Assembly (NCBI RefSeq): GCF_001899645.1
Contig: NZ_MKVV01000050.1
Span: 62,001-126,000 of the forward strand
Source of the DNA: Pseudonocardia sp. 73-21
GTDB taxonomy: Bacteria; Actinomycetota; Actinomycetes; Mycobacteriales; Pseudonocardiaceae
Length of the DNA: 64,000 nucleotides
Direction: 5' to 3'
In this document: one piece after another, positions 1-64,000 of the stretch
Layout of the letters: each line of letters starts with the position of its first letter
Numbering within the stretch: the stretch's first letter is position 1
Made by a program: the position numbers and the translations under genes
The notes under the pieces: generated by a model
What the model was told of the DNA's origin: nothing
The model's database searches: none
The model's input: the letters and a program-made list of their open reading frames with translations, nothing else

Positions 1-124
1 CGGGCAGCCGCAGCACCTCCAGCACCTGCGCCTCGTCGAGACCGGCGCCGTTCTCGAGCACCTGGGTGCGTGCAGTGGTCAGGATGTCCGTCTCCGTCGT
101 CGTCACGATGAGCGAGTGTGCCAT
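1..124 (-). CDS. bioB: Biotin synthase, N-terminal part (cut by window edge)
   Basis: Only the first 41 codons lie in the window; the gene reads leftward off the edge. The start codon is the ATG at 124-122, preceded by a purine-rich GGGACGGGA. The visible segment (DILTTARTQVLENGAGLDEA, then QVLEVLRLP) matches the N-terminal helix of actinobacterial BioB, which precedes the radical SAM cysteine motif. BioB inserts sulfur into dethiobiotin in the last step of biotin synthesis, but the catalytic part is outside the window. It is divergent from ribBA across about 110 bp. The identification rests on this short stretch alone. Confidence 0.7.
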   Translation of the reverse strand, partial: MAHSLIVTTTETDILTTARTQVLENGAGLDEAQVLEVLRLP

Positions 125-235
125 TCCCGTCCCGCCGCTGATTTAGGACTGTGACATGACGGGCTGAGTGAATCAGGACGACGTGTCGCGATGTGGTACA
201 CGTCGTCGGTGCGAAGGCCTCCTATCGTGATCCTT

Positions 236-1485
<1,250 letters not shown>

Positions 1486-1489
<4 letters not shown>

Positions 1490-1989
1490 GCGAGGACGGT
1501 CCTCGTCTCGACTCGAACGGTCTGCACCTGTTCAGGGACGCCATGGCGTCCTTTCCCAGCGGGGTCACGATCGTCACGACCGCTGATCCGTCAGGCCGCT
1601 GGTGGGGCTTCACGGCGACGTCGTTCTGCTCGGTCTCGATGGAGCCACCGCTCGTGCTCGTGTGCCTGGCGACAACAGCCGAATGCGCACAGGTCTTCCA
1701 ACGCGCCACGCGGTGGATCGTCCACGTGATCCATCCTGACCATGCGCAGCTTGCGTTGCGTTTCGCGACCCGCGGAGCGGACAAGTTCGCCGACGCCGGA
1801 TTCGTTGCCGATGACAATGGCCTCCCGGTGCTTGATGTCGCGTCGGTGATCCTCGAATGTTCGCTGCACGATCGCCATCCGGGCGGGGACCATACGATCC
1901 TGGTCGGTCAGGTCCAGACCGTGCGGATCGGCCCGGAGACTCCAGCGGTGTATTTCCGGCGCGCGTTCCACCTCCTGCCACGGACGTGA
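1486..1989 (+). CDS. Flavin reductase (HpaC/DIM6-NTAB family)
   Basis: The 167-residue protein is a flavin reductase-like split-barrel enzyme that reduces FMN or FAD with NAD(P)H for a two-component monooxygenase. Family signatures are FRDAMASFPSGVTIVTT near the N terminus, the GFTATSFCSVSMEPP segment, and the C-terminal H-x-I-L-V-G-x-V stretch ending in YFRRAFHLL. The GTG start at 1486 overlaps the ribBA stop as GTGA. Length is normal for the family. The likely partner is the luciferase-like monooxygenase at 5400-6797, which has no reductase domain; this pairing is inferred from context. Confidence 0.88.
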
Positions 1990-2466
1990 ACGACCGGTGG
2001 GGCCGCGTGCGCGGCCCTACCGACCGGGGCGACCCCTCCGCCATGATCGCTGGCGCGGGGGCTCGGCTCAGCTGTCCGGCCCGCCTCCGCGTGTGACCGG
2101 TGCTTTGGCTACCTGGTTCCAGCTCACGCATCGAGTGACTTGACTGCTGATCACGTTCTGAGCGTGGCTGCTCGCGTCGGGCAGCGGGCCGCGGTACCTC
2201 CCTCTCGCGCGTTGCTGCTCGTCCGGTCGGGCCGCCGTCCCCGGTGGGGAAAGCGCCGCGTCGGGCATCGTCTCCGTCCTGCTGGGTAGGGGTGTGATGC
2301 AGAACGCAACACTCCGATGCTCAGCACGGGTCATCCGGCGCCGGTCGAACCGCGTGATCGCTGGTCCGGGCGTCGAGCCGCAGGCACGTGTCACGAAGTG
2401 ACACACGCCACTTCCTGCGCTGGTGGCTAGCGTCGTTCAGCGGATGGATCGAGCTCGGAGGTGGAT
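1990..2466. other. Intergenic region, 477 bp
   Basis: No convincing gene is seen on either strand. The only structured element is the palindrome at 2388-2404, about 60 bp before the acyl-CoA ligase start, so this stretch probably carries the promoter and control region of the 2467-7604 operon. Confidence 0.6.
2388..2404. promoter_or_regulatory. Palindromic operator-like site
   Basis: A perfect 7-bp inverted repeat, GTGTCAC-GAA-GTGACAC, lies about 60 bp upstream of the first gene of the catabolic operon. The spacing suits an activator or repressor site. Candidate binders are the GAF/Fis, FadR-type or TetR-type regulators encoded just after the operon. Which one binds is not determined by the sequence. 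Confidence 0.5.
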
Positions 2467-4113
2467 ATGGACGGCCTGATCATGGATCGGCCGCTGCTGA
2501 TGAAGCAGCTGCTCTGGCGCGCGGAACGCGTGTTCGGGGACAAGCGCATCATCTCCCGGACCGGTGATGGCGAGGACATCAGCTACACATACGCCGAGTA
2601 CGCGGTACGAGCGCGCAAGCTCGCCCAGGCTCTGACCGCGCTGGGCGTGGAGCCGGGCGACCGGGTCGGGACGCTGGCCTGGAACACCCACCGGCACTAC
2701 GAGGCCTACTTCGGCGTGCCGTGCATGGGCGCCGTGCTGCACACCGTGAACCTGCGGCTGTTCGACGAGCAGATCAGCTACATCATCAACCACGGCGGCG
2801 ACCGGGTGCTGCTGATTGACCCCGACCAGATCCCGCTGCTCGAGCGGCTCGCCCCCGACCTGCCCGGTGTGCAGGCCTACGTGGTGCTCGCCGACGAGGT
2901 GCCGGAGACCACGCTGAGTCCCGTCCACTCCTACGAGCAGCTGCTCGCCGTGCAGGACGGGAAGCTGGAGTTCCCCGACTTCCCCGAGACCACCGCGTCG
3001 GCGATGTGCTACACGTCGGGCACCACGGGTGACCCCAAAGGCGTGCTCTACAGCCACCGCAGCGTGGTGCTGCACACCCTGGCCCTGTGCCTGCACGGCT
3101 CGATCGGGGTGCGCGAGGAGGCGATCTTCCTCGCCATCAGCCCGATGTTCCACGCCAACAGCTGGGGCATCCCCTTCGCCGCCGCACTGCAGGGTGCGAC
3201 GCTGGTGCTGCCCGGACCGCACCCCGAGCCGAAGCACTACCTCGAGCTGATCGACCGGCACAAGGTCACCCACGCCGTCGGCGCGGTGACGATCGGCGTG
3301 ATGATGCGAGACCTGCTCGAGCGTGATGACCCGCACTACGACGTCTCCTCGCTCGATGTGCTCTGGCTGGGCGGGCAGGCCCCGCCGCGCGGCCTGATGA
3401 AGTGGTTCGCCGACACCCACGACATCGTGGTGCCGCAGGGCTGGGGGATGACCGAGGCCTCGCCGCTGGTCACGTTCACAGCGTTGAAGAGCAAGCACGA
3501 CCACGTCACCGAGGACGAGGTCTACGACGTCCGCGGCAAGCAGGGTCTGCCGTTGCCGCTGTGCGAGGTCAGGCTCGTTGACGAGGGCGGCACCGACCTG
3601 CCGTGGGATGGCAAGGCCGTCGGCGAGTACCACCTGCGCTCGCCGTGGATGGCCAGCGCCTACTACGACGACCCGCGCAGCCCGGCCAGCTATGACGCGC
3701 AGGGCTGGTTCAAGACCGGCGACGTCGGCGTGATCGACCCGGACGGCTATGTGCAGCTGACCGACCGGTCCAAGGACCTGATCAAGAGCGGCGGGGAGTG
3801 GATCTCCTCGGTGGAGCTGGAGAACTCGCTGATGGCGCACCCGGCGGTCGTGGAGGCGTCGGTGGTGGCGGTGCCGCACGACAAGTGGCTGGAACGCCCG
3901 CTCGCCTGCGTCGTGACGCGCTCCGCGGTGACCCCGGAGGAGCTCACGGCGTACCTGCTGCAGCACTTCGCCCGCTGGTGGATCCCCGAGGAGTTCCTGT
4001 TCGTCGACGCCATCCCGAAGACCGGGGTCGGCAAGTTCGACAAGAAGGTCCTGCGGGCCCGCTTCGGCGACGCCGACGCCCGTGAGCGGTACCGCACGGA
4101 GGTGGCACGATGA
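2467..4113 (+). CDS. Acyl-CoA synthetase (AMP-binding, AlkK-like fatty-acyl-CoA ligase)
   Basis: The 548-residue ligase activates a carboxylic acid with ATP to an acyl-adenylate and then to the CoA thioester. The P-loop motif YTSGTTGDPKGV is near residue 181, followed by QGWGMTEASPL, the hinge-region YVQLTDRSKDLIKSGGEWISS and the C-terminal catalytic lysine in PKTGVGKFDKK. The family is that of medium/long-chain acyl-CoA ligases. The ATG at 2467 is preferred over GTG 2461 because the GGAGG at 2457-2461 would overlap the latter. It heads an operon with the zinc-ribbon gene (ATGA overlap), SDR, flavin monooxygenase and lactonase-like genes. Confidence 0.9.
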   Translation: MDGLIMDRPLLMKQLLWRAERVFGDKRIISRTGDGEDISYTYAEYAVRARKLAQALTALGVEPGDRVGTLAWNTHRHYEAYFGVPCMGAVLHTVNLRLFDEQISYIINHGGDRVLLIDPDQIPLLERLAPDLPGVQAYVVLADEVPETTLSPVHSYEQLLAVQDGKLEFPDFPETTASAMCYTSGTTGDPKGVLYSHRSVVLHTLALCLHGSIGVREEAIFLAISPMFHANSWGIPFAAALQGATLVLPGPHPEPKHYLELIDRHKVTHAVGAVTIGVMMRDLLERDDPHYDVSSLDVLWLGGQAPPRGLMKWFADTHDIVVPQGWGMTEASPLVTFTALKSKHDHVTEDEVYDVRGKQGLPLPLCEVRLVDEGGTDLPWDGKAVGEYHLRSPWMASAYYDDPRSPASYDAQGWFKTGDVGVIDPDGYVQLTDRSKDLIKSGGEWISSVELENSLMAHPAVVEASVVAVPHDKWLERPLACVVTRSAVTPEELTAYLLQHFARWWIPEEFLFVDAIPKTGVGKFDKKVLRARFGDADARERYRTEVAR

Positions 4114-4538
4114 TCATCGTCGACTACCGGTGCGAGGCGTGTGACGGACGCAGCGAGCACTTCGTGTCCAACCCGGCGCCCACGACGATGGAGTGCCCGG
4201 CCTGCCGGGCCCCTGCCCAACGCCGGTTCGCGGCGGTCGGGCTCTCCGGCCGAGCGGCGCCGCCGGTCGAGCACAAGCCGGGCAAGCCCGAACGCGCGCT
4301 CTGCCTCGACAACCGCGACGTGCCCGGGCTCTGCCACATGACACCGGATGCCGCGCGCACCTGGGTCGCCAGGGCCAGGGGGGACAACCGCAGCCTCGAC
4401 CGGGAGCTGGAGCGTCAGGAGCGCTCCCTGCGGGAGAACGCCGGACCCGCGGCCGATCCCGTGTCGCACGATCACGGCCACTCGGGGGGAAGCGGGCACG
4501 CCCACTCCCATGTGGCGGCCGACGCCGGCACCAGCTGA
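4110..4538 (+). CDS. FmdB-type zinc-ribbon protein with His-rich tail
   Basis: This 142-residue protein begins with a CxxC...CxxC zinc ribbon (YRCEACDGR, then ECPACRAPAQRRF), as in FmdB-family proteins. The C terminus is histidine-rich (HDHGHSGGSGHAHSH), which may bind metal. The start ATG overlaps the ligase stop (ATGA), so the genes are coupled. Zinc ribbons of this kind often sit in oxygenase and amidase operons, possibly as assembly or regulatory factors, but no precise role is known. The His tail could serve metal delivery to the binuclear metallo-hydrolase of the same operon; that is speculation. Confidence 0.75.
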   Translation: MIIVDYRCEACDGRSEHFVSNPAPTTMECPACRAPAQRRFAAVGLSGRAAPPVEHKPGKPERALCLDNRDVPGLCHMTPDAARTWVARARGDNRSLDRELERQERSLRENAGPAADPVSHDHGHSGGSGHAHSHVAADAGTS

Positions 4539-4580
4539 GTGCGGCTACACGACCCGAACGACCAACCGAAGGAGACGACA

Positions 4581-5333
4581 ATGGGTGACAGACTCGCTGG
4601 CAAGGTCGCGCTGATCAGTGGCGCAGCACGGGGACAGGGGGCCGCCCACGCGGCCCTGTTCGCCTCCGAGGGAGCCCGTCTGGTGATCGGCGACATCCTC
4701 GCCGACGAGCTGGGTGCGGTTGCCGCGACCCTCACCGCGAAGGGTCACGAGGTCGTCGCGCACGCCTTCGACGTGCGCGAAGAGGACGGCTGGAACGCCG
4801 CGGTCGCGCTCGCCGAGGAGCGCTTCGGCCGGCTCGACATCCTGGTCAACAACGCCGGGGTGCTGGACATGGCCGGCGTCGAGGGCACCACCCGCGAGTC
4901 GTGGGACCGGATCGTCGCGACCAACCAGACCGGCGTCTGGCTCGGGATGAAGGCCGCCGCGGCGGCGATGCGACGGGCCGGCGGCGGTTCCATCGTCAAC
5001 ACCTCGTCGATCTACGGCCTGATCGGCAGTGGGGGCGCCACCGCCTACCAGGGCACCAAGGGCGCGGTCCGGCTGCTCACCAAGACCGCGGCCGTCGAGT
5101 TCGCCGGGGCCAGCATCCGGGTCAACTCGGTGCACCCCGGGATCGTCGACACCCCGATGGTGTCCGAGGGGGTGCCCGAGGAGGTGATCCCGATCATCGT
5201 CGGGGCCACGCCGCTGCAGCGGATGGCACGGCCCGAGGAGATCTCCTACGGCGTGCCCTACCTGGCCTCCGACGAGGCCTCCTACGTGACCGGTTCCGAG
5301 CTCGTGATCGACGGCGGCTACTCGACACAGTGA
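4581..5333 (+). CDS. SDR-family oxidoreductase
   Basis: A 250-residue classical short-chain dehydrogenase. The cofactor loop reads SGAARGQG near residues 13-20, NNAG follows at about 89, and the catalytic Ser-Tyr-Lys set lies in NTSSIYG and TAYQGTKG. The C-terminal ASYVTGSELVIDGG is standard. The ATG at 4581 follows AAGGAGACGACA, a strong ribosome binding site. In this operon it probably oxidizes a secondary or cyclic alcohol to the ketone that the flavin monooxygenase then uses. The substrate is unknown. Confidence 0.9.
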   Translation: MGDRLAGKVALISGAARGQGAAHAALFASEGARLVIGDILADELGAVAATLTAKGHEVVAHAFDVREEDGWNAAVALAEERFGRLDILVNNAGVLDMAGVEGTTRESWDRIVATNQTGVWLGMKAAAAAMRRAGGGSIVNTSSIYGLIGSGGATAYQGTKGAVRLLTKTAAVEFAGASIRVNSVHPGIVDTPMVSEGVPEEVIPIIVGATPLQRMARPEEISYGVPYLASDEASYVTGSELVIDGGYSTQ

Positions 5334-5399
5334 CCCGGGCGTCCGGTCCCGAACAACGCAGCACAGCAACCGGCACCAGCCGGAGAACGGAGAACGGCA

Positions 5400-6797
5400 A
5401 TGGCAATCGAAATCGGCGTGTTCCACAACGGGGCCTCGGACCTGCCCGTGAAGAACGTCCAGTACAACGGGGACACGGTGGCCGTCAACGACGGTGACCT
5501 GGCAGCGACGCACACCTCGGCCCAGCGGACCATCGTCAACCAGGTGCGCCAGGGTATCCTTGCCGACCAGCTCGGCTTCGACTACTGGTTCCAGACCGAG
5601 CACCACTTCCAGCCCGAGGGCGCCGAGCTCAGCCCGAACCCGCTGCTCGCCGAGACGGCGATCGCGTCGCGGACGAAGAACATCCGGCTCGGTCAGGCCG
5701 CCAACATCGTGACCTGGCACCACCCGATCCGGATCGCCGAGCAGGCCGCGATGCTGGATGTGATCAGCGGCGGCCGGGTGGAGTTCGGTATCGGCCGCGG
5801 CTACCAGCCGCGGGAGAACGAGGTGTTCGGCTGGGCCTACGGCTCCACGATTCAGGACCAGGAGCGCAACCGGTCCTACTTCGAGGAGGCCTACGACATC
5901 ATCATCAAGGCCTGGACCCAGGACTCGATGTCGCACCACGGCGAGTTCATGTCGATCCCGCCGTCCTACACCAAGTGGGGTCACAAGCAGACCCACGCCT
6001 ACTTCAGCCAGGAGGGCATGGGCCGCACGCTCGAGCAGGTGCTCAAACTCGGCGCCCCGGACATGTACTCCGCCGGCAACCCGGTGCAGGCCACCACAAC
6101 CAAGCTGCTGGAGATCCCGGTCTACCCGCAGCCGCTGCAGAAGCCCTACCCGCAGATGTGGGAGCCGCTGACCAGCCCCCGCTCCATCCGGTTCGCCGCC
6201 GAGCGGGGCATCAACGGCTACTTCATCGTCGAGCCCAACTCCCGGCTGAAGCAGAACATCGACCTGTACCACGCGGAGGCCGAGAAGGCGGGCTGGCCCG
6301 ACCGCCAGAACCGCGGCGAGTTCAAGCGCGGCTGGGACGCCGAGCGCCGCCGCGGCGTGGTGACCTGCCGCTACATCCACTGCGTGGACAAGGGGCTCGG
6401 CGACATGGACCGCGCCGCCCGCTCGCTGGAGCTGCAGTGGGACTACTACGGCCCGTTCGGCTTCGCCGCCGTGCTGGCCGAGGCCGATGAGCCGTTCTAC
6501 GACCTGAACACGAAGGTGACCGCGAAGATGCTGCGGGACAAGAAGGTCGCCATCCACGGCTCCAAGCAGTACGTGATCGACTCGATCATGGAGGTGAAGG
6601 ACCAGTGCGGCTACGACGACTTCATGTTCCACACCTGGTTCGAGGCCGGGGGCTTCCAGGGCGAGGAGATCGAGGCGCAGATGCAGTACTTCGCCGAGGA
6701 GATCATGCCGGTGCTGCACAAGGAGTGCGGCCGCATCGAGCGCGAACCGAGCAGCGTCGACCTGGACGTGCATGCCAGGGTCCCGGCGGCCAACTGA
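5400..6797 (+). CDS. Luciferase-like (LLM class) flavin-dependent monooxygenase
   Basis: The 465-residue protein has the bacterial-luciferase TIM-barrel pattern: GVFHNGASDLP at the N terminus, FQTEHHFQPEG near residue 64, and LGQAANIVTWHHPIRIAEQAAMLDVISGGR. Such enzymes use FMNH2 from a separate reductase. At 465 residues it is longer than diketocamphane-type Baeyer-Villiger monooxygenases (about 360), with an extended C-terminal part rich in aromatic residues. Neighbouring SDR, lactonase-like and CoA-ligase genes fit a type II Baeyer-Villiger role, but sulfur or alkane oxidation cannot be excluded. The ribosome binding site is GGAGA before ATG 5400. Confidence 0.85.
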   Translation: MAIEIGVFHNGASDLPVKNVQYNGDTVAVNDGDLAATHTSAQRTIVNQVRQGILADQLGFDYWFQTEHHFQPEGAELSPNPLLAETAIASRTKNIRLGQAANIVTWHHPIRIAEQAAMLDVISGGRVEFGIGRGYQPRENEVFGWAYGSTIQDQERNRSYFEEAYDIIIKAWTQDSMSHHGEFMSIPPSYTKWGHKQTHAYFSQEGMGRTLEQVLKLGAPDMYSAGNPVQATTTKLLEIPVYPQPLQKPYPQMWEPLTSPRSIRFAAERGINGYFIVEPNSRLKQNIDLYHAEAEKAGWPDRQNRGEFKRGWDAERRRGVVTCRYIHCVDKGLGDMDRAARSLELQWDYYGPFGFAAVLAEADEPFYDLNTKVTAKMLRDKKVAIHGSKQYVIDSIMEVKDQCGYDDFMFHTWFEAGGFQGEEIEAQMQYFAEEIMPVLHKECGRIEREPSSVDLDVHARVPAAN

Positions 6798-6815
6798 TCG
6801 CGGAAGGAGACGATC

Positions 6816-7604
6816 ATGGCTTCCCCCGGAACGGCCAAGCGGATGTGGGCGCTCGACTCGCCCAGCTTCACCGTCGACAGGTCGCTGCTCCTGCTCGGAG
6901 CGGCGGGTGAGTGCACGATCCCGATGCCGGCCTACCTCATCGAGCACCCGAAGGGGCTGGTGCTGTTCGACACTGGGCTGGTCCCGGCCGCGGCCACCGA
7001 CCCGGAGGGCGTGTACGGGCCGCTCGCCGAGCACCTGGGGCTGAGGTTCACCCCGGAGCAGACGGTGGACGCGCAGCTCAAGGCGCTCGGGTACAAGACG
7101 TCCGACGTCAAGTACGTCATCGCGTCGCACACGCACTTCGACCACACGGGCGGGTTGTACCTCTTCCCGGACGCCCAGTTCTACGTGGGCGAGGGCGACA
7201 TGCGGTTTGGCTTCTGGCCCGACCCCGCCGGTGCGGGGTTCTTCCGGCAGGCCGACCTCGAACCGCTGCGCGGCCGCAACGTGCTGGAGGTCCCGCGCGT
7301 CGACCACGATGTGTTCGGCGACGGTAGCCTCGTCATCCTGTTCACTCCCGGGCACACCCCGGGTGAGCTGAGCCTGCTTGTGCGGCTGCCGGGGAGGAAC
7401 TTCATCCTCACCGGCGACACCGTGCACCTGCGGGACGCCCTGACGACGATCGCCCCGATGCCCCACGACGCCGACACAGTCGAGTCGCTGCGGTCAATCC
7501 GCAGGCTGAACCTGCTCCGCGACTCGGCCGACGCCACCATCTGGATCAGCCACGACCCGGAGGACTGGGCCGAGTTCAAGCACGCACCGAACTGCTTCGA
7601 GTGA
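6816..7604 (+). CDS. MBL-fold hydrolase, N-acyl homoserine lactonase family
   Basis: A 262-residue metallo-beta-lactamase-fold enzyme. The metal motif HTHFDHTGG is at about residues 105-113, with further ligands in PGHTPGELSL and LTGDTVHL. The architecture matches AHL-lactonase (AiiA/AttM-like) proteins, which open lactone rings. Within this operon the simplest role is hydrolysis of the lactone or ester made by the monooxygenase; quorum quenching is the alternative. A good site, GGAAGGAGACGATC, precedes ATG 6816. It is the last gene before the terminator at 7612. Confidence 0.85.
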   Translation: MASPGTAKRMWALDSPSFTVDRSLLLLGAAGECTIPMPAYLIEHPKGLVLFDTGLVPAAATDPEGVYGPLAEHLGLRFTPEQTVDAQLKALGYKTSDVKYVIASHTHFDHTGGLYLFPDAQFYVGEGDMRFGFWPDPAGAGFFRQADLEPLRGRNVLEVPRVDHDVFGDGSLVILFTPGHTPGELSLLVRLPGRNFILTGDTVHLRDALTTIAPMPHDADTVESLRSIRRLNLLRDSADATIWISHDPEDWAEFKHAPNCFE

Positions 7605-7611
7605 CCGATGC

Positions 7612-7648
7612 CCGGGATCCGTGTCCCAGAACGGGGCACGGATCCCGG
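7612..7648 (+). terminator. Strong hairpin terminator after the catabolic operon
   Basis: A 16-bp stem with one G-T wobble closes over the 5-nt loop AGAAC. The stem arms begin CCGGGATCCGTG and end CACGGATCCCGG. It starts 7 bp after the lactonase stop. No T-run follows, which is common in high-GC actinobacteria. Confidence 0.8.
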
Positions 7649-7657
7649 CTCAATCGG

Positions 7658-7663
7658 TATAAT
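7658..7663 (+). promoter_or_regulatory. -10 box of the GAF/Fis regulator gene
   Basis: A perfect TATAAT lies 58 bp before the regulator start, just after the terminator hairpin. No matching -35 is clear, as that position falls inside the hairpin. Confidence 0.5.
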
Positions 7664-7721
7664 CTTATCCGCGGCACCGAAGCCGAACGCCGCACGCCGG
7701 CCGGAGATCGCGGGGTGATGG

Positions 7722-9458
7722 ATGACGATCCGTGAGCGCACCGTCGAACGCGACCGCGAACGGTTCCTCACCGGCAACGTACCCCGGTCGGCCCGGCCCG
7801 ATATCGCGGTGTCCTGGCGTCGTTGCTCGTACCTCGACGTCCCGGCCGACCACATCTCGCCCCGCTACGCCCCCGACGTCGATCCCGACGCTCCGCTCAT
7901 CCGAGCGGCGAAGCCGGTTCTGGACCACGTCAACGAGCGCCTCGGGGACGTCGGGCTCTCCTTCCTGCTGACCGATCCCTCGGCCCGCATCATCGATCGC
8001 AGGTCGTCCACCACGCAGTTGCTCTCCCGCCTCGACTCGGTGTCGGCCGCGACCGGGTTCATCTTCGCCGAGCGCGAGGTCGGTACGAACGGAGTGGGTA
8101 CGGCGATCGAGCTCGGCCGTCGTGTGCGGGTCGATGGACACGAGCACTACTCGGAGGAGCTGCGTCAGTTCACCTGCGTCGGCGTGCCCATCTTCGGGGT
8201 CGATCAGCGACTGCGGGGTCTGCTGGACGTCACCTGCGCGGCCGACCACGACAACAAGGTGATCGACTTCATCGCCGAGCAGACCGCCGAGAAGATCGGA
8301 CAACGGCTGCTCGCACAGCAGTCGGCCGGCGAGCGCGCACTGCTCGACCGGTTCCTGGCTGTGTCCCGCCGCGGGCGCGGCGACTTCTTCGTGATCAGCG
8401 ATCAGATGCTCATCACGTCACCGCGCGCCGCGCAGATGCTCGACGGAACCGAGCAGGCACTTCTGTGGGAACACATCTCGCGGCTGCTGTCGTCCTCCGC
8501 GTCCGTCGCCTCCGACCTCGACCTTCCGGGTGGCCGCCAGCTGGTGGTGCGCAGCGAGGAGTTGCACGACGGCGGCGCGTCGATCGGCGCCATCGTCGAG
8601 ATCAGAGAGGCACCCGGGATGCGGGAACCCGGTTGTTCCCGTCGCCGTGCACAGCCGCAGCCACTTCCGGGTCTCGTCGGCTCCGACCCGGCATGGCTGC
8701 GGGCCTGTGGCGAGGTGGCGGCCGCCGTAGCTCACCAGGTCGTCGTGATCTGCGGCGAGCCCGGAGTGGGGAAGACGGCCGTGGCCGTGGCCGCACACGA
8801 GCACCACGGCGGCGGGCGCCTGGTCATCCATGATGCGTCGACCATGTCGGTCGACGGCCCGTCCTGGTGGATGGAGAGGCTGCGGGCGGAGCTCGACGGC
8901 GAGCCGGGCAGCGTGATCATCCGCCACGTCGACGGGCTGTCGCCGGCCGCGATCAGCGGAGTGACGGCGCTTCTCGACGCGGCGCGAGCGGGTGGATGGC
9001 GCTGCCTGGCGACAGCCGGTCTCAAGATCATGCATCTGCCGGCAGGCAACGAGCAGCAGCGAGTCGTCGTCGTCGTGCTCCCGCCGCTGCGCAACCGCAT
9101 CGACGACGTCCCGCCACTGGCCCGACATTTCGCCGGTTCCCGCAGGCTGGCACCGGATGTCATGGCGCTGTTGCTCCGTGTGGCATGGCCGGCGAACACG
9201 GGAGCACTGTGCGCTGCGATAGAGCGCGCTGTCGCCACGGCGCAGGGGACGGAGGTGCACGTCGGCGATCTGCCTGCAGACCTCCGCGCCAACGCGTGCC
9301 GGCGGAGGATGAGCAGGTTCGAGCAGGCTGAGCTGAGCGCGATCATGGATGCGATGAGCGAGGCCCGTGGCAACAAGAAGGCGGCAGCAGCGCTGCTGGG
9401 CATTTCCCGGTCGACGCTCTACCGCAAGCTGGAGGCTGCCGGACTTGAGATCCAGTAG
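7722..9458 (+). CDS. GAF-domain transcriptional regulator with degenerate AAA+ and Fis HTH (AcoR-like)
   Basis: A 578-residue regulator of the AcoR type. The N-terminal third holds a GAF sensor (FLLTDPSARIIDRRSS, AEREVGTNGVGTAIEL, QFTCVGVPIFG). The centre has an intact Walker A, GEPGVGKT, near residue 346, but no GAFTGA loop for sigma-54 contact. That fits actinobacteria, which lack sigma-54. The C terminus has a Fis-type helix-turn-helix (NKKAAAALLGISRSTLYRKL). Similar proteins activate alkane and propane oxidation genes in mycobacteria and rhodococci. It is the best candidate activator of the 2467-7604 operon. Confidence 0.85.
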   Translation: MTIRERTVERDRERFLTGNVPRSARPDIAVSWRRCSYLDVPADHISPRYAPDVDPDAPLIRAAKPVLDHVNERLGDVGLSFLLTDPSARIIDRRSSTTQLLSRLDSVSAATGFIFAEREVGTNGVGTAIELGRRVRVDGHEHYSEELRQFTCVGVPIFGVDQRLRGLLDVTCAADHDNKVIDFIAEQTAEKIGQRLLAQQSAGERALLDRFLAVSRRGRGDFFVISDQMLITSPRAAQMLDGTEQALLWEHISRLLSSSASVASDLDLPGGRQLVVRSEELHDGGASIGAIVEIREAPGMREPGCSRRRAQPQPLPGLVGSDPAWLRACGEVAAAVAHQVVVICGEPGVGKTAVAVAAHEHHGGGRLVIHDASTMSVDGPSWWMERLRAELDGEPGSVIIRHVDGLSPAAISGVTALLDAARAGGWRCLATAGLKIMHLPAGNEQQRVVVVVLPPLRNRIDDVPPLARHFAGSRRLAPDVMALLLRVAWPANTGALCAAIERAVATAQGTEVHVGDLPADLRANACRRRMSRFEQAELSAIMDAMSEARGNKKAAAALLGISRSTLYRKLEAAGLEIQ

Positions 9459-9534
9459 CCCCGCGCGCGTTGATGCCTGTAGTTCCTTATGCTTCATGAC
9501 GTAAGCCGAGTCCCGTGCGCTGATATGCCTTGCC

Positions 9535-9558
9535 GTTACGGGGACCGGTCGACGTAAC
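9535..9558. promoter_or_regulatory. Inverted repeat upstream of FadR-type gene
   Basis: GTTACG and CGTAAC are separated by 12 bp, ending 17 bp before the GTG start of the FadR-type regulator. The position suggests an operator for self-repression. Confidence 0.4.
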
Positions 9559-9575
9559 TGTGGCGGGAGCACGAC

Positions 9576-10343
9576 GTGGGTGGGCTGAACTCTGCGGATG
9601 TCAACGGGTCCGCGGCGCGGCGCCAAACCAGGGTGCCCAAGGCGTCGGATGTGCTTGCCGACCGGTTGCGCAGTGAGATCCTCGGGCGCGGGATGCAAGT
9701 CGGCGAGCACCTGCCGTCGGAGGCCGGCCTGATCGCTGAGCACGGTTTCAGCCGCGGGACTGTTCGGGAGGCATTGAGGCTGCTGGAGTCGGACGGCCTG
9801 ATCGAGATCAGGCGTGGGCCGCACGGCGGAATTCGCGTGGCCCACCCTGATCTCAGTCAGGTGACGCGATCGCTGGCGCTCCTGCTGACGCTCGCCGAGA
9901 CGTCGATGCGTGCGTTCTCCGAGTTCCGGCAGCTCGTCGAGCCCGCTGCTGCTGCGGCGGCGGCTCGTTCGGCGACCGAGGAGCAGCGCGGCTGGCTGCT
10001 GGCACTGGCCGAGGCCGGTACGTCGCGAAGCGTGTCATGGGCGCCGTCGGTCGAGTTCCACGAGGCACTCGGCGTGTGCAGCAACAACGAGATCCTGCGC
10101 GTCGTCATCGCAGCGTTCGGGCAGGAACTGACGTGGCACGTCCCGGGTGAGGACCTGTCCGAGCAGGACATGGCCGACACCCGGAGAGCTCACCGGAGCA
10201 TCGCTCGGGCTGTCGCGGCGGGGGACGCCGACCGGGCGTCGAAAGCGATGCTGCGCCACCTCCAGCAGTTCGAGCGGGTGCTCGCCGGAAAGGGCCGACT
10301 CGACCAGCCGGTGCTCCCGAAGGAGCGATGGCTTGGAGCCTGA
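9576..10343 (+). CDS. GntR/FadR-family transcriptional regulator
   Basis: A 255-residue GntR-type regulator. The winged helix spans about residues 20-90 (LADRLRSEILGRGMQVGEHL, then GFSRGTVREALRLLESDGLI). The C-terminal FCD-like ligand domain is all-helical, with EFRQLVEPAAAAAAA and a closing HRSIARAVAAGDADRASKAM. This subfamily usually senses acyl-CoA or small carboxylates. The GTG at 9576 follows GCGGGAGCACGAC. It lies between two other regulators next to the catabolic operon, whose control is its likely job. Confidence 0.87.
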   Translation: MGGLNSADVNGSAARRQTRVPKASDVLADRLRSEILGRGMQVGEHLPSEAGLIAEHGFSRGTVREALRLLESDGLIEIRRGPHGGIRVAHPDLSQVTRSLALLLTLAETSMRAFSEFRQLVEPAAAAAAARSATEEQRGWLLALAEAGTSRSVSWAPSVEFHEALGVCSNNEILRVVIAAFGQELTWHVPGEDLSEQDMADTRRAHRSIARAVAAGDADRASKAMLRHLQQFERVLAGKGRLDQPVLPKERWLGA

Positions 10344-10406
10344 CTGCCGACGTTGTCGGCCCGGTCGTCGATCTCGGTGACGGCGGGCCCCCGGCTAGGC
10401 GGGACC

Positions 10407-10424
10407 GGTTAGGGGCGGCTAACC
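10407..10424. promoter_or_regulatory. Inverted repeat upstream of TetR gene
   Basis: GGTTAG-(6 bp)-CTAACC lies 39 bp before the favoured start of the TetR gene. This is the normal size and place of a TetR-family operator. Confidence 0.45.
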
Positions 10425-10462
10425 TAGTCTGGGCGTGGCCAAGGCGGGCGATGGGGGAGTGG

Positions 10463-11107
10463 ATGGCTGTCGTGGGTGGACACGGTGCGCGGTCCCTGCG
10501 AAAATCAGCGCTACTCCACGCTGCAGCCGATCTTTTCGCCGCGCGGGGCTATCATGCGGTGAGCATCGATGATCTTGGGCGATCTGTCGGGATCTCCGGT
10601 CCGGCGGTCTACCGCCACTTCTCCAGTAAGGCCGAAGTGCTGGCCACGTTGTGCAACGTCACGATGGACCATCTACTGGACGGCGCTCAGACGATCCTCG
10701 CAGATGAGACGGCACAGCTCTCCACCATCGGGCAGCTGGTCGCGCTGCACGTCGACTTCGCTGCGCGGGAACGCATCGTGCTCGCTGTGTACCTGCGGGA
10801 GCAACAGGAATTACCGATACGTGAGCTCCGGACGCTGAAGCGGCGCCAACGTGACTATGAGAACATCTGGTGCGGCGTTGTCGCGGCGCAGCGTCACGAC
10901 CTGACCGAGATTGATATTCGGGCCGTCGTCAAAGTCATTCTCTCGATGCTGAACGGCACAGCGTATATCAAGGACAGCATCCCTCGCGCGAGACTTGTCG
11001 ATCTGCTGCATCAGCTTGCGGCGGGAGCACTCGCAGGCGTCCACATCGACATCGGAGCCACAGCCCCTAAGGATGCTCCTGAAATAGGCTTGTCTGGGCA
11101 TGGGTGA
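10463..11107 (+). CDS. TetR/AcrR-family transcriptional regulator
   Basis: The reading frame is open from 10328, but ATG 10463 follows the strong site GGGGGAG and places the helix-turn-helix at the usual N-terminal distance, giving 214 residues. The DNA-binding part reads LLHAAADLFAARGYHAVSID and VGISGPAVYRHFSSKAEVL. The C-terminal domain is like that of lipid- and acyl-CoA-responsive TetR proteins. The palindrome at 10407-10424 is its probable operator. It flanks the decayed SDR gene at 11280. Confidence 0.87.
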   Translation: MAVVGGHGARSLRKSALLHAAADLFAARGYHAVSIDDLGRSVGISGPAVYRHFSSKAEVLATLCNVTMDHLLDGAQTILADETAQLSTIGQLVALHVDFAARERIVLAVYLREQQELPIRELRTLKRRQRDYENIWCGVVAAQRHDLTEIDIRAVVKVILSMLNGTAYIKDSIPRARLVDLLHQLAAGALAGVHIDIGATAPKDAPEIGLSGHG

Positions 11108-11279
11108 CGGGCAGGGCTTCTAAGGGCAGTCTGGGTGGCGGTTGGGTTGGTCCCGGAGTGCAACTACGAGTTCAGCTCTGCGCGACGTTCCAACGTGTTT
11201 CCCCAGGTCAAGCCTAACATCGCGGCACTAGATGATCCGAATTACGCCGAACGCGGGACGGTGGGCGGACTGTTGGGGC

Positions 11280-11992
11280 GCGTCCGAACTGGCAGGTCGC
11301 GGCCCTCGGGTCGCAATTGTCGCGCGCTGGCGGACCGGTTTTGACCGAGCTGGCGAAGCGGCTGAAAGCCGATTGCGCCGAGGTAGATGTGATCGAGGCG
11401 GACATCACCGATGAGGCGGCCGCACGAGGGGCATTCGGGCAGGCGGTCGCGCGGTTCGGGTGGCTTGACATCGTCGTGGCGAACGCAAGCGTGATCTTGT
11501 TGGCCCGCTCGAGAACGCGCCAGTTCATGGAGTGGCAGCGGATGGTTGACATCAAAGTATTGGGGCTGCTGTTCATCGCGAATCCTGTGCTCCCGCACCT
11601 GCTTGAGGCTGCGTCCGCCGAGAAGCGCCGGGTCGCTGATCTCGTGTTGATCAGCAGCGCCGCGGGGCGCGTGCCCCCGCAATGGGAGCGGCGTCTTCGA
11701 CCTCACCAAGCACGGAGTCGGCGTGTTCGGCGAGTCATTGCGCGAGGAGGTGGCCAAGCGGTCATCCGAGTCTCGCTGATCGAGCCGAGTGCTGTCACCA
11801 CCGAGCTCGCCGGGCACAACCGCCCCGAGGTGCAGGAAGGATGCGAACGCGGTTCCAGGACGATGGAGCGGACGGACGCAGTCGACATCGCGGGGACGGT
11901 CTGGCCTGTCGGCACCCGCTGTCAACGACACCCGCCCGCGTCGGGTCGCGATCAACGAGGTGCTCATCCGCCCGACCGAACGGGGGCAGTGA
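11280..11992 (+). pseudogene. Decayed short-chain dehydrogenase (multiple frameshifts)
   Basis: SDR sequence is spread over three frames. PRVAIVAR at about 11300 is followed in another frame by DVIEADITDEAAARGAFGQA, LDIVVANAS and VADLVLISSAAGRV. The catalytic YxxxK region (FDLTKHGVGVFGESLREEVAKR) is in a third frame at about 11690-11750. HPIRVSLIEPSAVTTELAGHN returns to the second frame, and the C terminus RRVAINEVLIRPTERG ends in a further frame at 11992. The N-terminal glycine loop is missing. At least three indels make this a pseudogene of the clavaldehyde-dehydrogenase-like SDR group. Confidence 0.75.
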
Positions 11993-12320
11993 GGCTGCGG
12001 GCCACCTGTCCGGCATGAAGCTGCTGGAGGTGTCGACAATCGGATTGCCAGTGCCGGCCGGGCGAGGTCGATGGCACGGACCGCGGCCAGGTCGTGCCCC
12101 GACCAAGACCTCGCATGCCACTCCGATTGGCCTGCGCATCTCGACGTCCTGCCGCCGATGATCTGGGCGATGGACAGCCACGCAGGTTGAGGTCACGGGC
12201 GTGGTGAGGTGTTGACCGACGGTTCGCGCCGGGTCCGGGTGTGTGTGCGACCACGGCCGGTGGCGGGCGGTGCCCGACGATCCCGGGAACCGGGTTCGGG
12301 GCATCGTGTTGTTGATGAAC
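11993..12320. other. Intergenic region, 328 bp
   Basis: No supported gene, RNA or repeat is seen between the SDR remnant and the IS21 end. Confidence 0.5.
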
Positions 12321-12449
12321 TGACGGCGGCCAGTCCAAACTCCCCGTAGGCGGCCATTTACCGCCCCGGTGACGGCCAGCGTTCTCCCCGCTGGCGGCCA
12401 GATATCTCCCCGGTGATCAACCACATGGTGCCGGCGGCGAGGGTCTGCC
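12321..12449. repeat. IS21 left-end repeat block, copy 1
   Basis: About 129 bp that recurs at 48332-48459 with few differences. It contains four spaced GGCGGCCA/CTCCCC motifs. The two copies diverge sharply after GAGGGTCTGCC. Confidence 0.8.
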
Positions 12450-12738
12450 GGATCACCACACCGTGGCCCGGTATGTGGAGCTGCGGGAGGCCGGGCGGCC
12501 GCCGGTCGCCCGGGAGCACCGGGTCCGGCCGATCGATGAGTACCTGGACAAGATCGAGGAACTGGTCGTGCGCTCGGACGGGCGCGTGCGCGCCGACGTG
12601 GTGCACGAGCGGATCTCCGCGATGGGGTTCACCGGTGGTGAGCGCACCACCCGGCGCACGGTCGCGGAGGTCAAGGCGCGGCTGCACGCCGGGCAGCGGC
12701 GGGTGTTCCGGCCGTGGGTGCCGGCGCCGGCCACATAA
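12436..12738 (+). pseudogene. istA: IS21 transposase IstA, N-terminal fragment
   Basis: The fragment reads GLPDHHTVARYVELREAGRP, the second half of the IS21 helix-turn-helix, followed by RPIDEYLDKIEELVVRSDGR and the linker KARLHAGQRRVFRPWVP. It stops at 12738, just before the RNase-H-like catalytic core would begin. The first helix of the HTH and a start codon are also missing. It is a non-functional remnant. Confidence 0.7.
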
Positions 12739-12831
12739 TGGTCAGAGCGATGACAGCCAGTTGAGCAGCGCTTCGTCGGACTTCCAGACCGGACGATGCC
12801 GCCAGCGGGGAGATTCAACTGGCCCTTGACA

Positions 12832-13455
12832 ATGAACGCGTTCATCGATGAGCTGGTCATCACCCGGGCCGGCAGGCCCGATATCCGAGGGCACCGAGGT
12901 TGAGCTGCTCAGCCTGCCGGTCCCGGTGTGGGTCAATCACGCTCACAGCGGGGTGGGCGTGGGGCTGTTGATCGTGTGGGGGTCATGCCGCTCCGGCCTT
13001 CTGGCCGATCCTGCGGGGCAGGCCGGTCCGCCGGTGGTCGCAGCGGTGTCGCGGGGATCGGGCGGAGCGTCTTCGCGGACCGCGGCACGACCGCTGGGTG
13101 CGGCGGGTGGCGATGGGGCGGTGCGCGTCGCTGCGCGACGTTCGGGCTCGGTCGGTGTCCTCCACCAGCATCGGGTCATTCGGTGCACCCCCGGCTGGTT
13201 TGTCGTGCGGATCTTCCGAGACGTTGCGGTGCGGTGTGCGCCGATCGTCGGCGCACACCGGCGTCCTGAAGCTGGTTGTCCGATTCTGAAGCCTGATTGT
13301 GGGGCTGGGGTGGGTGCGGCCGTGGCGCCGCCTCGGTCACCGCGGCCGTGGCGAGGACACTGCGTTGGCTGGCTCGAGGTCCCACCTCCGGCCGTCTGAA
13401 GATCGAATGACAGGGATCAGTGGGCCCACCCGCCACGCCCGGGATGGTCTCAGGG
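12832..13455. other. Intergenic region, about 620 bp
   Basis: Open frames on both strands are compositionally driven and show no recognizable domain. Nothing functional was identified. Confidence 0.4.
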
Positions 13456-13629
13456 TCAATCCTCGACACGGCCCCGGGCAATCCCGCGGTGCCAGTGCAC
13501 GAGGAGTTCGATCAGCCGCGACTCGGTGGGGTCGGTCGAGGCGGGGGATGCGCCGTCGATGATCGCCTCGATGAGTTGATCATCTGCGTGGACGGCAGGA
13601 AGATGAACGGGGTCCTCGGGGGCATCCAT
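13456..13629 (-). CDS. Short RsdA-like sigma-factor-binding protein
   Basis: A 57-residue acidic protein with ATG 13629 behind GGAGGGAGTCCATCC. The core VHADDQLIEAIIDGASPAS and LIELLVHWHRGI resembles the N-terminal sigma-binding region of the anti-sigma-D factor RsdA, here without the membrane and extracytoplasmic parts. Sigma binding is inferred from similarity only. It overlaps the 3' end of the STAS reading frame upstream by 50 bp on the same strand. Confidence 0.5.
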   Translation of the reverse strand: MDAPEDPVHLPAVHADDQLIEAIIDGASPASTDPTESRLIELLVHWHRGIARGRVED

Positions 13630-14146
13630 GGATGGACTCCCTCCGGCATCCCAGCCAGATCGTTCCAGTCGCACCCCGCGGCGCTGGCGCGCGGCGCCGC
13701 GAGATCGGCGGTGGCGCGCGGTGATGCCCGCTCGGTGCCGAGTTGCGGGTCTTCTCCGGCCGGGCGCCTCGGGTGCCCGGTCGGTCGGTGCGCGACGCCT
13801 GGGCGGCCCGGTGGTGGCCGGCGCAGTGGGGATCAGGACGCATCCCGGTCCCGTGGTGGGCGTGATTGAGATCGGCCAGGTCGCAGATGTCGGTGCTGCC
13901 CAGGGCGGCGATGACGGCGGGGCTGGTGGCGACCAGCCGCAGCCAGCCCTGGCGCAGCGACAACCGCCGCGCGGCCGCGGCGAGCGCCGCCAGCGCGGCC
14001 GGGTCGCGCCGGCTGACCTGGGCGAGGTCGAGTACCAGGTAGCGGGCGCCGGTGTCGGGCACCGCGGCGCCGCAGGTGTCGAGTTGGGTGACGGTGGTGT
14101 GGTCGAGCACCCCGCAGGCCACGATCAGGGCGTGATCGGGTGCCAT
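13580..14146 (-). CDS. STAS-domain protein (anti-anti-sigma-like)
   Basis: Residues 1-100 form a STAS domain: HALIVACGVLDHTTVTQLDT, YLVLDLAQVSRRDPAALAAL and GWLRLVATSPAVIAALGSTD. These proteins take part in partner-switching control of sigma factors. The remaining 85 residues are Arg/Pro-rich and overlap the next gene, so a frameshift near 13840 may have replaced the true C terminus. ATG 14146 is preferred because homologues begin just before the first strand; 14161 and 14173 are alternatives. Confidence 0.65.
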   Translation of the reverse strand: MAPDHALIVACGVLDHTTVTQLDTCGAAVPDTGARYLVLDLAQVSRRDPAALAALAAAARRLSLRQGWLRLVATSPAVIAALGSTDICDLADLNHAHHGTGMRPDPHCAGHHRAAQASRTDRPGTRGARPEKTRNSAPSGHHRAPPPISRRRAPAPRGATGTIWLGCRRESIHGCPRGPRSSSCRPRR

Positions 14147-14248
14147 CGGGCCGTCCCGCATCAGCGGTGCCACGCCCGCGACGGGACGGAGCCCAAACCA
14201 TGGTGCAGCGCTGCCGGCCGCGGCCGACCGGGGTGCGGGGCTCCGCCG

Positions 14249-14886
14249 ATGGTTGACCTGTCCCGGTTGCGGGCGGAGCTGGCCGCGGCTGCCGGGCTCC
14301 CGGTGGGGAGCGGGCCCGGCGGATCTGTGCGGTGGGCGTCGCCGGGGTGCCGGTGGCCGGAGCGGCGATCTCGCTGATGGGTGATGCGAATCGCCGCGAC
14401 ATCCTCTAATCCAGCGACGGGCACGCCACCGAGCTCGAGGACCTCCAGTTCGGGCTGGGGGAGGGCCCGTGCCTGGCGGCGTTCGGTTCCGGGCGACCGG
14501 TGCTGGTCGCCGATCTGTGGGATCCCCGGATCCGCGGTGTCCGATGTTCGCCGCCGCGGCGGTGGCCCGGACCCCGGCGCGGGTTGACGTTCGCGTTCCC
14601 GTTGCAGATCGGGGCGATCGCGGTCGGGAGCCTGGACCTGTACCGGGTGACGCCCGGGCTGCTCACCGCGGCGGAGTTGAGCGCGGCGTTGCTGGTCGCC
14701 GACGCCGCGCTGTGGGCGCTGCTGGACCTGCGCACCCCGCGACCCGACACCGGGCCCGACCACACCGGCGACACGGGCGACCACCGGGACGGGGCCGGGG
14801 CCGGGGGCGGGGAGGGGTGGCTGCGGGTGCTGCATCGCGATCATGCCGTGGTCTACCAGGCCACCGGGGTGGTCCTCGGGTCGTGA
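14249..14886 (+). pseudogene. GAF-domain protein, frameshifted, truncated ANTAR
   Basis: A GAF-domain protein is recognizable across two frames. It starts MVDLSRLRAELAAAAG; in another frame follow GVAGVPVAGAAISLMGDANR, an in-frame TAA at about 14407, then TELEDLQFGLGEGPCLAAFG and GLTFAFPLQIGAIAVGSLDL. The end [12 protein letters not shown] is the beginning of an ANTAR domain that stops early. Relatives are GAF-ANTAR antiterminators and their partners. The frameshifts and internal stop make function unlikely unless sequence errors are involved. Confidence 0.65.
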
Positions 14887-15543
14887 ATGGTGCGCGGGAG
14901 CGGGCGGTGTCCGAGGCGTTCGTCGAGCTGGTCGACACCCTGGTCGCCGATTACGACGTGATCGACGTGCTGTACCGGTCGGCGGAGTCGTGTGTGGAGC
15001 TGCTCGGGGTCAGGCGGCCGGGTTGTTGCTGGCCGATCAGCGCGGGAACCTGACCCCGTTGGCCGCGACCGAGGGCGCCCGGTGGCCGGCGTTCACCGCG
15101 GCGGCGCGGCGGGAGGGGGTCGTCTCGGTGCATGCGCTGCCGCTGCGGCTGCGCGCCGAGACCATCGGCGCGTTGAACCTGTTCGCCACCGCGGCGGGTT
15201 CGCTGCCCGAGGCGGATCTGCGGTTGGGTCAGGCGTTGGCCGATGTGGCGACCATTTCGATCCTGCACGAGCGGGCGCTGCGCCGCGGGGAGATCCTGGT
15301 CGAGCAGCTGCAGGGCGCGCTCAATGACCGGGTCGTGATCGAGCAGGCCAAGGGGTGCTCGCCACCCACGCGCACGTCGACGTGGACGAGGCGTTCACCC
15401 GGCTGCGCGGCCATGCCCGCGCCCAGCAATTGCGGCTGACCGACCTGGCCCGTGACGTGGTCACCGGCCGGGCCGACCTCACCGCGATGCTGGGATCCGC
15501 GGCGGTGCCGCCCGGCCCGAGCTGGCGGCGCCCGGGATGGTGA
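14883..15543 (+). pseudogene. GAF-ANTAR protein, frameshifted
   Basis: GTG 14883 overlaps the preceding stop. The N-terminal [21 protein letters not shown] is in one frame. [20 protein letters not shown] through [14 protein letters not shown] is in a second, and the ANTAR helices [20 protein letters not shown] and [11 protein letters not shown] are in a third. Compared with relatives, about 35 residues of the GAF domain are missing between LAATE and [13 protein letters not shown] proteins bind paired hairpins in nascent RNA to prevent termination; this copy appears broken. Confidence 0.65.
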
Positions 15544-15634
15544 CCCGGTGGTCGTGGCGCGCCGGCGGTCCGGCCCGGATGGGAGGCGGTGACCCGGGGT
15601 CGGTCGCCCGGCCCGGCGCCGCCCGGCGGGGTGT

Positions 15635-15916
15635 TCAGCGGTCGCGCAGGAAGAACGCGGGCCGGTCGGTGACCTGCGCGTCGAGGGTCCGTGTGTGCAG
15701 CCGCCCGGCCGCGGCGGGGTCGAGGAACACCCGCACGTCGTGGCGGGTGATGACGCGATCGGTGGCGCCGGGCCGGGCGGCCAGGCTCATCGCCAGCGAC
15801 GCCCGGCCCGGGTGGCCGCGGGTGATGCTCATCCGCAGCCCCGATCCCGGCCCCAGCCGGGCGTCGGTGATCAGCGACCGGATCAGGACCGCGGCGTCGT
15901 CGGTGAATCCGAACAA
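15635..15916 (-). CDS. HesB/IscA-like protein lacking the cluster cysteines
   Basis: A TTG start at 15916 follows AGGAGGG and gives a 93-residue protein. The pattern DDAAVLIRSLITDA, GLRMSI and HDVRVFLDPAAAGRL is that of actinobacterial HesB-like beta-domain proteins. The three cysteines used by IscA for iron-sulfur cluster assembly are absent, as is usual for this actinobacterial subgroup, so its role is unknown. Confidence 0.7.
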   Translation of the reverse strand: MFGFTDDAAVLIRSLITDARLGPGSGLRMSITRGHPGRASLAMSLAARPGATDRVITRHDVRVFLDPAAAGRLHTRTLDAQVTDRPAFFLRDR

Positions 15917-16015
15917 TGTGAACCCTCCTGTCCCCTGGGTTCCGCAGCTGTCGTGCGATGAAAGTGCCCAGATACGGGGTCTGAGCTGGGCAAACGGGTG
16001 CCGGCCTGGTGACAT

Positions 16016-17889
16016 GTCGTGTCACTAGGCGCGCGTGTTGTGCCTGGTCAGCGCGTTGTGGGCTGCTCGGGGTCGAGGTCGAGGATCCGTGGGGGCAAGG
16101 CGATGTCGAGGGCCTGGTGCAGCCTTCGGGCCTCGGCGCTGGGCGGGGTGGTCTGGCGGAACAGCCCGGCCGGGCCGGTGAACGTGCCGACGTGCAGGCG
16201 TTGGAGCTGGTCGCGGGCCCGCGGCCAGGTCGTGGCGGTGTCAGCAGTGGCGGCGCGGGTCTCGACGATCCGGGCCAGGAGCAGCGCGAGCCAGCAGAGC
16301 AGGACGTGGGCGCGGATGCGGTCCTCGAGCCGGTGATAGACCGGGCGCAGGTCCAGGACCTGCTTCATGTCGCGCCAGCCACGCTCGACCTCCAACAGCT
16401 GCTTGTAGCCCAGCGCGATGTCCTCGGTCGACAGGTTCGGATCCGAGGTGCGCAGCAGATACTTCCCGTCCAGCTTCGCGTCCGCGGCGATCTTCGCGGC
16501 ATCGACACGGAGCAACCCGCTCGGGGTGACGCGCAGGAACCGGTTCAGCCCGGGCTTGGTGGAGATGACCCCGCGCGGCTCGGCCCGCTTCGTCGCCGAC
16601 AACCGGTCGGAGCCGGCGATCATGGCTTCGAGTCGTTCGAGCAGGTTCACGCGGACCGCGGCGTCGCGGGTGGCGGCGTCGGGGTTGTGGCAGACCACGA
16701 ACCGCTCCGACTCGCTGATCTTGACTTCCTTGACCCGTAGGTTCGCAGTCACGTCCTGGTAGCGGCCCTGTCGTGCCATCGCCGCGGCCGCCTCGGCGGA
16801 CCCGGAGCGCATCTTCTCGCCCAGGATGTAGCCGCCACCGCCGGCGGTCAGGTGGCGGCGGTTCTGCGCGGAGGTGAACCCGCGATCAGCCACCCAGATG
16901 ACCTTCCCCAGGGTCCAGTCCCGCAGCTCGTCACGGACCTGGCGGATGAGCGGGGAGTCGCTGGTGTTGCCCGGCCAGCACCACACCCGCACCGGGATCC
17001 CGTCGCGGGTCACGGCCATCCCGACCACCACCTGCGGGAGGTCGTCGCGGGAGTCCTTGGACTTCCCGCGGCTGCGGAACCCGGCCCGGCCGGTCGCACC
17101 CGCCGGCGGCTCATCCGCCCCGTCGTCGGTGCTGTCGTCCTCGGGCTCGACGACCCGGCCGTGCTCATCACGCCAGAGCGGCTCGTCGGGGTCCTCGGTC
17201 TCGAAGTAGGTCGAGGTGGTGTCGAAGAAGATCAGATCGACTTCGAGGTTGAGCAGGTGCGCGACGGCGTCGAACACCCCGCGCGCGAGCTGGTCCTCGA
17301 CCGCGATGAGCCAGTCCATCGCCCGGTAGCAGGCGTCGTCAGACACCGTGTCGAGGCCGGGGATGTGCACGTCGTGGGCGACCCAGCCGGTGGCGGCCAG
17401 CTTCGAGGACGGCGCCAACGCCCGGTTCGCCACGAGCGCGAACAGGACCCGTTCCACTACCGGATCCCGCCGCGTCTTGGCCGCGAGACCGCGCAGCAGG
17501 GTGTCGATCCCGAGGCGGTGCCACAGCCCGTCGAGTAGCCACGCCCCGCCCAGCGGCCGGGACTCCACGAACTCCAGCCCCGGGACCCCGACCACGCGAG
17601 CCCGGTCCGGGCCCGCCGAGACGGCGTCGACACCCACCACCCGGGTCAACGCGCCGATCAGGCGCTCGATCGCCGGCCGGTCGAGCTGATCGGCGCGGCC
17701 GAAGGAGTACAGAACCTTCGTCCGGGCGGTCTTCGCGGTCGGGTCCCACTCGTTGTGGGCCAACTGCAGGTAGGACACCTTCGAACCGTCCCGGTTCCGC
17801 CGGGTCGAGGTACGCACGAACACGCCACCAGACCTTACACGACCCAAAGCAGCTCACAGCTCCAGACGCGGCCAAGTCGTGTTACTAGG
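16016..17889 (-). mobile_element. IS1634-type insertion sequence
   Basis: One intact transposase gene lies between near-identical 14-bp direct sequences: GTCGTGTCACTAGG at 16016-16029 and the one-mismatch copy GTCGTGTTACTAGG at 17876-17889. Whether these are target duplications or parts of the terminal repeats cannot be settled by eye, so the exact element ends are approximate. Confidence 0.6.
16048..17823 (-). CDS. IS1634-family transposase (DDE, IS4-like)
   Basis: The 591-residue transposase looks complete. The N terminus is VFVRTSTRRNRDGSKVSYLQ with HNEWDP shortly after. The catalytic core includes LIFFDTTSTYFE (first Asp), VIWVADRGFTS (second Asp) and the C-terminal Y-(2)-R-(3)-E-like signature in YKQLLEVERGWRDMK. 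GTG 17823 is chosen because the paralogous fragment at 48617 begins at the same codon. The gene is uninterrupted, so the element may still be active. Confidence 0.9.
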   Translation of the reverse strand: MFVRTSTRRNRDGSKVSYLQLAHNEWDPTAKTARTKVLYSFGRADQLDRPAIERLIGALTRVVGVDAVSAGPDRARVVGVPGLEFVESRPLGGAWLLDGLWHRLGIDTLLRGLAAKTRRDPVVERVLFALVANRALAPSSKLAATGWVAHDVHIPGLDTVSDDACYRAMDWLIAVEDQLARGVFDAVAHLLNLEVDLIFFDTTSTYFETEDPDEPLWRDEHGRVVEPEDDSTDDGADEPPAGATGRAGFRSRGKSKDSRDDLPQVVVGMAVTRDGIPVRVWCWPGNTSDSPLIRQVRDELRDWTLGKVIWVADRGFTSAQNRRHLTAGGGGYILGEKMRSGSAEAAAAMARQGRYQDVTANLRVKEVKISESERFVVCHNPDAATRDAAVRVNLLERLEAMIAGSDRLSATKRAEPRGVISTKPGLNRFLRVTPSGLLRVDAAKIAADAKLDGKYLLRTSDPNLSTEDIALGYKQLLEVERGWRDMKQVLDLRPVYHRLEDRIRAHVLLCWLALLLARIVETRAATADTATTWPRARDQLQRLHVGTFTGPAGLFRQTTPPSAEARRLHQALDIALPPRILDLDPEQPTTR

Positions 17890-18504
17890 GCTTTCACCGT
17901 GCTGGACCAAGTCGCATCGCGCTGACCTGCATCAACACTCGTGATCATGCACCAGATCACACGTTAGCTGCGGAACCCAGGCCGTCCAGTGCCTGACCCG
18001 CAACCGTTCGGTGGTGAGCGAAAATTCCACGCTCGCACCGTAGCCCCGGACGGCGCCGCGAAGCGGACAATGCCGCCATCCCCCGGTGCGCGCCCCATGC
18101 GGGATCCCGTCGAGAACGACGTTCGCGTTCGTCGACGCGCACCCGGGCACGCACATCGCCGGCCCGCTCGGCACGATGCAGGCCGGTGCACCACACGCCC
18201 GCCGACGATGAGTGGCCGGGATGACTTGCGCCGTGAGCCGGTAGCCGCTGCGATGCCCGCCGTACGAGCGACCCGACCGGCTGCTCGGCCCTGCTTCGCT
18301 CGCCTCGCTTGGCGAGTTCCGATCGGGGTCCTATACGGGCGTCTGACCGCGAACAGCGACACGCCCGGCCAGCATCGTCCGAAACCCGTGTTCGAAATCG
18401 AGCGGGTCGCGGACGACTGTGCCGGCGTTCCGCCCGTCACCGTGGGCCGGCTGGTCCCGGCTGGGTGCGGGGCCTGAGCGGGTTTCGCTGGCTAAGGTGT
18501 GCCC
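17890..18504. other. Intergenic region, 615 bp
   Basis: No recognizable gene. It contains the 84-bp dispersed repeat at 18337-18420. The short motif AGCTGCGGAACCCAGG near 17966 also occurs inverted near 15940 and, in variant form, near 43618. Confidence 0.5.
18337..18420. repeat. 84-bp dispersed direct repeat, copy 1
   Basis: It aligns without gaps to 43307-43390 with 74 of 84 identical bases, including a perfect 36-bp core starting GCGACACGCCCGGCC. The two copies are in the same orientation, 25 kb apart, and enclose the accessory segment. Confidence 0.75.
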
Positions 18505-18840
18505 ATGAGCGCTGCCGCCGCTTTCGACCCGCCCGCTCGCGCTGGGGTGCCGTTTGCCGACGCGTCGCCGGCGCAGGTGCGGGCCGCACTCGTCGCCGAG
18601 GACGCCGAGCGGTTCGATCGGCAATGGCGCGAGGTGATGGCCCGCGCTACCGAGGATCTCGATCTCACCGAGGTGACCGCCATCCTGGAATCGTGGCGGC
18701 GGGTGGCCTGGGTGACTACGGCCAACGGTCCCGATGCCTACCGCCGGATGCTGGCTCAGGCCGAGCACACGTTGCGCACCGGTGAGCGCCCTGTGGGCAC
18801 GGTGGCGTGGTCGCAGTTGCGAGTGGAGCTCGGTCTGTAG
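18505..18840 (+). CDS. DUF6247-family antitoxin-like protein
   Basis: A 111-residue soluble protein, mostly helical (PAQVRAALVAEDAERFDRQW, then REVMARATEDLDLTEVTAIL), of the actinobacterial DUF6247 type. It is followed after 3 bp by a RelE/ParE-like toxin gene, the arrangement of a toxin-antitoxin pair, with this gene as antitoxin. ATG 18505 fits better than GTG 18499 with the AAGG upstream. Confidence 0.7.
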   Translation: MSAAAAFDPPARAGVPFADASPAQVRAALVAEDAERFDRQWREVMARATEDLDLTEVTAILESWRRVAWVTTANGPDAYRRMLAQAEHTLRTGERPVGTVAWSQLRVELGL

Positions 18841-18843
18841 GAC

Positions 18844-27417: not shown

Positions 27418-29121
27418 GTGACGAGGCTGGCGATCTGTGGGGGCCCCTACTCCAATCCCTACGCGTTGCGCGCGTTCGTGGCGCAGGCGCGCTCGCGTGG
27501 AGCGGACCGGCTGGTGTGCCTGGGCGACTTCGGTGCCTACGGCGCGGAACCGGAGGCGATCTGGGCGTTGCTGGTCGACAACGGGATCGAGTGCATCGCT
27601 GGGAACTACGAGGTCGCGATCGGCGGCGGGCAGACCGATTGCGGCTGCGGCTACAGCGACGACGCGGACAACGCGTTCGCCGCGATCGCCTACGACTACA
27701 CCTTCGCCCACACCTCAACCGGCTTCGCGGCATGGATGCGCACGCTCGACACCGAGCACCGGGAAACCATCGACGGGGTCGATGTGCACCTGGTGCACGG
27801 CTCGACGTTGGCGGTCAACGACTTCTGGTGGGAGTCGCTGTCGCCGGACCAGCACGAGCTGCGGGTCGCCGAGTCGAACGCCGACGTCATCTGCTGCACC
27901 CACACCGGGCTGCCCTGGACCCGGCGGGTCCCGCGCCGCGGCGGCGGGGAGACCCTCGTGGTGAACGTCGGGGTGCTCGGGCGCCCGGCCAACGACGGCG
28001 CCACCCACGTCTGGTTCGCGCTGCTCGACCTGGGCTGCGACGCCGCGGACGGGGTGGCGTCGGTGGAGCTGGTGGCGCTGGACTACGACTGGGCCGCGCA
28101 GGCGGCCTCGATCCGCGCCGCCGGACTGCCCGAGGCGTTCGCGCAGTCCGTCGAGACCGGGTACTGGACCACGTGTCTGGAGATCGTGCCCCCGGCCGAG
28201 CGATCCCGCGGGCGCTACCAGCTCTACAAGTCGGCGCTGCCGGACTTCTCCGGCGCGGCCGTGTCCTGGGCCGACCTGTCGGAGGTTCCCGAGGACGGGC
28301 TGCCGGTGCTGCCGCTGTTCGGCTCGGCAATGTTCCCGCCGCGGCTGTGGCTCTACACCAACTTCCACTGCAACCTCGCCTGCGACTACTGCTCGGTCGC
28401 CTCCTCGCCGCAGGCGCCGCGCCGCGAGATCGGCATGGAACGGTTCCGCGCCCTAGTCGACGAGGCCGTCGAGGAGGGGTTCACCGAGCTGTATGTCACC
28501 GGCGGCGAGCCGTTCCTGCAGCCCGACATCGTCGACAAGCTGTTGTACGCCACCGATCACCTCGATGTGGTGTGCTTGACCAACGGGATGCTGTATCAGG
28601 GGTATCGCCGCGAGCAGTTGCGGCGCCTGGCCGGGCGGACGCGGCTGACATTGCAGACCTCCCTCGACGGTGCGCAGCCGCACCTGCACGACGTGCACCG
28701 CGGCCGCGGGTCCTGGGCCGCGGCGATGGAAGGGCTCGACATCGCGCTGGGGTTGGGGTTGCCGGTGCGGGTCGGGATGACCGAGACCCTGCAGAACGCC
28801 GACCACGTCGAGCCGCTGCGGGACCTGCTCGCCGCCAAGGGTGTCCGCGGCCGCGACTTCGCCGTCCGCCCGCTGGTCAAACGCGGCCACTCCGACGACG
28901 GGATCCCGATCGGGGCCGACAGCACGGTGCCCGAGCTGACCGTCACCGCCCAGGGCTGGCACTGGCACCCCGCCGGCGCCGACGTCGACACCTCTCCCGA
29001 CATGCTCCTCGCCGGAGCGGACGTCTCGATGAGCGAGGCCAAACGCCGGATCGTGGAGACGTTTCTGCGGATGCGTCAGGCCGACGGATCGCTGCCACTG
29101 GTCTACAACTGTGCGGTCTGA
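27418..29121 (+). CDS. Fusion: degenerate calcineurin-like phosphoesterase + radical SAM enzyme
   Basis: A 567-residue two-domain protein. Residues 1-250 have the metallophosphoesterase layout, but key metal sites are changed: the first D-x-H is replaced (AICGGPYSNPYALRAF) and GNHD reads GNYE (AGNYEVAI). GDFGAYG, LVHGS and CCTHTGLP persist. Residues 305-567 are a radical SAM domain with the cluster motif C-x3-C-x2-C (CNLACDYC, cysteines about 318, 322, 325) and YVTGGEPFL. GTG 27418 follows GGAAGAGGACGGCTGC. It leads an operon with VTT, flavoprotein, ArsM-like and Sec-redoxin genes. Its reaction is unknown. Confidence 0.85.
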   Translation: MTRLAICGGPYSNPYALRAFVAQARSRGADRLVCLGDFGAYGAEPEAIWALLVDNGIECIAGNYEVAIGGGQTDCGCGYSDDADNAFAAIAYDYTFAHTSTGFAAWMRTLDTEHRETIDGVDVHLVHGSTLAVNDFWWESLSPDQHELRVAESNADVICCTHTGLPWTRRVPRRGGGETLVVNVGVLGRPANDGATHVWFALLDLGCDAADGVASVELVALDYDWAAQAASIRAAGLPEAFAQSVETGYWTTCLEIVPPAERSRGRYQLYKSALPDFSGAAVSWADLSEVPEDGLPVLPLFGSAMFPPRLWLYTNFHCNLACDYCSVASSPQAPRREIGMERFRALVDEAVEEGFTELYVTGGEPFLQPDIVDKLLYATDHLDVVCLTNGMLYQGYRREQLRRLAGRTRLTLQTSLDGAQPHLHDVHRGRGSWAAAMEGLDIALGLGLPVRVGMTETLQNADHVEPLRDLLAAKGVRGRDFAVRPLVKRGHSDDGIPIGADSTVPELTVTAQGWHWHPAGADVDTSPDMLLAGADVSMSEAKRRIVETFLRMRQADGSLPLVYNCAV

Positions 29122-29836
29122 CAACAGCGTGGCGGGCGGGAGCGGCACGAGCCGGCCGCCCGGCGTCCCGTGGCGCCGTGCGCTCGTACTGGTGCTGCTC
29201 CTCGCCGGGGGCGCGGCGCTCGTCGCGGCGGCGGGTGTGCCACCGGTCGAGGAGATCCGCAGCTGGGCGCGGCAGGCCGGGTGGGCGGGGCCGGTGCTGT
29301 TCGCGGCGCTGTATGCCGGGCTGAGCCTGACCCCCGCGCCGGTGGTCGTGCTCAGCATCGGCGCCGGGGTGCTGTTCGGACTGCCCGTCGCAGCCGGATC
29401 GGTGCTGGTGGGGGCCCTGGGCGGGGCGGCGATCGGGTTCGGGCTCGCCCGGGGGCTGGGCCGGGCCACGGTCAGGCAGCTCGGCGGCGACCGGCTGGCG
29501 CGGCTGGACGGGCTGCTGCGCCGCCGCGGTGTGCTCGCGGTTATCGCGGTACGGCTGGTCCCGCTGCTGCCGTTCACGACGCTCAACTACGCCTGCGGTC
29601 TCACCGCGGTCCGGGCCCGCGACTACCTGCTCGGCACCGCGCTCGGGATCGTGCCCGGCACGCTCGCCTACGTCACGATCGGCGCCTTCGGGGCCACCCC
29701 GGGCTCCGCCCCGGTCCTGCTCGCGCTCGGCGGCCTGGCCGTCCTGGCCGTCACCGGGATCGTGACCGCCCGCCGCCGTCACCAGCTCGGCCGTGACGTG
29801 ACCGCCCCGCCCGCCGAGCCGGCGCCCGGCCGGTGA
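29111..29836 (+). CDS. TVP38/TMEM64-family (VTT domain) membrane protein
   Basis: A 241-residue protein with five or six membrane segments. The VTT/SNARE-associated signature is GAGVLFGLPVAAGSVLVGAL, GGAAIGFGLARGLGRATV and the LVPLLPFTTLNYACGLTAV stretch. The GTG start overlaps the radical SAM stop by 11 bp. VTT proteins are linked to lipid scrambling and, in some bacteria, to metalloid handling next to mercury and selenite genes. It may move a lipid-linked or metalloid intermediate; this is inference. Confidence 0.82.
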   Translation: MRSDNSVAGGSGTSRPPGVPWRRALVLVLLLAGGAALVAAAGVPPVEEIRSWARQAGWAGPVLFAALYAGLSLTPAPVVVLSIGAGVLFGLPVAAGSVLVGALGGAAIGFGLARGLGRATVRQLGGDRLARLDGLLRRRGVLAVIAVRLVPLLPFTTLNYACGLTAVRARDYLLGTALGIVPGTLAYVTIGAFGATPGSAPVLLALGGLAVLAVTGIVTARRRHQLGRDVTAPPAEPAPGR

Positions 29837-29847
29837 GGAGACACCCG

Positions 29848-31059
29848 ATGACGACACCACCACGGCAGGTCGCGATCCTCGGCGCCGGGCCCGTCGGGCT
29901 CGACGCCGCCCTGGCCTGCGCGGACGCCGAGCTGCCGTTCACCGTCTACGAAGCCGGGGCCACCGTGGGAGCACACGTCGCGGCCTGGGGCCACGTGCGG
30001 CTGTTCACCCCGTGGAGCATGAACCTGTCCCCGCGGATGCGCACCCACCTGCCCGACCCGCCCGAGGGCGCGATCTGCCCGACCGGGACCGAGCTCTGGG
30101 ACTCGGTGCTGCGCCCGCTCGCAGCCGGCCCGGCGCTTGCCGGGCGGATCCGGCTGGCGCACCGCGTCATGGCGGTGGGACGCACCGGTCTGCTCAAACA
30201 CGAGGAGATCTCCACCGCAGCCCGCGCTGCGGCACCGTTGCGGCTGCTGATCGACGGGCCCGGCGGCGAGCAGGTGCACTCCGCCGACCTGGTTCTGGAC
30301 TGCACCGGCACCTACGGCCAGCCCAACCCGACGGGCGAGGGCGGTATCGCCGCGCCGGGCGAGACCGGGCTGGGCGAGCGGATCGTGCGCACCCTGCCCC
30401 CGCTAGACACCGACCGGGACCGGGCCCGCTGGCGGGGCACGGTCCTGCTCGTCGGCGCCGGGAAGTCCGCGCAGACCGCCGCGCGCAGCCTCGCCGCGCT
30501 CCCCGGCACCCGCCTGCACTGGGTGATCCGCGATCCGGACCCGGGCTGGGGCGAGATCCGCGGCGACGCCCTGCCCGGCCGCCAGGACCTCGTCGACACC
30601 GCCCGCCGCCTCGCCGCCGGTGACAACGCCCGCGTCACCGTGCACACCGGTGCCACGATCCAATCGCTTCATGCCGACCACGGACGGGTCCGGGCGCTGC
30701 TGGGGTCACCGCACGGCCCGCGGGAACTGCTCGTCGACCACCTGCTGAGCCTCACCGGGTACGTCGGGGACGCCGGGCTCTACCGGCAGCTGCAGGTCCA
30801 CGAGTGCTACGCCACCGCCGCACCGATGAACCTCTCCGCGACCCTGCTCGACACCGCAGTCTCGGACTGCCTGGCCCAACCCGCCGTCGGCGTCGACGCG
30901 CTGCGCACCCCCGAGCCCGGGTTCTTCGTTCTGGGCGCGAAGTCCTACGGCCGGCTGAGCACGTTCTTGCTGCGTGTGGGCTACGAGCAGGTCGACCAGA
31001 TCATCGGCAGCTACACCCCGCAGAACGTGTCCACCGCGCAACCGGTGCCACCCCGATGA
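29848..31059 (+). CDS. FAD/NAD(P)-binding oxidoreductase (ArsO-like flavoprotein)
   Basis: The 403-residue flavoprotein has an N-terminal FAD site (VAILGAGPVGLDAALACADA), a flavin-monooxygenase-like region (ADLVLDCTGTYGQPNP) and a second dinucleotide site, VLLVGAGKSAQTAARSLAAL. The end FFVLGAKSYGRLSTFLLRVG also fits. Flavoproteins of this group, called ArsO, recur in arsenic operons without an established reaction. ATG 29848 follows GAGGAGACACCCG and is preferred over an in-frame start at 29833. It is followed by the ArsM-like gene after 14 bp. Confidence 0.72.
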   Translation: MTTPPRQVAILGAGPVGLDAALACADAELPFTVYEAGATVGAHVAAWGHVRLFTPWSMNLSPRMRTHLPDPPEGAICPTGTELWDSVLRPLAAGPALAGRIRLAHRVMAVGRTGLLKHEEISTAARAAAPLRLLIDGPGGEQVHSADLVLDCTGTYGQPNPTGEGGIAAPGETGLGERIVRTLPPLDTDRDRARWRGTVLLVGAGKSAQTAARSLAALPGTRLHWVIRDPDPGWGEIRGDALPGRQDLVDTARRLAAGDNARVTVHTGATIQSLHADHGRVRALLGSPHGPRELLVDHLLSLTGYVGDAGLYRQLQVHECYATAAPMNLSATLLDTAVSDCLAQPAVGVDALRTPEPGFFVLGAKSYGRLSTFLLRVGYEQVDQIIGSYTPQNVSTAQPVPPR

Positions 31060-31073
31060 ATCCCGGAGGTTCG

Positions 31074-32282
31074 ATGAGCCAGATATCCACCACAGCGGGT
31101 ACCACCGCTGCCGCCCCACACCCACCAGTCGCCGATCAGGAGCAGGCGGTGGCACGACGCTACAGCGCGAGCGCGCAGCAGGTCGAGGCGGCGCTGTGCT
31201 GCCCGGTCGACTACGACCCGCGCTTCCTGGCCGCGATCCCCGCGGCCGTGCTGGAGCGTGACTACGGATGCGGGGACCCCAGCCGCTACCTCTCCGCCGG
31301 TGAGACGGTGTTGGATCTGGGCTCGGGCACCGGGAAGATCTGTTTCATCGCCTCCCAGGTCGTCGGCCCGGGCGGGCGGGTGATCGGTGTCGATGTCAAC
31401 GACGACATGCTCTCCGTGGCGCGCGCCGCGGCGCCGGTGGTCGCCGAGCGGGTCGGGCACGGCGGCGTGGAGTTCCGCAAAGCCCGCATCCAGGACCTGG
31501 CCCTGGACCTCGACGCGCTGCAGCACTGGCTCAGTGTTCGTCCCGTCACCGACCTCGACGCGCTGGCCGCGCTGGAGACCGAGCAGCGACGGTTGCGCGT
31601 CGAGGAGCCGCTGATCGCCGACGACGCGGTTGATGTGGTGATGAGCAACTGCGTGCTCAACCTGGTCGCCACCGAACAGAAGACCGCACTGTTCGCCGAG
31701 ATCTTCCGGGTCCTGCGCCGGGGCGGGCGGGCGGTGATCTCCGACATCGTCGCCTCCACCGAGGTACCCGCGCGGCTGCGCGCGGACGCGGAGCTGTGGA
31801 GCGGCTGCATCTCCGGGGCGCTGCAGGAGAGAGCGTTCCTCGCGGCGTTCGAGCAGGCCGGGTTCCACGGCATCCACCTCGTCAAGCGGGATGTGCAGCC
31901 TTGGCGGGTGGTGGAGGGCATCGAGTTCCGCGCCGTCACCGTTGTGGCCTACAAGGGCAAGCACGGCGAGTGCCGCGATCATGGCCAGGCTGTGATCTAC
32001 CCGGGCCCGTTCAAGGCGGTCCTCGACGACGACGGGCACGTCCTGCACCGGGGCGTGCCGAGCGCGGTCTGCGCGAAGACCTTCCAGCTCTACACCCGGG
32101 CCCCCTACACCGGGTTGTTCGAGCTGCTCGAACCGGTCGAGCCCATCGACCCGCACACGGCGCCTGCGTTCGCGTGCACCACCCCCGCCGCCCTCACCAC
32201 CGCCGACCCGCAGCCGCCGACCCGGCGCGACGTCGCCGGGCTCACCCGCCCCGGCGGCGACCCGGCCGCCGGGTGCTGCTGA
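31074..32282 (+). CDS. ArsM-like arsenite (metalloid) methyltransferase
   Basis: The 402-residue SAM methyltransferase carries VLDLGSGTGKICFIASQVVG and VIGVDVNDDML as SAM site. Three cysteines sit where ArsM binds arsenite: YGCG at about residue 66, SNCVLNL at about 193 and SGCISGAL at about 245. This pattern distinguishes ArsM from ordinary methyltransferases. The C terminus (about 290-402) is longer than needed and ends in CC, possibly a further thiol site. ATG 31074 has GGAGG just upstream; ATG 31056 overlaps the previous stop and is an alternative. Substrate by homology is As(III); selenium or other metalloids are possible. Confidence 0.78.
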   Translation: MSQISTTAGTTAAAPHPPVADQEQAVARRYSASAQQVEAALCCPVDYDPRFLAAIPAAVLERDYGCGDPSRYLSAGETVLDLGSGTGKICFIASQVVGPGGRVIGVDVNDDMLSVARAAAPVVAERVGHGGVEFRKARIQDLALDLDALQHWLSVRPVTDLDALAALETEQRRLRVEEPLIADDAVDVVMSNCVLNLVATEQKTALFAEIFRVLRRGGRAVISDIVASTEVPARLRADAELWSGCISGALQERAFLAAFEQAGFHGIHLVKRDVQPWRVVEGIEFRAVTVVAYKGKHGECRDHGQAVIYPGPFKAVLDDDGHVLHRGVPSAVCAKTFQLYTRAPYTGLFELLEPVEPIDPHTAPAFACTTPAALTTADPQPPTRRDVAGLTRPGGDPAAGCC

Positions 32283-32331
32283 CCGGCCGTCGGAGCACCG
32301 CGTCCAACCCGAGATCGAGAGTGAGTACGCC

Positions 32332-32868
32332 ATGCGTGATCAGCCCGTCCAGCTGTCGCTGGCCGGTATCGAGCTTCCCGACGTCGACACCGGCGACCCG
32401 GTGCATCTGGGCGCTCTGGCCGGGGTGTGGGTGCTGACCCTGATCCGGCACCGCTATTGACTGCCCTGCCAGGAGCACCTGGTCCAGGTGCAGCACCTTC
32501 TCCACGGAACCGGCATCGGCCTGGTCACCATCGGGTTCAGCCCGCCGCAACCCCTGCGCGAGCTGGCCGAACACCTGCACTTGAGCGGCCCGATGCTCGC
32601 TGACGAGCAGCGCACCGTCTACCGGCTGCTCGGGCTGCGCCGGGCCCCGGTGTGGCGGGTCTACTCGCCGGGCACCCTCGCCTTCTACGCGCGGGCCCGC
32701 CTGCGCGGCCGGCAGTTGCAGCGCCCCGTCGAGGACACCCGTCAGCTCGGCGGGGACGCGATCGTCACCGACGGCGTCATCACCCGCCGGTGGCGGCCCC
32801 GCAGCCCCGACGACCGGGTCGCCCCCGAGCGTCTGGTCTGCGCCGCACGCTCGGCCGCCGGCTGCTGA
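32332..32868 (+). CDS. Redoxin (AhpC/TSA-like) with in-frame UGA: candidate selenoprotein
   Basis: One frame from ATG 32332 to TGA 32868 codes a 178-residue thioredoxin-fold peroxiredoxin-like protein with a single internal UGA (32458-32460, codon 43). The context is LIRHRY-U-LPCQEHL, so the UGA replaces the first cysteine of CxxC, giving UxxC. The downstream half is fully conserved (GLVTIGFSPPQPLRELAEHL, LADEQRTVYRLLGLRRAPVW). A SECIS-like hairpin follows (32475-32491). It is the last gene of the radical SAM/ArsM-like operon. The alternative is a simple nonsense mutation at the active-site codon. Confidence 0.75.
32475..32491 (+). promoter_or_regulatory. SECIS-like hairpin in the redoxin gene
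   Basis: GCACCTGGTCCAGGTGC forms a perfect 7-bp stem with loop GUC (or 6 bp with loop GGUCC), 14 nt after the UGA. The size of 17 nt and a GGUC apex match the minimal SelB-binding element of E. coli fdhF, which begins 11 nt after its UGA. Confidence 0.65.
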
Positions 32869-32980
32869 GACGGCCCGGTCCGCCTCACCCGGCGGGTCCA
32901 GCGCCGGCCATGCCGGGTATCGGAACGGCGGGCGCTGACATGCCGGGTGGAGTCCCGGGCGGCGCCGGGTTGACCGTCTG

Positions 32981-34420
32981 CTACCGGGCTCCGGTGTCGG
33001 CGGGCGCGTAGCGCACCGGGTCGGAGCGGAAGCTGTCGCGGCACCCGGTCGAGCAGAAGTGGTAGCTGTGCCCGGCGTGTTCGGCGGTCCCGGCCGCGTG
33101 CTGCGGGTCCACGTCCATCCCGCATACCGGATCGACCGCGGCGTCGGCGGAGCCTGCGCCGCCCGCCGGGTTGCGCTGCGCGCCGGTAGCGAACTTGGCG
33201 GGATCGGTGGTGAACCGCTCCCGGCACCGGTCGGAGCAGAAGTACAACAGCTGCCCCTGGTGCTCGGCCGTGGCCGGAGCGTTGGCCTTCTCCACCTGCA
33301 TCCCGCACACCACATCGGTCGCGTACCCGCCACCACCGCCGAATCGGTCCCGGCTGCGGTACAGCCAGTAGATCCCCGCGAACACCACCAGCGCGATGAT
33401 GTTGAGGATCGTGGTGTAGTCCCAGTGCACCCCGGTCGGCACCACGGTGACCGGACGCGTGGCCGGCACCAGATGCACGGCGGTGAACAGGTACTCCGTG
33501 GCCAGCCCGGCCACGCTCATCACCAGCCAGAACGCCCCCAACAGCCGCAACGCGACCTTCGTGCCGTAGAACTTGCGGTAGATCAGTACCAGCGGCAGCG
33601 CGATCAGGTCGGCGAAGATGAACGCGATCGTGCCGCCGAAGCTGATCCCGCCGTGCCACAGCGCCGCCGCCAACGGCACGTTGCCCACCGAGCACACGAA
33701 GCTGACCAGCGCGATGAACGGGCCCAGCACCGCGTTCTCGATGCTCGACCACGCCCCGTGCCCGGGCACGAACAGCACCTGCCACACCGCGCTCGGGACA
33801 CCGGCGAGGAAGCCTGCGATCAGCAAGCCACCGAGGAGTTCCTTGCGCAGCATCGTCAGGTCCGACACCGTGTAGCCGGCGGCGTCGGCCCACGCCCCGG
33901 GGCTGCGCAGCCGCTCGCGCAGCGCCACAACCTCGGTGTCCTCGTCGGTTCCGCTGGTCGCGGCGAGCCGCTGCTGCACCCGCGCCAGCAGGTCGGCGGG
34001 CAACACCCGGGGCAGCACCACCGCCAGCAACGCGATCATGATGGCGCCGCCGACGAACTGGGCGAGCGCGAACTGCCAGCCGATCAGCAGCCAGATCACC
34101 AGCCCGATCGCGATGTTGAGGTTGGTGGAGGCCAACATGAAGATCATCGCCGCGGTGAAGTTCGCCGAGCGGGCGAACAACGACCGCGCCAGCGCGCTCG
34201 CCGCATACGAACACGACGAACTCGCCGCCCCCAGCAGCGACGCCCGGGTCACAGAGCCGGCCGTGAGCCGGCCCAGCACCCGGTGCATCGCCCGACGCGA
34301 GGCGAAGGCCTGCACCATCCCGGACAGTGCGAACCCCACCACCAGCGCCCACAAGGTGTCCCACAACATGTAGAACGCCATCGCGACGCCGTCACTGACG
34401 ATGTGCCATGCGGTGTCCAT
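32981..34420 (-). CDS. Permease (ArsP/DUF318 type) fused to two YHS domains
   Basis: A 479-residue protein. Residues 1-370 are a permease of the DUF318/ArsP type with the cysteine-containing helix GAASSSCSYAASALARSLF, ASTNLNIAIGLVIWLLIGW and VCSVGNVPLAAALWHGGISF. Two YHS metal-binding domains follow (VVCGMQVEKANAPATAEHQG with LYFCSDRCRERF; DPVCGMDVDPQHAAGTAEHA with YHFCSTGCRDSF). ArsP exports trivalent organoarsenicals. The YHS pair suggests delivery of a soft metal or metalloid to the pore. ATG 34420 follows AAGGAGTGACCCGA. It is co-oriented with the CsoR-like gene. Confidence 0.82.
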   Translation of the reverse strand: MDTAWHIVSDGVAMAFYMLWDTLWALVVGFALSGMVQAFASRRAMHRVLGRLTAGSVTRASLLGAASSSCSYAASALARSLFARSANFTAAMIFMLASTNLNIAIGLVIWLLIGWQFALAQFVGGAIMIALLAVVLPRVLPADLLARVQQRLAATSGTDEDTEVVALRERLRSPGAWADAAGYTVSDLTMLRKELLGGLLIAGFLAGVPSAVWQVLFVPGHGAWSSIENAVLGPFIALVSFVCSVGNVPLAAALWHGGISFGGTIAFIFADLIALPLVLIYRKFYGTKVALRLLGAFWLVMSVAGLATEYLFTAVHLVPATRPVTVVPTGVHWDYTTILNIIALVVFAGIYWLYRSRDRFGGGGGYATDVVCGMQVEKANAPATAEHQGQLLYFCSDRCRERFTTDPAKFATGAQRNPAGGAGSADAAVDPVCGMDVDPQHAAGTAEHAGHSYHFCSTGCRDSFRSDPVRYAPADTGAR

Positions 34421-34425
34421 TCGGG

Positions 34426-34623
34426 TCACTCCTTCCGATTCCGCTTCCGGGCGCGGTGTCCGCGCCAGATCCCGCGCCAGATCCCGCGCAGTTCCCCGGC
34501 CACGAAGCCCAGCCGCCGCGCCGGCGAGGTCGAGCAGTCGGGCACCGTCTCACCGGTCTGTCCGTCGACCGGGCACGCCGGCAGGCGCGGCTCGTCATTG
34601 GTGGGTCGTGGCGTCTGCGGCAT
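34426..34623 (-). CDS. Small hypothetical protein between repressor and permease
   Basis: A 65-residue basic protein (MPQTPRPTNDEPRLPACPVD, ending WRGHRARKRNRKE) with two cysteines. A GAAGGGACTCCGCGG precedes ATG 34623. It ends 5 bp before the permease start, consistent with a three-gene operon. Small basic proteins in this position are common next to DUF318 permeases; function unknown. Confidence 0.5.
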   Translation of the reverse strand: MPQTPRPTNDEPRLPACPVDGQTGETVPDCSTSPARRLGFVAGELRGIWRGIWRGHRARKRNRKE

Positions 34624-34650
34624 CCGCGGAGTCCCTTCTTCGTCGTGCGG

Positions 34651-34911
34651 TCAGCGATGGCGGAAGATCACGCCCATCAGCTCGTCGTAGATCAACGGGT
34701 CGCCGCCGGAGATCGCGTCGGTGACGCAGCTCTGCAGGTAGTTGCGCATGACCTTCTTCGCGACCCCGTCGAGGGCCTTCTGCGCGGCCGCGATCTGATC
34801 GAGGACATCGACGCAGTAGCGGTCCTCGTCGATCATGCGGTTGACCCCCAGCACCTGCCCCGAGGCCTTCGACAACCGCCGGCGCAGATCCGCCTTCAGC
34901 TCCTCATCCAT
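34651..34911 (-). CDS. CsoR/CstR-family metal- or persulfide-sensing repressor
   Basis: An 86-residue all-helical repressor with the family pattern LRRRLSKASGQVLGVNRMID and YLQSCVTDAI. Two cysteines, C33 and C62, have the family spacing, but the copper-ligand histidine of CsoR is tyrosine (Y58). Copper(I) sensing is therefore unlikely and a CstR-like sulfur/persulfide or other thiol-based signal is more plausible. ATG 34911 is chosen at the start of the conserved helix. The G/C-tract palindrome at 35013-35032 is its probable operator. Confidence 0.8.
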   Translation of the reverse strand: MDEELKADLRRRLSKASGQVLGVNRMIDEDRYCVDVLDQIAAAQKALDGVAKKVMRNYLQSCVTDAISGGDPLIYDELMGVIFRHR

Positions 34912-34995
34912 GTAGGCGCCCCTGCTCGGCACCGCGCATGCCGCGACCGGTCCCGGTTCCTGCTCCACGCTCCGACCTCCCCGATCCCCACCCAC

Positions 34996-35398
34996 TGTTC
35001 ACTCTCTGTGATGTGCCCCTGGGGGGTATCACGCCTGGGGAACCCGAGCGCGGGCTGCCCTATTCCGCGGGTCTGGGGCAGCCGGCCCCCGCGAGAAGCT
35101 GCGGCATCGGCGGGCAGTGTCACGGATGGCCACGGACGTGCGTGCCGCCGGTAGAGCGACTCCGCCGCGCCGCGTCACCGACCTCGCTCGCTGCGCAACC
35201 CCATTTCGGGTCGTCGGCATTCGCTCCGGCCGTGCTGTCCCGCCGATCGTGTACAGCCGCGGCCGACACCGAAGGCCGACGCACCGAACAGGGGTTCCTC
35301 CTGATGCGGGCCACACGAGATCCCGCGACGTGACGCTCCCGCCGAGAACCGTCGGCGAGACACCACGCCCACCACCCCCATGAAGGGACATCATTCCC
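34996..35398. other. Intergenic region, 403 bp
   Basis: Holds the CsoR-type operator (35013-35032). The remainder shows no recognizable gene. Confidence 0.5.
35013..35032. promoter_or_regulatory. CsoR/CstR-type operator
   Basis: GTGCCCCTGGGGGGTATCAC has the C-tract/G-tract symmetry of CsoR-family operators (consensus near TACCC-N-GGGTA). It lies about 100 bp upstream of the repressor gene, on whose promoter it would act. Confidence 0.6.
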
Positions 35399-35806
35399 AT
35401 GCGTCAGTTCAAGCGCTCCCTGGTCGTCGGCGCCCTCGCCGTCCCGCTGATGGTCGCCGGCGCCGGCGCCGCATTCGCCTCGACCGCCACCACCAGCCCC
35501 GCCGCCACGACCAGCGCCGCAGTGGTCAACACCGCCTACACCCAGGACTGGACCGCCACCGACAACAGCACCACCAACGACCGCCACCGTCACGACAACA
35601 ACGGCTACGACAACAACGGCTACGACAACAACGGCTACGGCAACAACGGCTACGGCGATGGCGTCGTGGGTGACCTGGTCGACGGCCTGTTCGGCGGCGG
35701 CTACTACGACAACGGCTACAACACCGACAACGGCGACAACACCGACGGCTACGGCTACAGCAGCTACGGCTACGGCAGCTACGGGCTGGGTGGGCTGCTG
35801 GGCTGA
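35399..35806 (+). CDS. Secreted low-complexity protein with DNNGY repeats
   Basis: A 135-residue protein with a signal peptide (MRQFKRSLVVGALAVPLMVA, AGAGAAFAS cleavage region). A Thr/Ser-rich linker and tandem DNNGY repeats follow (about residues 66-85), then YDNGYNTDNGDNTDGYGYSS and a Gly-rich end. No catalytic domain is visible. Tyr/Asn/Gly-rich extracellular proteins often form surface or matrix material. Its neighbour is an ECF sigma factor pair, but operon linkage is not evident. Confidence 0.65.
   Translation: MRQFKRSLVVGALAVPLMVAGAGAAFASTATTSPAATTSAAVVNTAYTQDWTATDNSTTNDRHRHDNNGYDNNGYDNNGYGNNGYGDGVVGDLVDGLFGGGYYDNGYNTDNGDNTDGYGYSSYGYGSYGLGGLLG
35594..35653 (+). repeat. 15-bp tandem repeat encoding DNNGY
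   Basis: Three perfect units of GACAACAACGGCTAC followed by a fourth with one change (GGC start). The repeats lie inside the secreted protein gene and could vary in copy number by slippage. Confidence 0.85.
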
Positions 35807-35989
35807 GTTCGCGCCCGGGCACGCGAGGGACGGGCACGACGCGGGACGGGCCATCCCGCTGGGGCCCGACCAGGCCCGGGGCCGGGCACGGGTGTCGACC
35901 TCCCCGTGCCCGGGCCCCGGACCGCCGCCCACAACAGCCTCACCGCACGGTCAGCTTCCCTTCCACACTTTGCGAGGGCTATCGCCGGT

Positions 35990-36565
35990 ATGGACACCGA
36001 AGTGTGGTCCCCGCTTGGACGCGACGAGCTGTTCAGACGCCACGTCGTCCCGCACATCCCGACCCTGCTGCGGGCGGCGCGCGCGCTGACCGGGCAGCTC
36101 AGCGACGCCGAGGACCTCGTTCAGGACACACTGATCCGCGCCTACCGGGCCCTGCACCAGTTCGACGGAACCCACCCCCGGGCCTGGCTGCTGACCATCC
36201 TGCGCCACACCGCATCCAACAACCGCCGAAGGCAGAGCCCGAACCTGCTGCGCGACCCCGGCATCGACCTGGACGAGCTACCCCTGGCCCCACCCCACGA
36301 TTCGGCCGAACGGATCGCGCTGGGCCGCGAGTTCGACACCGCGGTGAAACAGGCGGTCGATGATCTCACCGACCGCCAGCGCGCCGTCGTCATCCTCGTC
36401 GACGTACAAGGACTGTCGGTCGCCCAGGCCGCCCACCGACTCGACCTCCCGGAAGGCACCGTCATGAGCCGGCTGCACGCCGCACGGACCCGGATGCGCC
36501 ACCGACTCGGCGCCGTCGGCGTCGCACCCAGACCCGGCGACGTGCCGAGACGAGCCGCCCGATGA
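35990..36565 (+). CDS. ECF-type RNA polymerase sigma factor
   Basis: A 191-residue sigma-70 group IV protein. Region 2 reads LTGQLSDAEDLVQDTLIRAY, RALHQFDGTHPRAWLLTILR; region 4 reads LTDRQRAVVILVDVQGLSVA, QAAHRLDLPEGTVMSRLHAA. ATG 35990 puts region 2 at the usual distance. The stop overlaps the start of a zinc-binding anti-sigma gene (ATGA), the usual sigma/anti-sigma arrangement for redox or metal stress control. Its promoter targets are unknown. Confidence 0.9.
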   Translation: MDTEVWSPLGRDELFRRHVVPHIPTLLRAARALTGQLSDAEDLVQDTLIRAYRALHQFDGTHPRAWLLTILRHTASNNRRRQSPNLLRDPGIDLDELPLAPPHDSAERIALGREFDTAVKQAVDDLTDRQRAVVILVDVQGLSVAQAAHRLDLPEGTVMSRLHAARTRMRHRLGAVGVAPRPGDVPRRAAR

Positions 36566-36945
36566 GCGCGTTCTCCCGGCTGCGCTACACGCTGCGCTGC
36601 TCCCCGCTGCTGCGCACCCGCTGCCGACAGGCCAACGCGCTGTTGCAGGACTACCTCGACGGGCACCTCGACAGCGCCGCCACCGACCTGCTGCGCACGC
36701 ACCTCGCCTGCTGCCGGCCCTGCGGGCTCGAGGCCGAGGCCTACCTCCGGCTTCGTGACGCCCTGGCCCAGGGGCACCCTGCGCCGCCCGCGGCCGTGCG
36801 GCGGCTGGAGGAATTCGCGGACCGCCTCCTCGACCACAACAGGCCCAGCCATCCGGCGAACCGGGACAGACGCCCCGACGATGGCCCGGACCCGGATGCT
36901 CACGATCGCGGAGCCGATCCCACGCGCCGCCACCCACGGGCCTGA
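36562..36945 (+). CDS. Zinc-finger anti-sigma factor (zf-HC2)
   Basis: A 127-residue soluble protein. The zinc motif H-x3-C-x2-C is in LLRTHLACCRPCGLEAEAYL after CRQANALLQDYLDGHLDSAA, as in ZAS-domain (RsrA-type) anti-sigma factors that release their sigma factor on thiol oxidation. The C-terminal 40 residues are charged and without a membrane segment. It is coupled to the sigma gene by ATGA. Confidence 0.82.
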   Translation: MSAFSRLRYTLRCSPLLRTRCRQANALLQDYLDGHLDSAATDLLRTHLACCRPCGLEAEAYLRLRDALAQGHPAPPAAVRRLEEFADRLLDHNRPSHPANRDRRPDDGPDPDAHDRGADPTRRHPRA

Positions 36946-37115
36946 CACCGCCACGGCGGCGGCGCTGATCCGCGCGTCCGGCTCGTCGTCCGCCGCTGGG
37001 CTCGACCACCGCGATCGTGTCATCTCCCTGACAGTCCAGGTTCGCGGCCCCTCACCGAGGGCATCCCGACCTCAGCCGGCCGAGCGGCCAGTGCACCCAC
37101 GAGGAGGAGTTCTTG

Positions 37116-37511
37116 ATGGCCACCCTGCGTACCCATCTCACCATCGACCGGCCTCCCGCCGAGGTCTGGTCGGTCGTCAGTGACGCCGGGAACATCTCGG
37201 CCTGGTTCCCGACGGTGAAGACCTCCGAGGCGAGCGGCGAGCAGCGGCACTGCACGCTCGACGGCGATGTCCCGCTGGACGAGGAGATCGTCACCAACGA
37301 CCCGCAGCTGCGCCGGTTCCAATACCGCATCGTCGGCGGCGGGGTCCCGGTCACCTCGCACCTGGGCACCGTGGACGTGCTCGACCAGGCCGGGTCCAGC
37401 CTGGTCGTCTACAGCACCGAGGTCACCCCCGACGAGGTCGCCGACACGCTCGGCCCGGCGATCGAGGACGGGCTCCGCGGCCTGAAGACCTACTGCGAGT
37501 CGCACGCCTGA
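37116..37511 (+). CDS. SRPBCC-family protein
   Basis: A 131-residue START/Bet v1-like fold protein: TIDRPPAEVWSVVSDAGNIS, AWFPTVKTSEASGEQRHCTL and the C-terminal helix VADTLGPAIEDGLRGLKTYC. Such proteins bind hydrophobic ligands or act as cyclases and carriers. ATG 37116 follows GAGGAGGAGTTCTTG. It is 60 bp upstream of the rhodanese-CBS candidate selenoprotein and may be cotranscribed. Confidence 0.78.
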   Translation: MATLRTHLTIDRPPAEVWSVVSDAGNISAWFPTVKTSEASGEQRHCTLDGDVPLDEEIVTNDPQLRRFQYRIVGGGVPVTSHLGTVDVLDQAGSSLVVYSTEVTPDEVADTLGPAIEDGLRGLKTYCESHA

Positions 37512-37571
37512 CCGGTGCGGTAGCTCAGGCACCGGCACAGTGCCGCCAGGCCCCCACCCGAGGAGAGACAG

Positions 37572-38237
37572 ATGACGGCCATCGACTACCCCCAGCTGCG
37601 TCGGCTGCTCGACGACGGCGCACAGCTCGTCGAGGTGCTCCCGGCGGGCGAGTACGGCGAGATGCACCTGCCCGGCGCGGTCAACATTCCGCTCAAGACC
37701 CTCGACGCCGCCACGACCGCCGGTCTGGAACGGACCCGGCCGGTCATCGTGTACTGCTGGGACGCCCTTTGAGATATGAGCCCACGAGCCGCGTGCCGGC
37801 TCGCCACGCTCGGCTTCACCCAGGTCCATGACTACGTGCTGGGGAAGGTGGACTGGCTCGCCCGCAACCAGCCGGTCGCGGGGACCGACGCCGACACCCC
37901 GACGATCGGGCAGCACCTGCGTCACGAGGTGAGCACCGCGCGCCCCGACGAACCGGTCGCGGTGCTGCGGGCCCGGGTCGCCACGTCCGCGCACCGCTTC
38001 GCGCTGGTCACCACCGCCGAGGGCACCCTGCTCGGGCGGTTGCGCGCCGCCGCCCTCGACGATGGCGATCCCGACCGGGCGGTGAGCGAGGTGATGGAGC
38101 CCGGGCCGTCCACGCTGCGCCCGCACGAACCGGCCGCCGCGATCAAGGCTCGGCTGGTCGAGAAAGGCTTGACCTACGCGATCGTCGCCGATCCCGACGG
38201 GCGCCTGCTGGGCACCGTCCATCCCGCGGACCTGTGA
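37572..38237 (+). CDS. Rhodanese-CBS protein with in-frame UGA: candidate selenoprotein
   Basis: One frame from ATG 37572 to TGA 38237 codes 221 residues with a single internal UGA (37770-37772, codon 67). The N-terminal rhodanese domain ends with VIVYCWDAL-U-DMSPRAACRL. I recall relatives having cysteine at the UGA position, five residues after the YC cysteine. A CBS pair follows (HEVSTARPDEPVAVLRARVA; LVEKGLTYAIVADPDGRLLG). A hairpin at 37785-37803 has SECIS geometry. A sulfur- or selenium-transfer role gated by a nucleotide-binding CBS module is inferred. A nonsense mutation is the alternative. Confidence 0.75.
37785..37803 (+). promoter_or_regulatory. SECIS-like hairpin in the rhodanese gene
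   Basis: CGAGCCGCGTGCCGGCTCG forms a perfect 7-bp stem with the 5-nt loop CGUGC, starting 12 nt after the UGA. A G among the first two loop bases and 19 nt from UGA to loop fit the bacterial SECIS model. Confidence 0.62.
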
Positions 38238-38398
38238 CCGGCGGGCGCGCCCAGCGGGGGCCTCCGGTCGCCCGCGGTCCTCAGTGAAATGGCGAACGGC
38301 CGTCGTCGACTCGCTGCACTCGGTGAACACGTCCTGCACGTGACGGACCCGGGACCGCAGGGGTTACGTGTGGCCTGCCGTTCGGCACGGCAGAGGCG

Positions 38399-39634
38399 CT
38401 ACCGGTGGGAGCGCTGCTGCCCGTGACCGGCCGCGCTCGGTGTGGCGCGCCATCCGATGGCGGCGGCGAGCAGCAGCAGCGCGCCGCCGAGGTAGTAGAC
38501 GGCCGCGATGCCGAGCGCGGCGGCGAGCAGCCCGCCGGCGAGCAGGGAGACCAGGCGGCCGAGCTGCCAGAACACGTCGAAGGCAGCGAAGATCCGGCCG
38601 CGGGCGCGTTCGGGGGTGTGGGTTTGCAGAAGCGAGGTGAAGGTGACCGCGCCGCTGGAGGTGCCCATCCCGTAGACCGCGAGCGCGACCAGCGCGAGCG
38701 GGAGCGCGGTGAACGTGGCGAGGGCGACATCCACCAGGCCGCGCAACACGTAGGGCCCGAACACGAACACCGGCCGGCGCGGGTCGGCGACCAGCCGGGT
38801 CAGCAGGAACGGGCCGAGCGCGGCGCCGATCCCGATCGCACCGAGTAGCAGCCCATACCCGCCCGGTGGGAGCGCCAGGTGGTCGCGGGCCAGCACCACG
38901 AGCAGCGCGCTGGTCGCGCCCGCCGACAGCGCGGCCAGCAGTTGCCCGGCGCCCAGCGCCCGCAGCAGCCGGTCGGTGGCCAGCAACCGGATCCCGGCGG
39001 CGGCGTCGGCGAAGAACCCGCGCCGCTCGGTGCGTGCCGGCGGGGCGGGCAGTCGCAGCCCGAGCAGCACGATCGCGCTCAGCGCGAAGCTGGCGGCGTT
39101 GATCCCGAACGCCGGCCCGGAGCCCAGCGCGGTGTAGAAGATCCCGGCCAGCGGGGCCAGCGCGATCTGCGACAGCACCGCCGCGGTCCAGATACCGGAG
39201 TTCGCCGCGACCAGCTCGGTGTCTCCCACCAGCGTGGGGAGGGCACTGCCCGCGGCCGGGTTGAACAGCACCGCGCCGACCGAGAGCCCGAACGCGATCG
39301 CGTACACCGCGACCACGTTGGGCCCGACAAAGATCAGTGCGGCGGCCAGAACGGCGCGCCACACATCGGCGGCGACCATCACCGCCACCCGGGGCAGCCG
39401 GTCGACCAGCGTGCCGGCCAGCGGGGCCAGCAGCAACACCGGGATGATCTCGGCGAACACCACCGCGCTGACCCCCAGCGCCGTCCCGGTCAGGTCGAAC
39501 ACCAACAACGCCAGGGCCACGGTGGCGAACACGTCCCCGGCCTGGGACACCGTGCGCGCGGTCCACAGCCGGCGATAGCCGGGGTGGGCGAACACCGCGC
39601 GCAGCCCGACCCGCGAGGGCGGGATGCGGGTCAC
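38399..39634 (-). CDS. MFS transporter (drug/metabolite efflux type)
   Basis: A 411-residue 12-helix transporter. The first helix region is GYRRLWTARTVSQAGDVFAT, motif A is LAGTLVDRLPRVAVMVAADV, and FNPAAGSALPTLVGDTELVA is typical of the MFS_3/enterobactin-exporter-like group. The GTG start at 39634 overlaps the stop of a short upstream frame with no recognizable homology. The gene faces the rhodanese-CBS gene. Substrate unknown. Confidence 0.82.
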   Translation of the reverse strand: MTRIPPSRVGLRAVFAHPGYRRLWTARTVSQAGDVFATVALALLVFDLTGTALGVSAVVFAEIIPVLLLAPLAGTLVDRLPRVAVMVAADVWRAVLAAALIFVGPNVVAVYAIAFGLSVGAVLFNPAAGSALPTLVGDTELVAANSGIWTAAVLSQIALAPLAGIFYTALGSGPAFGINAASFALSAIVLLGLRLPAPPARTERRGFFADAAAGIRLLATDRLLRALGAGQLLAALSAGATSALLVVLARDHLALPPGGYGLLLGAIGIGAALGPFLLTRLVADPRRPVFVFGPYVLRGLVDVALATFTALPLALVALAVYGMGTSSGAVTFTSLLQTHTPERARGRIFAAFDVFWQLGRLVSLLAGGLLAAALGIAAVYYLGGALLLLAAAIGWRATPSAAGHGQQRSHR

Positions 39635-40079
39635 GTGCGGACCGGGTCGGCCGGGGCGGCGGGTGCGTGCACGATGATGTGGCCGAGCACAGCCTCGCGT
39701 CCGTCGCGCCCCATCGATTGACCGTACCCGAGGTCAAGGTTCCACGGCCGCGGCAACCGCGCTGAACAGCAACGCTTGTTACCCGGAAGCGATGAACGTG
39801 ACAGAGACCAGGACACGACAGCGCAGCAGGTCCGGGGCAGGGCGCGGACCGGATGCGGGCAACGGAGCGGGACCCGCGCTGCGCCGGGCCGCCGGGGTCC
39901 GAGACCTCCCGCCTCGGCGACGCGTTGGCAACCTTCGGGCAGCTCGCCACGGTGCTGCTGGAGGAGACCGGCCGCTCACCGAGGGTCACTGGTCGTGGGC
40001 GCCCGACGGTCTGGGCCCCGATCGGGATGCGGCGGCGACGTCACGGTTGATCGGTGTCGCCGCGGGGAACTACGACCCC
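39635..40079. other. Intergenic region, 445 bp
   Basis: Short open frames on both strands lack recognizable domains. It includes the divergent promoter zone between the MFS gene and the HAD gene. Confidence 0.45.
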
Positions 40080-40772
40080 ATGACTGCCAGCCGACCCGCA
40101 ACGGTCCTGCCACTGATCGTGTTCGACGTCAACGAGACACTCTCGGACATGACGCCGCTGGCTGGGCGGTTCACTGATGTCGGTGCCCCGGCCCAGCTGG
40201 CCAAGCTCTGGTTCGCCGGACTGCTGCGCGACGGATTCGCGCGCACCGCGGCCGGTGCGTCGGAGCGGTTCAGCGTGCTCGCCGCCGCGTCGCTGCGCAC
40301 GGTCCTACACGGGGTCGATCTCGATCGTGACCTCGATTCCGCGATCGACCACGTCCTGGACGGGTTCGCGCACCTGCCAGTCCATCCTGACGTTCCCGAT
40401 GGTGTCCGGGCGCTGCGCGCTGATGGCTACCACCTGGTGACGTTGAGCAACGGTTCTGCCGACGTCGCGCAGAAGCTGCTCGACCGCGCCGGGCTGGCAG
40501 CGGAGTTCGACCGGTTGCTGTCGGTGGAACAGGCCGGCACCTGGAAGCCGGCACCCGGCAGCTACCGGTACGCCGCATCCACCTGTGGCGTCGCGGCCGA
40601 GGAGATGCTGCTGGTTGCTGTCCATCCCTGGGATATCGACGGTGCCGCGCGCGCCGGCCTGCGCACTGCGTGGATCAACCGGGCCGCCGCGCCCTACCCC
40701 GACCACTTCAGCCGACCCGACTACACCGTCACCGGCCTGGACCTGCTGGTGGCCGAGCTAAAGACGGCGTGA
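40080..40772 (+). CDS. Haloacid dehalogenase type II (HAD superfamily)
   Basis: A 230-residue HAD hydrolase of the L-2-haloacid dehalogenase type. The nucleophile aspartate is in LIVFDVNETLSDM (D-x-N-x-T), the second motif is HLVTLSNGSADVAQKLL, the lysine lies in TWKPAPGSYRYAA, and the acidic loop in VAVHPWDIDGAARAGLRTAW. The FDVNETL form is typical of this subfamily. ATG 40080 gives a normal length. Substrate is uncertain; dehalogenation is inferred from family only. Confidence 0.83.
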   Translation: MTASRPATVLPLIVFDVNETLSDMTPLAGRFTDVGAPAQLAKLWFAGLLRDGFARTAAGASERFSVLAAASLRTVLHGVDLDRDLDSAIDHVLDGFAHLPVHPDVPDGVRALRADGYHLVTLSNGSADVAQKLLDRAGLAAEFDRLLSVEQAGTWKPAPGSYRYAASTCGVAAEEMLLVAVHPWDIDGAARAGLRTAWINRAAAPYPDHFSRPDYTVTGLDLLVAELKTA

Positions 40773-40799
40773 CACCGTCCGGGGGCGGCCCCTCGCGGG

Positions 40800-42188
40800 T
40801 CAGGCGCAGCAGGAGGTGGGCATGTCGGTGCGGAACAACCCGGCCGCGATGCGCAGGCTCTCGGCCATGGTCAGATACGGCGCCCAGGTGTCGGCGACCT
40901 CGTCCACGGTCATCGCTGCCTTTATCGCGTAGGTCGCGGCCAGCATCAGTTCCCCGGCCGCGTCCGCGGCGGCGTGCACACCCAGGACCCGCCCGGTCTC
41001 AGCGTCGGCGACCAGCTTCACCACCCCGCGGGTGTCGCCGTTGGCCAGCGCACGGGGCACGTCGACCAGGTGCAGCACCCGGCACACGCACCGGTACCCG
41101 GCCTCGAGCGCCTGGGCTTCGGTGAGCCCGGCCGAGCCAAGCTGCGGGCGGGTGAACACCACCCCGGGCATCCCGGTGTAGTCCACAACCGCCGGCCGCG
41201 CCCCGGCGGCGGCGGTGGCGTTCAGCGCGGCCGCGCGCCCGGTGGCGGCGGCCACGTAGACGTACTGCGGGCCCCCGGCCACATCCCCGGCGGCGAAGAT
41301 CCGCGGGTTGGAGCTGGCCTGCCGCTCGTCGACCACGACGAAACCCCGCCCGTCGGTCTTCACCCCGGCCACATCCAGGCCCAGGGTCGCGGTACGCGGG
41401 CTGCGCCCGGTCGCCACCAGCAGCCTGGCGCCGCTCACGCGCTGCCCGGACCGGGTCACCACCACGACCTGCCCGTCGACAGTCTCGACCGCGACCGCCC
41501 GATCCTCGACGACCGTGATCCCGTCATCGGCGAACACCCCGCGTAGCGCGTCAGCGACCTCCGGTTCGGCGGCCGGGGCCAGCCGGCCGACCAGGGTGAC
41601 CCGGGCGCCGAGGTGGGCGAACAGCTGCGCCTGCTCCATCCCCACGTAGCCGCCGCCGATGACGACCAGCGACTCCGGCAGCGCCGTGAGCTCCATCGCG
41701 GTGGTCGAGCTGAGCCAGTCGACCTCCTCGAGGCCCGGCAGCCCGGGATCCGCGGGGTCGGCGCCGGTCGCGATCAGATACGCCCGCGCCGCCACCGGTT
41801 GCCCGTTCACGACCAGGGTGTCCTCGCTGGTGAACCGGGCATGCCCGGGGCGGATCTCGAACCCGTGGGCGGTGGCCACGTCGGCGTACTTGGCCTGGCG
41901 CAGCCGCCCGACCAGCTCGTCCTTCTGCCCGACCAATGCGCCCAGATCCACCGGTCCGGCCGAGGTCGGTGCGCCCGGGAACGGGTTGCCCACCGCCGAA
42001 TGCCGGGCCCCGGCCGCGGCCAGCAACGTCTTGGACGGCACACAGCCGACGTTGACACACGTCCCGCCCAGGGTGGCCTGCTCGATGAGCCCCACGGTCT
42101 TCCCGGCCTGCCGCGCCGCGATCGCCGCCGCCATCGCCGCGCCCCCGGAACCGATCACGGCCAGGTCGAACACATCGGTGTCATTCAC
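40800..42188 (-). CDS. merA: Mercuric reductase
   Basis: The 462-residue flavoenzyme has the FAD site LAVIGSGGAAMAAAIAARQA, the redox pair GGTCVNVGCVPSKTLL at about residues 44-49 and the second nucleotide site LVVIGGGYVGMEQAQLFAHL. The C-terminal vicinal cysteines in DMPTSCCA mark MerA rather than other disulfide reductases. No N-terminal NmerA domain is present. It reduces Hg(II) to Hg(0) with NADPH. It is divergent from the ArsR-type regulator at 42384, its likely controller. Confidence 0.92.
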   Translation of the reverse strand: MNDTDVFDLAVIGSGGAAMAAAIAARQAGKTVGLIEQATLGGTCVNVGCVPSKTLLAAAGARHSAVGNPFPGAPTSAGPVDLGALVGQKDELVGRLRQAKYADVATAHGFEIRPGHARFTSEDTLVVNGQPVAARAYLIATGADPADPGLPGLEEVDWLSSTTAMELTALPESLVVIGGGYVGMEQAQLFAHLGARVTLVGRLAPAAEPEVADALRGVFADDGITVVEDRAVAVETVDGQVVVVTRSGQRVSGARLLVATGRSPRTATLGLDVAGVKTDGRGFVVVDERQASSNPRIFAAGDVAGGPQYVYVAAATGRAAALNATAAAGARPAVVDYTGMPGVVFTRPQLGSAGLTEAQALEAGYRCVCRVLHLVDVPRALANGDTRGVVKLVADAETGRVLGVHAAADAAGELMLAATYAIKAAMTVDEVADTWAPYLTMAESLRIAAGLFRTDMPTSCCA

Positions 42189-42383
42189 TGAGCAACCTCC
42201 AGGAAGTCGTGCGGTCAGGCGGTCAGGCCGGGCGGTGGAACCCCCGGTCCCCGGCGGAGGTTCCCCGGGATGCTGATCGCGGGGTACCCGTCACCGAATC
42301 GTTCAATCTGCTTTGCCGAATGTATGCTAGCTTCCTGGCACTCGTGCAGGCGGAGCGTCGATCGTGGAAGGAACTGGACACGG

Positions 42384-42782
42384 ATGGCCGACAACCCGGG
42401 CACCACCGCACCGGCCGCACCGGCGACGATTCCGCTGCTCGGCGGTGGTGAGCAGGCGGGAGTGGTGGCGAAGTTCTTCCGCGCGTTGGGCGACCCGACC
42501 CGGCTACGGCTGCTGGAGTTGCTGCTCGCCGGCGAACACACCGTCAGCGAGTGCGTCACCCACGCCGGGCTGTCCCAGGGACGGGTGTCGGTGCACCTGG
42601 CGTATCTGGCCGAGTGCGGCTACGTCGCCGCCCGGCGTAAGGGCCGATTCAGTCACTACCGGGTCGTCGACCCGCGGGTGGCCGATCTGGTCGTACTGGC
42701 CCGGTCGCTGGCCGCGGACAACTGCACCGCACTCAACGCCTGCGAGCGCATCGCCCCGTTACCTGAGAAACCCCGCACCTAA
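42384..42782 (+). CDS. ArsR/SmtB-family regulator of mer genes
   Basis: A 132-residue winged-helix repressor: AKFFRALGDPTRLRLLELLL, HTVSECVTHAGLSQGRVSVH and ARRKGRFSHYRVVDPRV. Cysteines in the recognition region (SECV) and C terminus (DNCTALNAC) could form the mercury site, as in the ArsR-type MerR of Streptomyces. ATG 42384 has GGAAGGAACTGGACACGG upstream. The 195-bp gap to merA contains TTCAAT and TATGCT promoter-like boxes (42302-42328). Confidence 0.82.
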   Translation: MADNPGTTAPAAPATIPLLGGGEQAGVVAKFFRALGDPTRLRLLELLLAGEHTVSECVTHAGLSQGRVSVHLAYLAECGYVAARRKGRFSHYRVVDPRVADLVVLARSLAADNCTALNACERIAPLPEKPRT

Positions 42783-42854
42783 ACGAGCGAGATTGAACAC
42801 CCACCCGTCCTGTCTGCTGATCCCTCCCGCCACCTGCTGTGCGACGGGCTCGGT

Positions 42855-42956
42855 ATGGCCGCGCTGGTCGCGGTGCCGGTGCTGTGCTGCGTCTGGCCCG
42901 CTTTGCTCGCCGCCGGCGCGCTGGGCGTACTCGGGTCCGGGCTGCTCAACCCCTGA
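42855..42956 (+). pseudogene. MerT-like small membrane protein, broken by TGA
   Basis: The sequence GMAALVAVPVLCCVWPALLA, AGALGVLGSGLLNP contains the vicinal cysteine pair in the first membrane helix, as in small MerT-type mercury transporters. A TGA at 42954 replaces what I expect to be tryptophan, and the frame continues LIGTAILLALGAVARRLSGR for about 20 codons. No start codon lies upstream of ATG 42855 in frame. The gene is probably inactivated. Confidence 0.5.
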
Positions 42957-43003
42957 CTGATCGGTACCGCGATCCTGCTCGCCCTCGGCGCGGTGGCCAG
43001 GCG

Positions 43004-43258
43004 GTTGAGTGGGAGGCGGCCGCCGAGTGGCGGCGAGGCGGTTACCTGTTCTGGCGTCGGCTCTACGTCGCCGCCGAGAGCGGCTGGGTCAGCCTGCTCG
43101 AGCTGCATGATCGCCGCCTGAGCGTGGTCGGCTCGGATCATCTGGCCGACGGCGCGCACGTGGTCGCCGTCGACGAGCTCACCCACCACAGCTTCTATCC
43201 GCTGCCCGCCGGCGCGGACGGCCACCCCGCACTCCTGGAAGCAGAACCGCTCTCGTAG
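43004..43258 (+). pseudogene. Unidentified protein remnant
   Basis: The frame VEWEAAAEWRRGGYLFWRRL, YVAAESGWVSLLELHDRRLS and ELTHHSFYPLPAG is protein-like in composition and ends in a proper stop at 43258. It has no start codon and no recognizable family. It may be the C-terminal part of a mer-associated or transferred gene. Confidence 0.3.
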
Positions 43259-43306
43259 CTCGTAGCTCGTAGACGAGCGCCGATCCGTCGGATAACGGTC
43301 GCATGT

Positions 43307-43390
43307 GGGCGTCTCACGGCGAAGGGCGACACGCCCGGCCAGCATCGTCCGAAACCCGTGTCTGGAACTGGGCGGGTCGCGGACGACTGT
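43307..43390. repeat. 84-bp dispersed direct repeat, copy 2
   Basis: Same orientation and gap-free alignment with 18337-18420 (74/84 identical). It lies just after the mer locus and marks the right edge of the accessory segment. Confidence 0.75.
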
Positions 43391-43662
43391 CGGACGTTTC
43401 CGAGTCGATCCCCAGCATGAGGATCCGGAACGCGCGGGTCTCGACCGACCAGACCGCCGACGGCCAGCCCGGCGCCAGCCGGGTTAATCAGCAGGGTCCG
43501 AAGCCGATCTCCAGGACACTCTGCCCTGGTCGCAGCGGTAGCAGCGCCGCCATCTCGGACACGTTGCGAGCCGCTGACCTGCACACAAAGCCAAGACGTG
43601 CCCCAGAACCCACCGTTAACTGCGGAACGCAGGCCCGAGTCCGCCTGCTGCTGCTACTACTA

Positions 43663-44016
43663 CTACTGGTTGTCGTCGCGGGCGGTGAGCAGCTCGACGA
43701 TCTGGGCCATGCCGGCGGCGGTCTGGTCGAACCGGCCGCGCATCTCGGTGAAGCCGTTGTCGACCTGGTCGAACTTTGCGCGCATCTCGGTGCGTAGCTC
43801 GGTCAGCGCGGCCCGGGTCTCGGCGACCCCGGCGGCGGTCTGCACGCCGAGGGCGTTGATCGCGGAGCGGTTGGCGTCGACCTTGACCCCGAGGTCGGCC
43901 AGGTCACGATCCCGGGCGGCCGCGAGGTGCCGCGCGGCCGCGGCGTCGGCGGCGACCTCCTCTATGCGGGCCTCCAGCGCGGACAGCCGGGCCTCGACGT
44001 CGGAAGGGTTGGACAC
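43663..44016 (-). CDS. Coiled-coil hypothetical protein
   Basis: A 117-residue protein predicted to be almost entirely coiled coil: VEARLSALEARIEEVAADAA, ETRAALTELRTEMRAKFDQV and NGFTEMRGRFDQTAAGMAQI with regular heptads. GTG 44016 is the likely start. The TTACTACTA-type run just downstream is a short triplet repeat. Function unknown. Confidence 0.6.
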   Translation of the reverse strand: MSNPSDVEARLSALEARIEEVAADAAAARHLAAARDRDLADLGVKVDANRSAINALGVQTAAGVAETRAALTELRTEMRAKFDQVDNGFTEMRGRFDQTAAGMAQIVELLTARDDNQ

Positions 44017-44109
44017 GGACCGAGCGTACCGAGCTGGCGGCGACCGGGGCCGGGGAGCTCCGGAGAAGGTGTCCGCGGTGTGCTGCCATGTGGGGGCATA
44101 TCGAGGCCA

Positions 44110-44415
44110 CTATGGGAAGTAGCGGTCGATACGACGCAGCAACCGTCCCAACGGCCCATGTTCGTGCCAGCCGCGGCTGATTACGGCATCGCGGGCCGTG
44201 TTGATGGCGCCGCGCGCCCGGGTCGCCGGGCTTCGGTTTCCAGTGTCGCGGCGGGCGGTGGCGCGCCGTTTGAGGAACACCGCGCAGCCCAGGCAGACCC
44301 GACCTCGGGGTGTTGCCCGAGGCGGGTCAGCTCGGTCTCGGGGTAGGGCCGTCCGCAGCACCATCAGGTCGGGACGGCGGCCGGTTCGTGTTGGGCTTGG
44401 GTGCTCATCGGACAC
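44110..44415 (-). CDS. Hypothetical basic protein
   Basis: A 101-residue protein from GTG 44415 with PDLMVLRTALPRDRADPPRA, RVCLGCAVFLKRR (a CxxC) and GWHEHGPLGRLLRRIDRYFP. It has no recognized domain. The CxxC and basic character are its only notable features. It is downstream of a CBS-domain remnant on the same strand. Confidence 0.4.
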   Translation of the reverse strand: MSDEHPSPTRTGRRPDLMVLRTALPRDRADPPRATPRGRVCLGCAVFLKRRATARRDTGNRSPATRARGAINTARDAVISRGWHEHGPLGRLLRRIDRYFP

Positions 44416-44439
44416 CTCCGCGCTGGATGCGGCCTCGTG

Positions 44440-44546
44440 GCGTCAGGGCGGGTCGCTGGGTGGACGGTACCCAACCGCCGCCCTTCCGGGCCGGTGACGA
44501 TGGCGTAGCTGAGGTGGCGCTGCTCCAACCCGCCGCCGGCCGCCAT
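44440..44546 (-). pseudogene. CBS-domain fragment
   Basis: LEQRHLSYAIVTGPEGRRLG, TVHPA matches the C-terminal CBS strand of the rhodanese-CBS protein (LVEKGLTYAIVADPDGRLLG, TVHPA at about 38155-38230). Nothing before or after it continues the domain in the same frame. It is the end of a lost paralogue. Confidence 0.5.
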
Positions 44547-44636
44547 CGATGCGGCCGCCAGGACGTGCGCGGATCTCGGCCGTCTACGACGGCGCCCGGG
44601 GTGAGCGCGCGACAGCTGTCCGTCCGCGGACAGCCG

Positions 44637-46001
44637 TCAGGCCAGGCCGACCAGCCCGAGGAGGGTTTGGCCGACCAGGAGCAGGGACATGACCGCAACC
44701 GCGGTGACCGCGACGGTGGCAGCGACCCGGAACACTCGCCCGTTGACCGCGTCGCCCAGGACGCTGCGTCGGTTGGCCAGGATCAGGATGTAACTGAGCA
44801 CGATCGGCGCGACCACACCTTGCAGGACCTGGGTGCCGATCAGCAGGCTGATCAGGTTGACCGGGGTGAGCGCGACCGCGGCGCCGAGGAACACCTGAAA
44901 GGTGAACAAGCCCAGGAACAGCGGGGCCTCCCGGAACCGCCGCGAGACGGAGCGCTCGACACCGATGGCCTCGCTGATCGCGTACGAGCTCGACAACGGG
45001 ACGACCGCGCCGGCGAGCGCGCTCGCCCCGAGCAGCCCGAACGCGAAAAGCAGCTCGGCTCCGGATCCGGCAACCGGGCGCAGTGCTTGGGCGGCTTGGT
45101 CGGCGGAGTCGAGGGGGCCTTGGCCTCCGATGGTGGCTCCGGTGGCGATGATGATGGTGATGGAGATGATGCAGGCGAACAGGGCGCCACTGATCGCGTC
45201 GGCGCGCACCAAAGGATAGTCGCCGGGCCCGGCTCCGCGGTCAACGACGCCGGCGGCGGCGTAAAGCTGCATGTAAGGGCTGACGGTGGTGCCGATCAGG
45301 GCGACACCCAGCAGCACGAACGCCTTATCGGCGACGAAGTGCGGCAGCACCAGGTTCGCGCCGACTGCCGACCAGTCGGGGTGTCCGAGGATCGCGGCGA
45401 TCGGGTAGGCCAGGAATGCCAGCGAGAACACCAGGAAGATCCGCTCGGCGTAGCGGTAGGACCCGAACAGCACCAAAGCCCAGATCAGCACGGCGAAGAT
45501 CGGCACCACCACGTACCGGCTGAGGCCGATGAGTTCGAACGCGGCACCGATACCGGCGAACTCGCTGACCACCAGCCCGGTGTTGGCCAGCAGCACGCAG
45601 AACAGGGCCAGCGCGGTCCAGCGCAGGCTGAACTGTTCGCGGATCAGCGCGGCCAGTCCTTTACCGGTGTAGGTGCCCAGCCGGACCGACATCTCCTGCA
45701 CGAGGACCAGGGCGACGGTGACCAGCACCATGAAGAACAGGGTGCGGTACACGAACTGGGATCCGGCCGAGGAGTAGGTAGCGATGCCGGCGGCGTCGTT
45801 GCCGGCGTTCGCGGCGATCAAGCCCGGACCGGCGATCGCGAGGTAGGCGAAGATCCGGCCGCGGCGCAGCCGCTGCCACAGCGTCGCGCCTGGTCGCGGC
45901 GCAGGCGACGGATCGTGGGGCGCCAGGGAAGGTGTCTCCGTTGTGGATGTGCCGGCGGTGACCGGGGCTCGGTCGCCGGCGTTGTCGTCGCGGGTGGTCA
46001 T
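44637..46001 (-). CDS. Nramp-family divalent metal transporter
   Basis: A 454-residue protein with about 11 membrane segments. The first-helix metal motif, DPGN in classic MntH, reads NAGNDAAG here (AIAGPGLIAANAGNDAAGIA), and the sixth helix has GVALIGTTVSPYMQLYAAAG in place of the usual MPH. It therefore belongs to a divergent Nramp branch; Mg2+ or Mn2+ transport is possible. Its ATG overlaps the stop of the MgtE-like gene (ATGA), so the two act together. Confidence 0.82.
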   Translation of the reverse strand: MTTRDDNAGDRAPVTAGTSTTETPSLAPHDPSPAPRPGATLWQRLRRGRIFAYLAIAGPGLIAANAGNDAAGIATYSSAGSQFVYRTLFFMVLVTVALVLVQEMSVRLGTYTGKGLAALIREQFSLRWTALALFCVLLANTGLVVSEFAGIGAAFELIGLSRYVVVPIFAVLIWALVLFGSYRYAERIFLVFSLAFLAYPIAAILGHPDWSAVGANLVLPHFVADKAFVLLGVALIGTTVSPYMQLYAAAGVVDRGAGPGDYPLVRADAISGALFACIISITIIIATGATIGGQGPLDSADQAAQALRPVAGSGAELLFAFGLLGASALAGAVVPLSSSYAISEAIGVERSVSRRFREAPLFLGLFTFQVFLGAAVALTPVNLISLLIGTQVLQGVVAPIVLSYILILANRRSVLGDAVNGRVFRVAATVAVTAVAVMSLLLVGQTLLGLVGLA

Positions 46002-47359
46002 CGCAGCAGCCTCGGGAAGTGTCGACGTCCGGTCTCGGGGGTCAGCGCGTCGACGACGTCGTCGGCGAGGATCCGTCCCAGCGGTCGGCGGTCGGCGTCG
46101 AGGACCAGCAGCGAGGACCGCCGGGACTCCACCAGCGCGGCGGCGACCTCACCGACGTCGGCGTGCGGGCCCACCGTGACCGGGTCGACGTGGTTGCTGC
46201 CGCGCAGCAGCTCGATCAGAGTCTGCCCGGGCGGGGCGATGACCAGGTCGAACAGCGGCACGTCGGCCACCACGCGGTCCTCGGCATCGCAGATCACGAC
46301 AGCGTCGATCTCGTTGCGGTGTTCGGTCCACTCAGCCAGTCGCGCCCGCAGCTCGGCGATGGTGTCGTGTTCTCTGGCGGTCAAGAGTCTTGTGGTCATG
46401 AACCCGCCGGCCTCGTGCTCCGGATAACCCAGCTGTCGCAATAGGTGCTCGCGGGAGGCGGCTGGCATCCGGTCGAGCAACTCGTGGCGTTCCTGTCCGC
46501 TTAGGTCGCGCAGGGCGTCGACGGCCTCGTCGGACTCCATCGTCGCGACCAGCGCGGCGGCCTGATCGGGGGTGGATTCGCGCAGCAGACTTTCCAGCTC
46601 ATCGGGGTCCATCTCCTCCAGGGCGTCCGCCGCCGCGCCCGGCCGCAACGACGCCAGCAGCTCTTGGCGGGCGGGGCGGCCGAGGTCCTCCAACAGGTCG
46701 GCGAGCTCCCCAGGGCGCAGCCGGTGCAACGCTTCCTGGCTGCGTCGCAGCCGGACCGTGGCCGGGCCGTCGGTGGACTCCTCCCCGAACGGGGCGACGG
46801 CGTCCCAGTCGATGACTCGGTCGGGGGTGGGGTGCCAGCGCAGCCGCTTGGGGCCCAGCCGCCGCAGCAACGACTGCACGCTGACATCGACCCCGACCAG
46901 CACCGTGTACTCCCCGACCGGGGCCAGGTACAGGTCGGCGGCCCGAATGACCTGCACGCCGTCGACGTCGACCAGCTGGTGATCCAGCACATCACGGGCC
47001 AGCAGCACCTCGCCGGGGCGGCGCTGATAGTCGCGCAGGTCGAACCGGGCGGTGCGCAGCGCGACGCTGCGCCGCTCGACGGCGTGGATGGCGGTGGCGT
47101 CCATGAACGCCCGGCGGCGTCCGATCCGGATCACCAGCCCGGTGACGGGCGGGTAGCGCTCCTCGCCGTAGAGGCGGGCCACCACATCGACCAGCCGCCC
47201 GACCTCCTGGCCGGTCTGGTTACGGACCGGGGTGCCGATCAGCCCGGCCAGCGACACGATCGCGTGCCGGACCGCGCGGGTCGTGGTGGCCCGCTCGACG
47301 CGGACCTGGGTGCGGGCGCGCAGCACCTGGGTGGTGCGAAGCGAGGGGCGAGCGGGCAC
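45998..47359 (-). CDS. PRC-barrel/MgtE-N/CBS cytosolic regulator of metal transport
   Basis: A 453-residue soluble protein. Two PRC-barrel-like segments come first (GTPVRNQTGQEVGRLVDVVA; GVQVIRAADLYLAPVGEYTV). An MgtE N-terminal superhelical domain follows (LRPGELADLLEDLGRPARQE through MDPDELESLLRESTPDQAAA), then a CBS pair (about 335-445). The MgtE membrane domain is absent and the role may be played by the adjoining Nramp protein. GTG 47359 follows GAGGAGGTCCTC, giving the best start. Mg2+-sensing gating is inferred from MgtE structure-function knowledge. Confidence 0.85.
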   Translation of the reverse strand: MPARPSLRTTQVLRARTQVRVERATTTRAVRHAIVSLAGLIGTPVRNQTGQEVGRLVDVVARLYGEERYPPVTGLVIRIGRRRAFMDATAIHAVERRSVALRTARFDLRDYQRRPGEVLLARDVLDHQLVDVDGVQVIRAADLYLAPVGEYTVLVGVDVSVQSLLRRLGPKRLRWHPTPDRVIDWDAVAPFGEESTDGPATVRLRRSQEALHRLRPGELADLLEDLGRPARQELLASLRPGAAADALEEMDPDELESLLRESTPDQAAALVATMESDEAVDALRDLSGQERHELLDRMPAASREHLLRQLGYPEHEAGGFMTTRLLTAREHDTIAELRARLAEWTEHRNEIDAVVICDAEDRVVADVPLFDLVIAPPGQTLIELLRGSNHVDPVTVGPHADVGEVAAALVESRRSSLLVLDADRRPLGRILADDVVDALTPETGRRHFPRLLR

Positions 47360-47529
47360 GAGGACCTCCTCGAGTGCGCCCCGCACCCGAGCCGCTACAA
47401 CCGGCAGGGATCCATGGCAGGGCGGGGGATGGACATCAAGGCGACAGGGCGGGTGTGGGCGTGCGGCGCATGACGGTCACGCCCCTCACCCCGTTGACCG
47501 GGAGGTTCATCGTCCACGATGCCTCACCT
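47360..47529 (-). promoter_or_regulatory. Structured leader upstream of the MgtE-like gene (M-box-like?)
   Basis: Transcribed leftward, the leader begins with GGGAGGTGAGGCATCGTGG, including AGGTGAGGC (47529-47521), a core string of M-box Mg2+ riboswitches, and GGTCAAC follows. A nested hairpin forms: GGGAGGT pairs with ACCTCCC around CATCGT-GG-ACGATG. About 170 nt separate this from the start codon, the size of an M-box. The rest of the consensus is not evident, so identity is tentative. Confidence 0.4.
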
Positions 47530-48331
47530 CCCATCCCCTCGTGACCCTCACGCAGGTCCCATCCGTTCCCTTAGAACCGGAGCGACTGTACCCATACGTA
47601 CGATGCCCACGCGGTGCGCGGCGCTCGTCGCCGGTGGGTGTCAGCACGCGTTCACCTGCCGGACGGATCTCGCTCTGGGCAGAAGGCCAAGATCGCCTTC
47701 GCATCATGGACGCTGAGCCCGAACTGGCGCATCAGGTCCCATTGGAGCGGCCCGCTCGGACCTGCACGACCGCGACGAACAACACCGCCGGCGACACCGC
47801 CGGAAGCGCCGCGGCCAACCCGGTCGGCACCCTCGCGAGGAGGTCCGCCTCGGCGTCACCGTGCGGATCTCCCCACTGGGTCACACCGTCGTCGCCCCGT
47901 CGCTGCGTGTGCCAGAAACGCGACCGCACGACCTGCTCCTCCATCGCGATCCTGCCTCGAGCTCCGTCGCCGCCGGCCAACCCGACCGACCTGGAAGGTA
48001 CGGTTCGCGAGTACGACCAGGGCCAGCAGCAGGGCGGCTACGACCAGCAGCGGGGTTGTTACGACCGGGGCCAGCAGTGCTGACCGATGAAGATGGGCCG
48101 GGGGCTCGGAATCGTCGGATCGGTCGTCGCGGGCTGATCTTCGGGCTGTTCACCGGGAGCGTCCGCGGGTTCCAGCCGGCCCGTTTCGCGCAGCGGGGCG
48201 GGGGTGGCGGGGTTGTCGGGCCCAGGATCGTGAACGCCCGCTGGGCCCGGTGCCAACCGCGGCCAGGGTGGTGAAGGGCAGCAGTGGGGCGGTTGGAGCA
48301 GCGGCTGCATGTCACCCCCAGGATCAACAAG
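47530..48331. other. Intergenic region, about 800 bp
   Basis: No recognizable gene. A minus-strand hydrophobic stretch near 48000-48080 (LLVVAALLLALVVLANR) lacks a start codon and is not called. Confidence 0.4.
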
Positions 48332-48459
48332 TGACAGCGGCCAGTCCAGACTCCCCGTAGGCGGCCATTTACCGCCCCGGTGACGGCCAGTGTTCTCCCC
48401 GCTGGCGGCCAGGTATCTCCCCGGTGACCAGTAGTGGTTGCCGGCGGCGAGGGTCTGCC
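48332..48459. repeat. IS21 left-end repeat block, copy 2
   Basis: A near-identical copy of 12321-12449 in the same orientation, with the same four GGCGGCCA/CTCCCC motifs. No transposase sequence follows, so this is a solo end. Confidence 0.8.
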
Positions 48460-48616
48460 CCGCGTTCCGCAGCTGATGGACTGATCTGGACACACGCCGC
48501 GGTATCGTCCCAGGTCAGGATGTTGGGGTAGGCCCGAAACCGGTGAAAGTACTGGACACACGTTCGATCGATGTTCGAATCGTTGAGCTGGTCGAACTCG
48601 TGTAACGTCTGGACAC

Positions 48617-48994
48617 GTGCACGTACGGGTGTCGACACGGCGAAACAAGGACGGCTCGGCCGTGCGATACCTGCAGTTGACGCACAACGAGTGGGACCCG
48701 GCCACGAAGACCTCGCGACCGAAGGTGCTGCACAGCTTCGGCCGGGAGGACCAGCTCGACCGCGACGCCATCGCCCGGCTGGTCGCGTCGCTGACCCGGC
48801 TGCTGGACCCAGCCACCGCCCTGCGCACCTCGCCCGGTGGCGGCCCGGCGGAGCTGGCGTTCACCTCCTCGCGCCCGGTCGGGGGCACGCTGGTCCTCGA
48901 CGCGCTGTGGCACCGGCTGGGGATCGACACCGTCATGGCGCGGCTGCTCACCGGCCGCAAGCGCGACCCGCGCACGGAGCGGGGCCACCGATGA
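48617..48994 (+). pseudogene. IS1634-family transposase, N-terminal fragment
   Basis: From GTG 48617, HVRVSTRRNKDGSAVRYLQL, THNEWDPATKTSRPKVLHSF and VLDALWHRLGIDTVMARLL align with the first 120 residues of the intact transposase at 16048-17823. The frame ends at 48994 and no catalytic domain follows. It is a truncated paralogue. Confidence 0.8.
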
Positions 48995-49016
48995 GCCCGG
49001 TGCGGTTCGTCCGCGG

Positions 49017-50321
49017 TCAGCCGCGCTGAATTTGATTCTGTTGTGCTTCGATTTCCCAGCGCTGCGGTTGCCAACCAAATCGGGCGAAGAACTCCTCGCA
49101 TGCCGACACCGCCAACACCTGAGGAGCCGCCACCAGATCGTCGCGTGAATACGTAGCGACGTAGTTGACCGACTCCCCCTCGGGGGCCCGGAACGGAAGC
49201 ATGAACGCTCGGCCGGGCAGGCCCGGTACCAGTGCTCGCCCGTCGAGAGCGTTAAGTCGGATCTCAACCCGCATGGGGTCTGCGCCGGCCGCGCTCAGCG
49301 CCAGGCGAGCGGCGAGTTCGTGCGTCTCCGTCATTAGGGCAACGACTTGCCACACGGTGATGATCGAGGTGAACCCATCGGGTATTTCACTGCCGACGAA
49401 CGTGCGTCCCCAGTCTGTCGTGATGGATTCGAGTTGGGCGAACTCGCCAGTGGTGAGGAATCGCCAGGTCTCATAACAGTTGACCGGCTCGTCGTTGATA
49501 TCGGTGCCGATCCAATCGTTGCCGCGCAGGAGTTTGGTGCCGGTCTCGATGAAGGGCATCGGCCAGCCGAGGAGTCGGACGGTCGCGTTCTGCAAGATCG
49601 GCTCGAGCTGGCGGTAGGGGACGCGGTCGAGGGCGAAGAGCTCCGGGCGAATGTGGATCGACCAGTGGCCCTTGGTCTGGATCATGTCCGCGAGGGTGCT
49701 TCGGCTCCATGCCGATGCGAGGCGCTCTTTGTAGCGGTCGGCGTCAGCCTGGAGGTCAGCCAGTGAGAATCCGGCCCGTTCCGCTGTGCGGACATAGGCT
49801 CGCAGGGCCTTCTCCGTCGCGAGGGTGATGATGTCGCGAAGCTCGCTCGACAAGGCGATCTCGGTTGTCGCGGGAGACTTCCGACTCCGCACGTAGAGCG
49901 CACCCTTTTTCGTCACCGCGTTCTTCATGTCACCGAAGTCACGAATGCACAGGTGCGGAACGTCCTCGAATTCCTCAACACGCAGGATCGCCACGGTCGC
50001 ACCGGATGACAGAGCCAGCTTGCTGATCTCCATGCGTAGCGGCGGGTCGCAATACTCGGCCAACGCGGCGGCCACCTCGTCGTAACTCATCCACGAGGCG
50101 AGCTCGGCGTCGTTGAGTCCCGGCAGCATCTGCGCTTGCTGGTCGTCATTGATGCCGATGACCACGTATCCGCCGTCGCGGAGGTTGCCCATGCTGAGCG
50201 CCGCTTTGGCGATCTTCGCAAACAGGTGCTTGGTGCCGCGGGGGCCGGCGCCTTTGAGTTCCACGTCGCGGCGTTCGTAGTCGCGCCGCAGTACTGCTTC
50301 GAGCTCGGCGGCAGTCATCAT
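49017..50321 (-). CDS. AlbA_2 (Schlafen-like) domain protein
   Basis: A 434-residue protein. The first 150 residues form an AlbA_2 domain: RRDYERRDVELKGAGPRGTK, KIAKAALSMGNLRDGGYVVI, GINDDQ and YVRSRKSPATTEIALSSELR. The rest is an uncharacterized alpha/beta region. Such proteins are usually labelled ATP-binding or transcriptional regulators. Schlafen-type domains also occur in anti-phage systems, so a defence role near an att site is possible but unproven. Start ATG 50321 (or the adjacent 50318). Confidence 0.72.
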   Translation of the reverse strand: MMTAAELEAVLRRDYERRDVELKGAGPRGTKHLFAKIAKAALSMGNLRDGGYVVIGINDDQQAQMLPGLNDAELASWMSYDEVAAALAEYCDPPLRMEISKLALSSGATVAILRVEEFEDVPHLCIRDFGDMKNAVTKKGALYVRSRKSPATTEIALSSELRDIITLATEKALRAYVRTAERAGFSLADLQADADRYKERLASAWSRSTLADMIQTKGHWSIHIRPELFALDRVPYRQLEPILQNATVRLLGWPMPFIETGTKLLRGNDWIGTDINDEPVNCYETWRFLTTGEFAQLESITTDWGRTFVGSEIPDGFTSIITVWQVVALMTETHELAARLALSAAGADPMRVEIRLNALDGRALVPGLPGRAFMLPFRAPEGESVNYVATYSRDDLVAAPQVLAVSACEEFFARFGWQPQRWEIEAQQNQIQRG

Positions 50322-50417
50322 GACGGGAAAGCGTAGGCCTTGGGGCCGCCGCGCCGGCGGGATCGGCACGCAGGCAACTGGCAGGCCCGTGTGCAGTAGT
50401 GGCGGGGCCGGCCGGTT

Positions 50418-50879
50418 GTGGGGTGTGCGTCGGCTGCGCCGCACACGCGGCAGACCGGAGCCGTCGCCAGCTCCGGCGTTTGCCCGTGGCCGGGGCTGAC
50501 CTGGTCCGGATCCGGCGAAGGGATCTTCTTCACCGACCCGACCGCAGCCGACGGCGCTATCAGCCTTCGCGGAGGGGACAACCCCGACGGGGCCACGATC
50601 GAGCTGTCGCTGTTGCCCGAGCACTGCAAACGCCTGGTTCTCGTGGCGAGCGGCACAGACTCAACCGGTGACGTCGCTCGGACAGCTCTGCTGATCCTGG
50701 ACCCCGCTGCCGAGAACAGTCAGCTGACGATCCGACCGGTCGACTCGCCGGTGTTGCCCGCGCTCATTTACGCGGAGATCTACCGCCGGCAGGGTTCCTG
50801 GCGGTTGAGAGCTGTCGGCCAGGGATACGGCGACGGCCTCGCCGGACTCGCCCGGGACTACGGCGTCAACGTGAGCTGA
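50418..50879 (+). CDS. TerD-domain protein, shortened N terminus
   Basis: The C-terminal two thirds match TerD: GDNPDGATIELSLLPEHCKR, LVLVASGTDSTGDVARTALL and the hallmark end LIYAEIYRRQGSWRLRAVGQ, GYGDGLAGLARDYGV. TerD proteins bind calcium and act in tellurite/stress responses. The calcium-binding N-terminal strand region is reduced and the start codon is uncertain, so the gene may be truncated. It is divergent from the AlbA_2 gene across about 100 bp. Confidence 0.7.
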   Translation: MGCASAAPHTRQTGAVASSGVCPWPGLTWSGSGEGIFFTDPTAADGAISLRGGDNPDGATIELSLLPEHCKRLVLVASGTDSTGDVARTALLILDPAAENSQLTIRPVDSPVLPALIYAEIYRRQGSWRLRAVGQGYGDGLAGLARDYGVNVS

Positions 50880-51049
50880 ACGCTGCCAGGCGCCATGCAG
50901 CAGGCCGCTGCGTGATCGTCGTCAGCAAAGAGTCAGCAGGACCCTCAGCGCTCGACCGGTACGACCGGTTCTGGCCGGGACCACTAACTTTGCTGACCGG
51001 CATCAATGTGTATCGAGGGCACGCGTTCGTGCTTCATTTCAGCGTTCAC

Positions 51050-51089
51050 ACCGAAGAGGTCACTGGTTCGATCCCAGTATCGCCCACCA
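51050..51089 (+). other. 3' part of tRNA-Val(GAC): probable attachment-site remnant
   Basis: CCGAAGAGGTC, the T-arm CTGGTTCGATCCCAG and the acceptor end TATCGCCCACCA are those of tRNA-Val(GAC). No D-arm or proper 5' acceptor strand lies upstream, and the best 73-nt window does not fold. It looks like the core of a second tRNA-integrating element, with the host terminator still behind it. Confidence 0.65.
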
Positions 51090-51097
51090 AGCCGATA

Positions 51098-51124
51098 GGC
51101 CCCTGACCTGCAAGGTCAGGGGCC
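51098..51124 (+). terminator. Terminator hairpin after the tRNA-Val fragment
   Basis: A perfect 12-bp stem, GGCCCCTGACCT / AGGTCAGGGGCC, with loop GCA, followed by TTCGTCGTTCT. Confidence 0.8.
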
Positions 51125-51503
51125 TTCGTCGTTCTCAGCGGGCTTCATCCCATGATCGAAGTCGCCAGTGGTAGCCGGATCTGTAGCCAAGACGGCTGTC
51201 GGCCGCGCTCCGGCCCAGGCCGACCCGCGCGCGTCTTGCGCGCTGCCGGCCTCACGGCGACAAGGGCTCCCGTCGCGGCCACCCCCGATCTGTGCGTCAG
51301 CGGGGGCCGTCATGGGATGTCGATAGGCGGATCGGCATCGGGAGCGTCGGACTCGTCGCCGAGGAAGAGGTCGCTCACCATCAGGGGGTTCATCGAGACC
51401 ATCACGCGCCTCTACAAGCACCTCCTGGAGAGGGGCCGCAAGCGCGGCGATTCCAACCAGGTCATGTACGAGACCTGGCGGCACCCCGCCTGACCGGCCA
51501 ACC
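51125..51503. other. Intergenic region, 379 bp
   Basis: Contains a protein-like but unidentified plus-strand stretch near 51370-51490 (GFIETITRLYKHLLERGRKR). No gene is called. Confidence 0.4.
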
Positions 51504-51731
51504 GTGTTTGGCGTGGCGCACCCGGAGTGGATCGAGGCCGTCACCGCCGCCGTGGTCCTGCGTGACGGGACGACCGCGACACCCGAGGAGATCGTCGAGC
51601 ACGCCAGGAAGCGGCTCGCCGGGTACAAGACCCCCAAACACGTTGTCGTCGTGGCCGAGCTCCCCAAGAACCGGCAGGGGCGCAGGTTCACATCCGCCGC
51701 GGCACCCCGTCGGCAATCGGAGGGCTGCTGA
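51504..51731 (+). pseudogene. Acyl-CoA synthetase, C-terminal fragment
   Basis: VFGVAHPEWIEAVTAAVVLR, DGTTATPEEIVEHARKRLAG and YKTPKHVVVVAELPKNRQGR form the mobile C-terminal domain of an AMP-binding acyl-CoA ligase. The sequence departs from the family just before the catalytic lysine. The large N-terminal domain is missing. It is not derived from the neighbouring ligase, whose C terminus differs. Confidence 0.7.
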
Positions 51732-51913
51732 ACTGCGTCTTCGATGCCATGGCAGCGGCCGTGCCGCCGGTTGACGAGGTCGGGGCAGCGGGGGCGGCTT
51801 GTCGGCCGGTGGCGTCGCGGCAGGCGCGGCGGCGGTAGGCACAGCCCCGGTTCGGGTTCCTGCATCCAGCGATAGCCAGGGTCGGCTGGACTCGTATTGG
51901 GTCTAACCGGCCG

Positions 51914-53563
51914 TCACGCGAGGAGCTCGCGGAGCTTGAACTTCTGGATCTTGGTGGCCGACATGGGCCACTCGGTCACGAACCGGATCTCGCGGGGGAC
52001 CTTGTAGGAGGCCAGGTGGTCTCGGCAGTAGGTGATCAGGTCCGGGCCCGTGCAGGTGGCCCCGGACGCGAGCTCGACGAAGGCCACCGGTTCCTCGCCG
52101 TAGCGCTCCGACGGCCGTCCTACGACCTGTGCCATGTGCACGCCGGGGTAGGTGGTGAGGTGTGCCTCGACTTCGAGGGGTGTCACGTTCTCCCCACCGA
52201 CCTTGAGGATGTCCTTGATCCGACCGACGTACAGCAGCTGGCCGCGCGCATCGAGACTGCCGAGGTCGCCGGTGCGGACCCACCCGCCGTCGATAATGGT
52301 CGCCGCGGTCTCAGCGGGGTCCTTGTAGTACCGACGGAACGCGTTGATGCCGCGGAACTGGATCTCGCCAGGGATATCGACGGGCAGGGACTCGGTCGGC
52401 TGCTCCGGATCGGTCACGCGGATCTCGATCCCGGGCAGCGGAACCCCGTTGCGGTGGACCCGGTCGGCGACCGCGGCGTCGGTCGGAGTGGTGGTGATCA
52501 TGCCGGCGCCTTCCGTCATGCCGAAGTCGGTCAGCAGGACGGCGTTGTCCGGGAGCAGATCGGCGATCACCTGTTGGGTCTCCCCGGGTGCGACGTTGAG
52601 AACCGTTCGTACGAACGTCAACCGGGACGGGTCGTAGTCCGGCGTCCGGAGCAGTCCCAGGGTGAGTGGTGGGAAGGCGGGGAAGAGGTGCTCGGCGTGG
52701 CGGCGTTCGATGTGGGCGAGAGCGACGTGCGCGTCGAAGCGGCCCATGGACAGCACCGTGGCGCCGCGGACGAGGGCGGACAACGTGGGTCCGATGCCTC
52801 CGACGTGGAAGAAGGGGCACGGGGTCCACATCGACTCGTCCGGGCCCAGGTCGACGAGGTCGGCATAGGCCGACCAGCTGCGGACGAGGGCGCCGTGGGT
52901 GAGTTCGCAGCCCTTGGGGTCGGCGGTGGTGCCGGAGGTGTAGAGCAACACCGCAGTGTCCTCGGTCGACCGTGCGTCGAGTGCCTGCCGAACCTGCTCG
53001 GCGGTCGTGTTTCGGCCAGCCGCGACGAGCTCGGACAGCGGTCGGACCGCAGGAGTCTCCCTGGTGCCGTGAAGGTAGATGCGTCGCAGGCGGGGCGCGT
53101 CGCTGAGACGCAGCTCGGCCGCCGGGTCAATGTGCTCGGCCAGGCCGGGAAGTGCCTGCCCGACCAGCGCCGTGTAGTCGGTGAACTCGTCGATGAGGTC
53201 GGTGGTCACCAGGATCTCGACGTCGGAGTGGGCGAGGACGAACGCGAGCTCCCGGCGGCGGAACCGGGCGTTGATGGGGACGGCGACGCCGCCGGCCATG
53301 TGCACGGCGAAAAGTAGTTCGAGATAGGTGACGCAGTTGGGCATGAGGATCCCGACATGCCCGCCCGGCCGCAGCCCGGCCGCGACGAGCCCTTTCGCCA
53401 GGCCGAGCGCGCTCGCGTGGAACTCGCGGTAGGTGATATCGCCGTCGGGGAAGGAGACGAACGGGTGGTCGGCCCGCTGCGCCGCCCGGAGGTCGAGGAG
53501 CTGCCCGAGGGACACCCCGAACGGATCGGTCCCGGAAGGCGTCGTGCTCGCCTGAGTGCTCAT
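51914..53563 (-). CDS. AMP-binding acyl-CoA synthetase
   Basis: A 549-residue ligase, complete in both domains. The P-loop is VLLYTSGTTADPKGCELTHG, followed by LLTDFGMTEGAGMITTTPTD, the hinge YVGRIKDILKVGGENVTPLE and the C-terminal MSATKIQKFKLREL with the catalytic lysine. It is related to fatty-acid/cyclohexanecarboxylate-type CoA ligases. ATG 53563 follows GAGGTGGCTCCG. It is divergent from the unknown protein at 53717, and the two may share a pathway. Confidence 0.88.
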   Translation of the reverse strand: MSTQASTTPSGTDPFGVSLGQLLDLRAAQRADHPFVSFPDGDITYREFHASALGLAKGLVAAGLRPGGHVGILMPNCVTYLELLFAVHMAGGVAVPINARFRRRELAFVLAHSDVEILVTTDLIDEFTDYTALVGQALPGLAEHIDPAAELRLSDAPRLRRIYLHGTRETPAVRPLSELVAAGRNTTAEQVRQALDARSTEDTAVLLYTSGTTADPKGCELTHGALVRSWSAYADLVDLGPDESMWTPCPFFHVGGIGPTLSALVRGATVLSMGRFDAHVALAHIERRHAEHLFPAFPPLTLGLLRTPDYDPSRLTFVRTVLNVAPGETQQVIADLLPDNAVLLTDFGMTEGAGMITTTPTDAAVADRVHRNGVPLPGIEIRVTDPEQPTESLPVDIPGEIQFRGINAFRRYYKDPAETAATIIDGGWVRTGDLGSLDARGQLLYVGRIKDILKVGGENVTPLEVEAHLTTYPGVHMAQVVGRPSERYGEEPVAFVELASGATCTGPDLITYCRDHLASYKVPREIRFVTEWPMSATKIQKFKLRELLA

Positions 53564-53716
53564 CGGAGCCACCTCGTTGCCATGGCGTCATCGCCAGATC
53601 TGTACTGCCGGTCCGCACCGGCGGCGCGCCCGCCGCGACCGGGATCGAGGCTTGCGCGCCGGAGCGACCGCTACGTAGGTTACGTCTACCAACCGGCCGT
53701 CTGATTGGCAACCACC

Positions 53717-54748
53717 ATGCGCTACCACGTGTATCTCGAGGACGAGCCCACCCTGGAGTGCTATCGGCTCAGCCACCAGCCGCGGCCGGAGTACGCGCCC
53801 GTGTTCATCTGTCCCTTCGTTGTCCTGACCGACGACGACGGCCAGATGTACAACGCGATGCGCGGCATCCAGGGCCAGAGCAAGAACGAGACCATGAACA
53901 TGGGGGTCTACCGCCTCGACGGCCAGCTCGACGCCCAGTGCCCGGTGCTGTTCCCGTACGCGGAGAACCCGATCACCGAGCGGTACCACGTGACCGAGAC
54001 CCCCGACGCCGTGAGCTACGTCGGTCAGACGTGGCGGTTCGACTTCGGGGTCGAGAACTACCGGTGGGTCGACGGCAGCGGGCGTCTGGACATCTCCGCG
54101 CGCCGTCTGGGCCAGGTCTGCACGTTCTGGGTCCCGCAGCAGGAGGGCTACGAGTATCCGCAGATGCTGCGCTCGCACCTGGGCAAGGCCACCGGGACCC
54201 TCGACGGCCGGCCGGTCGAGGGGCTTTTCATGCTCGACTACATCTACAGCCGCCCGGACGCGATGTGGACCGAGATGGGGATGCTGACCAAGCTGCACAA
54301 CGTGTGGCTGAACTGGCTCGTCGAGTACGAGGACGGCGGCTACGAGGGTGGCTACGCCTGGCGGGGCCGCCCCGGTACCGACTTCGCCGCGGCGCATCAC
54401 GTCGTCGACGGTGTGAGTAGCGCCCGCAGCGACGCCGAGGTGACCACTCAGCACACCGAACGCGGAAGCGTCACCAAGGTCGACCTGGCCCTCGGGAAGG
54501 ACTCCTCCCTCTCCCTTGAGCAGGCCGGCTCCACCGACTGGCCGCTGCACACCTGCGGCACCGTCAGCTCCACCAGCAGCGACCGCGTCATCGCCAAGAG
54601 CTGGAACTACACGGAGTTCTTCCCGCTCAACTGGTCCGCCGTCGCGGACTACCAGGCCGCGCACCACAAGCTCTACGGCCGTTACCCCTCCTTCGCCCGC
54701 CTCATGAAGAACGGACGCGTGGAGAACCAGCTCCTTGTCTTCGAGTAA
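53717..54748 (+). CDS. Conserved protein of unknown function (possible CrtC/lipocalin-like fold)
   Basis: A 343-residue soluble protein without signal or membrane segments, rich in Tyr, Trp and acidic residues (ENYRWVDGSGRLDISARRLG, MLTKLHNVWLNWLVEYEDGG, GRPGTDFAAAHHVVDGVSSA). The alternating strand pattern suggests a beta-barrel like hydroxyneurosporene-synthase or DUF7064/7065 proteins, but I cannot assign it. No ribosome binding site is clear before ATG 53717, so it may be leaderless; TTG 53705 is an alternative. Divergence from an acyl-CoA ligase suggests lipid or terpenoid substrates. Confidence 0.6.
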   Translation: MRYHVYLEDEPTLECYRLSHQPRPEYAPVFICPFVVLTDDDGQMYNAMRGIQGQSKNETMNMGVYRLDGQLDAQCPVLFPYAENPITERYHVTETPDAVSYVGQTWRFDFGVENYRWVDGSGRLDISARRLGQVCTFWVPQQEGYEYPQMLRSHLGKATGTLDGRPVEGLFMLDYIYSRPDAMWTEMGMLTKLHNVWLNWLVEYEDGGYEGGYAWRGRPGTDFAAAHHVVDGVSSARSDAEVTTQHTERGSVTKVDLALGKDSSLSLEQAGSTDWPLHTCGTVSSTSSDRVIAKSWNYTEFFPLNWSAVADYQAAHHKLYGRYPSFARLMKNGRVENQLLVFE

Positions 54749-54828
54749 CCGAGGTTGACCGGACGGACCGCCGAGGTGGACCTTCTCCCCGCGGGTGTGG
54801 CCTCACCTACCGGGACACTAGGATCGCC

Positions 54829-55173
54829 ATCGACGGTTTCCACGACTTCTTCGCGGCCGCGGCCGGCGTCGCCGGTGCGCTGATCGGGCTGTTGTTCGTC
54901 GCCATCTCGGTGGTTCCGCACGGCGTGCGGACCTCCGGCCGGGCGATGCTGCGGCCGACGGGCGGGGACATCGTGCTGACGGCGACGGCCACCATCCAGC
55001 GCCGCACAGGAGCGCTCGTGACGGCCGAGACCTGCAACCGGCAGCGCCGATGGGCGGATCCGCAGGTGGGGGACTGGTCGCTGCACATCGACGGTGTCCA
55101 CCGACTCGACGAGGACCAGGCGTGGCCATCATCCCCGCCGATGCAGGGCTACCTCATCAGCCGCCTCATCTGA
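54829..55173 (+). pseudogene. Membrane protein N-terminal remnant
   Basis: The frame begins IDGFHDFFAAAAGVAGALIG, LLFVAISVVP, the first membrane segment of a common actinobacterial membrane protein of unknown function. No start codon lies upstream in frame. The part after about residue 45 (ATIQRRTGALVTAETCNRQR) does not contain the further expected helices. It is probably truncated at both ends. Confidence 0.45.
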
Positions 55174-55375
55174 ACGGATCGCCGTGCCCTGGCGCGATCC
55201 CGGGCACCGGCGTGACGACATCACCGGAGCGCCGCAGAGCCCCCGGAACGCAATCTCCGCGACCCGGCGGTGGCGCTGCGCGGGGTCCATGAGCCTGCGG
55301 CGCGTCCGGCGAAGCCACGCTTCCGTGATGACGTCGTGCGGGGCCGTTTCCGCCCGCTGCAGTGCGGTCTGGACC

Positions 55376-55471
55376 TGGCAAAGCGACCAGGGGCCCGGCG
55401 AGCTGATCCACCTCGACGTCGAGAAACTCGGCCGGATCCGGCAAGGTGGTGGCTGGTGGGCGTATGTGCGC
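55376..55471 (+). pseudogene. IS481-family transposase fragment
   Basis: GPGELIHLDVEKLGRIRQGG, GWW is the first catalytic strand (with Asp) of IS481-type transposases, whose consensus is RPGELVHxDVKKLGRIPDGGGW. Only about 32 residues are recognizable and flanking sequence is unrelated. Confidence 0.5.
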
Positions 55472-55715
55472 AACAGTCCCCAGCGCACCGCCGTGGCAGA
55501 CAACTTGTCCCTTCAAGCTGACGCTAGGTAGGTGCCTCAGCATCGTCGATGGTGCCCCTGGCGTGTCGAAGCGGATGAGGCCCCCTGCGGGCGTCGGGCG
55601 CAATCGGGGTCACGGTGGAGGCATGGGAGCCACTGTCGTGACCGATGTCCCCGCCCGTTCGGGCCGGACCTGGTCGATCCGCGCTCGCTCGAGCGCGTGA
55701 GCGGGAGCGTCGGCA

Positions 55716-56093
55716 GTGAAGTCGGTGTACGTAGCTCGGGCCCGCCAGGTCGATGGCGATGCGTCCGATGGGGTGCCGGTGTGGAGCGACGGGAGAATGA
55801 CGGTGTCGCCGCGCCACGAGAATGACAGTGTCGCGGTGGACTGGCAGTCTCGTGGGGTGCGGTTCGTGACGTGGCTCGCCGGCGGGGTGTGGATCGGTTC
55901 CTGGTACCTGATGTACCTGGAGGTCACTCGCTGGCATCACGTGAGGCCGTCGCTGGCGTTCAACTACGACATCGCCCCGGGCGCTCGCCCCGGGCAGCCG
56001 TTGGTCCTGCTCTACGTCGCGTCCGTCGCAGCCCCGTTGGTGGTCGGGCGCCGGGGGATCATCCACCTCCGCGGGCGCCGGGACGCCGGGTAG
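55716..56093 (+). CDS. Hypothetical two-helix membrane protein
   Basis: A 125-residue protein with two membrane segments (VTWLAGGVWIGSWYLMYLEV; LVLLYVASVAAPLVVGRRGI) joined by a loop with TRWHHVRPSLAFNYD, and a basic C-terminal tail. The start is uncertain: 55716 gives an extra 27 residues over ATG 55797. No family was recognized. Confidence 0.45.
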   Translation: MKSVYVARARQVDGDASDGVPVWSDGRMTVSPRHENDSVAVDWQSRGVRFVTWLAGGVWIGSWYLMYLEVTRWHHVRPSLAFNYDIAPGARPGQPLVLLYVASVAAPLVVGRRGIIHLRGRRDAG

Positions 56094-56131
56094 GTGTCGG
56101 TAGTCCGTCCACGATCGCGTGTGTCGGTGGT

Positions 56132-56860
56132 TCAGCTGGCGGTACTTCGTGATGTTGCCGGGGTGTGTCCGTTGGTCAGGCCGCCGGTCAGGGCGGCGAG
56201 CCCGAGTTCGAACTGGTGCTCGCCGGCGACGTGCCCCAGTTCGTCGAGTACCCCGCCCGCGAGAGGGAACTCGGACGGCGGAAGGCCGGCGAGGCGTTGG
56301 CGCCACTGGGCCGCGTAGGCCGCTTGGGGTTGGTGGTGGGTGCGGGGGATCTCCCAGGCCACGAAGCCGGTGGTGTAGATCAGTACCGCGTAGACGGCGT
56401 GCACGCCGGCGCCGGCCGGCATGCCGGCGGCGGTGAGCCGCCCGAGCAGCGCTTCGATACCGCGGAAGATCCCGGGCCCGATCACGGTCCGAGCCAGGAA
56501 GATCATCGGCAGGCTGGGGTGGTCGAGCAACGTTGCCCGCAGGGCCCGCCCCCAGGCGATCAGGATGCCGTCGAGCGTGTCGGGCAGCGGCCGGGGCAGG
56601 CGCAGGTCGCGCAGTCCTGTTTGGGCGATCGCGTCGAGCAGGTCGTCCTTGTCGGCGATGTAGCCGTAGAGGGTCATCACGCCGCAGTCCAGGCGGCCGG
56701 CGAGGTTCTGCATGCTCAGCGCCTCGAGGCCCTGCTCGTCGGCGAGCGCGAGGGCGGCGTCGACCACCTGCTCGCGGGTCAGGGAGCCCCGCGGCCGGCG
56801 CCGGCGAGGGGGTTTCCCGAGTGCCTCCACCGGAGTACGGTATTTCCTACCGTAGGCCAT
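56132..56860 (-). CDS. TetR-family transcriptional regulator (TetR_C-type)
   Basis: A 242-residue regulator. The helix-turn-helix reads LTREQVVDAALALADEQGLE, ALSMQNLAGRLDCGVMTLYG and YIADKDDLLDAI. The C-terminal domain is the TetR/TetR_C type with PSLPMIFLARTVIGPGIFRG. The palindrome 56836-56854 covers codons 3-8 if the ATG at 56860 is used. A start at GTG 56830 would place it just upstream, as expected for an operator. It is divergent from the Lnt-like gene. Confidence 0.85.
   Translation of the reverse strand: MAYGRKYRTPVEALGKPPRRRRPRGSLTREQVVDAALALADEQGLEALSMQNLAGRLDCGVMTLYGYIADKDDLLDAIAQTGLRDLRLPRPLPDTLDGILIAWGRALRATLLDHPSLPMIFLARTVIGPGIFRGIEALLGRLTAAGMPAGAGVHAVYAVLIYTTGFVAWEIPRTHHQPQAAYAAQWRQRLAGLPPSEFPLAGGVLDELGHVAGEHQFELGLAALTGGLTNGHTPATSRSTAS
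56836..56854. promoter_or_regulatory. TetR operator palindrome
   Basis: TACGGTATTTCCTACCGTA is a perfect 7-bp inverted repeat with a 5-bp spacer, 30 bp before the Lnt-like start and at the 5' end of the TetR gene. It is well placed to repress both divergent genes. Confidence 0.65.
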
Positions 56861-56883
56861 ACGCAAATCGTGGAGGCGGGCCG

Positions 56884-58575
56884 ATGGACACCTCACCGCG
56901 GGCGCCGGCGCCGCGTCGGGCACCGCGGAGCGTGCCGCCGGTCGACGAGGCGGCGCCCCGTCCACCGGACCGGTTGGGCTATCTGTGGCTGGTGGTGGCG
57001 GCCGGGTTGTTCCTGTTCGTGGGTGGGCGGTGGAACATCGCGTGGGCGGCGTGGTTGGCGCCGCTGTTGCTGTTGCGTTTCGTGCACGGCCGCCGGGCGG
57101 TGCCGGGGCTGTTGCTGGCCTGGCTCGCGCGGGCGGTGGTGTTCGCGGTGCTGTTGCCGCCGATCCTCTATCCGCCGGGCACCGCACCGGGCGGCGCCGT
57201 CCCCTACGTGGTCGCGGTACTGGTCGGCGGGTTGGCGACGGTGCCGTATGTGGCCGACCGGCTGATCGCCCCCCGATTGCGGGGCGTGGCGGCGACGCTG
57301 GTCTTCCCGGCCGCGTTGACCGGCCTGGAGTACCTCGGCTCGCTCGGCCCGTTCGGGGCGATCACCTCCACCGCCTACACCCAGTACGGCTACCTGCCGC
57401 TGATGCAGCTGGCGTCGGTGACCGGGATCTGGGGCATCACGTTCGTGGTCGCCTGGTTCGCCTCGGTGCTCGCGTGGGTGTGGCGGCACGGATTCGCCTG
57501 GCCGGCTGCGCGCACGCCGGTGCTGGTGTCCGTGGTGGTCGTGTCGGTGATCCTGCTCGGTGGCGGGGCGCGGCTGGCGCTGGCGCCCCCGGACGCGCCC
57601 ACCGTCCGGGTCGCGGGCATCAGCGCGTCGCGGGCGGCGGCCGCGGCGCTGCACCAGCAGCTCCCGGCCGCCACGCTCTCGGCGCTGGCTGCGGGGACGG
57701 CGAGCCCGGCCGACCGGGCCTGCGCCCGGGCCGCGTTCGCCACCCTCGACGACGGGCTGCTGACCGACAGCGCCGAGCAGGCCCGCGGGGGTGCCCGGAT
57801 CGTGGTGTGGCCCGAAACGTCCCCGACCGGGGCGGCGGTGCTGCAGGAGGACGAGCCGGCGCTGCTGCAACGCGCCGCCGCCGTGGCCCGGCAGGGCAAC
57901 ACCTACCTCGACCTGGGGTTGGCCGTGTTCCTGACCGGCCCCGTCGCGGGCCCGTTCGCCCGCGACGAGGCGGTGCTGATCGACCCGACCGGTCGGGTGG
58001 TGTGGACCTATCAGAAGACCCATCCCACCCCGGCCGATCAGGGCGTGTTCGTGGTGGGCGACGGGAAGGTGCCGGTGACCGACAGCCCGTACGGGCGGCT
58101 GGCGAACGTGATCTGTTTCGACATGGACTACTCCGGCATGATCCGCCAGGCCGGGCAGTCCAGGGCGGACGTGATGCTGGCCCCGGCCGATGACTGGCCC
58201 GCGATCGACCCCTCGCACACCTACGTGTCGGTGTTCCGGGCGATCGAGTACGGCTTTTCCTTGGTCCGTCCGGCCAGCCAGGGGCTCGCGATGGCCGCCG
58301 ACTACGAGGGCCACGTGCTCGCCGCCGCCGACTACTTCACCACCGATCAACAGGTGATCGTCGCCGAGCTGCCGACCCGCGGGGCGCGCACCGTCTACGC
58401 CGCGGTCGGGGACGTGTTCGCGTGGCTGTGCCTCGCCGGCCTGGCGGTTCTCGCCGGGCTGGCCGTCCGGCAGCGGCGCCGGGCGCCGGCCCCCGCTCCG
58501 ACTCGCCCGACCGGCTCCGAGGTCCCGCCTACGGCCCTGTCCCGCACCGGGGCCCTCGTCGACCGGCAGGGGTAG
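56884..58575 (+). CDS. lnt: Apolipoprotein N-acyltransferase
   Basis: A 563-residue membrane enzyme. The first about 225 residues contain six membrane helices. The nitrilase-fold domain carries the catalytic triad: Glu in RIVVWPETSPTG, Lys in VWTYQKTHPTPADQ and Cys in ANVICFDMDYSGMI. A final helix (VFAWLCLAGLAVLAGLAV) precedes a Pro-rich tail. It N-acylates lipoproteins in the cytoplasmic membrane. ATG 56884 follows GTGGAGGCGGGCCG. Control by a divergent TetR gene suggests this is an accessory, inducible copy. Confidence 0.87.
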   Translation: MDTSPRAPAPRRAPRSVPPVDEAAPRPPDRLGYLWLVVAAGLFLFVGGRWNIAWAAWLAPLLLLRFVHGRRAVPGLLLAWLARAVVFAVLLPPILYPPGTAPGGAVPYVVAVLVGGLATVPYVADRLIAPRLRGVAATLVFPAALTGLEYLGSLGPFGAITSTAYTQYGYLPLMQLASVTGIWGITFVVAWFASVLAWVWRHGFAWPAARTPVLVSVVVVSVILLGGGARLALAPPDAPTVRVAGISASRAAAAALHQQLPAATLSALAAGTASPADRACARAAFATLDDGLLTDSAEQARGGARIVVWPETSPTGAAVLQEDEPALLQRAAAVARQGNTYLDLGLAVFLTGPVAGPFARDEAVLIDPTGRVVWTYQKTHPTPADQGVFVVGDGKVPVTDSPYGRLANVICFDMDYSGMIRQAGQSRADVMLAPADDWPAIDPSHTYVSVFRAIEYGFSLVRPASQGLAMAADYEGHVLAAADYFTTDQQVIVAELPTRGARTVYAAVGDVFAWLCLAGLAVLAGLAVRQRRRAPAPAPTRPTGSEVPPTALSRTGALVDRQG

Positions 58576-58713
58576 CACGGTGTCTCTCGAGTCCGAGGGT
58601 GGGCAGGCCCCGTCGCTGTGCCCGCGTCGCGGGCACGAGCGGGAACCCGATCAGCGGCCGCGACCTCGTGTTACGCACGTTGCCCATTACCTCGCTGCGC
58701 TGGGAGGCGCATC

Positions 58714-59220
58714 ATGATCACGATCGTTCTGGTTGTCGCGGCGATCGCCGCGGTCGGTTACGTGCTGGTCTCGCGGATGCGGGGCAAGGCGGTGAACGTT
58801 CGGCGGCTGCTCGTGCTGCCGGCGGTGCTGACCGTGATCGGTGGCCTGCAGGTGCTCGGCGAAGCCCGGCTCGGGATGACGGCGACCGCGCTCGGGCTAC
58901 GCGCCACCGACGTGGTGGTGTCGGTGCTGCTGGGGGTGGCCCGGGGCGCGACGGTGGCGGTGTCGGCACGGGAGGGCCGGGCGTGGCTGCGCTACCGGCC
59001 GCTGACCTTGGCGCTGTGGGTGGCCACGATCATCGTCCGGCTCGGCATGACCGCACTGGCCTACGCGGTCGGGGCGGCGCAGGCCGCCGGCGGTCCGGCG
59101 CTGCTGCTGTGTGTCGGGGTGACCCTCCTCGGTGAGGGCGCGGTGGTGGCCCGCCGGACGATCCCAGTCGGTCTCGGCCTGCGGTCGCAGCAAGGGGTTC
59201 CCGACGTTGGCCGCCCGTGA
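58714..59220 (+). CDS. DUF1453-type membrane protein
   Basis: A 168-residue protein with four membrane segments (MITIVLVVAAIAAVGYVLVS, LLVLPAVLTVIGGLQVLG, ATDVVVSVLLGVARGATVAV, LTLALWVATIIVRLGMTALA). The conserved VSAREGRAWLRYRPLTLALW fits the DUF1453/CcdC-like family. ATG 58714 follows GGGAGGCGCATC. It probably forms a unit with the Lnt-like gene 138 bp upstream. Function unknown. Confidence 0.72.
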   Translation: MITIVLVVAAIAAVGYVLVSRMRGKAVNVRRLLVLPAVLTVIGGLQVLGEARLGMTATALGLRATDVVVSVLLGVARGATVAVSAREGRAWLRYRPLTLALWVATIIVRLGMTALAYAVGAAQAAGGPALLLCVGVTLLGEGAVVARRTIPVGLGLRSQQGVPDVGRP

Positions 59221-59299
59221 GTTGGGCGCTCATCCGTGGGGCCATCGCGGCTCATCGATCGAGCCTGTCAAGTTGTCTGTGTAAGTCGATCCGGAACGG

Positions 59300-60282
59300 T
59301 CAGATCAAGTAGGGCTGAAGTCGGTCGGGATAGGTCAGGGTCAGCGCGCCGAGTGCGGCTCGCCAGCCTTGGACGGCAGCGCCTTCGACGAGCTTCGCGG
59401 GTGCGCGCCGATCCGCTGCGGGTAGGCCCTTCTCCTTCGCGCGTTGGCGCGCGCGTTTGTCCTCGATGTCGCGGATGGCGAGCCACAGCAGCTTGATCGC
59501 TGCGTCGTCGTTGGGGAAGTGGCCGCGGTTCTTGATGATCTTGCGGAGCTGGAAGTTCAGCGACTCGATCGCGTTGGTGGTGTAGATGATCTTCCGTAGC
59601 TCGGGTGGGAACGCGAGGAATGGGATGAACCGCTCCCACGCGTTCTCCCAGGTCGACACGGTTGCGGGATACTTGCGCCCGAGGTCGGACTCGGCGAAGG
59701 CGAGCAGTTCGGTCTCCGCGGCTTCGACGGTGGGGGCGGTGTAGATCGGGCGCAACGCCGCCGCGACCTTCTTGCGGTCCTGGTAGGGCACGAACCGCAT
59801 TGCGGCGCGGATCAGGTGCACCGTGCAGGTCTGCACGGTCGATTGTGGCCAGGTGGCCTCGATGGCCTCGGGGAACCCGGTCAGGCCGTCGCAGCACACG
59901 ATCAGCACGTCGCGCACGCCGCGGTTGCGCAGCTCGGCGCAGACCCCGGCCCAGAACTTCGCGCCTTCGGCGGCTTGGACCCAGATCCCGACCACGTGTT
60001 TCACGCCGTCGAGGTCGACCCCGACAGCGATGTGCGCGGCCCGGTTGCGGATGGTGTGGCCGTCGCGGACCTTCACCACGAGCGCGTCGAGGTAGACGAT
60101 CGGGTAGATCTCTCCTCCAACGGGCGGGCCTGCCAGGCCTTGACCTCGTCGAGCACCGCGTCGGTGACCTTCGAGATGGTGTCGTGGGACAGCTCGACCC
60201 CGAGCGTGCGCTGCAGGTGATGGCCGATGTCGCGCACCGTCATCCCACCCGCATACAGGGAGATGATGATGGTCTCCATCAA
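59300..60282 (-). pseudogene. IS256-family transposase, catalytic part, frameshifted
   Basis: METIIISLYAGGMTVRDIGH, HLQRTLGVELSHDTISKVTD up to AWQARPLE is in one frame. After a shift near 60107 follow EIYPIVYLDALVVKVRDGHT (catalytic Asp), VLIVCCDGLTGFPEAIEATW, KIIYTTNAIESLNFQLRKII and the end LTLTYPDRLQPYLI. The N-terminal about 110 residues are missing. The fragment starts at the residue where the IS256 piece at 23809 stops. Confidence 0.85.
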
Positions 60283-60575
60283 ACCCGGCGCGCGACATTA
60301 CGGCTGAACACACCGCTGGTCATCCCGATGATCCATTGTTGGACGGCGGTGACGGTGTCGGGGCCGAACCATCCCCCGACGTAGCCCAGCGCACCGAACA
60401 GGCCCGACAGCAACGGGGGAAGCGACAAAGTCTGCCAGAACGCCGAGGAGGCGGACTCGCTGAAGATGTCGTCATCCCAGGCGCTGCTTAACGCCCGGCC
60501 GACCAGCCGCCGCCACGCACCGCGGGCCGCCGCGGAACCCGCCGTACTCACGACCGGGCCCGGCGACCCGTCCAC
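60283..60575 (-). pseudogene. YihY/BrkB-family membrane protein, N-terminal remnant
   Basis: WRRLVGRALSSAWDDDIFSE, SASSAFWQTLSLPPLLSGLF and GALGYVGGWFGPDTVTAVQQ are the N-terminal region and first helix of a YihY/UPF0761 protein. At about 60283 the sequence runs into the IS256 fragment, and the remaining helices are not found in the window. Confidence 0.7.
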
Positions 60576-60937
60576 CGCGACGCGCCGATCGAGACCGGAA
60601 CTGTCGGTGCTCGCCCTGGCGGCCAGCGCATCCTGGTCCGGTGGTCGGCATGGAGATCGTCCCCGCGTACCGGATCGCGTTGATCTCGGGCGTCGCCCTG
60701 GGCGGACAGGACCCGGGATGGACGCTGCCGATGCGCGGTGTGATCAGCGACCAGCAGCAGCCCACAGCCGGGACGTCGGCGTGGTCCGGGGACTCGGTCA
60801 CGGTGTCGCTGCAGGCGCCACCTCACCCCGGTCCCGCAGGCGGACTCCCTCGCCGTGTTCAACGAGACAGTGGCCGCCGCCGACCGGGGCGGTGACGGAC
60901 GACGGATCGCCGCCAGGTTTGAGACCGGGTCCGGAGG
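60576..60937. other. Intergenic region, 362 bp
   Basis: No recognizable gene or repeat is seen between the BrkB remnant and the permease. Confidence 0.45.
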
Positions 60938-62365
60938 TCAGTCTGGCGTCAGCTCCTGGGCGGCCGGGTCGCTGAGCGGTTCGACGAGCCCCGCGCCACC
61001 TGCTCCGCGGCCTCGCGCGACGGCATACCAGACGATGCCGATCACCAGCAGCGCCAGGTAGAGGTAGGGCAGGATGTTGTACGGGTACGCCGGGACGGGC
61101 ACCAGGTTCTTGTAGATGACGTACAGGATCGCCACCACCGCCGCCGCTGAGAGCACCCAGTGATGAGTGCGGACCGTGTGATGGCGGCGCAGGTAGATCG
61201 GCATGCCGACCGCCATCAGCAGGTAGGCGGTGAGGTAGCCAAAGGTGCCGATGGTACCGGTGTAGGCGTAGACCTCCAGCGGCGTGACCCCGAGCAGGAT
61301 CATGATCGCCGGAACGAGCACGACCGGTGGCAGCAACGCGAGGATCGCGACGTGCGGGGTGCGGTGCCGCGTGTGGGCGCGACGCAGCGCGGTGTGCAGG
61401 ACACCGTCGTGCGCCACGGCGAACAGCACCCGCGACGCCGCGTTGATGCTGGCGATCGTGACGGCGAAGAACGACGCGGTGACGCCGAGATCGATCACGT
61501 AACGGAACCCGCTGAGCCCGACGGTGCGGCTCAGGTCGTCCATCGGCGCGGCGCTGTTGCCGAGCCCGTCCGTGCCGAGCCCGAGCACCGAGGTGTAGGC
61601 CGCGAACACATAGAGGACACCGACCACGACGGCCGAGGTCAGGACCGCGCGCGGGATCGCCCGGTGCGGGTCCTTAGCCTCGGCGCCCAGTGCCGCTGCG
61701 CTCTCGAAACCCACGAAGCCCAGCACCGCCAGCACGACGCCGAAGGTGATGCCGTCGAAGCTCGACCCGTTGAGGCTGAGCTGGGCCGGGTCCGGCGCCG
61801 CGCCCCGCTCCACGATCGTCGTGACCAACAGGATGAGGATCGCGGCGATCGAGACGATCTCCAGAACCAGGCCCACTCGGGTGGAGATCTTGATGCCGAT
61901 CCAGGAGAACGCCGCGGCCGCGAGCCCCGCAACGATGAGGATCACCACCTGGGCGACGCTCGACGTGGTCGAGACACCGATCCCGTCGAGCAGCGCCCCG
62001 CCGTAGATCCCGACGCCGACCACCCCGATCATCGCGATGAACGTGTAGCCGATCACCAGGGCCCAGCCCGCGGCGAAGGCACCGCCCGCACCCAGGCTCT
62101 GCCCGACGTAGCCGTAGAGGGATCCTGCGGACGCGGTCTTGGTGCCGAACTGGGCGACGCACAGGCCGATCAGGATCACCAGCACCATGGCGATCACGTA
62201 GGACAGCCAGGAACCGTTGCCTGCCGAGAGCACGATCAGGGCCGGTCCGGTCGCCATGACCGCGCTCGGAGCGATCGCCGCGATCGACTGGGCCAGCACC
62301 TCGAGCGGGCCCATCGTCTTGTCGGCCAGTCCGGCACCGCTCTGCCGAACCTGCGGGGCGCTCAC
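60938..62365 (-). CDS. APC-family amino acid/amine permease
   Basis: A 475-residue transporter with 12 helices. The first helix has MGPLEVLAQSIAAIAPSAVM, TATGP-like unwound sequence; others include TASAGSLYGYVGQSLGAGGA and LGFVGFESAAALGAEAKDPH, the sixth-helix signature of the APC superfamily. Its ATG overlaps the amine oxidase stop (ATGA), so the pair is coupled. Likely substrates are amines or amino acids that the oxidase uses. Confidence 0.87.
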   Translation of the reverse strand: MSAPQVRQSGAGLADKTMGPLEVLAQSIAAIAPSAVMATGPALIVLSAGNGSWLSYVIAMVLVILIGLCVAQFGTKTASAGSLYGYVGQSLGAGGAFAAGWALVIGYTFIAMIGVVGVGIYGGALLDGIGVSTTSSVAQVVILIVAGLAAAAFSWIGIKISTRVGLVLEIVSIAAILILLVTTIVERGAAPDPAQLSLNGSSFDGITFGVVLAVLGFVGFESAAALGAEAKDPHRAIPRAVLTSAVVVGVLYVFAAYTSVLGLGTDGLGNSAAPMDDLSRTVGLSGFRYVIDLGVTASFFAVTIASINAASRVLFAVAHDGVLHTALRRAHTRHRTPHVAILALLPPVVLVPAIMILLGVTPLEVYAYTGTIGTFGYLTAYLLMAVGMPIYLRRHHTVRTHHWVLSAAAVVAILYVIYKNLVPVPAYPYNILPYLYLALLVIGIVWYAVARGRGAGGAGLVEPLSDPAAQELTPD

Positions 62366-64000
62366 CGGTGCACCTTTCCGTTGCCCTCGCCGCCGCCGGT
62401 GTCCCCGTCGCGGGCCGAATGGCAGGCCGGCGTGCTCGGCGGCAGGTCCAGCGCCGGGTTGCCGTCGAAGAATCCGACGGGTTTGAGGTGGAACCCGATG
62501 CGCGTCGTCGGCATCACCGGCCAGTCCTCGGGCCGAACCACGTGGTGGGCACAGAAGGTGTACCAGACCACGACGTCCGCCGACTCGATCGGCCGGTCAG
62601 CCTGCACGTAGACGGGCAAGCCGTCGGTCCCGCCCTTGTTCTGGTTGGGGTAGTCGCCCGCGGCGAAGCGCTGGGTCTCGTCGTAGGCGGTGACCCACAG
62701 GTGTTTGTAGGCGAACCCGCCGCGGTTCCAGGCCTGGGTGCCCTCCCCCGCCATCGGGACCGTGTTCTCCCCGGGAACCAGTTTGTAGGCGACCGGTTCA
62801 CCCGTGGCGCCGTACACCTCGGGGTTGACGATCGTCCAGTACCGGGCTGCGAACGGGTCGATGAGCCGGCCGGAGTCGCTCTCCCGCGCCAGCAGTGTCT
62901 TGCGGGTGTGCCAGGCGTTGCCCGTCTCGTTGCCCGGCCCGATCGGGCTCGGCGCAGAGTCCACCTCGTAGACCGAGTTGCGCTGCCCGTCGACGGCCAT
63001 GTCGAGACGGACGTTGAAGAAGTGCTGGTGGTGCGGTCCGTAGAGGTTGGGGGCCACGAGCGTGCCGTGACCGGGGCGCTCGCCGTCGGCGACGGCACCG
63101 GTGGAGATGACACCCGTCAGCTTCACCTCGAACTCGATCGTGGCGTCGGTGTAGAGATACCAGAAGAAGCCGTACTCGTAATTCCCGACGGTGGCGAAGC
63201 AGGAGACCACCAGCCGTCGGGAACGCCGGACCTCGGTCTTCTCGGTGCGGAAGTCGGTGTGCTTCCAGGCGACCCCGGTGTCCTCCTCGTGCAGGCAGAT
63301 CGCGTTCGGGATGGTCACCGGCCGCCCGTCGGCGTCATTGACGACCGCATCGAAGTACCTGATCTCTCCGAGGCAGTCGCAGCCCAGCTCGAGCGGGTTG
63401 AGCAGGAACCCGATCCCGTACTCGCCCTCGTCGAACACGTTCTTGAACCGGTGGGTGGGGGCCGGGTCGCCGTAGGGGATGTACATCTCCGACATCGACG
63501 CCCGGTGGATCACCGACCGCAGCCGCCCCCGGTCCTCGTAGCCCACGGTGTGCAGGACCAGCCCCTCGCGCGGGCTGAACCCCACCCGCAGCCGCCACTT
63601 CTGCCAGCGCACCTCACGGCCGTCGACGGTGAAGCTCGGGCCCTCCGGCTGGGTGATCTCCAGCGGCAGGACGTCGCCGCGCAACTCGGTGAACGCGGGC
63701 CGGTTGCCCGGGCGCGTCATCAACTCGGGCATGTAGTTGCCCGACTGCGCAGGCAACGGAACCACGCCGTGATCCTGGACGTCCACGACCTCCATGCGAT
63801 CCAGATCGACCACGACGAGCAGGCCCTCAACCGGACGGGCGTAGCCGTTGTCGTCAGGCTCGGACCGGATGAACGTCAGCGGCCGGACCAGCCGGCGGCC
63901 GGGGGCCGTATCTTCGCTGAAGCCGGTCGCCCATGGGTCGAGCATAGCCAGGCTGAAGTCGGTGACACCGCGTCTGCGGACGGCCTCCTGCCACCGTGGG
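62362..64000 (-). CDS. Copper amine oxidase (start beyond window edge)
   Basis: At least 546 residues, running off the right edge. The topaquinone site is TVGNYEYGFFWYLY (N-Y-E-Y; the first Tyr becomes TPQ), the catalytic base Asp is in RYFDAVVNDADG and copper ligands include the H-x-H of GPHHQHFFNVRLDM. The upstream RRRGVTDFSLAMLDPWATGF shows the frame continues past 63945. It oxidizes primary amines to aldehydes with release of NH3 and H2O2. The C terminus has a hydrophilic extension. Confidence 0.9.
   Translation of the reverse strand, partial: PRWQEAVRRRGVTDFSLAMLDPWATGFSEDTAPGRRLVRPLTFIRSEPDDNGYARPVEGLLVVVDLDRMEVVDVQDHGVVPLPAQSGNYMPELMTRPGNRPAFTELRGDVLPLEITQPEGPSFTVDGREVRWQKWRLRVGFSPREGLVLHTVGYEDRGRLRSVIHRASMSEMYIPYGDPAPTHRFKNVFDEGEYGIGFLLNPLELGCDCLGEIRYFDAVVNDADGRPVTIPNAICLHEEDTGVAWKHTDFRTEKTEVRRSRRLVVSCFATVGNYEYGFFWYLYTDATIEFEVKLTGVISTGAVADGERPGHGTLVAPNLYGPHHQHFFNVRLDMAVDGQRNSVYEVDSAPSPIGPGNETGNAWHTRKTLLARESDSGRLIDPFAARYWTIVNPEVYGATGEPVAYKLVPGENTVPMAGEGTQAWNRGGFAYKHLWVTAYDETQRFAAGDYPNQNKGGTDGLPVYVQADRPIESADVVVWYTFCAHHVVRPEDWPVMPTTRIGFHLKPVGFFDGNPALDLPPSTPACHSARDGDTGGGEGNGKVHR

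Follow-up and report, generated by a model that had tools for sequence, protein, structure and literature searches.

Results

The redoxin gene and its surroundings

The window analysed here is a stretch of 64 kb with a GC content of 70% (C50:62001-126000), taken from a genome of 7.09 Mb in 111 contigs. It contains a same-strand row of five genes that closes with a redoxin gene, flanked by a divergent glycosyltransferase gene and a convergent permease gene (Table 1). The first four genes of the row overlap if their starts are right; the GTG start of the radical-SAM fusion was inferred from the ORF in Pseudonocardia nigra. The ATG of the ArsM-like gene overlaps the preceding stop, and this gene lies directly upstream of the redoxin gene, with a gap of 49 nt. 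An Rfam search of the window at gathering thresholds and a tRNA search of the 64 kb found nothing, and searches of plasmids and phages for the redoxin gene gave no match.

Table 1. Features of the redoxin locus (window coordinates)
Feature	Position	Strand	Remarks
TIGR04283 arsenosugar-biosynthesis-type glycosyltransferase, divergent	26373..27386	-	TIGR04283 200.7 bits, over cut-off 182
Metallophosphoesterase/radical-SAM fusion (Rv1681-like)	27418..29121	+	PF12850 and PF04055; NF049973 275.7 bits, below cut-off 380
VTT-domain membrane protein	29111..29836	+	PF09335 80.6 bits
Flavoprotein (FAD/NAD(P)-binding, monooxygenase-like by eye)	29833..31059	+	weak Rossmann matches below Pfam cut-offs
ArsM-like arsenite methyltransferase	31056..32282	+	NF040538 324.4 bits (below cut-off 500), NF008823 182.9 bits (below cut-off 263)
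Predicted Sec-containing redoxin gene (SelL-related, AhpC-TSA_2)	32332..32868	+	178 codons including Sec43, UxxC active site
In-frame UGA, codon 43	32458..32460	+	predicted to be read as selenocysteine; conserved in relatives
Candidate bacterial SECIS hairpin	32475..32491	+	within coding sequence, 7-bp stem
ArsP_1 permease with two YHS stretches, convergent	32981..34429	-	PF03773 201.2 bits, PF04945 89 bits

Translation of the redoxin frame gives 178 residues with a sole internal TGA at codon 43 (LIRHRY-U-LPCQEHLVQV), and the terminal codon is TGA as well. This agrees with the original prediction of a lone in-frame UGA in an otherwise open frame (RHRY-U-LPC). Counting codon 43, 104 TGA codons of the window are preceded by over 42 open codons and followed by 120 or more; in four of these, codon 43 among them, a Cys follows three codons on. 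Since open-flanked TGA codons are common and the hairpin described below is matched in part of the synonymous recodings, the window by itself cannot prove recoding.

A candidate SECIS hairpin within the coding sequence

At 14 nt past the TGA, GCACCTGGTCCAGGTGC pairs perfectly over all 7 bp around a GTC loop, as had been claimed. The hairpin has an energy of -9.8 kcal/mol and its 3-nt loop, with G as the first base, begins 21 nt from the UGA. It satisfies the published bacterial SECIS model, which asks for a loop of 3-9 nt, a stem of 4-16 bp, G in the first two loop bases, a distance of 16-37 nt from the UGA and an MFE of at most -7.5 (PMC13188914). As evidence from a lone sequence, it is weaker than the original prediction had made it, because its energy is equalled by 7.7% of 400 synonymous recodings; the gene's remaining codons equal it in 9.5% of cases.

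Across relatives, the signal lies far beyond chance. The published model fits 38 of 46 UGA genes, versus 8.6 expected after synonymous recoding, and 1243 of 7288 (17.1%) other codons of these 46 genes. Only one of the 18 Cys homologues tested fits it (18 rows counted, with L086, whose match was out of frame, and other Cys-type loci left out; the Cys loci L106 and L108 lie outside the 46-gene set). Eight of the 46 UGA genes miss the threshold and only 10 are individually below 5% against recoding; as the rows are related, they do not represent 46 independent trials.

Two types of hairpin were found in different clades. Type A (33 genes) goes with the peptide HLV and has its loop 20-21 nt from the UGA. 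Type B (12 genes) goes with the peptide QL, and in the 10 genes that fit the model the loop AGTT lies 25 nt from the UGA. One gene, L092, fits neither type.

Compensatory changes were evaluated against a shuffling that does not preserve relatedness. There were 21 double-change cells in type A versus 7.2 (SD 1.9) in shuffled alignments, and 6 versus 1.5 in type B; for both types, none of 500 shuffles was as high. The covariation scores (0.200 vs 0.074 for type A, 0.260 vs 0.127 for type B) were likewise never reached by the shuffles. The number of pairs changed on both sides was not clearly above the shuffles (211 of 500 as high for type A, 20 of 500 for type B), nor was the count of pair types (204 and 401 of 500, respectively). 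The outermost (17-35) and innermost (24-28) columns of type A are each unpaired in 18 of 32 rows, and 17-35 supplies 8 of the 21 double-change cells. When the pairing partners were slid, the number of paired cells always fell; a slide of +3 in type B left the double-change cells equal (6) and the changed pairs at 4 vs 3, but with 45% vs 92% paired. In L087, L088 and L100, a synonymous change from CAC to CAT is matched by an exchange of Val for Met (GTG to ATG), and the stem is preserved.

Some genomes carry more than one copy. In G803, L112 (about 1214-2016, minus strand) comprises tandem UGA redoxin genes, and the hairpin of the second one fails the SECIS model. G996 (L096, L114) and G909 (L097, L113) each have one type-A and one type-B putative Sec redoxin.

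Conservation of the UGA and exchange with Cys

Some redoxin match was detected in 12 of 62 genomes of the genus and in 30 of 390 of the family. Every family locus that covers codon 43 at 50% identity or more has a UGA at this site (18 of 18 loci in 17 genomes), comprising the window locus and 17 others with 51-81% identity. L016 is the same P. nigra sequence as L017 (G023) and was counted once. Four partial matches were left out, namely L037 (G261, at a contig end), L031 (G023), L025 (G027) and L029 (G001, with an internal TAG); their upstream DNA holds no UxxC or CxxC piece of the redoxin gene. P. nigra (G023) has two UGA redoxin genes (L017, L028) and a partial third one (L031), whose active-site part was not found.

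In the phylum sample, 27 of 396 genomes gave matches at E 1e-8. In the 28 further loci, own locus excluded, the UxxC site carries UGA in 26 and Cys in two (L106 and L108, from one genus). The class sample, with a match in 20 of 394 genomes, contributed one more UGA locus, L070, as well as distant Cys-type proteins. Two Cys orthologues are among the protein-database matches listed: P0004 (62%) with RHRH-C-LLC and P0005 (55%) with RHRH-C-HLC. Homologues with neither Cys nor UGA at codon 43 had been named as an observation that would speak against the original prediction; the homologues gave UGA or Cys.

With the active site masked, 46 Sec rows and 16 Cys rows gave a maximum-likelihood tree in which L092 is a long branch and L101 is of unusual composition. 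The tree needs four changes of the Sec/Cys label, and well-supported branches force four. P0004 and P0005 are placed within the Sec clade of the family. Selection was estimated from nine loci of the genus (36 pairs): the median dN/dS is 0.51 before the UGA and 0.40 after it, and none of the 36 pairs reaches 1 on either side.

The selenocysteine machinery

The absence of selB and tRNA-Sec from the genome had also been put forward as a possible refutation, and it failed: both are present, in addition to selA and a UGA-containing selD. The tRNA-Sec scores 74.9 bits and ARAGORN assigns it the anticodon tca. On contig C40, selA (385.5 bits), selB (248.6 bits) and selD (386.2 bits) are all over their NCBIfam cut-offs, with the selB match spanning profile positions 2-339 of 581. 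The UGA of selD stands in HGAG-U-ACK. There is one in-frame UGA in each of two formate dehydrogenase alpha genes of the genome (G000 C40:63245-66256 and C51:4915-7983); in the one that was read, the context is ARI-U-HSS. With this machinery and the UGA codons in selD and fdhA, the cell very likely decodes UGA as Sec elsewhere, and the redoxin is a further client of the machinery rather than the sole reason for it.

For the other genomes, tRNA-Sec was counted above a threshold of our own, 60 bits, because ordinary tRNAs seem to reach about 47 bits, which equals the Rfam cut-off; applying that cut-off would make 44 of 50 genomes positive. Above 60 bits, a tRNA-Sec is present in 17 of the 18 family genomes with the redoxin gene (a count that includes G261 with its truncated copy), the exception being G055, which is 72% complete. 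Within the genus its presence is not tied to that of the gene, as 17 of 18 genomes lacking the redoxin are positive too. In the phylum sample, 8 of 12 genomes carrying a UGA copy gave one (the exceptions are G964, G845, G1035 and G909), and neither of the two with a Cys copy did. A search of 13 genomes for selB found it whole in G909, partial in G964 and G1035 and present in the two Cys genomes; it was not clearly seen in G845, G055 and G008. Incomplete assemblies may explain these gaps in tRNA-Sec and selB.

Protein family and fold

The redoxin matches PF13911 (AhpC-TSA_2) with 40 bits, over the gathering cut-off of 27, and PF00578 (AhpC-TSA) with 25 bits, just below the cut-off of 26. Its only NCBIfam match, which covers most of its length, is NF040769 (SelL-related redox protein) with 88.2 bits, below the curated cut-off of 120. 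Two of seven divergent Sec relatives tested pass this profile (L089 with 128.6 and L099 with 147.4 bits). The SelL motif is UxxU, and the window protein differs from it by its UxxC as well as by its score.

In the structure model (pLDDT 95.4), Sec43 is the residue just before helix 44-57. This position at the start of the active-site helix and the peroxiredoxin matches in Foldseek are what a peroxiredoxin/thioredoxin fold would give. By profile, the best solved relative is prostamide/prostaglandin F synthase (PDB 9us9, 9usa; 3e-15, residues 14-170), to which the single-sequence match is weak (E 0.015). The structure 9usa is also the first Foldseek row, with 22% identity to the window protein, and its title names C44 and C47, a spacing equal to that of Sec and Cys in the window. 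When the top 1000 chains of Foldseek were re-aligned with VIA-align 2, bacterial and archaeal Bcp/PrxQ peroxiredoxins ranked equal to or above the prostamide synthase.

According to profiles and model, the redoxin is predicted to be a peroxiredoxin-fold protein of the SelL-related/PF13911 branch with a UxxC motif, most likely acting as a thiol/selenol:disulfide reductase. The original prediction had pointed to the Prx-like selenoproteins; by these scores, the SelL-related/PF13911 branch is closer to the protein than are the classic Prx-like PF00578 proteins.

Gene neighbourhood

Gene order was compared among 18 family loci (the window, L066 and L050-L065), and as several of them end at contig ends, absences of neighbours are soft. 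Neighbouring ArsM and ArsP genes are present in two loci, the window and P. nigra. Homologues of the radical-SAM fusion and of the VTT protein occur in 10 loci each, window included, and a TIGR04283-type glycosyltransferase in nine. The flavoprotein preceding the ArsM-like gene has homologues near the Sec gene in L053, L055, L057 and L066.

A TrsS-like radical SAM protein is encoded in 12 of the 18 loci; none was found in our own genome by a search that had no positive control. The copy at L057:6550-7971, weakly similar to the selenoprotein TrsS (NF045646, E 6e-4), reads without a UGA.

A MerA/lipoamide-dehydrogenase-like flavoenzyme is present in 15 of the 18 loci, separated from the redoxin gene by about 0.6 to 8.5 kb, counting a partial one in L052 and the window copy, which is 8.5 kb off and matches at 38%. 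Elsewhere in the phylum, 6 of 20 loci from other families have a MerA-like gene close to that for the redoxin (L123, L124, L128, L130, L132 and L137); L136 gave no redoxin match in the synteny analysis. As it is so often nearby, the MerA-like protein is the best candidate for the electron donor. The window copy (40830-42230, minus strand) is a flavoprotein that contains GGTCVNVGCVPSK.

In L050, L052, L056, L058-L060, L128, L130 and L132, the redoxin gene repeatedly has genes for a substrate-binding protein, an ABC ATPase and a CDP-alcohol phosphatidyltransferase close by, a set reminiscent of the ynj/ydj genes of E. coli.

Discussion

Our data indicate that an actinobacterium related to Pseudonocardia very probably decodes UGA as Sec in a small redox protein. 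Coding through the UGA, a selected hairpin, the Sec machinery, the Sec/Cys exchange and the gene order are established by comparison at the level of sequence. The insertion of Sec, which the original prediction had inferred, is supported by the conserved UGA, the SECIS element, the machinery and the exchange of Cys and Sec. We are highly confident that the best explanation overall is a selenoprotein redoxin of the SelL-related/AhpC-TSA_2 branch, with Sec43 decoded by means of SelB and the hairpin and with a UxxC redox cycle.

The UGA might instead be a real stop, the gene being split, decayed or mis-sequenced, so that only a piece of 126 aa from the GTG at 32488 is made. The frequency of open-flanked TGA codons in this GC-rich window would agree with that, and so would the protein databases: of the 120 relatives listed among 284 hits, drawn from a capped set of candidates, 82 have at most 141 aa and the remaining 38 exceed that length. 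The short ones begin after the UGA, including those of P. nigra (126 aa) and Actinomycetospora cinnamomea (127 aa), which is how ordinary annotation had been expected to split the gene. Against a real stop, all 18 family loci covering the site have the identical UGA, the codons on either side of it are under purifying selection in one frame, the site is that of the first active-site Cys of homologues, and the SECIS element is conserved. We therefore consider a real stop very improbable. A sequencing error is very unlikely, and a pseudogene was rejected, given that 17 further family loci share this UGA; a separate downstream gene only was rejected because of the selection on both sides of the UGA. 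That the UGA is read as another amino acid, either as Trp or by near-cognate readthrough, appears hardly credible. Trp does stand at the site in two JGI database proteins (P0003, P0006), where TGA was probably translated under a TGA=Trp code on those contigs. Among the 38 longer relatives listed, however, 35 have Cys at the site (the motif is absent in P0120), and the UGA-free homologues at the DNA level have Cys as well, for which reason Trp was rejected. Moreover, the genome has its own Sec machinery with UGA in selD and fdhA, and the redoxin gene itself terminates with TGA.

For the selenoprotein redoxin we propose the following mechanism. SelB and Sec-tRNA would decode the UGA, aided by the downstream hairpin. 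The predicted active site is Sec43-Leu-Pro-Cys46, in which Sec replaces the first active-site Cys, and this pair would cycle between selenol/thiol and selenenylsulfide. The protein could thus serve as a fast reductase of thiol/selenol:disulfide, peroxide or metalloid substrates. In relatives, it would probably be recharged from NAD(P)H by the MerA/lipoamide-dehydrogenase-like flavoenzyme encoded nearby; in our own genome, a general reductase may perform this step. Within the gene row of the window, the redoxin may serve to maintain an arsenite-methylating or organoarsenical pathway in the reduced state.

As a Sec redoxin, the protein might instead belong to general oxidative-stress or sulfur/selenium metabolism, with the adjoining arsenic genes being incidental; in our estimation this has an even chance. 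Such a role would fit the restriction of ArsM/ArsP neighbours to the window and P. nigra, and the pairing of the redoxin at other loci with a MerA-like reductase, a TrsS-like radical SAM protein and partly an ABC transporter. On the other hand, the window redoxin is the last gene of a same-strand row that includes an ArsM-like gene, and the TIGR04283 glycosyltransferase and the radical-SAM fusion recur near the redoxin in half or more of the family loci (9 and 10 of 18). Radical SAM chemistry of organoarsenicals has been described (PMC12159101). Judged as an organoarsenical cluster, which would combine ArsM with a C-As-forming radical SAM enzyme and a glycosyltransferase, the window has its TIGR04283 protein over the cut-off, and the ArsM-like and radical-SAM proteins are below their equivalog cut-offs. 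For a role in organoarsenical metabolism, only the surroundings in the window and in P. nigra are suggestive; the case is weak because the arsenic neighbours are present at only two of 18 loci.

The ArsM-associated selenoproteins (NF041537, NF041536, NF047649) likewise tie Sec domains to ArsM. The ArsM-like protein of the window matches their methyltransferase part, below the cut-off. These families are named as fusions with other Sec domains, whereas the window has a separate redoxin gene after ArsM. A wider reading, which we offer tentatively and regard as possible but rather unlikely, is that the phylum-wide actinobacterial Sec-redoxin subfamily is a dedicated selenol reductant of a metalloid natural-product pathway that comprises radical SAM, phosphoesterase, TIGR04283 glycosyltransferase and MerA-like reductase proteins and sometimes ArsM. 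Its SECIS element would have moved between clades (loop 20-21 vs 25 nt after the UGA), each time shaping the protein sequence.

A 2006 survey includes Prx-like selenoproteins, and gives 12 families for Actinobacteria (PMC1794560), and the GOS paper describes SelL as a Prx-like family that also occurs in eukaryotes (PMC2398784). In Table 1 of a 2026 review, the nearest listed selenoproteins are Prx-like PF00578 proteins with UxxC/UxxU and cd02970 proteins with UxxS; its main text does not contain the terms 'SelL', 'Actinobacteri', 'Actinomycet' or 'Pseudonocardia' (PMC13188914). A 2022 review also gives pfam13911 with UxxS (PMC9312934). The window protein shares with the Prx-like thiol:disulfide oxidoreductases the UxxC motif with Sec at the first Cys, and differs from them in its profile scores, being just under the cut-off of PF00578 and over that of PF13911. 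With the peroxiredoxin-like AhpC/TSA selenoprotein (cd02970/PF13911) it shares the Pfam domain and differs in having UxxC rather than the listed UxxS. The accessible part of the deep-Sep paper mentions neither Actino- nor AhpC (PMC12013277). Titles and abstract starts of the open-licence literature yielded no paper on an actinobacterial Sec-redoxin subfamily, which is no proof of absence.

Overall, the finding adds a conserved selenoprotein subfamily to the host phylum, whose genes are often truncated in public databases, so that the redox role of the subfamily is hard to see. Two hairpin positions in one family, with compensatory changes and a near-absence of the hairpin in Cys homologues, provide a natural test of the constraint that a SECIS element puts on the protein. 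The gene neighbourhood makes a link between selenium and arsenic testable.
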